Assembly: GCA_903919315.1 (NCBI GenBank)
Contig: CAIXHP010000035.1
Coordinates: 1 to 51,135, forward strand
Length of the DNA: 51,135 bases
From: an uncultured Pseudomonadota bacterium
Lineage (GTDB): Bacteria > Pseudomonadota > Alphaproteobacteria > UBA9219
Reading direction: 5' to 3'
Positions 1-51,135 of the stretch are shown piece by piece (position 1 is the stretch's first letter; the number at the start of each line of letters is the position of its first letter). The position numbers and the translations under genes are program-made. The notes under the pieces were generated by a model. That model had not been told where the DNA came from and made no database searches. It saw only the letters and a list, made by a program, of their open reading frames with translations.

Positions 1-58
1 CCGTCAGGCGCTGAAATTGCCGCTTGCGTAAAAGCGCCGCGCTATTAAACTTTGCCAT
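1..58 (-). CDS. Start of an unidentified gene, cut by the window edge
   Basis: An ATG on the minus strand at 56-58 opens a frame that runs out of the window after 19 codons (MAKFNSAALLRKRQFQRLT). A GGAGG-type ribosome binding site lies about 8 bases upstream (complement of 67-71), which is the main reason for believing it. Nothing in the peptide identifies a family. The ribosome binding site sits in the loop of a perfect 8-bp hairpin (60-82). It could also be a chance frame. Confidence 0.4.
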   Translation of the reverse strand, partial: MAKFNSAALLRKRQFQRLT

Positions 59-59
59 C

Positions 60-82
60 GGAGAGGCCTCCAACGCCTCTCC
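60..82 (-). promoter_or_regulatory. Hairpin with a ribosome binding site in its loop
   Basis: GGAGAGGC (60-67) and GCCTCTCC (75-82) form a perfect 8-bp inverted repeat around a 7-base loop. Read on the minus strand the loop and the following bases contain GGAGG, just ahead of the partial gene starting at 58. There is no T-run, so it does not look like an intrinsic terminator. A role in translation control of the left-edge gene is inference. Confidence 0.35.
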
Positions 83-263
83 ACCCTTGAATCACAAGCC
101 GGTTAACAAAGATTCAATGCCACTTTCGCAACGAGTCTAATATACAGCAGATCAATGAAAGTAAAAACAATTGGGCTAATAGCAAAAACTCGACCGTAAT
201 CAGCCTAAATATCAGGCTATCTATCTAGCATTCAATGGATTTCTGGGTTTTGACGGCAGGCGA

Positions 264-620
264 CTATCCGGCCAGTGTAGCCAGCCAAACCGCCGCCGCG
301 TTGATGAGTGACAGCAAGACGGCGGCACTACCCATATCTTTGGCTTTCTTGGACAGTGGGTGCCGCTCATCGGATATGCGATCGACGGTTGCTTCGATGG
401 CCGAGTTGATGACTTCCACGATCAGCACCAGAATGAGGCTGCCGATCATGAGACCGCGCTCGCCTCCACTCACGTCTACGGCCAAGGCGATAGGTGTGAG
501 CAAAACGAACAATAGCAATTCCTGCCGAAAGGCCGCCTCTGACGCGAACGCCGAACGCAGGCCGTCCCATGAGTAGCGAAGCGCGTTCACAAGACGCATG
601 AAGCCACTGTTATGTTGCAT
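264..620 (-). CDS. dgkA: Diacylglycerol kinase
   Basis: This is a 118-residue inner-membrane kinase that phosphorylates diacylglycerol to phosphatidic acid and so recycles lipid released during envelope synthesis. The family signature EVINSAIEATVDRIS lies at residues 69-83, with Glu69 and Glu76 in the positions of the catalytic and metal-binding glutamates of the E. coli enzyme, followed by HPLSKKAKDMGSAAVLL. Three hydrophobic segments (about 34-50, 56-72 and 97-116) fit the three-helix DgkA fold, and the length is normal. The gene begins 12 bases after the citrate synthase stop codon on the same strand, so it is probably co-transcribed with gltA. Recognition is confident; the functional link to citrate synthase is probably only positional. 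Confidence 0.93.
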   Translation of the reverse strand: MQHNSGFMRLVNALRYSWDGLRSAFASEAAFRQELLLFVLLTPIALAVDVSGGERGLMIGSLILVLIVEVINSAIEATVDRISDERHPLSKKAKDMGSAAVLLSLINAAAVWLATLAG

Positions 621-632
621 GGAGTATGCGCC

Positions 633-1940
633 TCACGCCCTCTTATCCAACGGCACAAAGCTCCGCGTCGTCGGGCCGGTGTAGAGCTGGCGGGGACGGC
701 CGATTTTCTGGTGGGGGTCGGCCAGTTGTTCTTGCCAATGCGCGACCCAGCCTGCCGTGCGGGCGAGGGCGAACAGCACCGTGAACATGCTCATGGGAAT
801 GCCCATGGCGCGAAGGACAATGCCGGAATAAAAATCGACGTTGGGGTAGAGCTTTTTCTCGATGAAATAGTCGTCCTGCAACGCGACGCGCTCCAGCTCC
901 ATCGCTGTTTCCAGCAAGGGATCGTTGCGGTGGCCGAGTTCGCTTAGCACTTCGTGGCAAGTCTGGCGCATCACTTTGGCGCGAGGGTCGTAGTTTTTGT
1001 AAACGCGGTGGCCAAAGCCCATCAGGCGGAAATCGCTGGACTTGTCCTTGGCGCGGCGCACGACATCGGGGATGTTGTCCTTGCTGCCGATCTGCATCAG
1101 CATTTTCAGCACGGCCTCGTTCGCGCCGCCATGCGCCGGACCCCATAGCGAGGCGATCCCGGCGGCCATGCAAGCGAACGGGTTAGCGCCCGACGAACTG
1201 GCAAGCCGCACCGTGGAGGTGGACGCGTTCTGCTCGTGGTCGGCGTGGAGGATGAAGATTTTGTCGATAGCGCGGCTCAGAACCGGATTGACCTTATAGG
1301 CCTCGGCAGGCACCGCGAACATCATGTGCAGGAAATTTTCGGCGTAGTTCAGGTTATTTTGCGGGTACATAAAAGGTTGCCCGACGGCGTATTTGTGCGC
1401 CATCGCCGCGAGCGTCGGCATCTTGGCGATCAGGCGATGGCTCGCGATTTCGCGCTGCCTCGGATCGTGGATGTCGAGGGAGTCGTGATAAAAGGCGGAC
1501 AACGCGCCGACCACGCCGCACATCACGGCCATCGGGTGCGCGTCGCGGCGGAAGCCGCTGTAAAACCGGATCAACTGTTCATGCACCATCGTGTGGCGCG
1601 TGATGCTGCCGACCCACTCCGCCTTCTGGTGCGGATTGGGCAACTCGCCGAACTGAAGCAGGTAGGCGACTTCCAGAAAGTCGCTCTTCTCCGCCAGCTC
1701 CTCGATGGGATAGCCGCGATGCAGCAGGATGCCCTTGTCGCCATCGATAAAAGTAATCTTAGACTCGCACGACGCGGTTGACGTGTAGCCGGGGTCAAAG
1801 GTGAACATATCCGCGTCCGCCTGCAACTTGCGGATGTCGATAACGTCCGGCCCCATGGTGCCGGAGGTCAGGTTCAGCTTCCATGATTTGCCGGTGCTGT
1901 CGTCGGTGAGCGTAACGGTGCGCTGGTTGTCGGTGGCCAT
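633..1940 (-). CDS. gltA: Citrate synthase, type II
   Basis: The cytoplasmic enzyme condenses acetyl-CoA and oxaloacetate to citrate, the entry step of the TCA cycle. At 435 residues it has the normal length of the hexameric, NADH-sensitive Gram-negative type, including an N-terminal beta domain (about 1-60). The active-site segments are HADHEQNAS (His235 in it), [10 protein letters not shown] (His270), [13 protein letters not shown] (His311) and NVDFYSG (Asp369). The ATG at 1938-1940 is preceded by a GAGG-type ribosome binding site. dgkA follows after 12 bases. Upstream lies a perfect CtrA-type box (1997-2011) that overlaps the -35 region of a possible promoter, described separately. Confidence 0.97.
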
Positions 1941-1971
1941 GGTGAAACCTCGCGGAAGCGGAAAATGGGCG

Positions 1972-2000
1972 ATATACCCTTGTGCCTAGAGATCGGTTAA
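1972..2000 (-). promoter_or_regulatory. Possible gltA promoter
   Basis: On the minus strand a TTAACC hexamer (1995-2000) and a GTATAT hexamer (1972-1977) are separated by exactly 17 bases and point towards gltA, 32 bases from its start codon. Both hexamers are weak matches to the sigma-70 consensus. The -35 element shares bases with the CtrA-type box, an arrangement typical of CtrA-activated promoters. This is a pattern match only. Confidence 0.35.
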
Positions 2001-2011
2001 CTTCGGCTTAA
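1997..2011. promoter_or_regulatory. CtrA-type binding box (TTAA-N7-TTAA)
   Basis: TTAA (1997-2000), seven bases and TTAA (2008-2011), followed by C, form a perfect match to the full CtrA recognition sequence known from Caulobacter. It lies 57 bases upstream of gltA on one side and 88 bases upstream of the GTG start at 2100 on the other. CtrA itself is encoded at 10653-11378 in this window. The match is seen directly; occupancy and regulation are inferred. Confidence 0.5.
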
Positions 2012-2099
2012 CTTAGCTGCTTGCAGTCTTGCCAGTTCTGCAGGCCACGAAAAGCAGCATACTATGAAATGTTTGCCCTGTTGAAAGAAAGGGACTCTC

Positions 2100-2630
2100 G
2101 TGCCGTTTACGCCGCTTCATATGGGGCCAGCCCTGCTTTTAAAGGTGGCCGTTGGCCCTCGATTCAGCCTCACGATGTATGGCTTGGCTCAGATCGCCAT
2201 GGATATTGAGCCTTTGGTGCGTATCGTGCGCGGCGATGCGGTGCTGCACGGGCCGACCCATACATACCTCGGGGCCGTTCTTATCGGGTTGTCGGTAGCG
2301 GTGGTCGCGCGGCCTCTTTGCAACGTTCTCCTGCGGGCATGGGGCGCAGTGCTGCGTCCCTTTGGTCTGGCTTGGCTAACCGATGGTGCTTCGGTCGGTT
2401 GGCGTGTGGGGGTATCAAGCGCCCTGATAGGAACAATCAGCCACATTCTTTTGGACAGTTTTATGCATAGGGATATTCGGCCACTTGCGCCCTTTTCTGA
2501 CTGGAATGGGCTGGTGGACTTGGTGCCGATAAGTTCCCTCAACTCGTTTTGCATAGCGGCGGGCGGCCTTGGCGTTCTCGGCTGGATTGTACGGCGTTGG
2601 CGGCAAGCCAGCACGAAACGACAAGCCTGA
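2100..2630 (+). CDS. Small polytopic membrane protein, YdjM/DUF4184-like
   Basis: The 176-residue protein begins MPFTPLHMGPALLLK and has several hydrophobic segments (about 57-75, 100-118 and 150-165). Scattered histidines and aspartates (His7, GPTHTYLG, SHILLDSFMHRD) recall the membrane-bound metal-dependent hydrolase-like families around YdjM and DUF4184, which keep an N-terminal His and a later SH...D...H set. I place it there by pattern, not by a decisive motif, and no substrate is known. The start is the GTG at 2100, with AGGGA a few bases upstream. It is transcribed away from gltA and converges on guaB. Confidence 0.6.
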   Translation: MPFTPLHMGPALLLKVAVGPRFSLTMYGLAQIAMDIEPLVRIVRGDAVLHGPTHTYLGAVLIGLSVAVVARPLCNVLLRAWGAVLRPFGLAWLTDGASVGWRVGVSSALIGTISHILLDSFMHRDIRPLAPFSDWNGLVDLVPISSLNSFCIAAGGLGVLGWIVRRWRQASTKRQA

Positions 2631-2664
2631 CTGTTGTCGTTCGACAATCAATCATTTGAATTCG

Positions 2665-4285
<1,621 letters not shown>

Positions 4286-4294
4286 CTTGCTGAA

Positions 4295-5317
4295 TCAGTT
4301 ATGCAATCTGTAATTCCCGAGATGTGGTCCGCCCTGTGGACGGATAATGGAGCGGTCGGATACAGCCAGGCGTGACATGCGCAGTGCATCAGCCGCCTTG
4401 ACTTGGGCATCAATTGTGGCCGGGTCATTGCTTGCATGCCCACCCATCTCAACGGTAACAAGCTCGGAAGCGGGTAAAACTTTGTGCAACCGCCATGCAT
4501 TGTCATAGAGGCAGTTCATGTCATGGCGACCGTGAATAATCGTCGCGGGGATAGGCGCGATTTTGGGCGCATCCCTCAAGATTTGTCCCTCTTGAATGAA
4601 CCCATTATGTCCCAAATAGTGGCACTCCAATCGCGCAAGGGACAACATCGCGTCCGGCGCGCTCAACGTGTCAATTAAGGATGGGTCGGGCAGGACACTA
4701 AGGGTATGAGCCTCCCACATGCTCCATGCGCATGCGGCTTTTTCCCCAAGAGACCTGTCGTCGCCAAACAGCATCCTTCTATAGGCACCAAACATATCGG
4801 TGCGTTGTTCAGGGGGGACAATGGCTTCAAAATCGCTCCATGCCTCCGGGTACACATGACTCGCGCCATCCTGAAAGAGCCACTGGTTCGCTCTTTTGTC
4901 GCAGAGAAAGACGGCGACGAGAAACAAGGCGGCGACGTGCTGGGGGTGTTTTTGCGCGTAAAGCAGGGAAAGCGTTGTTCCCCAAGAACGCCCCGCCACC
5001 ACCCATCTATCTATGCCCAGATGAGCGCGAATTTTTTCCATGTCTTCAATGAGGTCGTGCGTCGTGTTTTCCCGAATGTCCGCAAATGGCGTGCTTTTGC
5101 CGGAGCCTCTCTGGTCGAACAGGATGACGCGATAGTATGCGGGGTCAAACTGCCGCCCGTGGGACGGGTAGCAGCCGGAGCCCGGCCCCCCATGGCACCA
5201 AATAACAGGTATGCCTTGGGGGTTGCCGCATTCTTCAATGTACAAATTGTGAATGTCGGAAACTTGTAGACGATGTTGCGCAAAAGAAACGCGCTCAGGG
5301 TAAAAGTCACGGTACAT
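4295..5317 (-). CDS. pip: Prolyl aminopeptidase (proline iminopeptidase)
   Basis: This alpha/beta-hydrolase peptidase of family S33 removes N-terminal proline from peptides in the cytoplasm. The oxyanion motif HGGPGSG lies at about 42-48, the nucleophile elbow GRSWG at 109-113 (Ser111), and the acid and histidine fall in HGRHDMNC and GGHASND. I choose the ATG at 5315-5317, giving 340 residues, because CAGGAGGCT sits just upstream; an in-frame start 18 bases earlier lacks such a site. The gene stands alone between guaB and the 5436-6104 hydrolase, all on the minus strand. Confidence 0.92.
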   Translation of the reverse strand: MYRDFYPERVSFAQHRLQVSDIHNLYIEECGNPQGIPVIWCHGGPGSGCYPSHGRQFDPAYYRVILFDQRGSGKSTPFADIRENTTHDLIEDMEKIRAHLGIDRWVVAGRSWGTTLSLLYAQKHPQHVAALFLVAVFLCDKRANQWLFQDGASHVYPEAWSDFEAIVPPEQRTDMFGAYRRMLFGDDRSLGEKAACAWSMWEAHTLSVLPDPSLIDTLSAPDAMLSLARLECHYLGHNGFIQEGQILRDAPKIAPIPATIIHGRHDMNCLYDNAWRLHKVLPASELVTVEMGGHASNDPATIDAQVKAADALRMSRLAVSDRSIIRPQGGPHLGNYRLHN

Positions 5318-5435
5318 CACAAGCCTCCTGTGCATCGCAGCGCCAGTGTGGATCAGAACGGCTAACGAACACTAGCGTGTCTATCCGAAAGCTTAAACCC
5401 GGATTATCCGAGGCACAGAAGGCCTAATGCACCGC

Positions 5436-6104
5436 TTACCCAGCCAGCGCCATTTGCACGGGCCGCTGATGTAGCGCGAGGTCGAGGTATTCCTCGACGT
5501 GGTCGGTGAGGATGTCGATGTGGTCGCCAAAGAAGTGGCTGGCACCCGGCACAACGTGGTAGTCGATCTTGATCCCGCGCTGGTTCGACAGCTTGTTAAC
5601 CAGCTTGGCGACAAAGGGTTCCGGCACGATTTCGTCGGTTTCGCCGTGGATGATCTGGCCCGAAGCGGGGCAGGGAGCCAAAAAGTTGAAATCCAGCATG
5701 TTGGCGGGCGGGGCCACCGAAATGAAGGATTCGATCTCAGGGCGGCGCATCAGCAACTGCATGCCGATCCATGCGCCAAAGGAGAAACCGGCGACCCAGA
5801 CGCTGCGGGCGTTAGGGTTGATGGTCTGCATCCAGTCCAGCGCCGAAGCGGCATCGCTCAGTTCGCCTTCGCCCCGATCATAGCTGCCCTGACTGCGGCC
5901 AACACCACGAAAATTAAAGCGCAGCGTCGCAAAATCACGCTCTGCAAAGGCGTTGTAGAGGCCAAAAACGACCTTGTTGTTCATCGTCCCGCCATGTTGC
6001 GGGTGGGGGTGAAGAATTAAGGCAATCGGAGCCGTAGGCGACTTACCCGGGCTATAGCGACCTTCTAAACGACCGGCAGGACCGGCAAAAAGAACTTCTG
6101 GCAT
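5436..6104 (-). CDS. Alpha/beta hydrolase, COG2945-like
   Basis: A compact 222-residue alpha/beta hydrolase without a signal peptide, presumably cytoplasmic. It has HPHPQHGGTMNN at 32-43, the nucleophile elbow GFSFG (Ser108), an acid in HGETDEIVP (Asp157) and the histidine in PGASHFFGD (His190), so the triad looks complete. It resembles the dienelactone-hydrolase-like proteins common in alphaproteobacteria whose substrate is unknown. The start is placed at the ATG 6102-6104, where the conserved part begins (MPEVLFAG); a frame 66 bases longer adds unconserved-looking residues. It is divergent from iscR. Confidence 0.8.
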   Translation of the reverse strand: MPEVLFAGPAGRLEGRYSPGKSPTAPIALILHPHPQHGGTMNNKVVFGLYNAFAERDFATLRFNFRGVGRSQGSYDRGEGELSDAASALDWMQTINPNARSVWVAGFSFGAWIGMQLLMRRPEIESFISVAPPANMLDFNFLAPCPASGQIIHGETDEIVPEPFVAKLVNKLSNQRGIKIDYHVVPGASHFFGDHIDILTDHVEEYLDLALHQRPVQMALAG

Positions 6105-6523
6105 TTTTCTGACCCGTTGGTGCAAAGGACAACAATATCTGGTGGCCGATCCTTGCGTCAGACTTTCCACCCTTTATTGATTTTTGGCATACTAGCACGA
6201 GCGGGAGGCTGAATTTCAAGCAAGTAATTCAATATGGTGGCATTCTATCGGCCTTGATCACCCAGACAAAGGGGCTGTGTTGCGCAAACGGCTGATCAGG
6301 CGTTTTTGCCTTCGATGTCAGGATTCCTAGAGCCAAGATAATATATAACTATATCTGGTAGGAACGACAGAAATCAGAAGATTGGGCCAGTATTCTGAAC
6401 ATAAAGTTGTTTGTATTCGGTGAAAAAGGGCAGCATTGAACTTTGGCCCTCAATTAGCCATAATGCAGTGCTGATTGTAGATTTCTGGTTAATAGCCACA
6501 CCCATTCGGCAAGGAGGTACGAT
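6105..6523. other. Divergent intergenic region upstream of iscR
   Basis: This 419-base stretch separates the hydrolase gene from iscR. It is more AT-rich than its surroundings. I see a possible sigma-70 promoter for iscR (6436-6464) and a strong ribosome binding site (6511-6518), but no convincing gene or structured RNA. A minus-strand frame crossing into iscR has no family features and is taken as a shadow. Confidence 0.5.
6436..6464 (+). promoter_or_regulatory. Possible sigma-70 promoter of iscR
   Basis: TTGAAC (6436-6441) and CATAAT (6459-6464) are separated by exactly 17 bases and lie 60 bases before the iscR start. An Fe-S or iron-responsive operator would be expected here, but I could not identify one with confidence. 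Confidence 0.45.
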
Positions 6524-7006
6524 ATGCGTATAAGCACCAAAGGCCATCACGCGCTCACGGCTATGGTTGATCTGGCCCGCAACGGGCAAGGACGACCGAT
6601 TTCTCTCGCGGAAATCGCGGAACGGCAAGACATCTCGCTCTCCTACATGGAACAACTGATCGCGCGGCTGAAAAGCCGTGGTTTGGTTAAAAGCACGCGT
6701 GGGCCCGGTGGCGGCTACATGCTGGGCGCGAGCAGCGACAACATTACGGTGAATGACATCGTTAACGCGGTCGACGATGCTTCGGAACGCCTGACCGTCC
6801 ACGACCCTGTGACCGCCAGCGCACGTCAGATCACCGACATGCTCTGGCAATCCATCGGCGACGAAGTATCCGAGCATATGGGCAAAATCACGCTCTCGGA
6901 TGTCTGCAACTGCCATATGTGCAGCGTGGGCGAGGAGATTGCGGCAGGCTCGATCGCCAGCCTTATACCAACCCCTGAAGTTTCGCCTGTACGGCACGTT
7001 GCTTGA
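6524..7006 (+). CDS. iscR: Rrf2-family Fe-S cluster regulator IscR
   Basis: A 160-residue winged-helix transcription regulator that senses Fe-S cluster status. The start MRISTKGHHALTAMVDLA and the recognition region SLAEIAERQDISLSYMEQL, then the wing RGPGGGYMLG (59-68), are typical of IscR. AAGGAGGT at 6511-6518 supports the start. The cysteines are unusual: E. coli IscR uses three cysteines at 92, 98 and 104, whereas here the only ones are Cys128, Cys130 and Cys133 in DVCNCHMC, close to the C-terminus. Cluster binding is therefore likely to differ. It heads a run with a cysteine desulfurase (17 bases downstream) and hscB, which supports the IscR assignment over other Rrf2 proteins. Confidence 0.88.
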   Translation: MRISTKGHHALTAMVDLARNGQGRPISLAEIAERQDISLSYMEQLIARLKSRGLVKSTRGPGGGYMLGASSDNITVNDIVNAVDDASERLTVHDPVTASARQITDMLWQSIGDEVSEHMGKITLSDVCNCHMCSVGEEIAAGSIASLIPTPEVSPVRHVA

Positions 7007-7023
7007 TGGTGTAGGCGTGGTGG

Positions 7024-8154
7024 ATGATTTACTTAGACCACAATGCCACCAGCCCGATGAAGCCAGCCGTTCGTACGGCGATGCTGGAGGCGATGGAGCG
7101 CATCGGCAATCCATCGTCCATGCATCGTTACGGACGGCTTGCGCGAAAGCATGTTGAGCAGGCCAGAGCCGATGTCGCCGCGTTGGTGGGGGTAAAGCCG
7201 ACCCAAGTCGTCTTCACCAGCGGCGGCACGGAAGCGAACAATCTGGCCCTCAGCGCAGCTTTGCCTGAGTCACTCCTCGTTTTCTCTATCGAACATGACT
7301 CGGTTCTGGCGTGCGCTGTGGGCGCGCGGCGGATTCCCGTTACGCAGGACGGCGTTGTGGATGTGGACGCGGCGGAACGGCTTTTTCGCGACACCTGTGT
7401 TCCGGCGCATGTCGCCGTGATGATGGTCAACAACGAAACCGGAGTCATCCAGCCCGTTGCTGAGATCGCCCGACTGGCCAAAGCCTATGGCCACAAAGTC
7501 CACACCGATGCCGTGCAGGCCGCCGGGCGCTTACCTCTGGACTTTGCAGCGCTGGGTGTCGATTCCCTGACTCTCTCGGCGCACAAGATCGGCGGGCCTC
7601 AAGGTATGGGCGCGTTGATCGTCGCCGAAAACAACGTGATACAGCCGCATTTGCGCGGCGGCGGACAGGAAATGAACCGCCGCGCGGGAACGGAAAACGT
7701 CGCGGGCATCCTCGGCTTTGGCGCGGCGGCGCAATTGGCGGCGGATGATTTGCTGGACGCGCCGCGTCTGCGCTATCTACGCGACGAGTTGCAACGTTGC
7801 CTGACGGCGATTGCGGGCGAGGGAGCCGAAGTCATTGGTGCCAATGCGCGAACAGGCCGAGTCGCAAACACGCTCCTCATCGCCATGAAGGGCGTGAGCA
7901 GTGAAACGCAGACGATGGCCATGGATCTCGCAGGCGTGGCGGTGAGCGCGGGGGCGGCATGCTCCAGCGGCAAAGTAAAATCTTCCCATGTTTTACGCGC
8001 GATGGGGTATAATGAAAGAATCGCCTCTTCCGCGCTGCGAATCTCGTTGGGTTGGAGCACGGAAAGCGGCGATCTGACGCGGTGCGTCGAGGCTTGGCGC
8101 GCGCTTTATCAGCGAACGCGGGCATCGTCCGGGCCGCGATCCGCCGCCGCTTAG
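7024..8154 (+). CDS. Cysteine desulfurase (IscS/NifS family)
   Basis: A 376-residue PLP enzyme that takes sulfur from cysteine for Fe-S cluster assembly. It starts MIYLDHNATSPMKPAV. The aldimine lysine is Lys188 in SAHKIGGPQG, a ring-stacking His follows in IEHDSV (His91), and the persulfide-forming cysteine is Cys313 in SAGAACSSGKVKSSHVL. It is shorter than E. coli IscS (404) and resembles the shorter desulfurase next to iscR in alphaproteobacteria, so I leave the symbol open. It follows iscR by 17 bases, and hscB starts 35 bases downstream. No IscU gene follows. Confidence 0.93.
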   Translation: MIYLDHNATSPMKPAVRTAMLEAMERIGNPSSMHRYGRLARKHVEQARADVAALVGVKPTQVVFTSGGTEANNLALSAALPESLLVFSIEHDSVLACAVGARRIPVTQDGVVDVDAAERLFRDTCVPAHVAVMMVNNETGVIQPVAEIARLAKAYGHKVHTDAVQAAGRLPLDFAALGVDSLTLSAHKIGGPQGMGALIVAENNVIQPHLRGGGQEMNRRAGTENVAGILGFGAAAQLAADDLLDAPRLRYLRDELQRCLTAIAGEGAEVIGANARTGRVANTLLIAMKGVSSETQTMAMDLAGVAVSAGAACSSGKVKSSHVLRAMGYNERIASSALRISLGWSTESGDLTRCVEAWRALYQRTRASSGPRSAAA

Positions 8155-8189
8155 TTGACGCTCCGTTCTGCCGCAATCGAGGACAACGT

Positions 8190-8855
8190 ATGGCCAATAT
8201 TATTGAATTCAACGAATTCACGACCGGAGCGTTTGGGCCATCGGCGGAATTGCATTGTTGGTTGTGCCAAAAGGGTGTGTCGTCACGGGCGCTATTTTGC
8301 CATCACTGCGGCACGATCCAACCGGTGCGGACTTTGGATCACTTCGCGCGTCTAGGGCTTGAACGCCGCATCGACCTCGACTTTGAATTGCTGGAGCGCC
8401 AGTACGCCGCTTTGAAACGAACCCTTGATCCCGCCCGTTTTGCGATCCGTGGCGTGGGCGAGCGTGGCCATGCGGCGCGGCAGATGGAGGCTTTGGGTGA
8501 AGCCTATGACACGTTGCGCGATCCCTTGCGCCGCAGCCGTTATTGGCTGACGTTGCATGAAATGGACTTCAACGAGGCCGAAATCGCCAACCCTACTGTG
8601 GCCGCGCTTTTGTCCGAACTCGAATCCGCCGCTGAGCCGTCGCATTGCGACCGCGTCGCGCAAAAGGCGGGGCAGGCGCTTGAGGACGGAATCATGGGCT
8701 TGTTGCAAGCGCTGCGCGGCCAGAACTGGCAGCAGGCGAACGCAACTCTGGTTGAGCTGGACGGGCTGGAAGCGATCCTCAGCAGCGTTCGTACCCGCCG
8801 CGCTCAACTGATGCCCGACAACGCGGGCGGCGACGACCTCGCCAGCGTCAAGTAA
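8190..8855 (+). CDS. hscB: HscB-like Fe-S co-chaperone with a degenerate J-domain motif
   Basis: A 221-residue HscB/HSC20 relative. HscB normally delivers the IscU scaffold to the HscA ATPase. The N-terminus has a zinc-ribbon CWLC...CHHC (Cys23, 26, 37, 40), as in eukaryotic HSC20 and many alphaproteobacterial HscBs. A J-like domain (about 48-120) follows, with KRTLDPARFA where HscBs read RRLHPDRFA, and then EALGEAYDTLRDPLRR, before the C-terminal helical bundle. The HPD motif that stimulates Hsp70 ATPase is replaced by DPA (80-82; codons 8427-8435). I start at the ATG 8190, where the family resemblance begins; a longer frame would overlap the desulfurase gene. hscA is not adjacent. Confidence 0.85.
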   Translation: MANIIEFNEFTTGAFGPSAELHCWLCQKGVSSRALFCHHCGTIQPVRTLDHFARLGLERRIDLDFELLERQYAALKRTLDPARFAIRGVGERGHAARQMEALGEAYDTLRDPLRRSRYWLTLHEMDFNEAEIANPTVAALLSELESAAEPSHCDRVAQKAGQALEDGIMGLLQALRGQNWQQANATLVELDGLEAILSSVRTRRAQLMPDNAGGDDLASVK

Positions 8856-8873
8856 CGACCGCCCATCCAAATT

Positions 8874-10583
8874 TCACGCGCCCCGCGTCATATCCACGGC
8901 GCGGCGGAGGTCGGCTAGCGCGATGTCGCCCGCGAGAACCCGCGCGATCCCGTCTTGCTGCATGCTTCGGAATCCCTGCGCTTGCGCCTGTTTCAAGAGC
9001 GCCACGCGTCCGGCTTCGGCGGCGATGAGATTGTCCAGTTCCGGAGTCAAAGGCAAAATTTCCGCTACAACGGTGCGCCCCTTGGTGCCGAACTGGTCGC
9101 ACGCCGCGCAGCCGACGGGAAGGGCGATGTCGGGCGGATCGCGCGGATCGCAACGCAAGACGCGGCATTCTTCGGCGGTGGCGGAGCGCCATGTCTTGCA
9201 ATGCGGGCAAAGTTTCTGCACCAGACGCTGCGCGACGAGGCCGTTGAGATTCCCCGCGATGACGCGCGGATTGAGGCCAAGGTCAACGAGACGCGGCACT
9301 GCGCCCAGCACGTCGATGCAATGCAGTGTCGAGTAGATTTGATGCCCCGTCATCGCGGCCCGCAGCGCCATGCCCGCCGTGTCGGGATCGCGCACCTCGC
9401 CGATGAAGATAATATCCGGATCCATACGCAGCACGCCGCGCACGCCTGCAGCAAAGGTCAGCCCCTGCGCTTCCTGCACGGCGGTTTGGCGGATGAGGTC
9501 GAGCTGGAATTCCACCGGCTCTTCCAGCGTCGCGATGTTGACGTCTTCGGCGCTGAGGTGGCGCAGCAGGGAATAGAGCGTCGTGGTCTTGCCGCTGCCG
9601 GTCGGGCCGGTCACCAATGTGATTCCCTGAGGCCGCTCCATCAGGCGGCGCAGCAGGATGGCGTTGTGATTGTCAAAGCCAAGTTCCGGCAAGGGCCGCA
9701 GCGAACGGCGGTGATCGAGCAAACGCGCGACGATGTTTTCGCCCCACACCGTCGGCATGATGGCCACGCGGAAATCGATGTCGCCGCCGCCGATCTGCAT
9801 CTGAAAACGCCCATCCTGAATGCTGCGCGTGTCGGCGATGTTCATGCCTGCCATGATCTTGAGCCGGTGCGACAGCGCGGGCCAGTGGTCGCGGTGGAGC
9901 GCGCGGACTTGCTGCAACCGCCCGTCGATGCGATAGCGCACGCGCACGAAACTGCTTTCCGGCTCCAGATGGATGTCAGAGGCTCCGCGTCGCGCCGCGT
10001 CCGAGAGCAGCATGTTGACGAGGCGTACGACCGGATGTTGCCAGTCGCCGTCCGCATCCTCCGTTTGCCCCGTCTCCATTTCCTGCAACAGGCCGTCGAG
10101 CGTGGCGGCAAAACCGTAGTGCTGATGAATGGCATCGTCGATGGCCGCGCGGCTGGCGACATGCGGGGCGAGGTCGATCGGGCGCGGGAAATAGCGGCGG
10201 ATTTCGTCCATCGCCAGGACATCGTAGGGATCCTCCATCGCCACATCGAGCGTGTTTCCCTCAAGCCGGAGCGGCACGGCGCGGCATCGCACCGCCGCGT
10301 CCTTGGGCAGGCGGTTGAGCAGCGCGGGGTCCAGCGTCGCACATTTTAAATCGACAGGCTGCAACCCCGTCCGCGCCGCCAAGACATGCGCCAGCGTTTC
10401 CTCGGTGAGGAAGCCAAGCCGCACCAGTACAGCGCCCAACATTGCGCCGGATTGCCGTTGTTCCTGCAAAGCGATGTGCAGCTGATCGCGCGTGATAGCG
10501 CCCGTTGCGACCAAACGCTCACCCGTCAGCGAAGACGGTTGTTCCTCGTCGTCCACAATCGCGAGAGCTTGTCGTTGGTTCAT
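8874..10583 (-). CDS. Type II secretion/type IV pilus assembly ATPase (GspE/PilB family)
   Basis: A 569-residue hexameric motor ATPase of the cytoplasmic face of the inner membrane. An N-terminal MshEN-like region (about 20-160) precedes the ATPase core with Walker A GPTGSGKT (326-333), an Asp box near TLEEPVEFQ, Walker B DPDIIFIGEVRD (388-399) and a His box at MTGHQIYSTLHC. A zinc-binding C-terminal element is kept as CPHC (459-462) and CAAC (492-495). No other secretin, pseudopilin or pilus gene is in the window, so it is an orphan here and could serve type II secretion or type IV pili. It converges on hscB and is followed upstream by ctrA on the same strand. Confidence 0.88.
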   Translation of the reverse strand: MNQRQALAIVDDEEQPSSLTGERLVATGAITRDQLHIALQEQRQSGAMLGAVLVRLGFLTEETLAHVLAARTGLQPVDLKCATLDPALLNRLPKDAAVRCRAVPLRLEGNTLDVAMEDPYDVLAMDEIRRYFPRPIDLAPHVASRAAIDDAIHQHYGFAATLDGLLQEMETGQTEDADGDWQHPVVRLVNMLLSDAARRGASDIHLEPESSFVRVRYRIDGRLQQVRALHRDHWPALSHRLKIMAGMNIADTRSIQDGRFQMQIGGGDIDFRVAIMPTVWGENIVARLLDHRRSLRPLPELGFDNHNAILLRRLMERPQGITLVTGPTGSGKTTTLYSLLRHLSAEDVNIATLEEPVEFQLDLIRQTAVQEAQGLTFAAGVRGVLRMDPDIIFIGEVRDPDTAGMALRAAMTGHQIYSTLHCIDVLGAVPRLVDLGLNPRVIAGNLNGLVAQRLVQKLCPHCKTWRSATAEECRVLRCDPRDPPDIALPVGCAACDQFGTKGRTVVAEILPLTPELDNLIAAEAGRVALLKQAQAQGFRSMQQDGIARVLAGDIALADLRRAVDMTRGA

Positions 10584-10652
10584 GCGCCGCGCCTTCCTGC
10601 CTAATTCATCCGGCAGCAGCGGCGTACGAACCTTCGTGACGAAACGAAAGCG

Positions 10653-11378
10653 TTAGCCTACTGCCTGCGCCGACTTGACCGGAGGCTTCATGCTTTCGGC
10701 ACCCGGCGGATCGCGTAGAACATAGCCGCGACCCCACACGGTTTCGATATAATTCTCGCCCCCGGCCGCGACCGCCAGCTTTTTGCGCAGTTTGCAGACG
10801 AAAACGTCGATAATTTTCAGCTCCGGCTCGTCCATGCCGCCATAGAGGTGGTTCAGGAACATTTCCTTGGTCAAGGTCGTGCCCTTGCGGAGGCTGAGGA
10901 GTTCAAGGATTCCGTATTCTTTGCCGGTCAAATGCAACGGCGAGCCATCGACTTCGACCGTGCGGGCATCAAGGTTAACGGTCAGCTTGCCGGTGCGGAT
11001 CACGCTGTCGGAATGACCCTTGCTGCGGCGAATGATGGCGTGGATACGGGCAACCAACTCGCGGCGGTCGAACGGCTTGGTGAGGTAGTCGTCCGCGCCA
11101 AAGCCCAGACCCTTAATCTTGTGGTCGAGTTCCGAGAGGCCGGAGAGAATCAGGATCGGAGTCGTCACGCGCGCAGCGCGGAGGCGGCGCAGAACCTCAT
11201 ACCCGTCAATGTCCGGCAGCATGAGATCCAAGATAATAATGTCATAGTCGTAAAGTTTACCGATTTCGAGGCCGTCTTCCCCCAAATCCGTCGTGTCGAC
11301 GATGAAGCTTTCGGCCTGCAGCATCAGCTCGATGCTTTTGGCAACGGATGTGTCGTCTTCAACAAGCAGTACGCGCAT
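10653..11378 (-). CDS. ctrA: Cell cycle response regulator CtrA
   Basis: This 241-residue OmpR-family regulator is the master cell cycle and flagellar regulator of alphaproteobacteria. The receiver domain begins [20 protein letters not shown], with the phosphoacceptor Asp51 in [15 protein letters not shown] and Lys in [13 protein letters not shown]. The winged-helix domain has [17 protein letters not shown] and the recognition segment [19 protein letters not shown], which is diagnostic for CtrA. The start is the ATG at 11376-11378; a frame 27 bases longer is unlikely. It is divergent from fliI, a known alphaproteobacterial arrangement. A one-mismatch CtrA box lies upstream (11451-11465), suggesting autoregulation. 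Confidence 0.96.
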
Positions 11379-11450
11379 GGTCCGGCCCCATCTGGTTGCG
11401 TTCACGAATGTTAAGAAGCCACCGCATCCGGCGAAGCCATCAACACCGCG

Positions 11451-11465
11451 TTAACTTTACTTTAC
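11451..11465. promoter_or_regulatory. Near-match CtrA box in the ctrA-fliI intergenic region
   Basis: TTAA (11451-11454), seven bases and TTAC (11462-11465) match seven of the eight fixed positions of the CtrA box. It lies 72 bases upstream of ctrA and 126 bases upstream of fliI. Autoregulation of ctrA and control of flagellar genes are known in Caulobacter; binding here is inferred. Confidence 0.4.
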
Positions 11466-11521
11466 ACTATTTTACCTAAAAGGTTTAAAGAAAAGTAAAC
11501 ATTGTTAACGGCAATATGTCT

Positions 11522-11550
11522 TTGTCCTTCTAGGGTTTTTCCTTTATAAT
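11522..11550 (+). promoter_or_regulatory. Sigma-70 type promoter of fliI
   Basis: TTGTCC (11522-11527) and a perfect TATAAT (11545-11550) are separated by 17 bases, 41 bases upstream of the fliI start. It is one of the best promoter matches in the window. Confidence 0.55.
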
Positions 11551-11591
11551 CCAGAGCGTTAGCTTGTGTTTCTCGGTTTGAGGCGGCTCGT

Positions 11592-12920
11592 ATGACCAAC
11601 GAATCAAGCAAAATTGTGGCCGGAATCGAGGCCATTCCACCGTTTCGGGTTTTCGGACGGGTGACGGCTGTGCAGGGGCTTTTGATCGAAGTCGCGGGCG
11701 TGGAACGGCATCTTGCGGTCGGCGGACGGTGTTATGTGGTGGCGCGTGGCGACCGCCGCGTGCTGTGCGAAGTGGTCGGATTCCGAGACGACCGCGCCCT
11801 GATGCTGCCTTTTAGCACGCTCGAAGGCATCGGTCTGGGCTGCAAGGCGGACGTGGCCGAGTCACAACCTTCGATTGCGCCGACTCCCGCTTGGCTGGGC
11901 CGAATCGTCAACGCGCTGGGCGAGCCGATCGACGGCGGGCCGCCTCTGCCGGTAGGCGCTGCGCCGCACCTGATTCGCAACATGCCTCCGCCCGCGCACA
12001 TGCGGCAACGGGTGGGCGGCAAACTCGATCTCGGCGTTCGCGCCCTGAACACCTTTCTGACCTGTTGCAGCGGCCAGCGCATGGGGATTTTCTCCGGCTC
12101 CGGCGTGGGCAAATCGGTTCTGATGTCGATGGTGGCGCGTTACACTTCGGCGGACGTGTCGGTGATCGGCCTGATCGGCGAGCGCGGCCGTGAAGTGCAG
12201 GAATTTATCCACGACGACCTCGGCCCCGAAGGTCTTGCCCGAAGCGTGGTCGTCGTCGCGACTTCGGACGAGGCACCGCTGATGCGACGGCAGGCAGCCT
12301 ATATGACCTTGGCGCTGGCGGAGTATTTCCGCGACCTCGGCAAACAAGTGTTGTGCCTGATGGACAGCGTGACCCGCTTTGCCATGGCCCAGCGTGAAAT
12401 CGGCCTCGCGGCGGGCGAGCCGCCCACCACCAAAGGCTACCCGCCCACGACCTTTGCCGAACTGCCTAAACTGTTGGAACGCGCCGGGCCGGGCGAAAGC
12501 GGGAAGGGGAGCATCACCGGTCTGTTCACGGTGCTGGTCGACGGCGATGACCATAACGAGCCTATCGCCGACGCGGCGCGCGGCATTCTGGACGGGCATA
12601 TCGTGCTGGAGCGCAGCATCGCCGAGCGCGGACGTTATCCCGCCGTCAACATCTTGCGCAGCGTGTCGCGCACCATGCCCGGCTGCAACACTGATGCCGA
12701 GAATGAAATCGTCAGCCGCGCGCGGCGCTATCTGGCGGCCTATGAGAATATGGCCGAGATGATCCGCCTCGGTGCTTACCGCAAAGGCACGAACCGCGAG
12801 GTGGACGAAGCCATGGAGTTCTACGCCCCCATCGAAGAATTCCTGCGCCAAGGCAAATCCGAACGCGACGATCTGGCGGGCGGCTATGCGAAACTGGCCG
12901 CGCTGCTGGGGGCGACATGA
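11592..12920 (+). CDS. fliI: Flagellum-specific export ATPase FliI
   Basis: A 442-residue ATPase that energises the flagellar type III export apparatus with FliH and FliJ. It is homologous to F1 beta. Walker A is SGSGVGKS (168-175), and the family segments [40 protein letters not shown] (given in part) and [22 protein letters not shown] are present. The C-terminal region ends AKLAALLG. The length matches the family. It is preceded by a good promoter and followed, after a 181-base gap filled with a repeat, by fliJ. No other flagellar gene lies in the window. Confidence 0.96.
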
Positions 12921-12941
12921 ACGGCTTTACCCGCCCGTCCG

Positions 12942-13046
12942 CGTCATTCCCGCGAAAGCGGGAATCCAGTGTGAGCGATAGCGAACGTATGACTCGTGAG
13001 GCTCGCGGATGCTCGCCGCTGGATTCCCGCTTTCGCGGGAATGACG
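12942..13046. repeat. Composite inverted repeat between fliI and fliJ
   Basis: Two perfect 27-base inverted arms (12942-12968 and 13020-13046) flank about 51 bases. Each arm is itself a small hairpin (ATTCCCGC...GCGGGAAT), so the unit looks like a REP/BIME-type dispersed palindrome. It fills most of the fliI-fliJ gap. A related but more diverged unit follows fliJ at 13562-13630. Confidence 0.85.
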
Positions 13047-13101
13047 TGTTTTTTATTTTTAATACGTCCGGCTTTAAGGTGGACGCTGGGGCCGTGCACC
13101 C

Positions 13102-13527
13102 ATGACCGACAGCCTCGCCACGCTCGTCAAGCTGCACAAGATGCGGATGGATGAGCAGCGCCAGTTGTTGGTCAAGCTGCAGGAACGGCTGGAGCAGGTC
13201 GAGGCGGACATCACCACGCTCGAATTACGGCAGGCGACCGAATATCTGACGGTGCAGGAACATCCGGAAACGTCGCTGACCTATGGCGATTTCGTCCGCT
13301 GGGCGGCGGCCCAAGGGCGCGAGCTGCAAAAGCAGAAACAAGCCACGTCCACAGCCATCGATCTCGCCCGAGACCGGCTGGCGGAACTGTTCGAAGAGCA
13401 AAAACGCTACGAACTAGCCCAAGAAGCCCGCGCCGCCGAAGCCCGCCGCGAGGAGCAACGCCGCGAAACCATGGCCATGGACGAGGTCGGAAGCGTCAGT
13501 TTTGCGCGTAAACAGCGGGATAAGTGA
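13102..13527 (+). CDS. fliJ: Flagellar export protein FliJ
   Basis: A 141-residue, almost entirely helical protein with strong heptad character (MDEQRQLLVKLQERLEQVEA, then charged repeats to the end), as expected for the FliJ coiled coil that works as the stalk of the FliI ring and escorts export chaperones. FliJ sequences diverge fast; the assignment rests on size, coiled coil and position after fliI. The start at 13102 has only a weak ribosome binding site. Confidence 0.78.
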   Translation: MTDSLATLVKLHKMRMDEQRQLLVKLQERLEQVEADITTLELRQATEYLTVQEHPETSLTYGDFVRWAAAQGRELQKQKQATSTAIDLARDRLAELFEEQKRYELAQEARAAEARREEQRRETMAMDEVGSVSFARKQRDK

Positions 13528-13561
13528 CGGATTATCCGGCAACGACTTGAAATGCTTTGTT

Positions 13562-13630
13562 ATTCCGGCCTTGAGCCGGAATCCGTCTGCGAGAGGAAAT
13601 TTTAAAAATGGGCTCCCCGCCTTCGCGGGG
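13562..13630. repeat. Second composite palindromic unit, after fliJ
   Basis: Two small hairpins, ATTCCGGC/GCCGGAAT (13562-13582) and CCCCGC/GCGGGG (13615-13630), are arranged like the arms of the unit at 12942-13046, with arm ends that resemble each other as inverted repeats. A run of six T at 13638-13643 follows the second hairpin after 7 bases, so it may also end fliI-fliJ transcription. Confidence 0.65.
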
Positions 13631-13705
13631 ATGACGGTTTTTTACGGTTGTTTTTGCTTTTTAAGTTTCCAGACGGACACACAGATCAAGTAGGATCGGG
13701 GTGTC

Positions 13706-14536
13706 ATGAGTCTTGTCCTCCCTTCCGATCCTGTGCCGCCTGTCCTGCTTCACGTCGCGCAATTGACTATGCGCTTTGGCGGGCTGACGGCTGTTTCCGA
13801 TGTGACGTTTTATGCCTTGGATCGCCAGATCACCGCGATCATTGGCCCCAACGGCGCGGGCAAGACCACGTTGTTCAACTGCCTGACGGGTTTTTACCGC
13901 CCTACGTCGGGCTCGCTGCGCCTCCATCGCGGGGACGAGCGTATTGAGCTGGCCGGACAGTCGGCGCACCACACAGCGCGTCTCGGCTTGGCGCGCACGT
14001 TTCAAAACATCCGCCTGTTCGGCACTATGACGGTTCTGGAAAATCTGCTGGTCGCGCAGCATCGGCATTTGATGCGGGCTTCGGGCTACAGCGTCGCGGG
14101 TTTGCTGGGCTTTGCGTCGTGGAAGCGGGCGGAGAAAGCGGCCCTCGATAAAGCCGCGATGTGGCTGGAGCGGATGGGGCTTCGCGCGGTTGCCAACCGT
14201 CCGGCGGGCCAGTTGCCCTATGGCTTGCAACGGCGGCTTGAGATCGCGCGCGCCATGTGCACCGACCCCTGCCTGTTGTGCCTCGACGAACCGGCGGCGG
14301 GGCTGAACCCGCACGAGTCCGCCGAACTTCGCGCGTTGCTGGCGGACATCCGCGACGACTACAAGATCGGCATTCTGCTGATCGAACACGACATGAGCGT
14401 CGTGATGGAAATTTCCGACGCCATCATCGTTTTGGATTACGGCAAAAAGATCGCCGCCGGAACGCCCGACGAAATCCGCAACGATCCCGCCGTCGTTCGC
14501 GCCTATTTGGGCGAGCCTGATGAGGAGGCGGCCTGA
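13706..14536 (+). CDS. livG: Branched-chain amino acid type ABC transporter, ATPase LivG
   Basis: A 276-residue cytoplasmic ATPase subunit of a HAAT-family importer. Walker A is GPNGAGKTT (47-55), the fold has the LivG feature ARTFQNIRLFGTMTVLENLLVAQH, the signature region reads LPYGLQRRLEIARAM instead of LSGGQ, and Walker B is LLCLDEPAAGLNPHE. The C-terminal part (GKKIAAGTPDEIRNDPAVVRAYLG) is typical. It overlaps livF by one base. The substrate cannot be read from the ATPase, and the permease genes are missing from the locus. Confidence 0.92.
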   Translation: MSLVLPSDPVPPVLLHVAQLTMRFGGLTAVSDVTFYALDRQITAIIGPNGAGKTTLFNCLTGFYRPTSGSLRLHRGDERIELAGQSAHHTARLGLARTFQNIRLFGTMTVLENLLVAQHRHLMRASGYSVAGLLGFASWKRAEKAALDKAAMWLERMGLRAVANRPAGQLPYGLQRRLEIARAMCTDPCLLCLDEPAAGLNPHESAELRALLADIRDDYKIGILLIEHDMSVVMEISDAIIVLDYGKKIAAGTPDEIRNDPAVVRAYLGEPDEEAA

Positions 14537-15252
14537 TGCTGCGTCTCGCGAAAGTTTCCGCACGTTACGGCGCGATCGAAGCGCTGCGCGGAGTCGATCT
14601 TGAGGTGTCCTCCGGCGAGATCGTCACGCTCATCGGCGCGAACGGAGCCGGAAAGACCACGCTGATGATGACGATCTGCGGCCATCCGCGGGCTTCGGCG
14701 GGGCGGATTGTGTTCAACGGCGCGGACATCACCAAGCTGCCGACCGACCAGATCGTCCGCCACGGAATCGCCTTGGCTCCCGAAGGGCGCAGGATTTTCA
14801 GCCGCATGACGGTGCTGGAGAATCTGCAGCTCGGCGGACTGGCTTCCGATCCCGCGCACTTCGCGCAGGATATGGAGCGCGTCTGCGCGTTGTTCCCGCG
14901 CCTCAAGGAGCGGTTGCAGCAATGCGGCGGCACGCTCTCCGGCGGCGAGCAACAGATGCTCGCCATCGCGCGGGCCTTGATGAGCCGCCCCAAGCTGCTG
15001 TTGCTGGACGAGCCTTCGCTGGGGCTTGCGCCGATCATGATCAAGCAGATTTTTGCCGCGCTCGCCGAGATCAACGCGCGTGACGGCACGACGATCTTTC
15101 TGGTCGAGCAAAACGCCCACATGGCGCTGCGCCTCGCCCATCGCGGCTATGTGATGGTGCAGGGCCGCATTGTGCTGGCAGGAACGGGGCGCGAGCTTTT
15201 GGCCAACCCGGAAGTGCGGGCGGCGTATCTGGAAGGCGGCGTAGCGGCGTAG
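14536..15252 (+). CDS. livF: Branched-chain amino acid type ABC transporter, ATPase LivF
   Basis: The second ATPase of the importer, 238 residues. Walker A is GANGAGKTT at about 33-41, the signature is TLSGGEQQMLAIARALM, Walker B is LLLLDEPSLGLAP, and the LivF-specific IAPEGRRIF-like motif appears as LAPEGRRIFSRMTVLENL. Its ATG overlaps the livG stop, showing translational coupling. The first binding-protein gene starts 12 bases after the stop. Confidence 0.93.
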   Translation: MLRLAKVSARYGAIEALRGVDLEVSSGEIVTLIGANGAGKTTLMMTICGHPRASAGRIVFNGADITKLPTDQIVRHGIALAPEGRRIFSRMTVLENLQLGGLASDPAHFAQDMERVCALFPRLKERLQQCGGTLSGGEQQMLAIARALMSRPKLLLLDEPSLGLAPIMIKQIFAALAEINARDGTTIFLVEQNAHMALRLAHRGYVMVQGRIVLAGTGRELLANPEVRAAYLEGGVAA

Positions 15253-15264
15253 AGAGGGATTGAA

Positions 15265-16377
15265 ATGAACAGATTTCTGACAACGATTGCGCTTTTGACT
15301 CTCAGTGTTGGTCAGGCGCATGCCGATGTCGTCTGGCCCGTGGCGGGACCGTACTCCGGCTCATCGGCTTCGATAGGTATGGGACAGTTAGAGGGAATCA
15401 AGCAGGCCGTTGCCGATATCAACGCTGCAGGCGGAATCAAGGGACAGAAGATCGTTCTGAAGACTTACGATGATGCCTGCGATCCGAAACAAGCTGTTTC
15501 CGTCGCCAACAAGATTGTTGCGGATGGCTTTCGGTTTGCGCTTCATGGGACGTGCTCGGGCGCTTCGCTGGCCGCCGAGCGCGTGTATCTTGAGGAGGAT
15601 GTTGTTGTTATCAACGCCTTCTCCTCCAACCCAAAGTGGACGGACGAGGGCGGGCCGACCATTTTTCGCGCCAATTACAGGGATAATATGGCGGCTGGTG
15701 TTGTTTCTGATGCCATTAGGAAGCGTTATCCACGCGCCAAAGTCGCCATTCTTCACGACAAAAGTTCCTTTGGGCAACGTATCGCGGAGGATGTGAGGGA
15801 TCGCCTGAATAAGGCGGGGATGAAAGAGGTTTTGTTTGATTCCTATGCGCCGAATGATCGCGATTTTTCGGCGCTTGTCACACGGCTCAAAGACATCGGC
15901 GCGGGGGTTGTTTTTGTTGGTGGCTATCCGGTTGAAATTGGTTTGATTGCTCGGCAGATGCGCGAAGCGGGGCTGTCCTCGCACTTGTTCGCGGGTGATC
16001 TGTCGGTTCCGGAGTTCTGGAAAATTTCGGGGAGCGCTGGCGAAGGTGCTCTGTTCGCCTTTCCCCCAGACCCGCGCAAGGATCCGGTCGCGCGGGGCGT
16101 GTTGGAAACAATTGAGCGGTCAGGAGTTGTCGTCGATGGGCATGCCATTTATGGCTATGCTGCCGCGCAGGTGTTGGCGCAGGCGATGAATACGGCAGGC
16201 GATACCGATCCGAAGTCGTTGGCGGACACCCTCCATAAAGCCGAGTTTAAGACCGTCTTGGGGCCATGGCGTTTTGATTCCAAGGGGGATATTCGGAATA
16301 TGTACGAAGTTCTTTACCGATGGCACAACGGTAAGTTTCTTGAAGATGCAGACGCACCTCATCCTGTGGAGAAATGA
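15265..16377 (+). CDS. Periplasmic LivJ/K-type binding protein, copy 1
   Basis: A 370-residue periplasmic binding protein of the Leu/Ile/Val family. The signal peptide MNRFLTTIALLTLSVGQAHA is probably cut before DVVWPVAGPYSG. The fold markers LEGIKQAVADINAAGGIKGQK, DDACDPKQAVSVANKIV and TCSGASLAAERVY are typical. It is the most diverged of three tandem copies, suggesting a different ligand range. Its stop overlaps the earliest possible start of copy 2. A GAGAGGGA ribosome binding site supports the start. Confidence 0.9.
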   Translation: MNRFLTTIALLTLSVGQAHADVVWPVAGPYSGSSASIGMGQLEGIKQAVADINAAGGIKGQKIVLKTYDDACDPKQAVSVANKIVADGFRFALHGTCSGASLAAERVYLEEDVVVINAFSSNPKWTDEGGPTIFRANYRDNMAAGVVSDAIRKRYPRAKVAILHDKSSFGQRIAEDVRDRLNKAGMKEVLFDSYAPNDRDFSALVTRLKDIGAGVVFVGGYPVEIGLIARQMREAGLSSHLFAGDLSVPEFWKISGSAGEGALFAFPPDPRKDPVARGVLETIERSGVVVDGHAIYGYAAAQVLAQAMNTAGDTDPKSLADTLHKAEFKTVLGPWRFDSKGDIRNMYEVLYRWHNGKFLEDADAPHPVEK

Positions 16378-16379
16378 CG

Positions 16380-17495
16380 ATGAAAAAACTTCTGATGACG
16401 GCGGCTTTGTTGGTTCTCGGTGTTGCGCCTGCGCGGGCGGATGTGACGGTGGGGCTGGTTTTGCCGCTCACGGGGCGGCAGGCCAATTTGGGCGAGCAGA
16501 TCCGGCATGGGGCGGATCAGGCGGTGTTGGACATCAACGCGCGGGGCGGGATTGCGGGCGAGAAGTTGGTTCTGCGGCAAGTCGATGATGCTTGCGATCC
16601 GCGCCAAGCCGTTGCCGTGGCCAACCAGATGGCCAGCGGGGGCGTGAAGTTTGTCGTGGGCGCTTCGTGTTCGGGGGCGGCGATTGCGGCTTCCAAGGTA
16701 TTTATGGAAGAGGGCATCCTGTCCATTGCGCCGCTTGCCACCAATCCCAAGCTGACCGACGAGGGCAAGGACATTGTGTTCCGCAACTGCGGGCGCGACG
16801 ACCAGCAGGGGGCCGTTCTGGGCAACTATATGATCAAACACTTCGGCGACAAAAAAATCGCGGTCGCGCACGACAATTCCGCGTACGGCAAGGGATTGGC
16901 CGAAGAAATATTGAAGACACTTCGCGCGGGCGGCGTGAAGGAAGTGTTGTTCGACACCTACACGCCCGGCGAACGGGATTATGCGGCCTTGGTTTCCAAG
17001 TTGAAGCAAGTCGGCGCTCAGGTCTTGATGGTGGGCGGCTTTCAAACGGAAATCGGACTCATCGCGCGTCAGATCAAGGAGCAGGGGGCCACGATCCAGA
17101 TTCTCGGCGGCGACGCCTTGATGACCAGCGAGTTCTGGACGATTGCCGGAACGACCGGCGAGGGCGTGTTGATGAGCTTTAATCCCGATCCGCGCCGTCG
17201 CGCCGAAGCCAAGGACGTTATCGCGGCGATCCGCAAGACGGGGTATGAGCCGGAAGGCTACACGCTCTATACCTATGCGGCGTTTCAGGCTTTGGCCGAA
17301 GGCATCGCGCGCGCCGGAAAGACGGACACAATGAAAGTCGCGGCGGCGCTCCGCGCCTCGCCTGTCCCGACGGTACTGGGCAATCTGAATTTCGATGCAA
17401 AGGGCGACGTGACGGGGGAGAACTATGTCCTCTATCGTTGGCATGATGGTTCGTATGCGGAAGTCACCGAAACTCTGGATCGTAAGGGGAAGTAA
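16380..17495 (+). CDS. Periplasmic LivJ/K-type binding protein, copy 2
   Basis: A periplasmic binding protein of about 371 residues with signal peptide MKKLLMTAALLVLGVAPARA and mature start DVTVGLVLPLTG. I choose the ATG at 16380 because GGAG lies 8 bases upstream; an ATG at 16374 that overlaps the previous stop is also possible. Markers are DQAVLDINARGGIAGEKL, DDACDPRQAVAVANQM and ASCSGAAIAASKVFMEEG. It is close to copy 3 along its whole length, and the two share an exact 32-base segment near their 3' ends (17433-17464 and 18550-18581). Confidence 0.92.
   Translation: MKKLLMTAALLVLGVAPARADVTVGLVLPLTGRQANLGEQIRHGADQAVLDINARGGIAGEKLVLRQVDDACDPRQAVAVANQMASGGVKFVVGASCSGAAIAASKVFMEEGILSIAPLATNPKLTDEGKDIVFRNCGRDDQQGAVLGNYMIKHFGDKKIAVAHDNSAYGKGLAEEILKTLRAGGVKEVLFDTYTPGERDYAALVSKLKQVGAQVLMVGGFQTEIGLIARQIKEQGATIQILGGDALMTSEFWTIAGTTGEGVLMSFNPDPRRRAEAKDVIAAIRKTGYEPEGYTLYTYAAFQALAEGIARAGKTDTMKVAAALRASPVPTVLGNLNFDAKGDVTGENYVLYRWHDGSYAEVTETLDRKGK
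17433..17464 (+). repeat. 32-base direct repeat, first copy
   Basis: The 32 bases near the 3' end of binding-protein copy 2 are identical to 18550-18581 at the end of copy 3. They encode YRWHDGSYAEV. The spacing of 1117 bases equals one gene unit, so recombination between them would delete or add one binding-protein gene. Confidence 0.9.
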
Positions 17496-17497
17496 CT

Positions 17498-18591
17498 ATG
17501 AACAAAGCTCTTCTGGCCGCTGCCTTTCTTGTTTATCTGTCCACCCCCGCTTTGCCGATGTGACTATGGCCGTGATGTTGCCATTGACAGGAAAGTATGC
17601 CGTCTTTGGTGAACAATTGCGCCATGGAGCAGAGCAGGCAGCGGCGGACATCAATGCTCGGGGGGGGATCCAAGGCGAAAAAATCGTCTTGAGGCTAGGT
17701 GACGACGCTTGCGATCCCAAGCAGGCCGTTAGTGCAGCTAACCAGATTATGAGCGCAGGCATTAAGTTCGTGGTTGGCCACGTTTGCTCTGGCGCGGCTA
17801 TTTCGGCATCTAAGGTTTATATGGAGGAGGGGGCGCTCTTTATCGCTTCAGGTGCCAGCAATCCGAAATTGACGGAGGAAGCATCTGACCTTGTGTTTCG
17901 CACCTATGGCCGCGATGACCGTGAGGGTAAGATGCTGGGCGAGTACATCGTCAAACACTTTCATGGCAAGAAGTTCGCAATTGCTCATGATAACTCTGCC
18001 TATGGTTTTGGCGTAGCTCAGGCCGTGAAGCAAGCTGTCGAGACGGCAGGGATTAAAGATGCTCTGTTGGAGACCTATACGCCTGGCGAGCGCGACTACT
18101 CGGTTCTTGTTTCGAAGCTTAAGAAGAACGGAACTCAAGTTCTTGTTCTAGGTGGGTATCATACCGAAGTCGGGCTGATTGCGCGGCAGATTAGGGATCA
18201 AGGCGCAAGCATCCAGATTGTCGGCGGCAATGCGCTTGTTACGGATGAGTATTGGTCGATTGCTGGATCGACGGCTGAGGGGACGTTGATGAGCTTTACG
18301 GCTGACCCGCGTAAAAATCCCGAAGCAAAAGATGCAATAGAAGCTCTGCGTAAGGGAGGCTATGAGCCGGAGGGCTACACACTGTTCGCATACGCAGCGG
18401 TGCAGGAAATGGCGGAAGGGATTAAACGTGCCGGTAAGACGGATGCGATAAAAGTTGCTGCGGCCTTGCGTGCAAGTCCGATTTCGACAGTGCTCGGAAC
18501 TGTCGGCTTTGACTCCAAGGGTGATGCTGTTGGTATACGCTATGCCATATATCGTTGGCATGATGGTTCGTATGCGGAAGTGGGCGAGTGA
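17498..18591 (+). pseudogene. Periplasmic LivJ/K-type binding protein, copy 3, frameshifted
   Basis: The ATG at 17498 opens a signal peptide MNKALLAAAFLVYLSTP that meets a TGA after 22 codons. The mature domain (RFADVTMAVMLPLTGKYA onward, to 18591) continues in the next frame. A single extra C in the C-run at 17544-17548 would join them as ...STPRFA/DVTM, a normal signal peptidase site matching the copies upstream. The mature part is intact and well conserved (DDACDPKQAVSAANQIM, VCSGAAISASKVYMEEG). It is either a recent pseudogene, a sequencing error in a homopolymer or a slippage site. A longer frame starting at 17425 inside copy 2 would lack a signal peptide. Confidence 0.85.
18550..18581 (+). 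repeat. 32-base direct repeat, second copy
   Basis: Identical to 17433-17464; see that entry. It lies 10 bases before the end of binding-protein copy 3. Confidence 0.9.
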
Positions 18592-18666
18592 TCTTCCTGC
18601 TTTCGCGGTCGGAGCGCTTGGGGTAGAAGTCCACCCACACATCAACCTTTGTTTTGAGTCGTGATC

Positions 18667-19254
18667 ATGGCTTCCCCCATCCGCGCGCTGTATGACTGGA
18701 CGCTGAAACAAGCCGAGGGGCCGTATGCCGCCGTGGTTTTGTTCGTGGTGGCGTTTGCGGAAAGCTCGTTTTTTCCCTTGCCGCCTGATGTTCTGTTGTT
18801 GCCGATGGCTTTGGCCTGCCGTGATAAGGCCTACCGCTACGCGCTGATCTGCACGGTCGGCTCGGTGCTGGGGGGACTGCTTGGCTATGCCATCGGCGCG
18901 ATGTTCTATGCGACTTTTGGCGCGTGGATCATTGAGACTTATCATCTTCAAGACGCCTTTAAGCGTTTCCATGACGGTTTCAACGAATGGGGCGTTTGGA
19001 TCATTCTGGCGAAGGGACTAACGCCAATCCCCTTTAAACTCGTGACTATTGCCAGCGGCGTGGCGCATCTTGATCTGGTGGCGTTCGTTTTGGCGGCGAC
19101 GGCGACTCGCGCTTTGCGGTTCTATCTCGTGGCGCTTCTGGTGCGGCGCTTTGGCGCGCCAATCAAGGAATTTGTCGAGCGTTACCTGACGTGGGTGGCG
19201 TTAGGCGTTTTGCTGATCATCATCTTCGGTTTTTGGATCGTGCTTCACGGCTGA
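18667..19254 (+). CDS. YqaA/DedA-like inner-membrane protein
   Basis: A polytopic membrane protein of 195 residues with a VTT (SNARE-associated/DedA) type core: AVVLFVVAFAESSFFPLPPDVLLLP, then GGLLGYAIGAMFY and the loop KGLTPIPFKLVTIASGVAHL, ending in a hydrophobic C-terminal helix. The E-S-FFPLPPD and G-TPIPFK motifs are hallmarks of the YqaA branch, related to flippases of undecaprenyl phosphate and phospholipids; the substrate is not known here. I start at the ATG 18667; a GTG two codons earlier (18661) is also possible. It converges on hdaA with a 10-base overlap of the two 3' ends. Confidence 0.82.
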   Translation: MASPIRALYDWTLKQAEGPYAAVVLFVVAFAESSFFPLPPDVLLLPMALACRDKAYRYALICTVGSVLGGLLGYAIGAMFYATFGAWIIETYHLQDAFKRFHDGFNEWGVWIILAKGLTPIPFKLVTIASGVAHLDLVAFVLAATATRALRFYLVALLVRRFGAPIKEFVERYLTWVALGVLLIIIFGFWIVLHG

Positions 19255-19952
19255 GTTGTGGTGTCGAAACTGAGCTGTTGCGCCAAGACCTTTTGCGCGA
19301 ACGGTACCGAAATCTTGTGGCCCTGTTCCAACGCGGTCTGATCAAGGAGCGTGACGGCCTCGCGGATGGCGGCGGCGGTGCGCTCCAGCCGACGCGCCAG
19401 ATATTCGACGACTTCGGTTTCCACCAGAAGCTGACGGTCGCTGAACTGTTTCAGCAGCATGCCGCGCATCAAATCGTCGTCCGGCTCATGCAGTTCGACC
19501 GCGAGGCAGCTTTTCAGGCGCGAAGCGATGTCCTTCAGGCCAAGCCCCCACCCCGAAGGCGCTGTTCGCGCCGTCAACAGCAAGGGAATGCCGGAGGACT
19601 TGGTGGCGTTGTAGAGATGCTGCAACCACTCTTCATGCTCGGCTTGTCCCGCGATCCGGTCGGCATCGTCGAGCGCCAGAGCGTGGAACGTTCGCGCTTG
19701 GTTGACCAGATCGTCCAATACATCCGCCCCCGGCACAAGAGTCACGGCTTCGTGCTTTCGCGCCCATACGGTCAACAGATGCGTCTTCCCACTTCCCGCC
19801 GGGCCGTGGAGCGTCAGGCAGTGCGTCGTCCATGAGGAGGGGGCGCGGTCGCCCAGCCACACGACAGCCTCGCGGTTGCTGTCGGTGACCATAAAATCCT
19901 CCGCCGTCATGGCCTCGTGCTGCGGCAGGGGCAAGTGATACTGGCGGATCAT
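19245..19952 (-). CDS. hdaA: DnaA-related replication control protein HdaA
   Basis: A 235-residue AAA+ protein resembling the ATPase domain of DnaA without its DNA-binding domain. In Caulobacter, HdaA with the sliding clamp promotes ATP hydrolysis by DnaA and prevents re-initiation. The N-terminal RQYHLPLPQ is a clamp-binding type motif (residues 3-11), Walker A is GPAGSGKT at about 50-57, and Walker B is LALDDADRI. Sensor features follow in ASRLKSCLAVEL. Its start overlaps the stop of the AI-2E-family gene by four bases, a conserved alphaproteobacterial pairing. Confidence 0.88.
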   Translation of the reverse strand: MIRQYHLPLPQHEAMTAEDFMVTDSNREAVVWLGDRAPSSWTTHCLTLHGPAGSGKTHLLTVWARKHEAVTLVPGADVLDDLVNQARTFHALALDDADRIAGQAEHEEWLQHLYNATKSSGIPLLLTARTAPSGWGLGLKDIASRLKSCLAVELHEPDDDLMRGMLLKQFSDRQLLVETEVVEYLARRLERTAAAIREAVTLLDQTALEQGHKISVPFAQKVLAQQLSFDTTTQP

Positions 19953-21058
19953 GGCACAGGCTTGTCGTCCGGCGGCGCATAGGGGGGCGGCGCGGGCACG
20001 AGCGGGTCGCGGTAAATGGCGCTGAGCTTGTATTGCCGCAGCGCAAAGCGGGTCAGAACCCCGATCACGGCGGCGACGGGAACGGCGATCAAAACGCCGG
20101 TGAAGCCCATCAGGCTACCGCCCGCGAACAAGGCGAACAGGATCCAGACGGGATGCAACCCCACGCGGTCGCCGACCAGCTTGGGCGTGAGGACGTAGCC
20201 CTCCAGCGACTGCCCAACCAGAAAAACGGCCAGAACCAAGCCGATGCGATAGCCTTCGTCAAACTGGGCCATGGCAAGCGCGAGGCTGCACACGAGGCCG
20301 AAGGTTGAACCGACATAAGGGATGAACGACAGCGCTCCGGCGATCACGCCAACAGTGGCTCCATACTTCAGCCCCACGAGCGTCAGTCCAACGCCATAAA
20401 TCAGGCCGAGACAGAGGCACACCAAAGCCTGACCACGGATAAAGCCGGATAGGGTGCGGTCGATCTCAAGCATTTCCTTGCGGATCATCGTGTAATGCTT
20501 GCGGGGCAAAAGCGTATCCACCGCCTGCGTCAGGCGCGGCCAGTCGCGCAGCAGGTAAAACGCCACCACGGGCGTGATGATGAGCAGCGTCAAAATGTCG
20601 AACAGGGCCAGCCCGCCGCTGACCAGTTCTTGCAGCAGTCTTCCGGCCCAGCCAACGGCGTTTCCGGCATACTGCCCCACGGCATCGCGCAGCTTTTCAA
20701 CATCATCGGGGGACAGGCGCGCGATCCATGTCTCGGCCACAGGCATCAGATGTTCCTTGAGCGTTGTGACATAGCCCGGCATCGCGCCGATCAGCGCGAC
20801 AATCTGGCTTTGTAGCAACGGCGCAATGAGCAGCAAAAGGGCGACCACCAGCGTGGTGAACCCCAGCAGAACCAGCAGCGTCCCTAGCCAGCGCGGCACT
20901 TTGCGTCCGCTAAGCGCGTTGACGACGGGGTCAAGGAAATAGGCCAGCGTCATGCCTGCCACAAACGGCAACAGCATGGGCTTGAGCGCCCACAAAAGCG
21001 CGACGAGGCCCAAGAAAGCCAGAAGCCAAAAACGGAATTGCGTTGAGCGTGCCGACAC
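19949..21058 (-). CDS. AI-2E family (PerM/TqsA-like) membrane transporter
   Basis: A 369-residue inner-membrane protein with about eight hydrophobic segments, of the AI-2 exporter superfamily. Characteristic stretches are ALKPMLLPFVAGMTLAYFLDP near the N-terminus and GALSFIPYVGSTFGLV and LVGDRVGLHPVWILFALFAGG near the C-terminus. The substrate varies across the family and cannot be stated. The start is a GTG (21056-21058), with AAAGGA upstream. It overlaps hdaA downstream and follows the DUF2066 gene by 15 bases, so the three probably form one operon. Confidence 0.9.
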   Translation of the reverse strand: MSARSTQFRFWLLAFLGLVALLWALKPMLLPFVAGMTLAYFLDPVVNALSGRKVPRWLGTLLVLLGFTTLVVALLLLIAPLLQSQIVALIGAMPGYVTTLKEHLMPVAETWIARLSPDDVEKLRDAVGQYAGNAVGWAGRLLQELVSGGLALFDILTLLIITPVVAFYLLRDWPRLTQAVDTLLPRKHYTMIRKEMLEIDRTLSGFIRGQALVCLCLGLIYGVGLTLVGLKYGATVGVIAGALSFIPYVGSTFGLVCSLALAMAQFDEGYRIGLVLAVFLVGQSLEGYVLTPKLVGDRVGLHPVWILFALFAGGSLMGFTGVLIAVPVAAVIGVLTRFALRQYKLSAIYRDPLVPAPPPYAPPDDKPVP

Positions 21059-21073
21059 GTTCGTGATCCTTTA

Positions 21074-22183
21074 TCAGGGTGAGGGGAGCGCCGTTGTCGC
21101 GCGTAAAGTCCATGCGCCGTCATAGCCCGACTCCAGCGCTAAATCCTGTTGCGCCAGAGCGGTCTGCAATTGCGGGATATCGCCACGGTACTCAAGCTCG
21201 ACGCTTGCCGCGCCACGCGCCAGCGTGACGACGTTGGTGCGGCGGATGTTTGGCACATGGGCGAGCTTCGTTTTGATCCCCGTCCAAACAGCGAGCGTGG
21301 TGATGGGGACGGTGACGGGCAACCGCGCCGTTGGCCCCTTGGGGGGCTTGTTGGATTGTTTCCATGACGCTTCCAGTCCGGCGCGTACTTGCTTGACGGC
21401 CTCGGCCAGCGTGATCGCCGCTGTTTTATCGTCGGGAGCGGCGGGGAAGGTCAGGCGGACGGGGTCACCGTTCTTGCCCGAGGTATCGTAACGCTGGACA
21501 TCGACGTACAATTCAGGCTTTTGGGCATCGGTTCCGGCGCTGAGAACGGCCACGACCGCGCCTCCCGCGTCGTATTTGCGGATGAGGGCTTGCAAGGCCT
21601 CAGTTTTTCCGTTGACGGCTTCGGTGGCGCTGATGGTGTTGATGTCGTCCATGTCGCCGCCGGGCACGGTGATCGGTACCATGCCGGTGATGCGAACCGA
21701 ATCCTCCCACGCCACCCGCCATTTGGTGCGATCTTCCCAAAGCGTGTTACGCCCGGAGAAGCTGACCACAGGAAGGATGGCGAGGTTCCGGCTGCGCGTT
21801 TCGCTGAATTCGACGCCGCCTTTGTTAAACAAGGCGCGGACGGCGTTGGGTTTGAATTGCACCGTAAAAGTGCCGATGTAGCGCACGGCGGAGGTGCGTT
21901 CCTGCTGCACCTCAAAAGCCTGCACCAGCGCGGCCAAGGCGTCGTCATTGGTTTTGGTGGCAAGGCCCGCGTCTACATCGAGCCGCGCCAGCAATTGGGT
22001 GAACGCGTTGCGCTGGGCCTGCAAGATGGCCTGATCGCGGGCACGCGCGGCGCTGTCCGCCGTCACATCGGCGGCTACATCGGCGATCTGATACATTGCG
22101 GCATCGCCATCGTCCTGCGCTTGCACGGCGAGGGGGGCGCACAGGAGGGCCAATACCAGAAAAAGCCTAAGAACTTGCCGCAT
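21074..22183 (-). CDS. DUF2066-family secreted protein
   Basis: A 369-residue protein with a signal peptide (MRQVLRLFLVLALLCAPLAVQA, start at ATG 22181-22183; the frame extends 54 bases further but lacks sense there). It matches the DUF2066 proteins encoded between purM and the AI-2E/hdaA genes in many alphaproteobacteria. The mature N-terminus reads IADVAADVTADSAARARDQA, and the C-terminal part contains two-strand repeats of about 70 residues (ARGAASVELEYRGDIPQL). No catalytic motif is seen and the function is unknown. It is divergent from purM, with 59 bases between their starts. Confidence 0.8.
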   Translation of the reverse strand: MRQVLRLFLVLALLCAPLAVQAQDDGDAAMYQIADVAADVTADSAARARDQAILQAQRNAFTQLLARLDVDAGLATKTNDDALAALVQAFEVQQERTSAVRYIGTFTVQFKPNAVRALFNKGGVEFSETRSRNLAILPVVSFSGRNTLWEDRTKWRVAWEDSVRITGMVPITVPGGDMDDINTISATEAVNGKTEALQALIRKYDAGGAVVAVLSAGTDAQKPELYVDVQRYDTSGKNGDPVRLTFPAAPDDKTAAITLAEAVKQVRAGLEASWKQSNKPPKGPTARLPVTVPITTLAVWTGIKTKLAHVPNIRRTNVVTLARGAASVELEYRGDIPQLQTALAQQDLALESGYDGAWTLRATTALPSP

Positions 22184-22242
22184 TGCAAACCTGCCCGATT
22201 CGGCTATCTTGTGACGAGAAGGAACACTTATAGCCAAGGTTA

Positions 22243-23340
22243 ATGGAGGTTACCATAAACAGCAATCCAGACCTTTCCGGGGCGCGCGGCGCTTATGCCG
22301 CTGCGGGCGTGGACATAGATGCGGGGAACGCGCTGGTCGAGGCGATCAAGCCGTTGGCCAAGGCGACCGCGCGGGCCGGAGCCGATGCCGGATTGGGCGG
22401 CTTTGGAGCCTTGTTCGATCTGAAGGCCGCCGGTTTCAAGGATCCTATTTTGGTCAGCACCACGGATGGCGTGGGCACCAAGCTGCGTGTGGCGATCGAC
22501 ACCGGTCGCCACGACACCGTGGGCATTGATCTGGTGGCCATGTGCGTCAACGACCTGATCGTGCAGGGGGCCGCGCCGCTTCTCTTCCTCGACTATTTCG
22601 CCTCCGGCAAGCTGGATGTGGCGACGGCGACGCGCGTGGTCGCGGGCATCGCCGAGGGCTGCAAGCAAGCGGGCTGCGCCCTCGTGGGCGGCGAAACCGC
22701 CGAGATGCCGGGGATGTATGAAGGCAAGGACTATGACCTCGCCGGATTCGCGGTCGGCGCGGTGGAGCGCGACGCGATTTTGCCGCGCGTGGATGTTCAG
22801 GCGGGCGATGTCGTGCTGGGGCTGGCCTCCAGCGGCGTGCACAGCAACGGCTTTTCGCTCGTGCGCCGGATTGTGGCGCAGGAAGGCCTGACTTATGACG
22901 CTCCGGCCCCGTTCGACCCGACGCGTACGTTGGGCGAGGCGCTGTTGGAGCCGACGCGCATCTACGTCAAATCGGCGCTGCAAGCGGTGGGCACCGGTCA
23001 TGTCAAGGTGATGGCGCATATCACCGGCGGCGGGTTGCTCGAAAACATTCCGCGCGTGTTGCCCAAGGGGTTGGGCGTTTGGCTGAGCGCCGGAAGCTGG
23101 CCGGTTCCTCCGGTGTTCAAATGGCTGGCGCAAAAGTCGGTCATCGGCGGCCATGAGATGGCGCGGACGTTCAACTGCGGCATCGGCCTCGTCGTCATCG
23201 TCGCGCCGGAGCATGCCGAGGCGGTTAGCGCGGTTTTGACCGACGCGGGCGAAAAAGTCTTCCGGATCGGCGAGGTCGAAGCGAATCTTTCCGAACATCG
23301 CGTGACGCTGCAAGGCGCGGGCGCCGCTTGGCCATGCTGA
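22243..23340 (+). CDS. purM: Phosphoribosylformylglycinamidine cyclo-ligase (AIR synthetase)
   Basis: A 365-residue cytoplasmic enzyme that closes the imidazole ring of AIR in purine synthesis, using ATP. Motifs are [11 protein letters not shown] (nucleotide and FGAM site), [32 protein letters not shown] and [16 protein letters not shown]. The start codon at 22243 has a GGAGG immediately after it, so the exact N-terminus is less certain than usual, but no better ATG exists. It overlaps purN by seven bases (ATGCTGA), so the two are translationally coupled. Confidence 0.95.
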
Positions 23341-23978
23341 AGATCGCCGTTCTGATTTCCGGGCGCGGCAGCAACCTGCAAGCCCTGATCGACGCGATGC
23401 AAACGCCGGGGTTTCCGGCGCAAATCGTCTGCGTGATTTCTAACGTCGCGGGTGTTCATGGGTTGGATCGCGCCGCAGCGGCCCACATTCCGACGCATGT
23501 CGTCAGTCATCGCGACTTTAAAAACCGGCAGGAGTTTGAGCAGGTTTTGGACGCGCGGATCAGGGAATCGGGGGCGCAGCTGGTCTGCCTTGCCGGGTTT
23601 ATGCGTTTGCTAACACCGTGGTTTGTGGAGCGGTGGCTGGATCGGTTGGTCAATATTCACCCGTCGCTGCTGCCCGCGTTTCCGGGACTGGACACGCACC
23701 AAAAGGCTATCGACTATGGCGTGAAGTTCGGTGGTTGCACGGTGCATTTCGTGCGTTCTGAAATGGATCATGGGCCGATTATCGTTCAGGCGGCCGTGCC
23801 GGTTTTGGCCGACGATACCGAGGAGACTCTTGCCGCTCGCGTCCTTCAGGCCGAGCATCGCGCGTACCCTCAGGCGGTGCGGATGATCGCCGAGGGCCGC
23901 GTCAATGTTCACAATGAAAAGGCCTTTATCGCCGGAGCCGAAGCCCCGGCGACCTTCGCAATCAATCCCGAAGCCTGA
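23334..23978 (+). CDS. purN: Phosphoribosylglycinamide formyltransferase (GART)
   Basis: A 214-residue enzyme that transfers a formyl group from 10-formyl-THF to GAR, an early purine step. The N-terminus [17 protein letters not shown] binds the phosphoribosyl group. The catalytic Asn and His lie in [12 protein letters not shown], and the catalytic Asp in [11 protein letters not shown] start at the ATG 23334 inside the purM stop overlap; a TTG two codons earlier is less likely. It ends one base before the convergent ndk gene. Confidence 0.95.
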
Positions 23979-24401
23979 TCAGCCGACGATTTCGCACTGG
24001 CTGAAGAAGTAGGCGATTTCCTGCGCCGCGTTATCAAGGCTGTCCGAACCGTGGACGGAGTTCGCTTCGATGCTCTCGGCGAATTCCTTGCGGATGGTGC
24101 CGGGAGCGGCGTTGGCGGGGTTGGTCGCGCCCATAACGTCGCGGTACTTCGCGACGGCGTTTTCGCCTTCCAAAACCTGCAGGACAACCGGCCCTGAGAT
24201 CATGAACGCGCACAGATCGTTGAAGAAGGGACGCGCCTTGTGGACGGCGTAAAAGCCTTCCGCTTGTGTGCGGGTCAACTGCACGCGCCGCTGAGCGACG
24301 ATACGCAGGCCGGACTCTTCCAGCTTGGCGTTGATCTTGCCGGTCAGGTTCCGACGCGTGGCATCGGGCTTGAGAATGGAAAACGTACGTTCAACGGCCA
24401 T
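23979..24401 (-). CDS. ndk: Nucleoside diphosphate kinase
   Basis: A 140-residue enzyme that balances NTP and dNTP pools through a phosphohistidine intermediate. It begins [21 protein letters not shown], and the active-site loop SVHGSDS holds the catalytic histidine at about residue 117. Length and motifs are standard. It converges on purN with no gap. Confidence 0.97.
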
Positions 24402-24505
24402 AATCTACTCCTGTTTGCGGGCTGCTAGGCGGCACCTGTGTAACCCAGTGAATGTGCGCGGTTTATAGACGGCGCGGCCGTGGGAGGCAAGGGGCGAACA
24501 AAAAA

Positions 24506-24529
24506 GGCCGGTGAATGGCTTCACCGGCC
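24506..24529 (-). terminator. Rho-independent terminator
   Basis: A perfect 10-bp stem, GGCCGGTGAA and TTCACCGGCC, with a 4-base loop is followed on the minus strand by six T. It lies 25 bases after the end of the 24554-25870 gene. Four bases of T follow on the plus strand too, so it might act in both directions. Confidence 0.9.
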
Positions 24530-24553
24530 TTTTGATGGCTTTGCCGTAGAGTC

Positions 24554-25870
24554 TTATCTTACATAGACATGAACTTCGGGTGTCTGAGCGGACATCGTTT
24601 GTGTGCTGCCCATGCTGATGCGCGAAGGCGCGAGGCCGAGCTGTACCAGTGAGCGTTTGACTGACTCAGCGTTGCGTCCGGCCGTTTCTTGCTTCGCCGC
24701 TAGGTCGCTGGGATTTCCATTGCTGGGCGAAACCGCCATGACCGAGAAGGATGCGTCCGGATAGATCTGAAGCGCTTGACTGACCGCGTGGGACAACTGC
24801 TGCTCATAGTCCACGACGGGCTGGTTGTAGCGGATGAGAACCAACAGATGGCCCGCCGAGGGAGTGTTCGCCGACGCGGCATTGATCGAGTTGGTGCTGC
24901 TGCCCGCGCCCGATTCCTGCATATAATCGCGGGGCGACATCGGCGTAGGTCCGACTCGGCCCGATGTCACGGGGGCAACGGGAGCGGCACTGACACTGGG
25001 GGTCTGAGCGCTCGGCGGCAAGGGGACGACAGGCACAGGATTCACGACCACAGGGCGGTTCGCTAAGCTACTGCCCAACAATTCGCCGCGCGTGATGGCA
25101 AAGGACAAGGCCTGTAGATTCGAGCGTTCGGTCGTCAGATAGGTGGTCTGGCGCTGAATGTCGTCCGCGATCTGGTTCCGGAGATAATCGAGCTGAACCA
25201 CCATGCGGCTGTCTTCGTCGCGCAGCAGCTTTAACTGATCGTGGTCTTCGTCCACTGCGCCGGAAAGCTGAAAGCCCGCCTGAATGGATTCGAGTAGGTA
25301 CGATGCCAATGACGCATCCGCCGAAACCGAAGTCTGCAGTGTGTTGAGATGATCAAGCGAGTTGGTTACTTCGTTTAGGCTCGCTTCAGCTTCGTCCCAC
25401 TGGCGCAGGAGAATCGGGTTGCCGCGCGTCGTGCCGTTCTGCAGGCGGGCGGTGATGGCCGCCACCGTGCTGTGATACTGTACCGCGCCGGTCGCACCGT
25501 TGGCGCGGAGGAGGGCAAACTCGTTGGCGTTGACGTTGACGGAGGAGCGCAGGCGCAACACTTCGTCGCGAAGTTCAAGCGCACGGTTTCCGACCATCGT
25601 GCCGCTCGACGGGCCAAAGTTCGACAGGGCATCGATGGAGCCGCTGTCGGGCGCGGCCGGAGCCTGTATGGCGTTCATCGCGGCGGCGGTGGCGGCGGCC
25701 AGATCCTTGACGCTGCCGTTGTCGGCTGCGGCCGGTGCGGCATCCTCGCCCGAATCGGCGACATCATTTCCTGCCTGACTGGCAGGTGCTGTCGACTTGC
25801 TGGCGGCGCACGACGGCGCGGCGGCTATAAAAACTACGGCCATGAAAGCGGCCAAAGCAACTTTGCGCAT
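24554..25870 (-). CDS. Secreted protein of unknown function with an OmpA-like tail
   Basis: I do not recognise this as a named family. The 438-residue form starts MRKVALAAFMAVVFIAAAPSCA, a signal peptide whose Cys makes a lipoprotein just possible (poor lipobox). In-frame starts 24 and 117 bases upstream exist but would bury the signal. An Ala/Asp-rich linker follows, then a long helical region (about 95-260) with many Leu/Asp/Gln, probably coiled coil. After a Pro/Val-rich hinge comes a C-terminal domain (about 340-438) with PDASFSVMAVSP, RNAESVKRSLVQLGL and EVHVYVR, the rhythm of a divergent OmpA-like peptidoglycan-binding fold. It ends at a strong terminator and stands alone. Confidence 0.6.
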   Translation of the reverse strand: MRKVALAAFMAVVFIAAAPSCAASKSTAPASQAGNDVADSGEDAAPAAADNGSVKDLAAATAAAMNAIQAPAAPDSGSIDALSNFGPSSGTMVGNRALELRDEVLRLRSSVNVNANEFALLRANGATGAVQYHSTVAAITARLQNGTTRGNPILLRQWDEAEASLNEVTNSLDHLNTLQTSVSADASLASYLLESIQAGFQLSGAVDEDHDQLKLLRDEDSRMVVQLDYLRNQIADDIQRQTTYLTTERSNLQALSFAITRGELLGSSLANRPVVVNPVPVVPLPPSAQTPSVSAAPVAPVTSGRVGPTPMSPRDYMQESGAGSSTNSINAASANTPSAGHLLVLIRYNQPVVDYEQQLSHAVSQALQIYPDASFSVMAVSPSNGNPSDLAAKQETAGRNAESVKRSLVQLGLAPSRISMGSTQTMSAQTPEVHVYVR

Positions 25871-26109
25871 AGTCGCAAAACCGGTCGTCTGCATCGCATT
25901 ACACCTTTCCGATAAGCGTGGTCGGGGAACCGCCACGCGCACAAGCCGTCCTGTTTGTAGAGGGATCCGAGAGAAATTCCAAGTCAATAGGTTGTGAGTC
26001 GGGCACAGTTTAATCGGTTAACCAATATCCAACAAGCATGATTCAACGGAGTTTTTGTGGCCATTACGTCACAGTTCAGAAAACTCGTAGAGTAGGCTAT
26101 CAAAGACCC

Positions 26110-27117
26110 ATGACAGACCCGACACCGACAGAGGCCGCGCCTCCCCCTTCCTCTAAAGCCGCCACCGTCACGGACGACGAGGCCGGACTGCGCCTCGACC
26201 GCTGGTTTCGAAGGCGTTTTGCGGCGTTGACGCATGGGCAGTTGCAGAAATTGCTGCGTACCGGACAGGTGCGTGTCGATGGAAAACGCGCCGATTCGGC
26301 GGATCGGCTTGAAGCGGGACAGACGATCCGCCTGCCGCCCCAGTTGCTCTATGCCGACGATTCGCCTCAAGCCGCCTATGGCGCGCGGCCCATGCGGCAT
26401 GGCGACCGGCTGCGCGACTTGATTCTCTATGATGACGATGATGTCGTGGCGCTCAACAAACCCGCCGGATTGGCGGTGCAAGGCGGCACGGGGCTGAAGG
26501 AAAATCTCGATGATACGCTGTTGGCGCTCAGCCGCGACGGCAAGACCAAACCAAAGCTGGTGCATCGTCTGGATCGCGATACGAGCGGCGTGCTGTTGGT
26601 GGCGCGTACCGACTATGCGGCGGCCAAATTGACGGAGGCCTTTCGCGATCGGGCGACGAAGAAAATTTATTGGGCGCTAACGCTGGGGGTGCCCAAGCCG
26701 GAGCAAGGGCGCATCGACGCTGCGCTGGTTAAGCGCGGCGTGACCATGGCCGTGACGAGCGACTCGGACGAGGAGGGAAAATCCGCCGCCACGCTTTACC
26801 GCGTGGTTGAGCGCGTTCCCAAGCAAGCAGCCTTCGTAGCGCTGTGGCCTTTGACGGGGCGTACTCATCAATTGCGCGTTCACATGGCGCACAAAGGTAC
26901 GCCCATTCTGGGGGATCGCATGTACGGCGGCACGGCTCCGGATTCGTTCCCGCTCAAGGAACTGGGGGGCGGGCTGCACCTCCACGCGCGACGGCTGATG
27001 ATTCCGCACCCGCGCCGTGGTACAATCGACGTGGTGGCCCCCTTGGGAAAAGCCATGCAAAAGACATGGCGCTGGTTTCAGTTTGACGAACAGGCCGACG
27101 TGAATTTCGACGACTGA
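26110..27117 (+). CDS. RluC/RluD-family 23S rRNA pseudouridine synthase
   Basis: A 335-residue RNA-modifying enzyme. An S4 RNA-binding domain (about 24-75) precedes the catalytic domain, where HRLDRDTSGVLL (152-163) contains the catalytic Asp156-equivalent in LDRDTSG, and further motifs are LNKPAGLAVQGG and LTGRTHQLRVHMAH. This is the RluC-type arrangement with positions 955, 2504 and 2580 as targets in E. coli; the exact target here is not shown. I start at the ATG 26110, since the longer frame from 26038 has no family resemblance upstream. Confidence 0.9.
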   Translation: MTDPTPTEAAPPPSSKAATVTDDEAGLRLDRWFRRRFAALTHGQLQKLLRTGQVRVDGKRADSADRLEAGQTIRLPPQLLYADDSPQAAYGARPMRHGDRLRDLILYDDDDVVALNKPAGLAVQGGTGLKENLDDTLLALSRDGKTKPKLVHRLDRDTSGVLLVARTDYAAAKLTEAFRDRATKKIYWALTLGVPKPEQGRIDAALVKRGVTMAVTSDSDEEGKSAATLYRVVERVPKQAAFVALWPLTGRTHQLRVHMAHKGTPILGDRMYGGTAPDSFPLKELGGGLHLHARRLMIPHPRRGTIDVVAPLGKAMQKTWRWFQFDEQADVNFDD

Positions 27118-27148
27118 AGCGTTCCTGCTTAACCTGTGGAGACAAGCC

Positions 27149-29059
27149 ATGAAAATGGCATCCGTCATTTCGACAATTCTGGGATTGGTGATTGGGCTTC
27201 CCGTGGTGGCGGCCGGTGTGTTGCTGGCAACCTTTGATGCCGATGGTTACCGCCCTCGGATCGCCGAAGCTCTCAGCAAAAAACTGGAGCGCGGCGTGGA
27301 CCTTAATGGGGCCATCAAGCTCGGAGTCTCCCTGCGTCATGGCTTCGACGTGTCGGTGAGCGATGTCAGCGTCGCCAATGCCGCTTGGGCCAACGGCCCC
27401 TATCTGCTCAAGGTGGGACGTGTGGAGTTGGGTGTCGGCCTTAAGCCGTTGTTTCAACGCCGTCTGGATATTACCGCCCTTAAATTGGCGGATGTCGATG
27501 TTCAGTTGGAGACGAACGCCGATGGGCATAACAACTGGACGCTGAAGCTCGCGGATGAAAAGGCGGGGGCAGGCGCATCGAAAGAGGTCGCCGCCTCTGC
27601 GCCTGTGTCCGTCCAAGTGAGCCGGGTTGAGATTGACCGGGCGCGTGTCACCCTGCGCGGCAAGGACGGCAAGCAAACCGTCTACAATGTGGATAGCTTG
27701 ACGCTTGATCACGGCGGTGAGGCTATCAAGCTTCGCCTTGTGGGGAATCTTGGCGAAGCGCCTGTTCAGTTGGTTATGACGGGCAAAATCCCGGATCAAC
27801 CAATGAAGGCGGCGTGGCCGTTCCAAGCGGATGTGGACTATGCCGCTCTCAAATTGCACGCCGAGGGAACGCTCGACACGCAGGCCAAGCGCGCGGATGT
27901 GTCCTTGTATGAAGTGACGTCCGGGGCGACGAAGGTCACCGGAAAACTGGCCGCGAACTGGGGCGGCGCACGTCCGGCGGTTACGGGAACACTGAACAGC
28001 GAACGCGTCCGTGTCGCCGACTTGAAGATGGAAGCGGGCGGCTCCGAAGCGGAAAGCGTCGCATCTTCCGCTCCTCGCGCGAATGGAACGGGCCGCTTGT
28101 TCAGCGATGAGCCGCTGAACTTGGCCGGTTTGAAAGCGGTGGACGCGAAGTTTGATGTGGCGATTGCGGAACTGACTGTAGGCCTCACGACAATGAAGCA
28201 AGTGCAGACGAGACTCGACCTCGCGAACGGTCGTCTTTTGCTCTCGCCTTTCAGCGCGATGGTGGCGGGCAGCAAGGCGGAGGGGCAGCTTAAGCTGGAC
28301 GGCTCATCGTCGCCCGCGCAGGCCAGCGTTATCCTCAAAGCCTATCAGATGGACTTGTCGGATTTGGCGCAGATCGGCGGACTTGAATCCTTTATCTCCG
28401 GCAAGGGCGACCTTGATCTCGACGTGGCCGCGATGGGGCGAAGCCCGCATGAATTGGCGAGCAGCGCCGACGGCCAGTTCAACATGATCGTCGCGGGAGG
28501 CGCTCTGTCGTCACGAGTTTTGGGGGAGATCGCGGGGACACTCTTGAACGCCTTTGCGCCGGGAACGGGGAGTTTGGCGAATACCGGGCTGAATTGCATG
28601 GCGGCGCGTTTCAAGATCGCGAACGGCGTGATGCAAACGAACGGGCTGTTGCTGGACACCGCGCAGGCGACCTTGGCGGCGACAGGCGACATTAATCTTG
28701 GCGAGGAAAAGATCGACATGCTGTTGCGCACACGCGCCAAGGCGGTGGATGTCAGCGCCTTTACGCCGCCGTTGCGCATCAGTGGCCCGCTCATGAAACC
28801 TCACTTTGCGCCTGACGCGGTGGGCGGCGCGCAAAAGATTGCGGGCTTGCTCATGGGAACGGCGACAGGCGAGAACAGCGGCGTTCCGGCGATCCAGGCG
28901 CAGGCGGGGCAGAACGCCTGCCTCTACACGCTTGAACATCCGCAAGCCTCGAATGGAGCGTCCACCAACAACGGGGCGTTGCAAGACACTGTCAACAAAG
29001 CACAGGACAAGATCAAAGATGTCGGCGGCAAGTTGCTAAAGGGTTTGTTTGGGCAATAG
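27149..29059 (+). CDS. AsmA-family protein
   Basis: A 636-residue protein anchored by one N-terminal membrane helix (about 5-27, VISTILGLVIGLPVVAAGVLLA) with a large periplasmic part. The N-terminal AsmA domain has the pattern LSKKLERGVDLNGAIKLGVS, and the C-terminal portion matches the AsmA/TamB-like beta-rich repeat (SLANTGLNCMAARFKIANGVM and LRTRAKAVDVSAF). Such proteins are implicated in moving phospholipid to the outer membrane. Cys-containing NTGLNC is a common landmark. The ATP12 gene begins at the very next base after its stop codon. Confidence 0.88.
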   Translation: MKMASVISTILGLVIGLPVVAAGVLLATFDADGYRPRIAEALSKKLERGVDLNGAIKLGVSLRHGFDVSVSDVSVANAAWANGPYLLKVGRVELGVGLKPLFQRRLDITALKLADVDVQLETNADGHNNWTLKLADEKAGAGASKEVAASAPVSVQVSRVEIDRARVTLRGKDGKQTVYNVDSLTLDHGGEAIKLRLVGNLGEAPVQLVMTGKIPDQPMKAAWPFQADVDYAALKLHAEGTLDTQAKRADVSLYEVTSGATKVTGKLAANWGGARPAVTGTLNSERVRVADLKMEAGGSEAESVASSAPRANGTGRLFSDEPLNLAGLKAVDAKFDVAIAELTVGLTTMKQVQTRLDLANGRLLLSPFSAMVAGSKAEGQLKLDGSSSPAQASVILKAYQMDLSDLAQIGGLESFISGKGDLDLDVAAMGRSPHELASSADGQFNMIVAGGALSSRVLGEIAGTLLNAFAPGTGSLANTGLNCMAARFKIANGVMQTNGLLLDTAQATLAATGDINLGEEKIDMLLRTRAKAVDVSAFTPPLRISGPLMKPHFAPDAVGGAQKIAGLLMGTATGENSGVPAIQAQAGQNACLYTLEHPQASNGASTNNGALQDTVNKAQDKIKDVGGKLLKGLFGQ

Positions 29060-29761
29060 ATGATAAAAGCAAAAACGCATGCGACCTATGAGGTCAAGCC
29101 GGAGGGGGCGTGTTACGTCCTGTATAGCGACGCGCTTCCGTTGAGCACACCGGCGGGGCGACTTTATGCCCTGCCTACGGCGGCGCTGGCAGAGGCCGTG
29201 GCCGACGAATGGCGCGCGCAGACGGACAAGGTCATGCCTTCGACCATGCCCCTGACGCAGTTGGCGGCGACGGCGCTGGATATTCTGCCGGAGAAGCGCG
29301 AACAGATCGTGGCGCAACTGGCAGGCTATGGAGCTAGCGAATTGCTCTGCCATCGCGCCGAACTTCCGCCTGCGTTGGCGCGGCGACAGCAGGAGGTTTG
29401 GCAGCCTTTGCTCGATTGGTGCGCTTTCCGATTCGATGCGTTGCTGCGCGTCGGCGCGGGGATCATGCCCCTTGAGCAGAGCGCGGACTCTCTGCGGGCC
29501 TTGCACGGCGCGGTCGCCGGTTATGACGATTTTCGTTTGGTGGGACTGAGCTGCGCTGTGGATGTCACAGGTTCGCTCGTTCTAGGCCTTGCGCTGGCCG
29601 AAAAGGAGCGGAGTCCCGAAGCGATATTCCAAGCCGCCGAACTCGACGCCCATTTCCAAGCCGAAGCCTGGGGTCCCGATCCGGCAGTCGAAGCCAAACA
29701 CCGCTCCATCCGCAACGAAATCGAAAACTGCGCTCGCTGGTTCGAGCTGTTGGGGGATTGA
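29060..29761 (+). CDS. ATP12-family F1-ATPase assembly chaperone
   Basis: A 233-residue protein of the ATP12 family, which in mitochondria and alphaproteobacteria helps assemble the F1 alpha subunit. The signature regions are RLYALPTAALAEAVADEW, a central TAL...GYGASELLCHRAE and the C-terminal VGLSCAVDVTGSLVLGLALAE. It sits directly after asmA with zero spacing (stop TAG, start ATG). The family is a good class marker. Confidence 0.9.
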   Translation: MIKAKTHATYEVKPEGACYVLYSDALPLSTPAGRLYALPTAALAEAVADEWRAQTDKVMPSTMPLTQLAATALDILPEKREQIVAQLAGYGASELLCHRAELPPALARRQQEVWQPLLDWCAFRFDALLRVGAGIMPLEQSADSLRALHGAVAGYDDFRLVGLSCAVDVTGSLVLGLALAEKERSPEAIFQAAELDAHFQAEAWGPDPAVEAKHRSIRNEIENCARWFELLGD

Positions 29762-29795
29762 GCGGTCACGCTTGTCGCCGCTGTGCCCGATAAAA

Positions 29796-29833
29796 AACCA
29801 CCCGACACGAGCTGTGGCCCGTATCGGGTGGTT
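29796..29833 (-). terminator. Rho-independent terminator of mlaA
   Basis: A 10-bp stem, AACCACCCGA (29796-29805) and TCGGGTGGTT (29824-29833), extended by three more pairs after one mismatch, is followed by six T on the minus strand. It lies 17 bases after the mlaA stop and also falls 34 bases beyond the ATP12 gene. Confidence 0.85.
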
Positions 29834-29849
29834 GAGGGTAATGCGGGGG

Positions 29850-30644
29850 TTACGGGACGATGGGCGCAGTTGCCTTTTCGCTGTCGTAATCCTCGAACTT
29901 CGGCGTTTCCGTTGTCACTTCGCCCAACTGCTTGGCGCGATGCTGGCGAAATACGCTGCGCATCTGCGCGTAGAAGTCGAGCGAGCCTTCGCGCAGGGCA
30001 TCCAAGCCTTCGATATTCTCTTCACGCCGCACCAGCGCGTTCGCCGCGATGCTTGAGATCATGAAGGTGTCCTCGATGGTCGCGCCGCCCAAAGCCGCGA
30101 TGTGGCCCCATGGCGACATGACGGAATCGACACCAAGGCCAATCGCGTCACGAATGTTCGACGGCCCAAGGAGCGGCAGGACGAGGTAAGGGCCAGACTT
30201 GATGCCCCAGCTGTTGAGGGTTTGACCAAAATCGCCCGACTGCTTCGGCAGATCAAACTCGTTGGCGACTTCGAACATACCCGCGCCGCCCAACGTGGTG
30301 TTGACGGCAAAGCGGCCCAGCGTCGTTCCGGCGCTGTTCAACTCGCCTTGCAGCAGGTTGTTGGCGAACACGACGGGTTCGTTCATGTTCTTGACGATAC
30401 CGGCGATGCGGTCGCGCAGGGGCGGGGGGATCATGCCACGGTACAGCTCGGCCAGCGGGCGGAGCAACAGGCGATCCATAAAGTCGTTGACGTCAAAGAC
30501 GACGCGGTTGACCGATTCAAACGGGTCGTTGGTGGCTTTGATCTCGGCCTCCTCCGACGCAGTCTTCGGCATGGACGAGCATGCGGGAAGCGCGACGATA
30601 GCCGACAACGCGAGCACAAAAGTCAGGTGGCGTGAAGAGCGCAT
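29850..30644 (-). CDS. mlaA: Phospholipid-binding lipoprotein MlaA (VacJ)
   Basis: An outer-membrane lipoprotein of 264 residues that pulls mislocalised phospholipids out of the outer leaflet in the Mla pathway. The signal peptide ends in a lipobox LPAC (about 19-22). The core has ATNDPFESVNRVVFDVNDF, LRDRIAGIVKNMNEPVVFANNLLQG, and the MlaA landmark GGAGMFEVANEF. It is followed by a strong terminator and preceded by hpnN, 55 bases upstream on the same strand. The pair suggests shared outer-membrane lipid handling. No MlaC-type gene is between them. Confidence 0.94.
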   Translation of the reverse strand: MRSSRHLTFVLALSAIVALPACSSMPKTASEEAEIKATNDPFESVNRVVFDVNDFMDRLLLRPLAELYRGMIPPPLRDRIAGIVKNMNEPVVFANNLLQGELNSAGTTLGRFAVNTTLGGAGMFEVANEFDLPKQSGDFGQTLNSWGIKSGPYLVLPLLGPSNIRDAIGLGVDSVMSPWGHIAALGGATIEDTFMISSIAANALVRREENIEGLDALREGSLDFYAQMRSVFRQHRAKQLGEVTTETPKFEDYDSEKATAPIVP

Positions 30645-30699
30645 GGTAAATCCTCTGAGATGGGATCAAGGGCAAAGGGAGAATCGCGTCAATTAACTA

Positions 30700-33273
30700 C
30701 TAACTCACTTTCGATGGGCCTAGCAAGACAGGAAGGATCAGGAACGTGCATAAAAGGGAATATAACAGAGCAACGGTTAATAATTCCCCCATACCGCTCG
30801 TGCCCGGATGTGTTGAAAGCGATAAACTGCCGAACGCGACCAAAGTCGTCGCCGCGCTGAACAAAACCGCGCGCGCCATACTCGACTGCAAGGGCTGAGA
30901 AATCCCCATACGCCAAGCGCTTACGAAATAAATCGCATAGGAAACGCCGAGGCTGAGCAGCAGGGGCAGGGCGATGATGTTGGCGAAGTTCAGGGGTAAA
31001 CAAATGATGACCATCGTCGCAAGCGTTAAGACACCGGCAAGAATCAGCGGCGCAATCAGCCGTAAAACATCGCCCACGTTCCGCAATACCAGCCATGCCA
31101 AAAAGCTGATGGCCAGCAGACCAAAGAGTCCCGCGCGGATAAACGCGTCGGTGACGGTCTTGCCCGATTCCTGAATCGAAATCGGGCTACCGCTGGCTTC
31201 GGGCGCGAGGCCGCGCACGGCAGCGGTAAAGGCCGTCAGGACACGATAATCGCGGGCATCGCCTTTGGGATAAACCTCAATCTTGGCGCGGTTATCCGCC
31301 GTGATCCAATCGCGGCGCAGATCGTCGGTGATGGTGTCGATGGCGACAGGCTCCGCCGCGAGGCTGGCGCGGATCGTCGCCAGCTGCGTTTCCATGCCGC
31401 GAATCAAAGCCTCGTGCAGATTTCGCAACAACAGCTCGTCATGGCGCGTCACGACTTCGTCCAAATCCTGCGCCAGCCGCGCGGCCTCCTTGCGCTCTGG
31501 CCCCAGTTCGCGCAATGCGGTCGCGGTTTTGCTGAGTGTCGTCAATACTTCGCCTTCGGTGGGCGCGGGCTCGATGGCCGGAGGGTTAAGCGTCGGCGCC
31601 AACAGCATGCTGGCATCGCCGATCATGGCGAGCTTTGCGTCCTGATTCTCAGGCACAAAGCTGGCCAACGTCATGACGTGATCGACTTCGGGCAGCGCCG
31701 CGATTTGCCGGGCCAAAGCTTCGGCTTCTGGCAGCGAGGGCTTGAGAATCTCGATCACATAGGGGTTGGCTTGTGGATCTTGCATCAGGTCAAACAGGGT
31801 CGCCACGGATTCCGAGCGCGGGTCTTTGAGATTCAGCGGATCGAAATCAAAACGCAGTTGCGTCGCTACGCCCATTCCGGCCACGGCCACCAGCGCTGTA
31901 ATGACGAGGATTTTGCGACGGTGCGCCAGCAAAAAGCGATCCACGGGCGCGGCCCACGCAAAGCCAATCGCTTCCGGCTCTGCGGGCGGCTTAAAGATCG
32001 CCAGCAGCGCGGGCAGAAGTGTGATGTTGAGCAGGAACGCGATGATCATCCCCACGCCCGCGATCAGCCCCAACTCGGCCACGCCTCGGTAAGCCGTGGG
32101 GATAAAGGCGAGAAAGCCAATGGCCGTCGACCCCGCGGCGAGAGCCAGCGGCAAAGCGATGATCTTTGCCGTCGCCAGCATGGCCTTGCCGCTGTCGGGT
32201 TCGCTGTGGCGCTGGTCGCGGTAACGCACACCGAACTGAATGCCGAAATCGACCGCGATGCCGACGAACATGACGGCAAAGGCCACCGAAATCAGATTGA
32301 GCGAGCCAATCGTCGCCATGGCAAAGGCGGTCGTGGCGATCAGCCCGGATGTCAGAGTCAGAAGAATCGGCAGGATCAGCCGGATCGAACGCAAAGCCAG
32401 ATACAGAATCACCAACACCAGCACGACCGAAAGGATGGTGGCGAATTCGGTGCCGCTGGCGACGCTGGCAAACTCTTCGTCGTTGAGCGCGACCGAGCCG
32501 GTCAGGCGCACGCGAAGGCCGTGATCGGGTGTGAGTTTCAGCTCAACGGCCATGGCGCGAACGGCGGCGCTGGCCGCTTCGCCGGGCGACAGCGCGGCAT
32601 AGTCCAGAACGGGCTGCGTCAGGATGAATTTACGCAAATCGCGGGGCGTGGGCTGGGCCGAGGAGAGCATGCTGCGCCATGGCAGGGGCTTGTTTTCGCC
32701 CGCCAAGACGGACTCGACGGTGTTCGCCATCATCGCAAAGGAGGGCGCAAGTTGGGCATAGTCCGTCGCGCCCTGCTGCACGCCCATGACCGTCAGAGCC
32801 ATGGTGTCGAACAAACCGCGCAAAGACGGATCGCTCGCGAGAGCGCCCAGCAGCGGCTGCGACTGAACCAGAGTGTCCATCAGGCCGTTGAGTTCGTCGT
32901 CCGACAGAAAGAGGAGCCCGTATTTGCGGAAAAAGGGGATGTTTTCGGGGCGCACCACGTTCTTGAACAGGTCGGGACGCGCCTGCATTTTGTCGGCCAG
33001 AGCGGCGGCGGCGTTTTCGGCATCGTCCGCCGTCGCTCCGTCGATGACGACGACCAGACGATCGGTCTTTTGCGGAAAAGCCTTTTCCAGCTCCACCTCA
33101 CGCAACCGCCAGTCGAGGTCGGCCGACAGCAGCTGGTTTACGTCTGTGTTGATCTTGATATGCCCCGCGACATACCACCCCAACCCTATGCTGAGCACAA
33201 GGGCGGCCAAAAGAACCGGAACGGCAAAACGGCGGCAGGCATCGACCAGACGGATGATAAGGGCGGTAAGCAC
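30700..33273 (-). CDS. hpnN: Hopanoid-transport RND exporter HpnN
   Basis: An 857-residue MMPL/RND-family inner-membrane transporter with a duplicated layout: membrane helix 1 (about 15-36), a periplasmic domain, a bundle of five helices (about 275-450, including FVGIAVDFGIQFGVRY and GSTAIGFLAF), a second long periplasmic domain and a second bundle (730-850). The N-terminal HIKINTDVNQLLSADLDWR is typical of HpnN, which carries hopanoids to the outer membrane. Hopanoid synthesis genes are not in the window, so a general sterol or lipid role is possible. It is followed by mlaA after 55 bases. Confidence 0.87.
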   Translation of the reverse strand: MLTALIIRLVDACRRFAVPVLLAALVLSIGLGWYVAGHIKINTDVNQLLSADLDWRLREVELEKAFPQKTDRLVVVIDGATADDAENAAAALADKMQARPDLFKNVVRPENIPFFRKYGLLFLSDDELNGLMDTLVQSQPLLGALASDPSLRGLFDTMALTVMGVQQGATDYAQLAPSFAMMANTVESVLAGENKPLPWRSMLSSAQPTPRDLRKFILTQPVLDYAALSPGEAASAAVRAMAVELKLTPDHGLRVRLTGSVALNDEEFASVASGTEFATILSVVLVLVILYLALRSIRLILPILLTLTSGLIATTAFAMATIGSLNLISVAFAVMFVGIAVDFGIQFGVRYRDQRHSEPDSGKAMLATAKIIALPLALAAGSTAIGFLAFIPTAYRGVAELGLIAGVGMIIAFLLNITLLPALLAIFKPPAEPEAIGFAWAAPVDRFLLAHRRKILVITALVAVAGMGVATQLRFDFDPLNLKDPRSESVATLFDLMQDPQANPYVIEILKPSLPEAEALARQIAALPEVDHVMTLASFVPENQDAKLAMIGDASMLLAPTLNPPAIEPAPTEGEVLTTLSKTATALRELGPERKEAARLAQDLDEVVTRHDELLLRNLHEALIRGMETQLATIRASLAAEPVAIDTITDDLRRDWITADNRAKIEVYPKGDARDYRVLTAFTAAVRGLAPEASGSPISIQESGKTVTDAFIRAGLFGLLAISFLAWLVLRNVGDVLRLIAPLILAGVLTLATMVIICLPLNFANIIALPLLLSLGVSYAIYFVSAWRMGISQPLQSSMARAVLFSAATTLVAFGSLSLSTHPGTSGMGELLTVALLYSLLCTFLILPVLLGPSKVS

Positions 33274-33439
33274 GCAGAACCTCGCGGGTAATGATCAATT
33301 CACAAGACTCGCCTGTCTTAACACAAAAAGCGGCGCTCAAGGCGGAGGATAAACGCGAATCCCCCGTCCTCCAAAGCCCCTCGCCGTATCCCTTGCGCTC
33401 CGCCCCAGACTGTGCCAAAAAACGCCGCACCTCACATAA

Positions 33440-33514
33440 GCTGCCGTAGCTCAGGGGTAGAGCACGTCCTTGGTAAGGACGGGGTCGTAGGTTCAATTCC
33501 TATCGGCAGCACCA
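33440..33514 (+). tRNA. tRNA-Thr (anticodon GGT)
   Basis: A canonical cloverleaf of 75 bases: acceptor GCTGCCG pairing with CGGCAGC, D-arm GCTC/GAGC, anticodon stem CGTCC/GGACG around the loop TTGGTAA, and T-arm GTAGG/CCTAT with loop TTCAATT. The CCA end is encoded (33512-33514). The anticodon GGT reads threonine. AT-rich accessory DNA and an integrase remnant follow, so it may have been an integration site. Confidence 0.96.
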
Positions 33515-33722
33515 GTTTCCCAATAAAATCAGCAAGCTTTCCTGAATGTTCCGATTACCCCATCGGCGCAAATATGCAGAACTTTGCAAGAACATCGCCC
33601 AAAAGTGGGGGAAGAAACAAGATTAGTATTTTCTCCGAATGAGTTGCCGAATAGCTCGTATAAAGTTAGGGTGTAGTTCTCCTTGCGCTCTTTGCTCCCC
33701 TAGCCAATGAAGGCAATCCGTA

Positions 33723-34634
33723 ATGCAAACCAATCTTTTGGACCGTCAGATTTGGAAAAACATTAATGATGCGGCTCAGCAGGTTGAAGGAGCCCTTGAG
33801 ACGGACTTGATGGCCTACATAGGCCCCATACATCCTCAATATCTAAAGGCGTTTAGAAATTTTATTGAGGCAATGGGAACGCCGAAAAGAAACGCCGAGG
33901 CAATTACCATCCTACTTAGGACGCCTGGCGGTATTGTTGAGGCCGCCGAGAAGATGGTTGAAATTATTCGGCATCATTACCTCACAGTGAATTTCGTTGT
34001 GCCGGATTATGCTATGTCTGCGGGGACAATTTTATGTATGTCCGGCAATAAAATTTATATGGATTATTCTTCGTCACTCGGCCCGATTGATCCACAAGTG
34101 CAGGTGGCAGGACAAGGTAATTCAGGGTGGAAATTTGTCCCTGCTCTTGGATATCTAGATATGGTGGAAAAATTGATAAATCGGGCAACAGAAGGAACAC
34201 TCACACAAGCTGAGTTTTTGATCCTACAAAGCCAAGACTTAGCAATGCTGCGCTCTTACGAACAAGCAAGAGACTTATCTGTCAGCCTTCTGAAAAAATG
34301 GCTGGTAGAATATAAGTTTAAAAGCTGGGATAAACACCGCTCGGATGTTTCTAAAAAGGGGCAAGAAGTCACTTCGGAAGAAAAGGAGGAGAGAGCTGCT
34401 GCTATTGCTAAACAATTGGGAGACAACAAGGTCTGGCATTCTCATGCACGAATGATTGGTATATCCACATTAACAAAAGATTTACGACTGGAAGTTGAGG
34501 ATTATTCCGAAAATATTAACCTAAGAAACAAAATTCGAGTGTATAATGACTTATTAACAGATTACGTAGATCGTAGCGGAGAAGGGTTTATCCTTCACAA
34601 CAGAATATTACAAGATGATGGAGCCGCGTCATGA
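33723..34634 (+). CDS. Clp-fold serine protease, SDH (SppA/ClpP-like) family
   Basis: A 303-residue protein resembling the SDH/serine dehydrogenase proteinase family (PF01972), a branch of the Clp/crotonase fold. The features are LLRTPGGIVEAAEKMVEII (about 65-83), the putative nucleophile Ser99 in PDYAMSAGTILCMSG, and YSSSLGPIDPQVQ (116-128). There is no signal peptide or membrane helix, so it should act in the cytoplasm. Substrate unknown. The gene is AT-rich relative to its surroundings, lies 209 bases after tRNA-Thr and overlaps the next small ORF by ATGA, so the two form an operon. This context suggests horizontal origin; a defence role is speculation. Confidence 0.8.
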   Translation: MQTNLLDRQIWKNINDAAQQVEGALETDLMAYIGPIHPQYLKAFRNFIEAMGTPKRNAEAITILLRTPGGIVEAAEKMVEIIRHHYLTVNFVVPDYAMSAGTILCMSGNKIYMDYSSSLGPIDPQVQVAGQGNSGWKFVPALGYLDMVEKLINRATEGTLTQAEFLILQSQDLAMLRSYEQARDLSVSLLKKWLVEYKFKSWDKHRSDVSKKGQEVTSEEKEERAAAIAKQLGDNKVWHSHARMIGISTLTKDLRLEVEDYSENINLRNKIRVYNDLLTDYVDRSGEGFILHNRILQDDGAAS

Positions 34635-34840
34635 CACTGACAACACGCCTTGAGCATGTTTTAAGCCAACGCTTACCTCTTCTTGAGCGGGACGAGACGT
34701 ATGTGTCATACAAAAAATATTATGACGAAATGAAATCTAGCGGGCTTCTAAAAGAAGAAGGGTATACCTTGGCTCCGTTTGGAGAACCTGTTTCTCAACA
34801 TCCTCAAAAAGATAAGGTTGCAGCAAGAACACTCTATTAA
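34631..34840 (+). CDS. 69-residue protein of unknown function
   Basis: A short, charged, probably helical protein (MTLTTRLEHVLSQRLPLLER at the start, Lys/Asp/Tyr-rich middle, FGEPVSQHPQKDK near the end). I recognise no family. Its ATG overlaps the protease stop codon (ATGA), and it shares the AT-rich composition of that gene, so it is likely a partner, adaptor or substrate. No terminator is evident after it. Confidence 0.6.
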   Translation: MTLTTRLEHVLSQRLPLLERDETYVSYKKYYDEMKSSGLLKEEGYTLAPFGEPVSQHPQKDKVAARTLY

Positions 34841-34856
34841 TTGGAGATATTAAGTT

Positions 34857-35072
34857 CTAACCAAGTCTTGGCAACCTCTTCCCCGCCTCCCGTACAACCT
34901 CAATATCCCCGCCTTGATAGCGTAGGGAGCTTTTAACGTCCGTGTGGCCGAGGCGATCCATAATGGTGCGCAGGGAGGCTCCCTGTGCGTAGAGCCTTGT
35001 GCCGACAGTATGGCACGCCATGTGAGGAGTGATGTTCACCCCATGCCGTCGCGCAGGGGGATAAGCCAGTTA
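34857..35072 (-). pseudogene. Tyrosine recombinase (integrase) remnant
   Basis: Only the C-terminal end of a phage-type integrase remains: ARRHGVNITPHMACHT, TRLYAQGASLRTIMDRLGH, SLRYQGGD and a short tail. An in-frame stop lies at 35070-35072 and the N-terminal two thirds are gone. In the HxxR box the arginine is replaced by cysteine (HMAC), while the later GH and the Tyr of SLRYQ survive. A GTG start (35037-35039) could give 60 residues, but this cannot be an active enzyme. With tRNA-Thr at 33440 it frames a small inserted island. Confidence 0.85.
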
Positions 35073-35209
35073 TGGCCCCGCCACTGTGATCCCCGCATTG
35101 TGAGGGGGAAAGCCCCCCTCCACGTTCCCCTTGCGCCGTCAAAGAACCTCGGCGTAGGTTTATGCGGAGCGAAGGTTTTGCGCTCGTGTAGTGAAAGGGC
35201 TGGACGCTT

Positions 35210-36124
35210 ATGAAGATTGAGGGATTTCGGGTTTGGCGTTGGGCGGTGCTGGCGTTGTTGGTGGGGGGCTTTGCGCTGCGGGTCGCGCCTGCTGCGGCTT
35301 ATTCTGCCAGCGAGACGAACCCAGCTGATTTGGGCAACTATGCTTGTGAGCGGGTGGGGGCGGGCAAAGCGCTCGATCTGACCGGTGCCGCCGTCACTTT
35401 TGAGGACGAGTTTTTTCGCCAGAGCATCGCTCCGCCCGAAGGCCATAACTTGTGGTATGCGCCTATCCATGGCGGGTTCGGCGGCGCAAGGTTTTTGCGC
35501 CCCGACGATAAGTTTTCCCCCTTTTCCCAAATCATCGGGCACCTCAACATCCGTATGAGCTACCGTGACGGGAAGTGGTATTCAGGGATCATTCAGACGG
35601 TGAACGCCAAGGGAGTCGGCTTTGCCCAGAAATACGGTTATTTTGAAATGCGCGCGCAGTTTCCGGCGGGCATGGGCTCATGGCCCGCTTTTTGGCTCAA
35701 GACGGTGAACCAGTTCACGAATCCGACCGAAACGCGCGCGGAAATCGATGTGATCGAGGCTTATGGCGGCCGAGATCAATTTGGCCATCATTCGACCGTC
35801 CACCTCTGGCCTGCCGCGCAACGCGGCTCGGCCTCGCTGGCGAAACATTGGTGGAAGGGATGCTATAACAAGATTCCGGGCGGCTTGTTTGACGGGCAAT
35901 TCCATACCTATGGCGGCGAAATTACGCCCAATTACGTCATTCTCTATTTCGATCGCAAGGAAGTCGCGCGTTTTGCGACGTTGCCTGAATTTAAGAAGCC
36001 TTTGTTTGTCCTCGTTGATCTGGCCTATAACGCTCAGTATGAGCCGCGCACCGATCTCACGCCGCTCGATATGCGCATAGACTATGTTCGCGTGTGGCAG
36101 CGTCCTCAATGGAGGAATCTTTAG
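35210..36124 (+). CDS. Glycoside hydrolase family 16 (beta-glucanase/ExoK-like)
   Basis: A 304-residue secreted enzyme. A hydrophobic N-terminal segment (10-30) ending in APAAAYSA acts as signal peptide. The GH16 catalytic motif is ETRAEIDVIEAYGG, with Glu178 as nucleophile, Asp180 and Glu183 as acid/base. Upstream of it lies KYGYFEMRAQFPAGMGSWPAFW, typical of the family. In polysaccharide loci such enzymes (ExoK-type) trim the polymer or set its length. It opens the exopolysaccharide region on the plus strand, 57 bases ahead of the exosortase gene. Substrate is inferred. Confidence 0.88.
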   Translation: MKIEGFRVWRWAVLALLVGGFALRVAPAAAYSASETNPADLGNYACERVGAGKALDLTGAAVTFEDEFFRQSIAPPEGHNLWYAPIHGGFGGARFLRPDDKFSPFSQIIGHLNIRMSYRDGKWYSGIIQTVNAKGVGFAQKYGYFEMRAQFPAGMGSWPAFWLKTVNQFTNPTETRAEIDVIEAYGGRDQFGHHSTVHLWPAAQRGSASLAKHWWKGCYNKIPGGLFDGQFHTYGGEITPNYVILYFDRKEVARFATLPEFKKPLFVLVDLAYNAQYEPRTDLTPLDMRIDYVRVWQRPQWRNL

Positions 36125-36181
36125 GCGAGGCGGCATCGGATTCAGAACTGGAAACGCGAGATTGATAGAAGGCCTGGCTTT

Positions 36182-37750
36182 ATGAATCCAACATTGACGA
36201 TTTCAAAAAAGAACGCCGTGGCTCTTTTTTTGATTGTTCTGCTCGGCTTGGTCTTTGGGTGCGTCTTTTCCGGCGCGGTTGGGACGATCATCCAGTCTTG
36301 GGACAAAGAAGAGTACAGCTATGCGTTTCTTGTCGCGCCCATCGCTCTGCTGCTGATCCTTCACCGCCTCGCGAAAACACCAACCGAACCGCAGCCGTCT
36401 TGGCTTGGCGCGGGGATGGTTGGGGCGGGGCTCGTCGTGCATCTCTTTGGGCACCTGTCCGGCATCACTGTTTTTCCTCAGTACGGTTTTATTCTCGCCT
36501 TCTGGGGTTTGTTCTATGCGCTGTTGGGGCGGAAGGTTTTTGCGAGCCTGTTGGGCGAGTTGGCCTATCTGTTTTTCGCCATCCCGCTTCCGACGACGCT
36601 GTACATCAGTTTGTCGGCCAAGCTTCAGCTGCTTTCCTCCATGCTCGGCACGGATATGCTGCAGCTTCTTGGCTTTGCCGTCTATCGGGAAGGCAACGTC
36701 ATTGATATGGGGCTTTATAAGCTTCAGGTCGTCGAGGCGTGCAGCGGTCTGCGCTATATTTTCCCGTTGCTTGGCTTTAGTTATCTGGTTGCCTATTTTT
36801 ACAAAGACGCTTTTTGGAAACGTGTCGTGGTTTTCATCTCGGCCTTGCCGCTTGCGGTGTTTCTGAATATCGCGCGGATCACATTCATCGGAATCACGGT
36901 CAACTATTGGGGCGTGGGCGCGGCGGAAGGACTCTTGCATGAATTCGAGGGATGGGTCGTCTTTGGGGTTTGCATCATGCTGCTCTTCGCCGAAGTGTAC
37001 GTCCTGCGTTTTGTCGGAAAGACCAAAGGCGAGCTTGACCTTAGCGCGCTTGCCGTCCCGCTCGGCCCTTATTTTTCGAAGCCCGTAAAGATCGGCGGTG
37101 TTTTCGCCGTCATCCTGTGCGTTTTCGGCCTCGTGGGGTTGGGGCAGGCCAGCGGGTATCTTGCGCCCAAAGCCGAAGTTATTCCGGCTCGACAGTCCTT
37201 TGTCGCCTTTCCGTCCGAAATCGGCGGCTGGCGCGCGACGTTTGAGAGCCTCAAGGAGCAGGAAATCCAGCTTTTGCGGCTGTCCGATTATCTCAACGCC
37301 TCGTTTGCGAAGGATGACGGGCAGGCCGTCCATCTTTTCGTCGCGTATTACAATTCGCAGCGCAACAAAAACGACCTGCATTCGCCTGAAATGTGTTTGC
37401 CGGGCAGCGGTTGGCAGGCGCGGTCGACCAAGACGCATCGCATGAAACTCACGCCGGATGGACGAGGCGTCGATGTCGTGCGCACAGTCGTGGAAAAAGG
37501 CTCGACGCGGCAGATCGTCTATTACTGGTTTGAGCAAGCCGGACACAGCGACGCAAGCCGCCTCGGCATCAAGGGGCGAACCATCGTCAATTCGCTATCG
37601 ACAGGCCGCACGGACAGCGCACTCCTGCGCCTTGGAACCGTCCTATCGCCGCAGGAAACGGAAGCGGAGGCGGACAACCGTATCCAATCGTTCTTTGCCG
37701 AGGCGTTTCCGCAGCTTCAGCCGTTCATACCGGACTTCACGCTGGATTAA
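36182..37750 (+). CDS. Exosortase with fused EpsI domain
   Basis: A 522-residue protein joining an eight-helix exosortase to a periplasmic EpsI domain. The proposed catalytic residues are Cys187 in VVEACSGLRYIFPLL, Arg232 in FLNIARITF and His253 in LLHEFEGW. EpsI (about 310-520) contains DLHSPEMCLPGSGWQ. Exosortases cut and transfer PEP-CTERM-type proteins, usually together with exopolysaccharide production; the fusion resembles the A/D types. No PEP-CTERM substrate was found in the window. Next to it on the opposite strand, the sugar-modifying genes begin. Confidence 0.9.
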   Translation: MNPTLTISKKNAVALFLIVLLGLVFGCVFSGAVGTIIQSWDKEEYSYAFLVAPIALLLILHRLAKTPTEPQPSWLGAGMVGAGLVVHLFGHLSGITVFPQYGFILAFWGLFYALLGRKVFASLLGELAYLFFAIPLPTTLYISLSAKLQLLSSMLGTDMLQLLGFAVYREGNVIDMGLYKLQVVEACSGLRYIFPLLGFSYLVAYFYKDAFWKRVVVFISALPLAVFLNIARITFIGITVNYWGVGAAEGLLHEFEGWVVFGVCIMLLFAEVYVLRFVGKTKGELDLSALAVPLGPYFSKPVKIGGVFAVILCVFGLVGLGQASGYLAPKAEVIPARQSFVAFPSEIGGWRATFESLKEQEIQLLRLSDYLNASFAKDDGQAVHLFVAYYNSQRNKNDLHSPEMCLPGSGWQARSTKTHRMKLTPDGRGVDVVRTVVEKGSTRQIVYYWFEQAGHSDASRLGIKGRTIVNSLSTGRTDSALLRLGTVLSPQETEAEADNRIQSFFAEAFPQLQPFIPDFTLD

Positions 37751-37777
37751 GGGCCAGAGCCGAATCCGCGCGGGCTC

Positions 37778-39181
37778 TTACTTGCGGAGCGCTCTCTTTA
37801 AAAGCGATTTTGCGCGTTTCGGCACAAGGAGCGCCAGCGCTTTGACAAATCCTCGGCTCAGAATTTCGTAATAGAACACGAGCAGCGTCATCCGAAACAC
37901 AAAGAAGCGAAAGGATGCCGGGCCGTGGACGCGAAGGAACCATTGCTTTGATTTCGCGGCCAGCAGCATGCGGCCCTTTTGAACACGCTTAAATCGCGGC
38001 GTGAAAGCGCTGTCTTCGCCCGCTTCAACGCGCTTGCGCGGACGCCATACGCCCGCCGCGTCCTTGAGCCGCAACCGATAGGCGAGACCCTGCCGTCGGT
38101 GGCGCAAGCCGCTTTCCTGTGAACGCGCCGCGTCGGAAGCCGTGATCGCGTCGAGTTGCAAAACGCCATGCGCCTTTGCGTCGTCGATCAGCTTCAACAG
38201 CGTCCGGTTCCTCACGACAAGAATATTCGTTCCCATCCAATCTTTTTGGTAGGCGGGCAGCCACGCGTCGCCGATCGTAATGTCCGCCGTTTCCGCCAAG
38301 ACATCGTCGCAATAGTCGCAGGCCTCGTACTTAAAGAAGCCGTGACCCCAATTGGTGCCAAAGATGAAACGGTTCTCGCCCGTCGCGCTCTTGCCGTCGC
38401 GCAGGTCGAGCTTTACGCCGTAGTCATTCACGGCGTTTCCCTTAATCTTATGGCGGAAATTGATGCCCAACAGATCATCAGGACGAGCGCCCAGAGCATA
38501 GGCGTAGTAATCCGTGAACTGCGTGGTTTTGAGATGTCCGCACACGAGGCCCATGGCGAACGGAATGCGCCGCCGAAGGTCTTCGTCTTCGCGTTGCATC
38601 AATCGCAACGCCTTGACGAAGCAGGGCAGTCCCACGAACAAATAACGTCGTTGATCGCTTTTGACCCGTCGCAGCACATCCGCCATCGCGACGGGGTAGT
38701 AGCGCGATTTCGCGCCTTTGCGGATATCCTCGACGCTGGTCGATAGGGCGTAGGCGTAGAGCGGGTGGCCGTCCTCGGCGCGTTCGCTGGGCCTAACATG
38801 AATAACCGCGTCGATTTGCCCTGTATCCAGCAGACGGCAGGCAATCCAGGTTCCTAAGCCTCCTGAACTTCCGTCCTGTCTGAAAGCGTCCGTTGCGACG
38901 TGTCCGGCGTAACAGGCCCAATAATCTCCCAGCGCCGCGTCGTGGTTTCCGCCCTCGTGCGCGTCGATGAACGACTTTGACAAATCATCTTCGTTGAGCG
39001 CGGAGGCAAACGGACATACGCCTGAGACTGAAGAAAGGTCTGCCTGAGGCAAAACGGCGCTGTAACTTCCGTCCTCCGTCATGCGGAGTGAAAATCCCTC
39101 GCCGTCCTTTGCCGCGCAAGCGCCGCAGCCGACGCAATAGCCGCCCTCAACGACTTTGTTGATGAGACAAGAATCCGTCAT
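37778..39181 (-). CDS. FrhB-like (F420H2 dehydrogenase beta-type) Fe-S protein
   Basis: A 467-residue member of the coenzyme F420 hydrogenase/dehydrogenase beta family, which in bacteria commonly accompanies polysaccharide pyruvyl transferases. A ferredoxin-like start, CVGCGAC (Cys16, 19, 22) plus a later CPFA, suggests an Fe-S cluster; DGSSGGLGTWIACRLL (flavin/F420 region), FVGLPCFVKALR and EACDYCDD follow. The C-terminal tail is helical. Its ATG overlaps the stop of the pyruvyl transferase gene upstream by four bases, so they are coupled. The reaction is not known; a role in sugar reduction is inference. Confidence 0.85.
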   Translation of the reverse strand: MTDSCLINKVVEGGYCVGCGACAAKDGEGFSLRMTEDGSYSAVLPQADLSSVSGVCPFASALNEDDLSKSFIDAHEGGNHDAALGDYWACYAGHVATDAFRQDGSSGGLGTWIACRLLDTGQIDAVIHVRPSERAEDGHPLYAYALSTSVEDIRKGAKSRYYPVAMADVLRRVKSDQRRYLFVGLPCFVKALRLMQREDEDLRRRIPFAMGLVCGHLKTTQFTDYYAYALGARPDDLLGINFRHKIKGNAVNDYGVKLDLRDGKSATGENRFIFGTNWGHGFFKYEACDYCDDVLAETADITIGDAWLPAYQKDWMGTNILVVRNRTLLKLIDDAKAHGVLQLDAITASDAARSQESGLRHRRQGLAYRLRLKDAAGVWRPRKRVEAGEDSAFTPRFKRVQKGRMLLAAKSKQWFLRVHGPASFRFFVFRMTLLVFYYEILSRGFVKALALLVPKRAKSLLKRALRK

Positions 39182-40404
39182 GGCCGGGTGGGGAAGGTTT
39201 CCGCGAGCAGCGAGAAGTTCTTGGCGGCCAGTGTTTTCATGCGCTGGGCCGTTTCATCGTGCCGCCCAGAGGCCAGCGCCGCATCGGTTGCCTCAAGTAA
39301 CCGCTCGGTGAAGACCTGATCGGCGGGGACGATGAGTTTTTTGCTCAACTCCAGCCCGTAATAATCTTCCATGATGCCATAGGCCTTGCGGCTGTAGGCG
39401 ATGGCGACGGTGGGGATGCCCTGCGACATAGAGGCGATGGTCGTGTGCGTGCGCGCGCCGATCAAGACATCGCAGAGTCCGACGATGGATTTCGCCTCGA
39501 CGCATGAGAACAGGCCGCTCATGGAAATGTTGGCCGCCGGATCCTTGGTCTGACGCAGCACGTCCGCGCAAATCGCCTGATCGTCATTGTTGATGCGACG
39601 CTCTGAGACGTGGGGAATAAAAACGACGCCATAGCCGCGCTCGTTCAAGCGATCAACGAAATGGGCGATCTGTTTGATTCCTTCCTCGTGACCGTATTTA
39701 TAGTATTTCGTGATGAGCGCGCTGGCCGACAGTCCCGCAAGCTTGTGTCCCGCCAGATTGACGTTAAAGAATCGCTGCGCGTAATCCAGCGTCTCATCGC
39801 GGCTCATGACGGGCAAAAGAAAGGCGACATCCGCCGTTTGCTCGACGCGGGAGGAAAGATTCAATGACTTCATATATTCATAGGAATGGCTTTCCCTCGC
39901 CGTAATCAGACGAACATTATTTGTCGAATTCTTGAAGTAGTTTTCTTCCCTTTTCGGGAAAGGCCCAATCGACTGGCCGCACATGAAAACCGGCACGCCA
40001 AGGTTGAGGTAGGCCGCATGGCTGTGAAAGGCCCCGTAATCGACGGAAAAGTTGTCACCGCCCGTGCAAAGAATCATATCCGCCGCAAGACAGGAAGAAA
40101 AGTCCTTCCTGTGTGATTGCGATGAAAGAAGACAATTCTCAGCAAGTGCCGCTGCACGGTAAATCAGCTTATTGAGTGTCAAAAAGCGTGTATGAAGCGC
40201 CCTAAATTTCAAACTGGTCGCGAAAACGTACGAACACTGGTTCCTAAACCGCCACTTGTCATATTCGCAATCAAGCGAATGAAGATCAATCGCGACACCG
40301 CTAAATTCAGGCAAAGCCCGAAGACCCAAAAGTGCACTATAAACAAGGGCTTCGCACCCACGATTCCGGCTGCCACTTTGGCTAACAATAGCAATTCGGC
40401 GCAT
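39178..40404 (-). CDS. Polysaccharide pyruvyl transferase
   Basis: A 408-residue enzyme of the PssM/CsaB/WcaK type, which adds ketal pyruvate to sugars using phosphoenolpyruvate. It starts MRRIAIVSQSGSRNRGCEAL, then has DMILCTGGDNFSVDYG, CGQSIGPFPKREENYFKN, LITARESHSYEY and, near the C-terminus, VLIGARTHTTIASMSQGIPTVAIAYSRKAYG, which is the family's most conserved stretch. I place the start at ATG 40402-40404, with AAAGGGA upstream; the frame extends 51 bases further without support. It is divergent from the 40566 glycosyltransferase. Confidence 0.9.
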   Translation of the reverse strand: MRRIAIVSQSGSRNRGCEALVYSALLGLRALPEFSGVAIDLHSLDCEYDKWRFRNQCSYVFATSLKFRALHTRFLTLNKLIYRAAALAENCLLSSQSHRKDFSSCLAADMILCTGGDNFSVDYGAFHSHAAYLNLGVPVFMCGQSIGPFPKREENYFKNSTNNVRLITARESHSYEYMKSLNLSSRVEQTADVAFLLPVMSRDETLDYAQRFFNVNLAGHKLAGLSASALITKYYKYGHEEGIKQIAHFVDRLNERGYGVVFIPHVSERRINNDDQAICADVLRQTKDPAANISMSGLFSCVEAKSIVGLCDVLIGARTHTTIASMSQGIPTVAIAYSRKAYGIMEDYYGLELSKKLIVPADQVFTERLLEATDAALASGRHDETAQRMKTLAAKNFSLLAETFPTRP

Positions 40405-40565
40405 GATATTTTCCCTTTGTGAAACAAAATTCTTGGCAAAGATTAAGGCAAACACCCATTAGATGGAAGTCCTTTCCTGCAGAAACCAGTCTCGCTATGG
40501 TTGTCCAACTTTCTATAGAGCAAGCGATTCGGGAAACGCCTAATCGATGAGGGGACATCCGAAAG

Positions 40566-41555
40566 ATGGTAGTCAGAGTCAGCGTAATCGTGGCCGTTTT
40601 CAACTCTGCCCAGTTTGTTCGTGAGGCAATAAAAAGCGCTCAGGAACAAACCATTCGCGACATAGAAATTATAGCAATCGACGATGCGTCAATGGATGAC
40701 ACCTTGGTTGTTCTTCGGCAAATAGCCCAAGACGATCCACGGGTCGTCGTTATGGCCTCTCCAATTAATGAAGGCCCCGGCGGCGCAAGGAATCGTGGGA
40801 TGGCTGTGGCCAAAGGAGAGTGGATTGCCGTACTGGATGGTGACGACAAATTTTTACCAAATCGGCTGGCGACCCTACTCGATCATGCCGAAACAAAGAA
40901 TCTTGACGTTTTAGCGGACAATCATTTGATCTATGATTCCCATCTTAATGCCGTATGCGATAAAGGATTTGATCTAAAATCTGACACGGCAGCCCTTACG
41001 CCATCGCTATTTGTTCTCAACGATGCGCCACCCCGCTTCTTCGGCTTGGGACTTTTGAAGCCCATCGTGCGAGCTTCCTTTTTGCGAAGGCACGACGTTC
41101 GTTATCCTTTGCTCAGGTTTGGCGAAGATTTTGCCTTTCTTTTCTCGCTTTTGCTCCGAACGGAAAAAGCCGCGCTTATTCGAGAGCCCCTATACGTTTA
41201 CACCAGCCCTGTAGGTGCACTGTCCGGCAAGTCATCCGGTCGTTCTAAAACAGATGAGGTTAGCGGCTGGCGCTGTTACTCACACATAGCTCAGCAATTT
41301 CACGAGGACGCAAAACAGCTTCGCGCTGACGATAAACTTCTGTTGCGCGTCCTCGATATTCGAAAGCGCCGAATTGAATGGCTTGTCCGTTGGAATCGTG
41401 CGCGGGATGAATGCGCTCACATGGGTCCGATTTGCCGATGGCTCTTCGCTCTTCGCCCCTGTTTTTTTGCCTACACTTTCCTCAAGATCATGCGAAGATT
41501 CGACAACAAACACATATTGCTCAATCCTAAACGCCTTCTTTTGAAAGCGATTTAA
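40566..41555 (+). CDS. Glycosyltransferase family 2
   Basis: A 329-residue GT-A fold glycosyltransferase. It starts VRVSVIVAVFNSAQFVREA, binds the nucleotide sugar with IIAIDDASMDD and has the DXD-type motif VLDGDDKFLPNRL, with NRGMAVAKGEW before it. Donor and acceptor cannot be told. It is the only glycosyltransferase gene of the locus on the plus strand, and it is AT-richer than the flanking genes. Its TAA and the flippase stop on the other strand share the bases TTAA (41552-41555). Confidence 0.88.
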   Translation: MVVRVSVIVAVFNSAQFVREAIKSAQEQTIRDIEIIAIDDASMDDTLVVLRQIAQDDPRVVVMASPINEGPGGARNRGMAVAKGEWIAVLDGDDKFLPNRLATLLDHAETKNLDVLADNHLIYDSHLNAVCDKGFDLKSDTAALTPSLFVLNDAPPRFFGLGLLKPIVRASFLRRHDVRYPLLRFGEDFAFLFSLLLRTEKAALIREPLYVYTSPVGALSGKSSGRSKTDEVSGWRCYSHIAQQFHEDAKQLRADDKLLLRVLDIRKRRIEWLVRWNRARDECAHMGPICRWLFALRPCFFAYTFLKIMRRFDNKHILLNPKRLLLKAI

Positions 41556-42853
41556 TCGCCTGAACTGTCCGAAATAGCGGCGCGTGGCCTGTTTCCCACG
41601 GGCCAGAGCGCTTTGAGCAAACCGGTTCTCCACAACAACACGAACAACAACACCGTCGCCGAAATTTCTGCGGCGCAGCGGGCGTAGGCCATGCCTATGG
41701 CTCCCATCGTTGGAACGAGGGCCAAGGCGACGGCCAGATTTACGATCACGTTAAAGAGAGCTACGGACAAATAGTGTTTGTCCTTGTGCCTCGGAATGAG
41801 GACATAAAGGACAATGGCGTGCTTGATGGCCACAAAGGGAAGGACGGCCAGCATGGCTTGAAAAATGCCGACTGTGGGCAGGAACGACGAGCCCAAGAAC
41901 AAAGGAATGACAAAGGGGGCCAGCAACGCTCCGCCCGCCAGCGCCGTCAGTCCATAGGACGTCTCAAGAAGCAGCCCTTTGCGCATCAACGAGTCCGCGC
42001 GCTCAGGGTCTTCTTTGCGGTGGTGCGTAATCGACGGCATCAGAACTTGGCTGATGGGGGTCAAAAGAGCGATGGCGACCGAGATAAAACGTTCCGCCGT
42101 GCCGTAATAGCCGACCTCGTGCGGCGAAGCCATGATGCTGAGAATATAGGTTGAGCCGATGGTGAGTACCGTGAAGCTCATCGAGGTGACAAAAAACAGA
42201 GACGTGTCACGGATTTCGCGCAGCCCGACCATGAGCGAAGGAAATTTCGGCAGCGCTTCGCGGCGCACATAGATATACGAGATGCCAAGCGAAAGGCTGT
42301 TGGACAGCAGCAGGCCGACAAGAGCCAACAGCCCGTCCTCCGGCCCTCTGACAAGAAGCAGGATGAAGATGATGTTCATCGGATAGATGATCGTTTCAAA
42401 AACGATCGACTTTTTAAACTGGCGCAACCCCTGAAAAAACCACGAGAGGCCGAACGCGGTGAGGATGCCCAGCAAGGTCGCTAAAACGCCGAACCAGCAA
42501 TTGTCACGCAGCAGAGGCGAGAAATAGGTTCCCAATACGCCCGCGACGATGCCGATGGGAACCATGAGGGCGCGGCCCAAAATTTGCCGCCCCAGAACTT
42601 CGCCATACTTTTCCGCGCCATGCACCGAGGCGACTTCCCGGATGCCCGAAAACCAAAACCCGAAATTGACGATCACGTTGATCATAGTCATCAACGAAAG
42701 CGCCGCCAAAACCTGCCCATACCCTTCAGGCCCCAACACGCGCGAATAATAGGGAATGAGAACCAGCGGCCCGAGGTATTTAAGAAAATGCGCGGCATAA
42801 ACATAAACCGCGTCTTTCTTGATGCTGTGTTTTTTGGTGAGCCCGTTTGTCAT
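41552..42853 (-). CDS. Oligosaccharide flippase (Wzx-type)
   Basis: A 433-residue polytopic protein (12-14 helices) of the polysaccharide transporter (PST/MOP) family. It starts KKHSIKKDAVYVYAAHFLKYLGPLVLIPYYSRVLGPEGYG, shown here only to establish the family; parts of note are VLGPEGYGQVLAALS and, in the middle, LFFVTSMSFTVLTIGSTYIL. It would flip lipid-linked repeat units across the inner membrane for the polymerase encoded by the next gene upstream. The start at 42853 has AGGGG-type ribosome binding site. Confidence 0.9.
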   Translation of the reverse strand: MTNGLTKKHSIKKDAVYVYAAHFLKYLGPLVLIPYYSRVLGPEGYGQVLAALSLMTMINVIVNFGFWFSGIREVASVHGAEKYGEVLGRQILGRALMVPIGIVAGVLGTYFSPLLRDNCWFGVLATLLGILTAFGLSWFFQGLRQFKKSIVFETIIYPMNIIFILLLVRGPEDGLLALVGLLLSNSLSLGISYIYVRREALPKFPSLMVGLREIRDTSLFFVTSMSFTVLTIGSTYILSIMASPHEVGYYGTAERFISVAIALLTPISQVLMPSITHHRKEDPERADSLMRKGLLLETSYGLTALAGGALLAPFVIPLFLGSSFLPTVGIFQAMLAVLPFVAIKHAIVLYVLIPRHKDKHYLSVALFNVIVNLAVALALVPTMGAIGMAYARCAAEISATVLLFVLLWRTGLLKALWPVGNRPRAAISDSSGD

Positions 42854-42862
42854 TGGTGCCCC

Positions 42863-44149
42863 TCAAAACCCGATGCGCGTTTTGGATAGGGGACGTATCG
42901 GACTTTTGTAACGCGCAGGCGTAATGGACGAAAGGTAAAACCCGTAAAGCAGGATGATTTCGAGCATGAGGGTGTTGAGCGCCTCTGTGAATGTATACAT
43001 TAAGACAAACATCAGCAGATATAGCGGAAGTTTATCGAGCGATGGTATAGAAAGACCGCCTTTCGCGCGGATATGCGCATAAACACGCCGCAGAGCGCAA
43101 TAAAGATAGGCCAGCGCAACGCCAATTCCGACAAGACCGCCCTCTACGGGAACGCGGTTGATCTCTCCGTGGACATTCGTGGCGAGGCCGGGGTTGATGC
43201 TATAAAAGTTTTCCGTCGCCCAGCCCTGATAACCCGTTGCTCCCAAGCCGAAAAGTGGATTGCTCAAAAATAATTCGCGCGCGTTCCGATTCACAAACGT
43301 GCGTATAAGATCGCTCTTGTAGCCAATGTCTTTATCCAGAATCATTTCTTCCATCGTCGCCTGTCGATGGGATTTAAACAGGCTTGTAAGTCGTTGCTCA
43401 ACATAATCGCCGGAACTCAGTCCCATGAACAGCATGAGGGCCGCTGCGATTGCGACCAGAATGACGCTCTTGCCCAGCCGCGATCCGTTGGAAAGAAAGA
43501 ACAGGCACGTCCAAAGCAGATACGCCTTGCGCTCGCCCGTGACGACAAGGATGGCGGCAAGCGCACAGATCAAGAGCCACCATCCGAATGCGCCAAAGCG
43601 TTTTCGGATGGCATCCTCCTGCAGGAAAAACAAGAAGGGAAGAAGCGAGAACACAAACTTGGTGTCATAAAAAAGCTTCCATCCGGCGTAGCGATGGATC
43701 GACAAATGGTAAATGACAACGCTGATGAATATGCCGATCCCGACAAAGGTCAGCTTTCGAATGAAGGTATCTGCGTTTTCGCGAGGTAGATCGCTGAAAT
43801 GTTTGGCGACGACAATTCCGGACGAGAGAATTAAAAGACATTGGGCCGTCCTGTACGCGCCTTCGTAAGGATCGACGAGGAAAGCCGTTGTCGTCGCCAT
43901 AACGACGTAAAGTGCGGTCCAGACGCTTATGGACGAAAACGGAAACGAAATAACGCTCTTGTTCGAGAAGCCCAGCATCGTAATGACGGCCAATACGCCG
44001 ACACCCAGTAGGGAAAGCTTGTACAACAGGCAAATCAAAAAAAGAATGCAGCACCACTCAATCGAGTTGCCCACGAAGGAGTTTCGGCTGCGATTGTTTT
44101 TGAATATCGGATTATTGTTTCCGAGGCTGGTGCCGGATGCGAGAAGCAT
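42863..44149 (-). CDS. O-antigen polymerase/ligase-like membrane protein
   Basis: A 428-residue protein with around ten hydrophobic segments. The loop region MEEMILDKDIGYKSDLIRTF, then NPLFGLGATGYQG and VHGEINRVPVEGGLVGIGVAL, is typical of the Wzy_C/WaaL domain, where the N-P-x-G-G and H-E/N-x patterns recur. It would either polymerise the repeat units or ligate polymer to lipid A. The ATG overlaps the stop of the downstream glycosyltransferase gene by TAATG, so the genes are coupled. Polymerase is preferred because the locus otherwise lacks a Wzy. Confidence 0.82.
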   Translation of the reverse strand: MLLASGTSLGNNNPIFKNNRSRNSFVGNSIEWCCILFLICLLYKLSLLGVGVLAVITMLGFSNKSVISFPFSSISVWTALYVVMATTTAFLVDPYEGAYRTAQCLLILSSGIVVAKHFSDLPRENADTFIRKLTFVGIGIFISVVIYHLSIHRYAGWKLFYDTKFVFSLLPFLFFLQEDAIRKRFGAFGWWLLICALAAILVVTGERKAYLLWTCLFFLSNGSRLGKSVILVAIAAALMLFMGLSSGDYVEQRLTSLFKSHRQATMEEMILDKDIGYKSDLIRTFVNRNARELFLSNPLFGLGATGYQGWATENFYSINPGLATNVHGEINRVPVEGGLVGIGVALAYLYCALRRVYAHIRAKGGLSIPSLDKLPLYLLMFVLMYTFTEALNTLMLEIILLYGFYLSSITPARYKSPIRPLSKTRIGF

Positions 44150-45267
44150 TACCCAAGCTGCCTTGTTATGTCCGCGAGCGCATATCTTACCGACGCTTCG
44201 GAAAAACGCGAAGCCATATTTTGCGCTGCGGCTTGTCCCAGTCTTGCGCGAAGGGCTTCGTCGTTATAGAGCGTGGAAAGTCCTTGCGATACGGCCGTCT
44301 GCGAGCTTTCCGCTAGGTGCAGGGCATCGACTCCGTCCTTGGAGTAATCCCGCAGGCCGCCAAGGGCGGTTGCCAGAACGGGGAGGCCGATCATCATGGC
44401 TTCGGCGGCGACGATGCAAAAACCTTCATAATCGCTGGGGTGAACAAAAACGTCGTAGTCCGCCGCTTTTTGCCACCAATTCTCGACATAGCCCATAAAC
44501 ACGACGCGATGATCAAGGCCCCGTTCATGGGCAAGGGCGCGAAGGGATTCTTCGTGAGGCCCTGTGCCAAACACCGTCAGCGAAACGTCTTTGCCCTCGC
44601 GGACGAGGTCTCTCATGGCGTGAAGGACCAGATCGTGCCTTTTCCGGGGAATGACTCGCCCGGCCATGACGAGCCGGAACGGATCGTGGCTGGCATAAGA
44701 CGTTTTAACCGTGACATGGGGCGAACAACAGAACAACGGCACGATGCGCTTTGTCCGCTTGCGCTTCCAGAAATAAAACGCCTCTGTTTCATCCAGCGTC
44801 GTTTGGCAATCGGCCCAGACTTCGTTCACGCGGAACGACAGGAATCCTAACAACGCTCGATAGGCCCAAGGGCTTTTCTTTTCGTCCAGCCGCGTGTTGT
44901 GTTCAAACGCGATGCAGCGGACAAAGGGAAAAAGGCAAAGCGCCGCGCGTCCGACAATATTGGCTTGCTTGAGCGACAGGATGACGGCGGAAGGGCCGTA
45001 GGCCCACAGAAGCCGAACAAGCGCCCCAAAACCCTTTATCAAAGTCGCGGCGGTGAGCTTATCGCCCATGGAAACAAGGTGGATTTTATCGCGCCCGACT
45101 AGATGCTCAACCTGACCGAATAGTTTTTCATGGCCGCGAAAAAACGCGAAGATATGAAAATCCGCGCCCTGCATAAAGCCATGCTCAAGCAGCGTGACAA
45201 GCCCAACCTCGGCCCCGCCTTGGTTGAATCCGTTGAGGACGTACAGAGCTTTTTGCGGCTTGCTCAT
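44149..45267 (-). CDS. Glycosyltransferase family 4
   Basis: A GT-B fold glycosyltransferase of 372 residues. The N-terminal ALYVLNGFNQGGAEVGLVTLL is the typical acceptor-side start, and the donor-side motif is EGFCIVAAEAMMIGLPVLATALGGLRD, with the E-x7-E catalytic element; RVIPRKRHDLVLHAM precedes it. The frame begins further upstream at 45375, but the family resemblance starts at ATG 45265-45267, which overlaps the stop of the next gene by ATGA. It belongs to the minus-strand glycosyltransferase operon. Confidence 0.88.
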   Translation of the reverse strand: MSKPQKALYVLNGFNQGGAEVGLVTLLEHGFMQGADFHIFAFFRGHEKLFGQVEHLVGRDKIHLVSMGDKLTAATLIKGFGALVRLLWAYGPSAVILSLKQANIVGRAALCLFPFVRCIAFEHNTRLDEKKSPWAYRALLGFLSFRVNEVWADCQTTLDETEAFYFWKRKRTKRIVPLFCCSPHVTVKTSYASHDPFRLVMAGRVIPRKRHDLVLHAMRDLVREGKDVSLTVFGTGPHEESLRALAHERGLDHRVVFMGYVENWWQKAADYDVFVHPSDYEGFCIVAAEAMMIGLPVLATALGGLRDYSKDGVDALHLAESSQTAVSQGLSTLYNDEALRARLGQAAAQNMASRFSEASVRYALADITRQLG

Positions 45268-46199
45268 GACGGTGTCGCCCTCCGCCTTTTGACAACCCAG
45301 TTCCGAATGGTGCCCAGCGGCAGCCCCAACCGGAGCGCTGCAAGCTGGAGGCGAGCGATCATCGAAAAGGGGCATATCGCCACGGCCATGCGGTACATAG
45401 TCTCCGCGCCCTGTTTGTTGCCGTCCGCAATCTCGCTGTTGCCAAGCTTTCGCGCGGCGCGGGAGAGGCGCTTGGGAAGCAACGGGATAAGGCGCGGAAC
45501 GCGTGTGGCGATGAGCGTAGCAGCGTACGCCTGATGCGCAAGCATGACTTGCCGCTTTGACGTGATCGACCGCGCATGCAACCTTTTGCGCGTGAGCGGT
45601 TCTTTGACAAAGCCGAAGCGGGTCACGGCGGCCAGCCGCGCGTACAAATCGGTATCTTCGAACACGCGGAGGGATTCGTTGTAGCCGCCGATCTTCACAA
45701 AGTCCGCGCGTCGGACGGCGGCGGTCGATGTGATGGGGCCGTCTTTCAGAAAATAGGCGACCTCTAAATCCTTGGCGTTAGACAAGTCGGCCACCGACGC
45801 GACGCGCGGCGTCGGGTCTTCGTCCGAGAAATAGGCGAGGCCAGTATAAACAAACCCCATTTCCTCGTGCTGTTCGGCCAGCTTAGCCTGACGTTCGATT
45901 TTTTCGGGTAGCCAAAGATCGTCGCCATCCAGCATGGCAATCCATTCTGAACGGCATTGTTTCACCCCCAGATTGCGCCCGGCGGCAGGGCCGTTGCCTT
46001 TTCCGTGGCAGACCTCGATCCGTGGGTCGAGCGCCTGAAGACGGGTGAGAATATCAAGGGTCGGTTGTTGCGAGCCGTCATCGACGACGACGACTTTCTC
46101 GATCAAGTCGGTCCGCGTTTGAGCAAGGACGCTCTTGACCGCCTCTTCGATATAGTACCCTTCGTTGTAGCAGGTGAGGACGACGCTAAGGCTCTTCAT
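45264..46199 (-). CDS. Glycosyltransferase family 2
   Basis: A 311-residue GT-A glycosyltransferase. It starts SLSVVLTCYNEGYYIEEAVKSVL, has VVVDDGSQQPT for nucleotide binding, LGVKQCRSEWIAMLDGDDLWLP with the DXD-type motif, and ITSTAAVRRADF further on. It lies 2 bases after the 46202 gene and overlaps the 45267 gene by four bases, so all three are one operon. Confidence 0.9.
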   Translation of the reverse strand: MKSLSVVLTCYNEGYYIEEAVKSVLAQTRTDLIEKVVVVDDGSQQPTLDILTRLQALDPRIEVCHGKGNGPAAGRNLGVKQCRSEWIAMLDGDDLWLPEKIERQAKLAEQHEEMGFVYTGLAYFSDEDPTPRVASVADLSNAKDLEVAYFLKDGPITSTAAVRRADFVKIGGYNESLRVFEDTDLYARLAAVTRFGFVKEPLTRKRLHARSITSKRQVMLAHQAYAATLIATRVPRLIPLLPKRLSRAARKLGNSEIADGNKQGAETMYRMAVAICPFSMIARLQLAALRLGLPLGTIRNWVVKRRRATPS

Positions 46200-46201
46200 G
46201 C

Positions 46202-47359
46202 CTAGGCTCGCCGTTTCTTATTGAGGAGATCGGCGTAGCAGCGATCACATTCCCGAAACATCGAAGCAAACGACCAACGCGACACATCGGTTGCGGCCGC
46301 GCCCGCTTTCAAGCGGCTAAGCCTTGCCTCGTCGGACAACAGGGCGACGGCTTCCATGGCTACGGCCTCGGCGGAGAGCGACCGCACGATGATCCCGTTC
46401 TCGCCGTCCTTGACGATTTCCTCGATGCCGTCGATGTTGCTCACCACGGCGGGGCACTTTCTCGCCAGATATTGCACGACAACGCGCGGCAACCCCTCGC
46501 GCACCGAAGCCAGCACGCCGACATCGGCCATGGCGATGAGTTGTTCCGGAATTGGCGAATGCCCCGCCATGATCACCCGGTCGCTGAGATTGAGCGCAGC
46601 AATTCTCACCGTGATCTCATCCTTGAGCGGCCCATCGCCCGCAAGGATCAAACGAATGTTGTCGCCCGGCTTGGTCGCGCGCGCAAAGCCGTCAAGAAAT
46701 CCGAGTTGCTGCTTGCGCGGCTCGAGAACCGCGAGCATCACAATGACTTTGGGTTTGGGAGAAGAGGGGGAAACGTTGAGGAGGGAGCGCCAGTCTTCAG
46801 GCTCGCGTGCCTGAATAAACTTGTCGATGTTCATGCCCGAATAGACGACATGGTGCGCCTTGCTCGCGCCGATCCGCGCGCGGGCGTAGGCTTGCCGCGT
46901 ACCCGCGCTGACATGGACGAACAGATCGGTGATCAGGGCGGAGACATGTTCCGCCGCGACGAACAGAATTTTTTGCGGGAGGGAAACGTTATTGAAGGGG
47001 ATAATGTGAACGCCATGAACAATATGGCGAACCCCGGCGCATTTGGCGGCGAGTCTGCCCAACACGCCCGCTTTGCTCTCGTGTGTGTGGACAATGTCCG
47101 GTTGTATTTTTTTGAACAAGGCGACGAGTTCGTACAACCCTCGCAGGTCGTTGATCAGCTGTATGGGGTGTTTCAGATAAGCGACGGGCTGGAAATGTAT
47201 ATCTTTTTGAAACGGCGCGTACAGTTCAGGTGTAAAGTTGTCGGGCCCGTACATAAGGGTTGCCTCGTGCCCCGATTGCGCCTGATGAAGACAATTCATA
47301 AGCGTGTTTTCTTCGGCTCCGCCCTTATAGAGCCGCGTAATGACATGCACGATCTTCAT
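46202..47359 (-). CDS. Glycosyltransferase family 4
   Basis: A 385-residue GT-B glycosyltransferase. It starts KIVHVITRLYKGGAEENTLMN, with HTHESKAGVLGRLAAK (acceptor side), LAGDGPLKDEI and the donor motif ADVGVLASVREGLPRVVVQYLARKCPAV. It resembles enzymes that add N-acetylgalactosaminyl or related sugars to lipid-linked units, but the donor is not shown by the sequence. It is the first gene of the minus-strand operon. Confidence 0.9.
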   Translation of the reverse strand: MKIVHVITRLYKGGAEENTLMNCLHQAQSGHEATLMYGPDNFTPELYAPFQKDIHFQPVAYLKHPIQLINDLRGLYELVALFKKIQPDIVHTHESKAGVLGRLAAKCAGVRHIVHGVHIIPFNNVSLPQKILFVAAEHVSALITDLFVHVSAGTRQAYARARIGASKAHHVVYSGMNIDKFIQAREPEDWRSLLNVSPSSPKPKVIVMLAVLEPRKQQLGFLDGFARATKPGDNIRLILAGDGPLKDEITVRIAALNLSDRVIMAGHSPIPEQLIAMADVGVLASVREGLPRVVVQYLARKCPAVVSNIDGIEEIVKDGENGIIVRSLSAEAVAMEAVALLSDEARLSRLKAGAAATDVSRWSFASMFRECDRCYADLLNKKRRA

Positions 47360-47511
47360 TTTACCGCTTTACGTTTGGGATTTTCGATGCGCGCGGAATG
47401 TATCATTGCCGCACGTCCCAACGCAATGGTCTGAGGCGACCCCCTTCCGTTTAACTCCCTTTCCTGTACGGCTGCGAGCTTTCTGTAAATCAGTGTGTTA
47501 TTGGGTTTTCG

Positions 47512-47536
47512 CCCTATGATTGTCGATCAGATAGGG
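47512..47536. repeat. Imperfect palindrome in the gap before the polysaccharide operon
   Basis: CCCTAT (47512-47517) and ATAGGG (47531-47536) form a 25-base imperfect palindrome with GAT/ATC inner arms. It could be an operator or a weak terminator between the phage remnants and the glycan operon. The rest of the 47360-47567 gap holds nothing recognisable. Confidence 0.3.
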
Positions 47537-47567
47537 TATTGAAACCGGCGCAGGACTTGCGGACGCG

Positions 47568-47837
47568 CTAGGCCCAAAGACCTAGTGCCGACCGGGCAAT
47601 TTCCGTGTCGCATACGAAAATTTGTGAGGACGGTGTCACTTCGCCGTTGGTGCGGATTCCGGCATACCAAAGCGCCGGGTTTCCGGCGGCGGGGATTTCC
47701 GGCATGATGTTTCCGTAATCATCCGTTACGGAGGGGACAAATTCACGTCCCTGCATAGGCCCAATCACATTTACGAAGCCCATGCAAAACGATGAGAGCG
47801 CCGTCTTGTCGGAAGAGCAAAAGTAATAATCAAACAT
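47568..47837 (-). CDS. Small phage-type hypothetical protein
   Basis: An 89-residue protein of unknown function, MFDYYFCSSDKTALSSFCMG at the start and TEIARSALGLWA at the end. Similar small proteins accompany phage tail genes, but I know no name for it. The ATG at 47835-47837 has AGGAG just upstream, and the gene follows the tail-protein-like gene by 8 bases, so they are co-transcribed. Confidence 0.55.
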   Translation of the reverse strand: MFDYYFCSSDKTALSSFCMGFVNVIGPMQGREFVPSVTDDYGNIMPEIPAAGNPALWYAGIRTNGEVTPSSQIFVCDTEIARSALGLWA

Positions 47838-47845
47838 GGTGTCTC

Positions 47846-48742
47846 CTAAATGCTGTAAAGGCGTTTGATCCACGCACGATTCAGATTTGCCGGAACTGTG
47901 TAGCTTCCCGCCACGACATCCACATCCTGTGTGGAGTCATCGTCGAACACATAACGGAGCCTTGTTACAGCGGACGGCACCGTAAAGGACAGAATATCGG
48001 CCGCGCGTGTGACGGAATCGGTGGTGGTCTGTATGTACGACGTTGATGTCGTGCCGTCCTCAAGTTGGCCCGCGATCAGAACAACGGTCTCGCCGGACAC
48101 CGTCGAATTCGGGCCGACCCCGACTTGGCAAACGCCGGATTGGTTTGGAATCCAGGTTCCTGTGATTTCGAAGATGTTGTTACCTAAGGTCACCGTTTGC
48201 GTGCAGGTGGCTGTACCTGCGGACATCTCGGTCAACGATAGCGTTGCTCCAAGATTTCCAGCCAGCGATGTGTATTGGGCTGAGGGGTTCCTTAAGGTAA
48301 CGAGCACTTTCCCCGATGTTCCCGCCTTGACCAGAACTTTCCAGCCATAGGTCGTGCCGGATGTGACCGAGGCTGTGGAAATGCGTAACTTGTGCCATAC
48401 GGCTCCGCTGCTGCCGATTACAGCCGGGTCTGGAAATCCGAGGAGGCCGGAGCCATAGGCCGCCTTTGTGCATGAATCCAGCGACCAATTTGTATAAGGG
48501 TTTGAATTGTAGCGAAGATAGTTTGTCCGCTGAGGCTCGATCAGCAAACCACGAACACTGCCTGTCACAGGGACATGATCGAACGCTGGAAGATTTGTGG
48601 CCACGTTTGCGAGATCGCCCGATGTTGAAAAGACATTTTTGGACGAGGCGCGGGCGAAAGACAGCAACGGCGATAAACTCTCGCCGAGAAACGCCCACAT
48701 GACCGGTGGGGCCGATCTTGGGTGAAGTAAAAGAAGATTCAT
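47846..48742 (-). CDS. Phage tail/adhesin-like protein
   Basis: A 298-residue beta-rich protein with the phage signature RGLLIEPQRTNYLRYNSNPYT-type segment (RGLLIEPQRTNYL) and, later, TSYIQTTTDSVTRAADIL. These two motifs recur in phage structural and carbohydrate-binding tail proteins and in gene-transfer-agent relatives. The segment between them (about 115-210) is a jelly-roll-like carbohydrate-binding region in appearance. Part of a short cassette of phage-derived genes, all on the minus strand. Confidence 0.65.
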   Translation of the reverse strand: MNLLLLHPRSAPPVMWAFLGESLSPLLSFARASSKNVFSTSGDLANVATNLPAFDHVPVTGSVRGLLIEPQRTNYLRYNSNPYTNWSLDSCTKAAYGSGLLGFPDPAVIGSSGAVWHKLRISTASVTSGTTYGWKVLVKAGTSGKVLVTLRNPSAQYTSLAGNLGATLSLTEMSAGTATCTQTVTLGNNIFEITGTWIPNQSGVCQVGVGPNSTVSGETVVLIAGQLEDGTTSTSYIQTTTDSVTRAADILSFTVPSAVTRLRYVFDDDSTQDVDVVAGSYTVPANLNRAWIKRLYSI

Positions 48743-48848
48743 TTTGCACCGCTTTCCTATTAAGTTGAAAGGTCAGGGAGGGCACTTCTATTGGTAAGAT
48801 ATGCGCCCCGCCTTACCATTTCGGATCGTTGGCAACCGCGCGCTGCGC

Positions 48849-49220
48849 TTAAACACCCCTCAGAATAAGTCGCACCGTACGCACGGCAGCCTGATTGACC
48901 GGCGTGTTTGATGTTCCCGACCGCAGACGCAGATGCTGAAAGGATGCAAACAGTGTATGATCCAAAACGATGCAATCTGAAGCGCCTGCAACCGCATTGA
49001 TTTCATTGCCGTCTTTGTCTTTCAAATTGGCCCATGTGGAGCCGCCGTCGGGCGACATCTGAAACGTAATGTTGGCCGCCGTCCATGCGTCAGGCATGAC
49101 AATGGAAAAAAGCCGAAACCCGCCGAAGTTGATGCCTGCCGTGATCGCCGTGCCGCTGTCGATTCCAATCGAAACGGATTCCCAAGCGGAGACGTGCGTA
49201 TCCTTTAATGTCAGAGACAT
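48849..49220 (-). CDS. Phage structural-type hypothetical protein
   Basis: A 123-residue, beta-rich protein with FRLFSIVMPDAWTAANITFQ and FASFQHLRLRSGT, a pattern common in prophage and GTA-associated proteins of unknown function. No motif fixes its role. The ATG at 49220 has AGGAAA upstream. It precedes the tail-like gene at a 106-base gap. Confidence 0.6.
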   Translation of the reverse strand: MSLTLKDTHVSAWESVSIGIDSGTAITAGINFGGFRLFSIVMPDAWTAANITFQMSPDGGSTWANLKDKDGNEINAVAGASDCIVLDHTLFASFQHLRLRSGTSNTPVNQAAVRTVRLILRGV

Positions 49221-49576
49221 TTGATTTCCTTTCTGAAGATGTGAAAAGCGGCTTTAAGGCCGTGATCCGCCAAGTGGCCTGACTGCAAAAAAGGGGGCAA
49301 TCGCCTGATCGCGTGTCGAAAACACACAAAAAAACCGGCCTCCCTGCGGCGACCGGTCCAAAACTTTTTCGCTAACAGCCCGTAAAACGGGCACACTTGC
49401 GCTTGGACATGTCAATGGCATAGGCGCGGCCAAAAGTCAAGAAAAATCCCGCTATTACAGAACAGCGTGAGTAAAACTTGCTATAGAATGATCAGCGCAC
49501 AGAGCCAAAGCGGATTGCGCGGTTGACTGGATCTTTGTTATCGCAACTCACAATCTGCCGACCCAACCCCCGGTAG
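49221..49576. other. Intergenic stretch between phage remnants
   Basis: This 356-base region holds a terminator (49328-49357) facing the minus strand and otherwise no gene or RNA that I can support. Confidence 0.5.
49328..49357 (-). terminator. Rho-independent terminator
   Basis: A stem ACCGG/CCGGT (49334-49338 and 49353-49357) with inner GCC/GGC pairs is followed by seven T on the minus strand. It lies upstream of the phage-type gene at 49220 and would stop transcripts coming from the nuclease gene. Confidence 0.75.
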
Positions 49577-49741
49577 ATGCTGTTCGCCGCCGGTCAGCGC
49601 GTGTCATGGGACAACATCGCCAAACACATCGTCGCGCCCGGTACCGGCATGTACCCCATCGGCACCGCGCTACTCGCCGCGGGAAATGGCGTTACCATTG
49701 CGCTGGTCAGGCTGGATGAGGTTAGTACGGCGGTGGGGTAG
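49577..49741 (+). pseudogene. DUF2190-like phage protein fragment
   Basis: A 54-residue frame reads LFAAGQRVSWDNIAKHIVAPG and ends VTIALVRLDEV, matching the C-terminal half of DUF2190 phage proteins (capsid decoration type: AGxxVYWD...GVALxxA...VxVRL). A stop codon sits directly before its ATG and the N-terminal half is missing, so it is taken as a remnant of an integrated phage. It is on the opposite strand to the other phage genes. Confidence 0.6.
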
Positions 49742-49752
49742 ACACACTGCTA

Positions 49753-50955
49753 TCAATTCATTTGAGGTGTCGTATGTTTAGCAAGAGCATTTTCTATGCT
49801 TTTTTCTGCATCCTGATAAATCTGATCTGGGTTCTGCGAGAAAATGGTACGTGTAATTGCTTGATCTAAATCTTCCCGCGCCACCACAAGAATCCCAAGT
49901 TTTTCTGCTTGTTCTAGATCGACTTGAATGTCAGCACGAGGTTGCGAGGTAACCATAACTGTCAATAGCCTAACATGGCGGATTCCTGACGCATCTAGTC
50001 CACGTCTTACTGATTGGGGCCGGTCATGAAGCAGGGCGAGCTTATTCTCAGCTTTCAGGAGACCGGAAGTGACCTCTATGACCGCCATGTTCCCATTCGG
50101 TGTTGCCGCGATGAGATCGACGGCTTCTTTTGTGCGATCCGTGTTTAGGTGCATGATGCTGAAGCCAAGCATCCATAAAATCCAAGCAACCACGGACTCT
50201 AAATCTCGTGCATTTTTTCCCCGAAAAGAGTCCATGCCGATGGTCTCACGCAAAATCTCAAGCTTATTGTCAAACACTTCATAAGCAGCTCGGCGTGGAT
50301 TTTGTAAGGTTGCAGGATCAGATATCCATCCATAATGCTGTGCCAACCCATTATAGCTAGCGATACAGTGGAGTACGGAGGCTTCTGGCACATCAATCTC
50401 GACATACCCTTTTTGAGTCCCTTTTTCTGGAATCCATTGAAAGGCTTTTCCCTCCACCAGAGATCTGGTGGTAACTTTTCCTTGGTTATGAATTTTGTAT
50501 CCAAGAGTGAATTTCTGCGTATCGAGGCCATCCAAAAGAACTGTCGTGAGCTTTGCTTTGGTCCCTTCAATTTTTGATGCAAGATCAACGGCGGCAACAT
50601 TGGACGCAATGACATCGACAGATATCGCATCGTTATGTAGAGCGCCCAGTCCATATTCAAACATCAGTTCTTGTAGGCTTTCATATGGTGTCGGAGCCGC
50701 CTTCAGCTCCCAATCAAGAGATGGTTGATTGAGGCATTGAAACTGCTGATCGCCGGATATCCGAAGAACACTTAACCGGTTCTGGCCTTGAAGCCCGACA
50801 GGGCGGAATGGCTGGCAAAATGCCGAATAGTCATTGGAATCTCGCTTAGGAAAATAGAGCTCGCCATGAGGTGTTTCAATTTTACCTGATAATAAGGTTT
50901 CGATAAATTTTTGTGCCGTGTCTATGGTGTCTGATAGCTGGTAGTGTCCAGCCAT
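49753..50955 (-). CDS. Putative PD-(D/E)XK-type nuclease, unknown family
   Basis: A 400-residue AT-rich gene unlike its GC-rich neighbours. I do not know the N-terminal 240 residues. The C-terminal part carries the order expected of a PD-(D/E)XK fold: NARDLESVVAWILWMLGF (Glu253), EAVDLIA (Asp280) and MAVIEVTSG (Glu294), then Lys301 and Lys305. The usual E-x-K reads E-x-T, so a neighbouring lysine may substitute or the enzyme may be inactive. The overall layout suggests a Mrr-like restriction or defence protein. A short palindrome at 50995-51009 lies 40 bases upstream. No partner gene is visible before the window ends. Confidence 0.6.
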   Translation of the reverse strand: MAGHYQLSDTIDTAQKFIETLLSGKIETPHGELYFPKRDSNDYSAFCQPFRPVGLQGQNRLSVLRISGDQQFQCLNQPSLDWELKAAPTPYESLQELMFEYGLGALHNDAISVDVIASNVAAVDLASKIEGTKAKLTTVLLDGLDTQKFTLGYKIHNQGKVTTRSLVEGKAFQWIPEKGTQKGYVEIDVPEASVLHCIASYNGLAQHYGWISDPATLQNPRRAAYEVFDNKLEILRETIGMDSFRGKNARDLESVVAWILWMLGFSIMHLNTDRTKEAVDLIAATPNGNMAVIEVTSGLLKAENKLALLHDRPQSVRRGLDASGIRHVRLLTVMVTSQPRADIQVDLEQAEKLGILVVAREDLDQAITRTIFSQNPDQIYQDAEKSIENALAKHTTPQMN

Positions 50956-50994
50956 TACATTTTCGGACGCAAAGTGTGAAAATGGAAATTGCGT

Positions 50995-51009
50995 TTATCA
51001 TAGTGATAA
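50995..51009. promoter_or_regulatory. Operator-like palindrome before the nuclease gene
   Basis: TTATCA, three bases and TGATAA form a perfect 6-bp inverted repeat 40 bases before the 50955 start codon, inside AT-rich DNA where a promoter would be expected. It could bind a repressor that keeps the nuclease silent. The remaining bases to the window end hold no gene I can support. Confidence 0.35.
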
Positions 51010-51135
51010 TTGTTGAAACTAAAAAATATTTTTGTGTTCACATGGCTATGCAAGCATTTTTTGTTTGATGAACTCTGTGTTATGTGAGGACGGGCGAGCC
51101 TTTGGGGGTGTTAACTCTTCTATAGGCAGCCTGCC

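What the first reader, a model, noticed from the sequence alone, without database searches (positions are those of the whole stretch)
33723..34840. Protease and 69-residue partner as a possible undescribed two-gene system
The SDH-type Clp-fold protease (Ser99, TPGG, SSLGPIDPQ) is cytoplasmic and translationally coupled to a tiny charged protein of unknown family, in an island beside a tRNA. Proteases paired with small proteins in such places have proved to be defence or stress modules in other cases, so this pair is the best candidate for something new in the window.
Basis: inference. Interest (0 to 1): 0.6.

Follow-up and report, generated by a model that had tools for sequence, protein, structure and literature searches.

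The report
Mobile protease with small partner protein
Two overlapping genes, a ClpP-fold protease and a 69-residue partner, travel together across many bacterial phyla in prophages and small genomic islands, in slots that elsewhere hold anti-phage genes, so they are probably an undescribed phage-exclusion module, although no activity has been tested.

Summary
Window 33723-34634 encodes a 303-aa SDH-type ClpP-fold protease, and 34631-34840 a 69-aa protein that overlaps its stop codon (ATGA). The pair is real: 68 of 74 distinct protease loci have a 50-85 aa ORF directly downstream, against 72 of 502 other genes in the same loci. The small genes are under purifying selection and share a weak motif. 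Two contexts point to phage defence. In prophages, about 17 of 31 testable loci lie directly behind a CI-type repressor, and in E. coli between cI and N, the rexAB slot. In the window's own family, five elements at tRNA-Thr share both ends but swap cargo: one carries a type II restriction-modification system, another a cytosine methyltransferase, and the window this pair. PADLOC (2023) has no model for either protein, and the open papers searched do not describe the pair. I propose a phage-exclusion module with the protease as effector and the small protein as its inhibitor, sensor or adaptor. Distribution and context are shown; function and mechanism are inferred.

The parts
33440..33514 (+). 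tRNA-Thr (GGT), integration site of the element
   Evidence: ARAGORN; relatives carry duplicated 3' halves of this tRNA flanking small islands
33515..33613 (.). common left end of the element, shared with elements of other cargo
   Evidence: blastn: window 33440-33613 is 94% identical to L176, 91% to L187 over the stretch; part is shared with L183 and L201
33723..34634 (+). SDH-type ClpP-fold serine protease, 303 aa plus stop
   Evidence: Pfam PF01972, PHROG 11747, AlphaFold2 pLDDT 91.7, ClpP/SppA fold; Ser99, Asp123, Lys198 invariant in 73/73 and His241 in 72/73 relatives
34631..34840 (+). 69-aa partner protein, overlaps the protease stop by 4 nt (ATGA)
   Evidence: conserved downstream ORF in 68/74 protease loci, alignment A2, purifying selection in four close pairs of relatives, cross-detection by profile
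34857..35073 (-). C-terminal remnant of a tyrosine integrase (open frame 34857-35039), common right end of the element
   Evidence: Pfam Phage_integrase 7.1e-08; window 34863-35073 78-86% identical to the integrase ends of L176, L187, L183 and, over a shorter stretch, L201; 85% protein identity over residues 264-329 of the intact 330-aa integrase of G017

Best explanation
A mobile two-gene phage-exclusion (defence) module. The cytosolic ClpP-fold protease is the effector; it has no ATPase gene beside it, so it should act on unfolded, tagged or directly bound substrates. The small protein, made from the same transcript by translational coupling, is predicted to be a helical hairpin with a flexible conserved tail. 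It most likely binds the protease and either holds it inactive until a phage protein removes it, or brings a phage or host target to it. Infection then triggers proteolysis that stops the infecting phage, either by destroying a phage protein or by shutting down the host. Shown here: the two genes, their co-conservation, fold, conserved active-site candidates, mobility and slots. Inferred: binding, inhibition or delivery, trigger, substrate, defence itself.
For: Pairing: 68/74 loci against 72/502 controls, over Bacteroidota, Acidobacteriota, Nitrospinota, Pseudomonadota, Bacillota, an archaeon and others. Protease much more conserved than partner (mean pairwise 50% against 20% in 27 pairs, lower in 351 of 351 comparisons), as expected of a constant effector with a diverging sensor or adaptor. 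Prophage slot: Peptidase_S24 repressors are the upstream neighbour in 15 of 50 tested loci (list), and in E. coli the order is cI - protease - small - N antiterminator. That cI-N slot is a known accessory-gene site that holds rexAB and bstA (PMC7067206); RexAB-type pairs behind a CI-like repressor give phage defence in Pseudomonas putida (PMC12894663). Island slot: the window shares both element ends with four elements in relatives; one of these carries a type II restriction enzyme (PADLOC 6.7e-98) plus C5 methyltransferase, another a C5 methyltransferase. Another island at the same tRNA carries SoFic (PADLOC 3.5e-118). Low GC and patchy occurrence.
Against: No functional data. Neighbours of the chromosomal copies are mostly not defence genes: type I or IIG methyltransferases in only about 3 of 129 neighbour proteins, with no baseline measured. 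Cargo of a shared slot need not share function; two of the five elements carry genes of unknown role. One subfamily member sits among phage head genes (L081). Neither protein has a PADLOC model.
Confidence: 0.55

Rival explanations
1. Toxin-antitoxin or addiction pair: the protease is toxic to the host and the small protein is its dedicated antidote, kept for maintenance of the mobile element rather than for defence.
For: Two overlapping genes with a small fast-evolving partner, residence on prophages, plasmids and islands, persistence in decayed elements such as the window's own, whose integrase is only a remnant.
Against: Possible antidote is the second gene, while most type II pairs have it first (established knowledge). 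The small gene stays intact in L118 although its protease carries an internal TAG, which fits an antidote left behind but also plain decay. Position behind cI is more typical of exclusion genes.
Confidence: 0.17
2. Lysogeny regulator: the protease acts on the neighbouring CI-type repressor or another phage regulator and sets the lysis-lysogeny decision.
For: CI-type repressor directly upstream in about 17 of 31 viral loci and in E. coli prophages. RexA itself biases the lambda switch (PMC11077077, abstract).
Against: The window and most chromosomal loci have no repressor beside the pair. The neighbouring repressors are of several kinds (S24, HTH_3, Phage_CI_repr, HTH_31), which suits an accessory slot better than a specific substrate.
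Confidence: 0.12
3. Phage head-maturation protease or a derivative of one, with the small gene as a structural helper.
For: In L081 the gene lies between a MuF-type gene and the scaffold and major head genes; ClpP-like prohead proteases give weak matches.
Against: Only divergent members (L081, L089, perhaps L085/L086) are near head genes. Most lie at repressors, in islands or in chromosomes without head genes. L081 already has a MuF gene in the maturation-protease PHROG.
Confidence: 0.05
4. Ordinary intracellular peptidase of the host that happens to be followed by a small gene.
For: Belongs to a broad ClpP/SppA fold family with housekeeping members.
Against: Full-length subfamily member in 1 of 59 relatives (the window's genome itself) and 2 of 398 phylum genomes; 17 of 5426 E. 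coli genomes hold a similar gene; low GC and mobile-element context.
Confidence: 0.04

Closest known systems
SDH-type ClpP-fold serine proteinases (Pfam PF01972; NCBIfam NF047768)
   Same: ClpP/SppA core, TPGG, SAGT serine, SLGPIDPQ; RefSeq already uses this name for the E. coli members
   Different: Only residues 59-127 align to PF01972 and the score is far below the NF047768 cut-off; a conserved C-terminal helical region (LLKKWLVEYKF..W, W.SH.R) and a dedicated small downstream gene
Lambda RexAB and RexAB-type exclusion pairs
   Same: Two-gene module in the slot behind the CI repressor, between cI and N (PMC7067206, PMC12894663)
   Different: A ClpP-fold protease and a soluble small protein, not a DNA-binding sensor plus membrane protein; also found far outside prophages
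BstA of Salmonella prophage BTP1
   Same: Accessory gene in the same cI-N slot, cotranscribed with cI (PMC7067206)
   Different: Single gene, unrelated in sequence to this pair as far as the annotations go
ClpP with ClpX/ClpA and adaptor proteins
   Same: Protease fold; small proteins can act as adaptors or inhibitors of ClpP machines (established knowledge)
   Different: No AAA+ gene in the operon; aligned by eye, the ClpP catalytic His position falls in GPID and is not His, so the catalytic base is probably different
Phage ClpP-like prohead proteases
   Same: ClpP-like core (PHROGs 53, 94, 1684)
   Different: Most members are not in head operons

Membership tests
SDH-type ClpP-fold proteinase (PF01972) | Significant match to the Pfam model above its gathering score | tested here: met
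   58.9 bits against 31.3, residues 59-127
NCBIfam NF047768 (SDH family Clp fold serine proteinase, equivalog) | Score above the curated cut-off of 250 bits | tested here: not met
   72.8 bits for the window protein; RefSeq nevertheless uses the name for E. coli members
ClpP/crotonase fold peptidase | Structural match to solved ClpP/SppA | tested here: met
   Foldseek E about 1e-5 to SppA and ClpP; VIA-align Z 13-14 to ClpP over 165-183 residues
ClpP/crotonase fold peptidase | Catalytic nucleophile conserved | tested here: met
   Ser99 invariant in 73 of 73 relatives
ClpP/crotonase fold peptidase | Proteolytic activity and catalytic base identified | not testable with these tools
   Lys198, Asp123 and His241 are conserved candidates; no coordinates could be measured and no assay was possible
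RexAB-type phage exclusion system | Located in the slot behind the CI repressor | tested here: met
   Met for E. coli and many prophage relatives; not for the window copy, which lies at tRNA-Thr
RexAB-type phage exclusion system | RexA-like DNA-binding protein plus RexB-like membrane protein | tested here: not met
   ClpP-fold protease and a soluble 69-aa protein without hydrophobic segment; so not a member, only the same slot
Known anti-phage defence system (PADLOC-DB 2.0.0) | Match to a model of a defence protein | tested here: not met
   No match for either protein at E up to 1
Phage defence module (functional) | Reduces phage plating when expressed | not testable with these tools
   no experiment possible
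Phage prohead protease | Gene lies beside portal/scaffold/major head genes | tested here: not met
   Not met for the window or most relatives; met for L081 only in part

The most novel reading that the evidence does not exclude
A widespread, horizontally spread anti-phage system that works by proteolysis without an ATPase: a ClpP-fold protease of the SDH type gated or aimed by a tiny, fast-evolving partner that senses infection.
Probability: 0.42. Interest if true: 0.82.

Novelty: new variant of a known kind. Interest (0 to 1): 0.6.

Why it matters
If it is a defence system, it adds a ClpP-fold protease with a dedicated small gate or adaptor to the known effectors, and it occurs in E. coli prophages, so it can be tested at once in laboratory strains. 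Even without defence, it shows that proteins filed as unknown or as generic 'SDH family' proteases belong to a two-gene unit whose second gene has no family model. It also exposes a tRNA-Thr element in this bacterial family that swaps one- or two-gene cargoes, several of them defence genes, and which could be mined for more.

Tried and rejected
Family searches of the small protein gave nothing. A profile of the small proteins hit designed pentatricopeptide-repeat proteins in the PDB, but through an 18-residue helix-turn (EM...G) repeated in the targets; I treat this as a chance resemblance. A search for att repeats of the tRNA 3' end in the window found none, so the window's right boundary rests on the shared integrase end, not on a direct repeat. 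Enrichment of defence genes around chromosomal copies was looked for and is weak. The top 'decoys' in the profile cross-check turned out to be partner genes from near-duplicate or interrupted loci, plus one ORF from inside a protease gene. Reading L002 through its stop as glycine gave a fused model with the partner as two helices (pLDDT about 75-86) and a tail below 50; no contact map was available, so it says nothing firm about binding. Papers on SDH proteases, ClpP-like proteases with phage defence, and rex-slot genes gave no description of this pair. Searching the isolated-phage collection found only distant relatives. Synteny of the MMPL gene in relatives did not show an empty site.

Full report
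WHAT IS THERE. The protease (33723-34634, +) is 303 aa; its Ser99 sits in AMSAGT after TPGG, and SSLGPIDPQ follows. Pfam places residues 59-127 in SDH_protease (PF01972, 5.5e-16). NCBIfam's SDH model is matched far below its cut-off, while PHROG 11747, a phage family of unknown function, matches almost the whole chain (1.6e-59). The predicted structure is confident (pLDDT 91.7) and is a ClpP/SppA fold with a helical C-terminal region. The small gene (34631-34840, +) starts inside the protease stop codon (TCATGA) behind a GGAG; its 69-aa product has no family.

IS THE PAIR REAL. A scan of one genome per species gave 30 relatives (39-60% identity) from Bacteroidota, Acidobacteriota, Nitrospinota, Myxococcota, Pseudomonadota, Bacillota, a methanogen and others; an alignment-based scan of viral contigs gave 80 more places, about 60 of them from the same subfamily. 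Profile scores show a clean gap: subfamily members at or above about 230 bits, other SDH-like proteins below 165. In 68 of 74 distinct subfamily loci an ATG ORF of 50-85 aa starts between -25 and +60 nt of the protease stop; the same test on 502 other genes in the same loci succeeds 72 times (odds ratio 68, Fisher p = 2e-41). Because loci are related, the p-value overstates, but the contrast is plain. Close pairs of small genes from relatives show purifying selection. The small proteins share a weak pattern, a helix followed by K.G[LIV].K..Y.La/P, and in one large group also DTIGR. A profile built from 13 of them picks up others of the set, and the high-scoring 'decoys' proved to be partner genes of interrupted or near-duplicate loci. 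Over 27 pairs the protease averages 50% identity and the partner 20%, the partner being lower in all 351 comparisons. Alignment of such short sequences is rough, so the partner value is approximate.

IT IS NOT HOUSEKEEPING. Among 59 relatives only the window's own genome has a full-length member; among 398 genomes of the phylum two do, again counting the window's own. In E. coli 17 of 5426 genomes hold a similar gene. The tree does not follow phyla closely: the window's nearest rows are from Duganella and a Bacteroidota bin, not from alphaproteobacterial copies (many branches are weak, so this is consistent with transfer rather than proof). GC of the pair is 42% against 57.7% in the window.

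WHERE IT SITS, 1: PROPHAGES. In E. coli the order is cI (LexA-family repressor) - protease - small gene - N antiterminator or other early genes. In the viral contigs the gene directly upstream on the same strand is a CI-type repressor in about 17 of 31 loci where a same-strand neighbour of 60 aa or more ends within 250 nt (list, judged by eye from HTH motifs and backed by hmmscan: Peptidase_S24 in 15 and HTH_3 in 13 of 50 neighbours). The region between cI and N in lambdoid prophages is a known site for accessory genes expressed in the lysogen, such as rexAB and bstA (PMC7067206). A RexAB-type pair behind a CI-like repressor protects Pseudomonas putida from phages (PMC12894663).

WHERE IT SITS, 2: THE tRNA-Thr ELEMENT. 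The window's pair lies between tRNA-Thr(GGT) and a C-terminal remnant of a tyrosine integrase. In the same bacterial family this tRNA is a hot spot: 3' halves of it are duplicated at distances of about 0.2 to 7 kb. Four elements in relatives share DNA with both ends of the window's element: the left end (window 33440-33613, identical to 85-94% in the shared parts) and the integrase end (34863-35073, 78-86%). Between these ends lie different cargoes: in G020 a type II restriction enzyme (PADLOC 6.7e-98) and a C5 methyltransferase; in G017 a C5 methyltransferase, a 302-aa ORF without a match, and an intact 330-aa integrase; in G012 an ORF with a weak DUF5677 match; in G009 a 218-aa and a 163-aa ORF of unknown role; in the window the protease pair. 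Other islands between tRNA halves carry SoFic (PADLOC 3.5e-118), an HNH nuclease with a different SDH-type protease, and an LprI-like protein. The window's integrase is truncated (60-aa open frame), so this copy is probably fixed in place; the pair itself is intact.

OTHER CONTEXTS. On Rhizobium plasmids the pair follows a multiubiquitin/E2, ThiF/JAB and DUF6527 operon. Around chromosomal copies, type I and IIG methyltransferases and DUF4268 (PDC-S11) occur in a few loci; without a baseline I do not count this as enrichment.

HOW IT PROBABLY WORKS. Ser99, Asp123 and Lys198 are invariant in 73 of 73 relatives and His241 in 72, so the protein is very likely an active hydrolase; which residue is the general base is not settled here, and by-eye alignment puts no His at the ClpP position. 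No ATPase gene is linked. The partner is predicted as a helical hairpin with a flexible tail (fused model of L002; confidence moderate, contacts not available). Translational overlap, a constant protease and a variable partner suggest that the partner gates or aims the protease: inhibitor released on infection, or adaptor for a phage or host target. The slots in lysogens and in a restriction-modification cargo site make phage exclusion the best-supported role. The steps 'binds', 'gates', 'trigger' and 'target' are all inferred.

COMPARISON AND NOVELTY. It is a member of the broad SDH-type ClpP-fold proteases, but does not reach the NCBI equivalog cut-off. It is not a RexAB member, only in the same slot. 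PADLOC 2.0.0 (2023) has no model for either protein and the open papers searched do not describe the pair; subscription papers and newer defence libraries were not available, so prior description cannot be excluded. I rate it a new variant of a known kind.

LIMITS. All functional claims are from context. Counts of loci include related sequences. Metagenome bins can hold misassigned contigs. The count of 17 of 31 repressor neighbours rests partly on recognition by eye.

Noticed in passing
relatives of the window's genome: L172 (G017:C14), L173 (G011:C200), L174 (G004:C13), L175 (G017:C86), L176 (G017:C28): tRNA-Thr(GGT) is an integration hot spot with duplicated tRNA 3' halves around small islands of changing cargo (RM genes, SoFic, HNH, LprI-like), i.e. 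a possible source of new defence genes.
   Followed up: partly
L172:2211-3302 (+): A different, divergent SDH-type protease (364 aa) sits with an HNH nuclease between two tRNA-Thr halves at the same hot spot; no small partner follows.
   Followed up: partly
L081:5333-6365: A subfamily protease with a small ORF lies between a MuF-type gene and the scaffold and major head genes of a phage.
   Followed up: partly
L030:6341-6793; L080 about 1 kb downstream of the protease: ORFs that look like Panacea/DUF4065 (SocA-like) proteins lie downstream of the protease; in L030 it takes the place of the usual small gene. Judged by eye, not tested.
   Followed up: no
upstream of the protease in L009, L017, L048, L082, L092: A short basic ORF (GKNPAAVALGR.GG..GG.ARA type, or PADVI..A) overlaps the start of the protease gene in several loci; a possible third component or a common mobile-element gene.
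   Followed up: no
L118 (G258:C26); L031; L150: Protease genes interrupted by a stop codon, a frameshift or a split annotation; in L118 and L031 the small gene behind is still open.
   Followed up: partly
window 35210-37750 (+): A GH16 family protein (Pfam hit) is followed by what looks by eye like an exosortase gene with an EpsI-type C-terminal part; an exopolysaccharide locus borders the element.
   Followed up: no
L149:7012-10819, L150:5032-8817: Rhizobium plasmids carry the pair directly behind a multiubiquitin-E2 / ThiF-JAB / DUF6527 operon, a ubiquitin-like conjugation system.
   Followed up: partly
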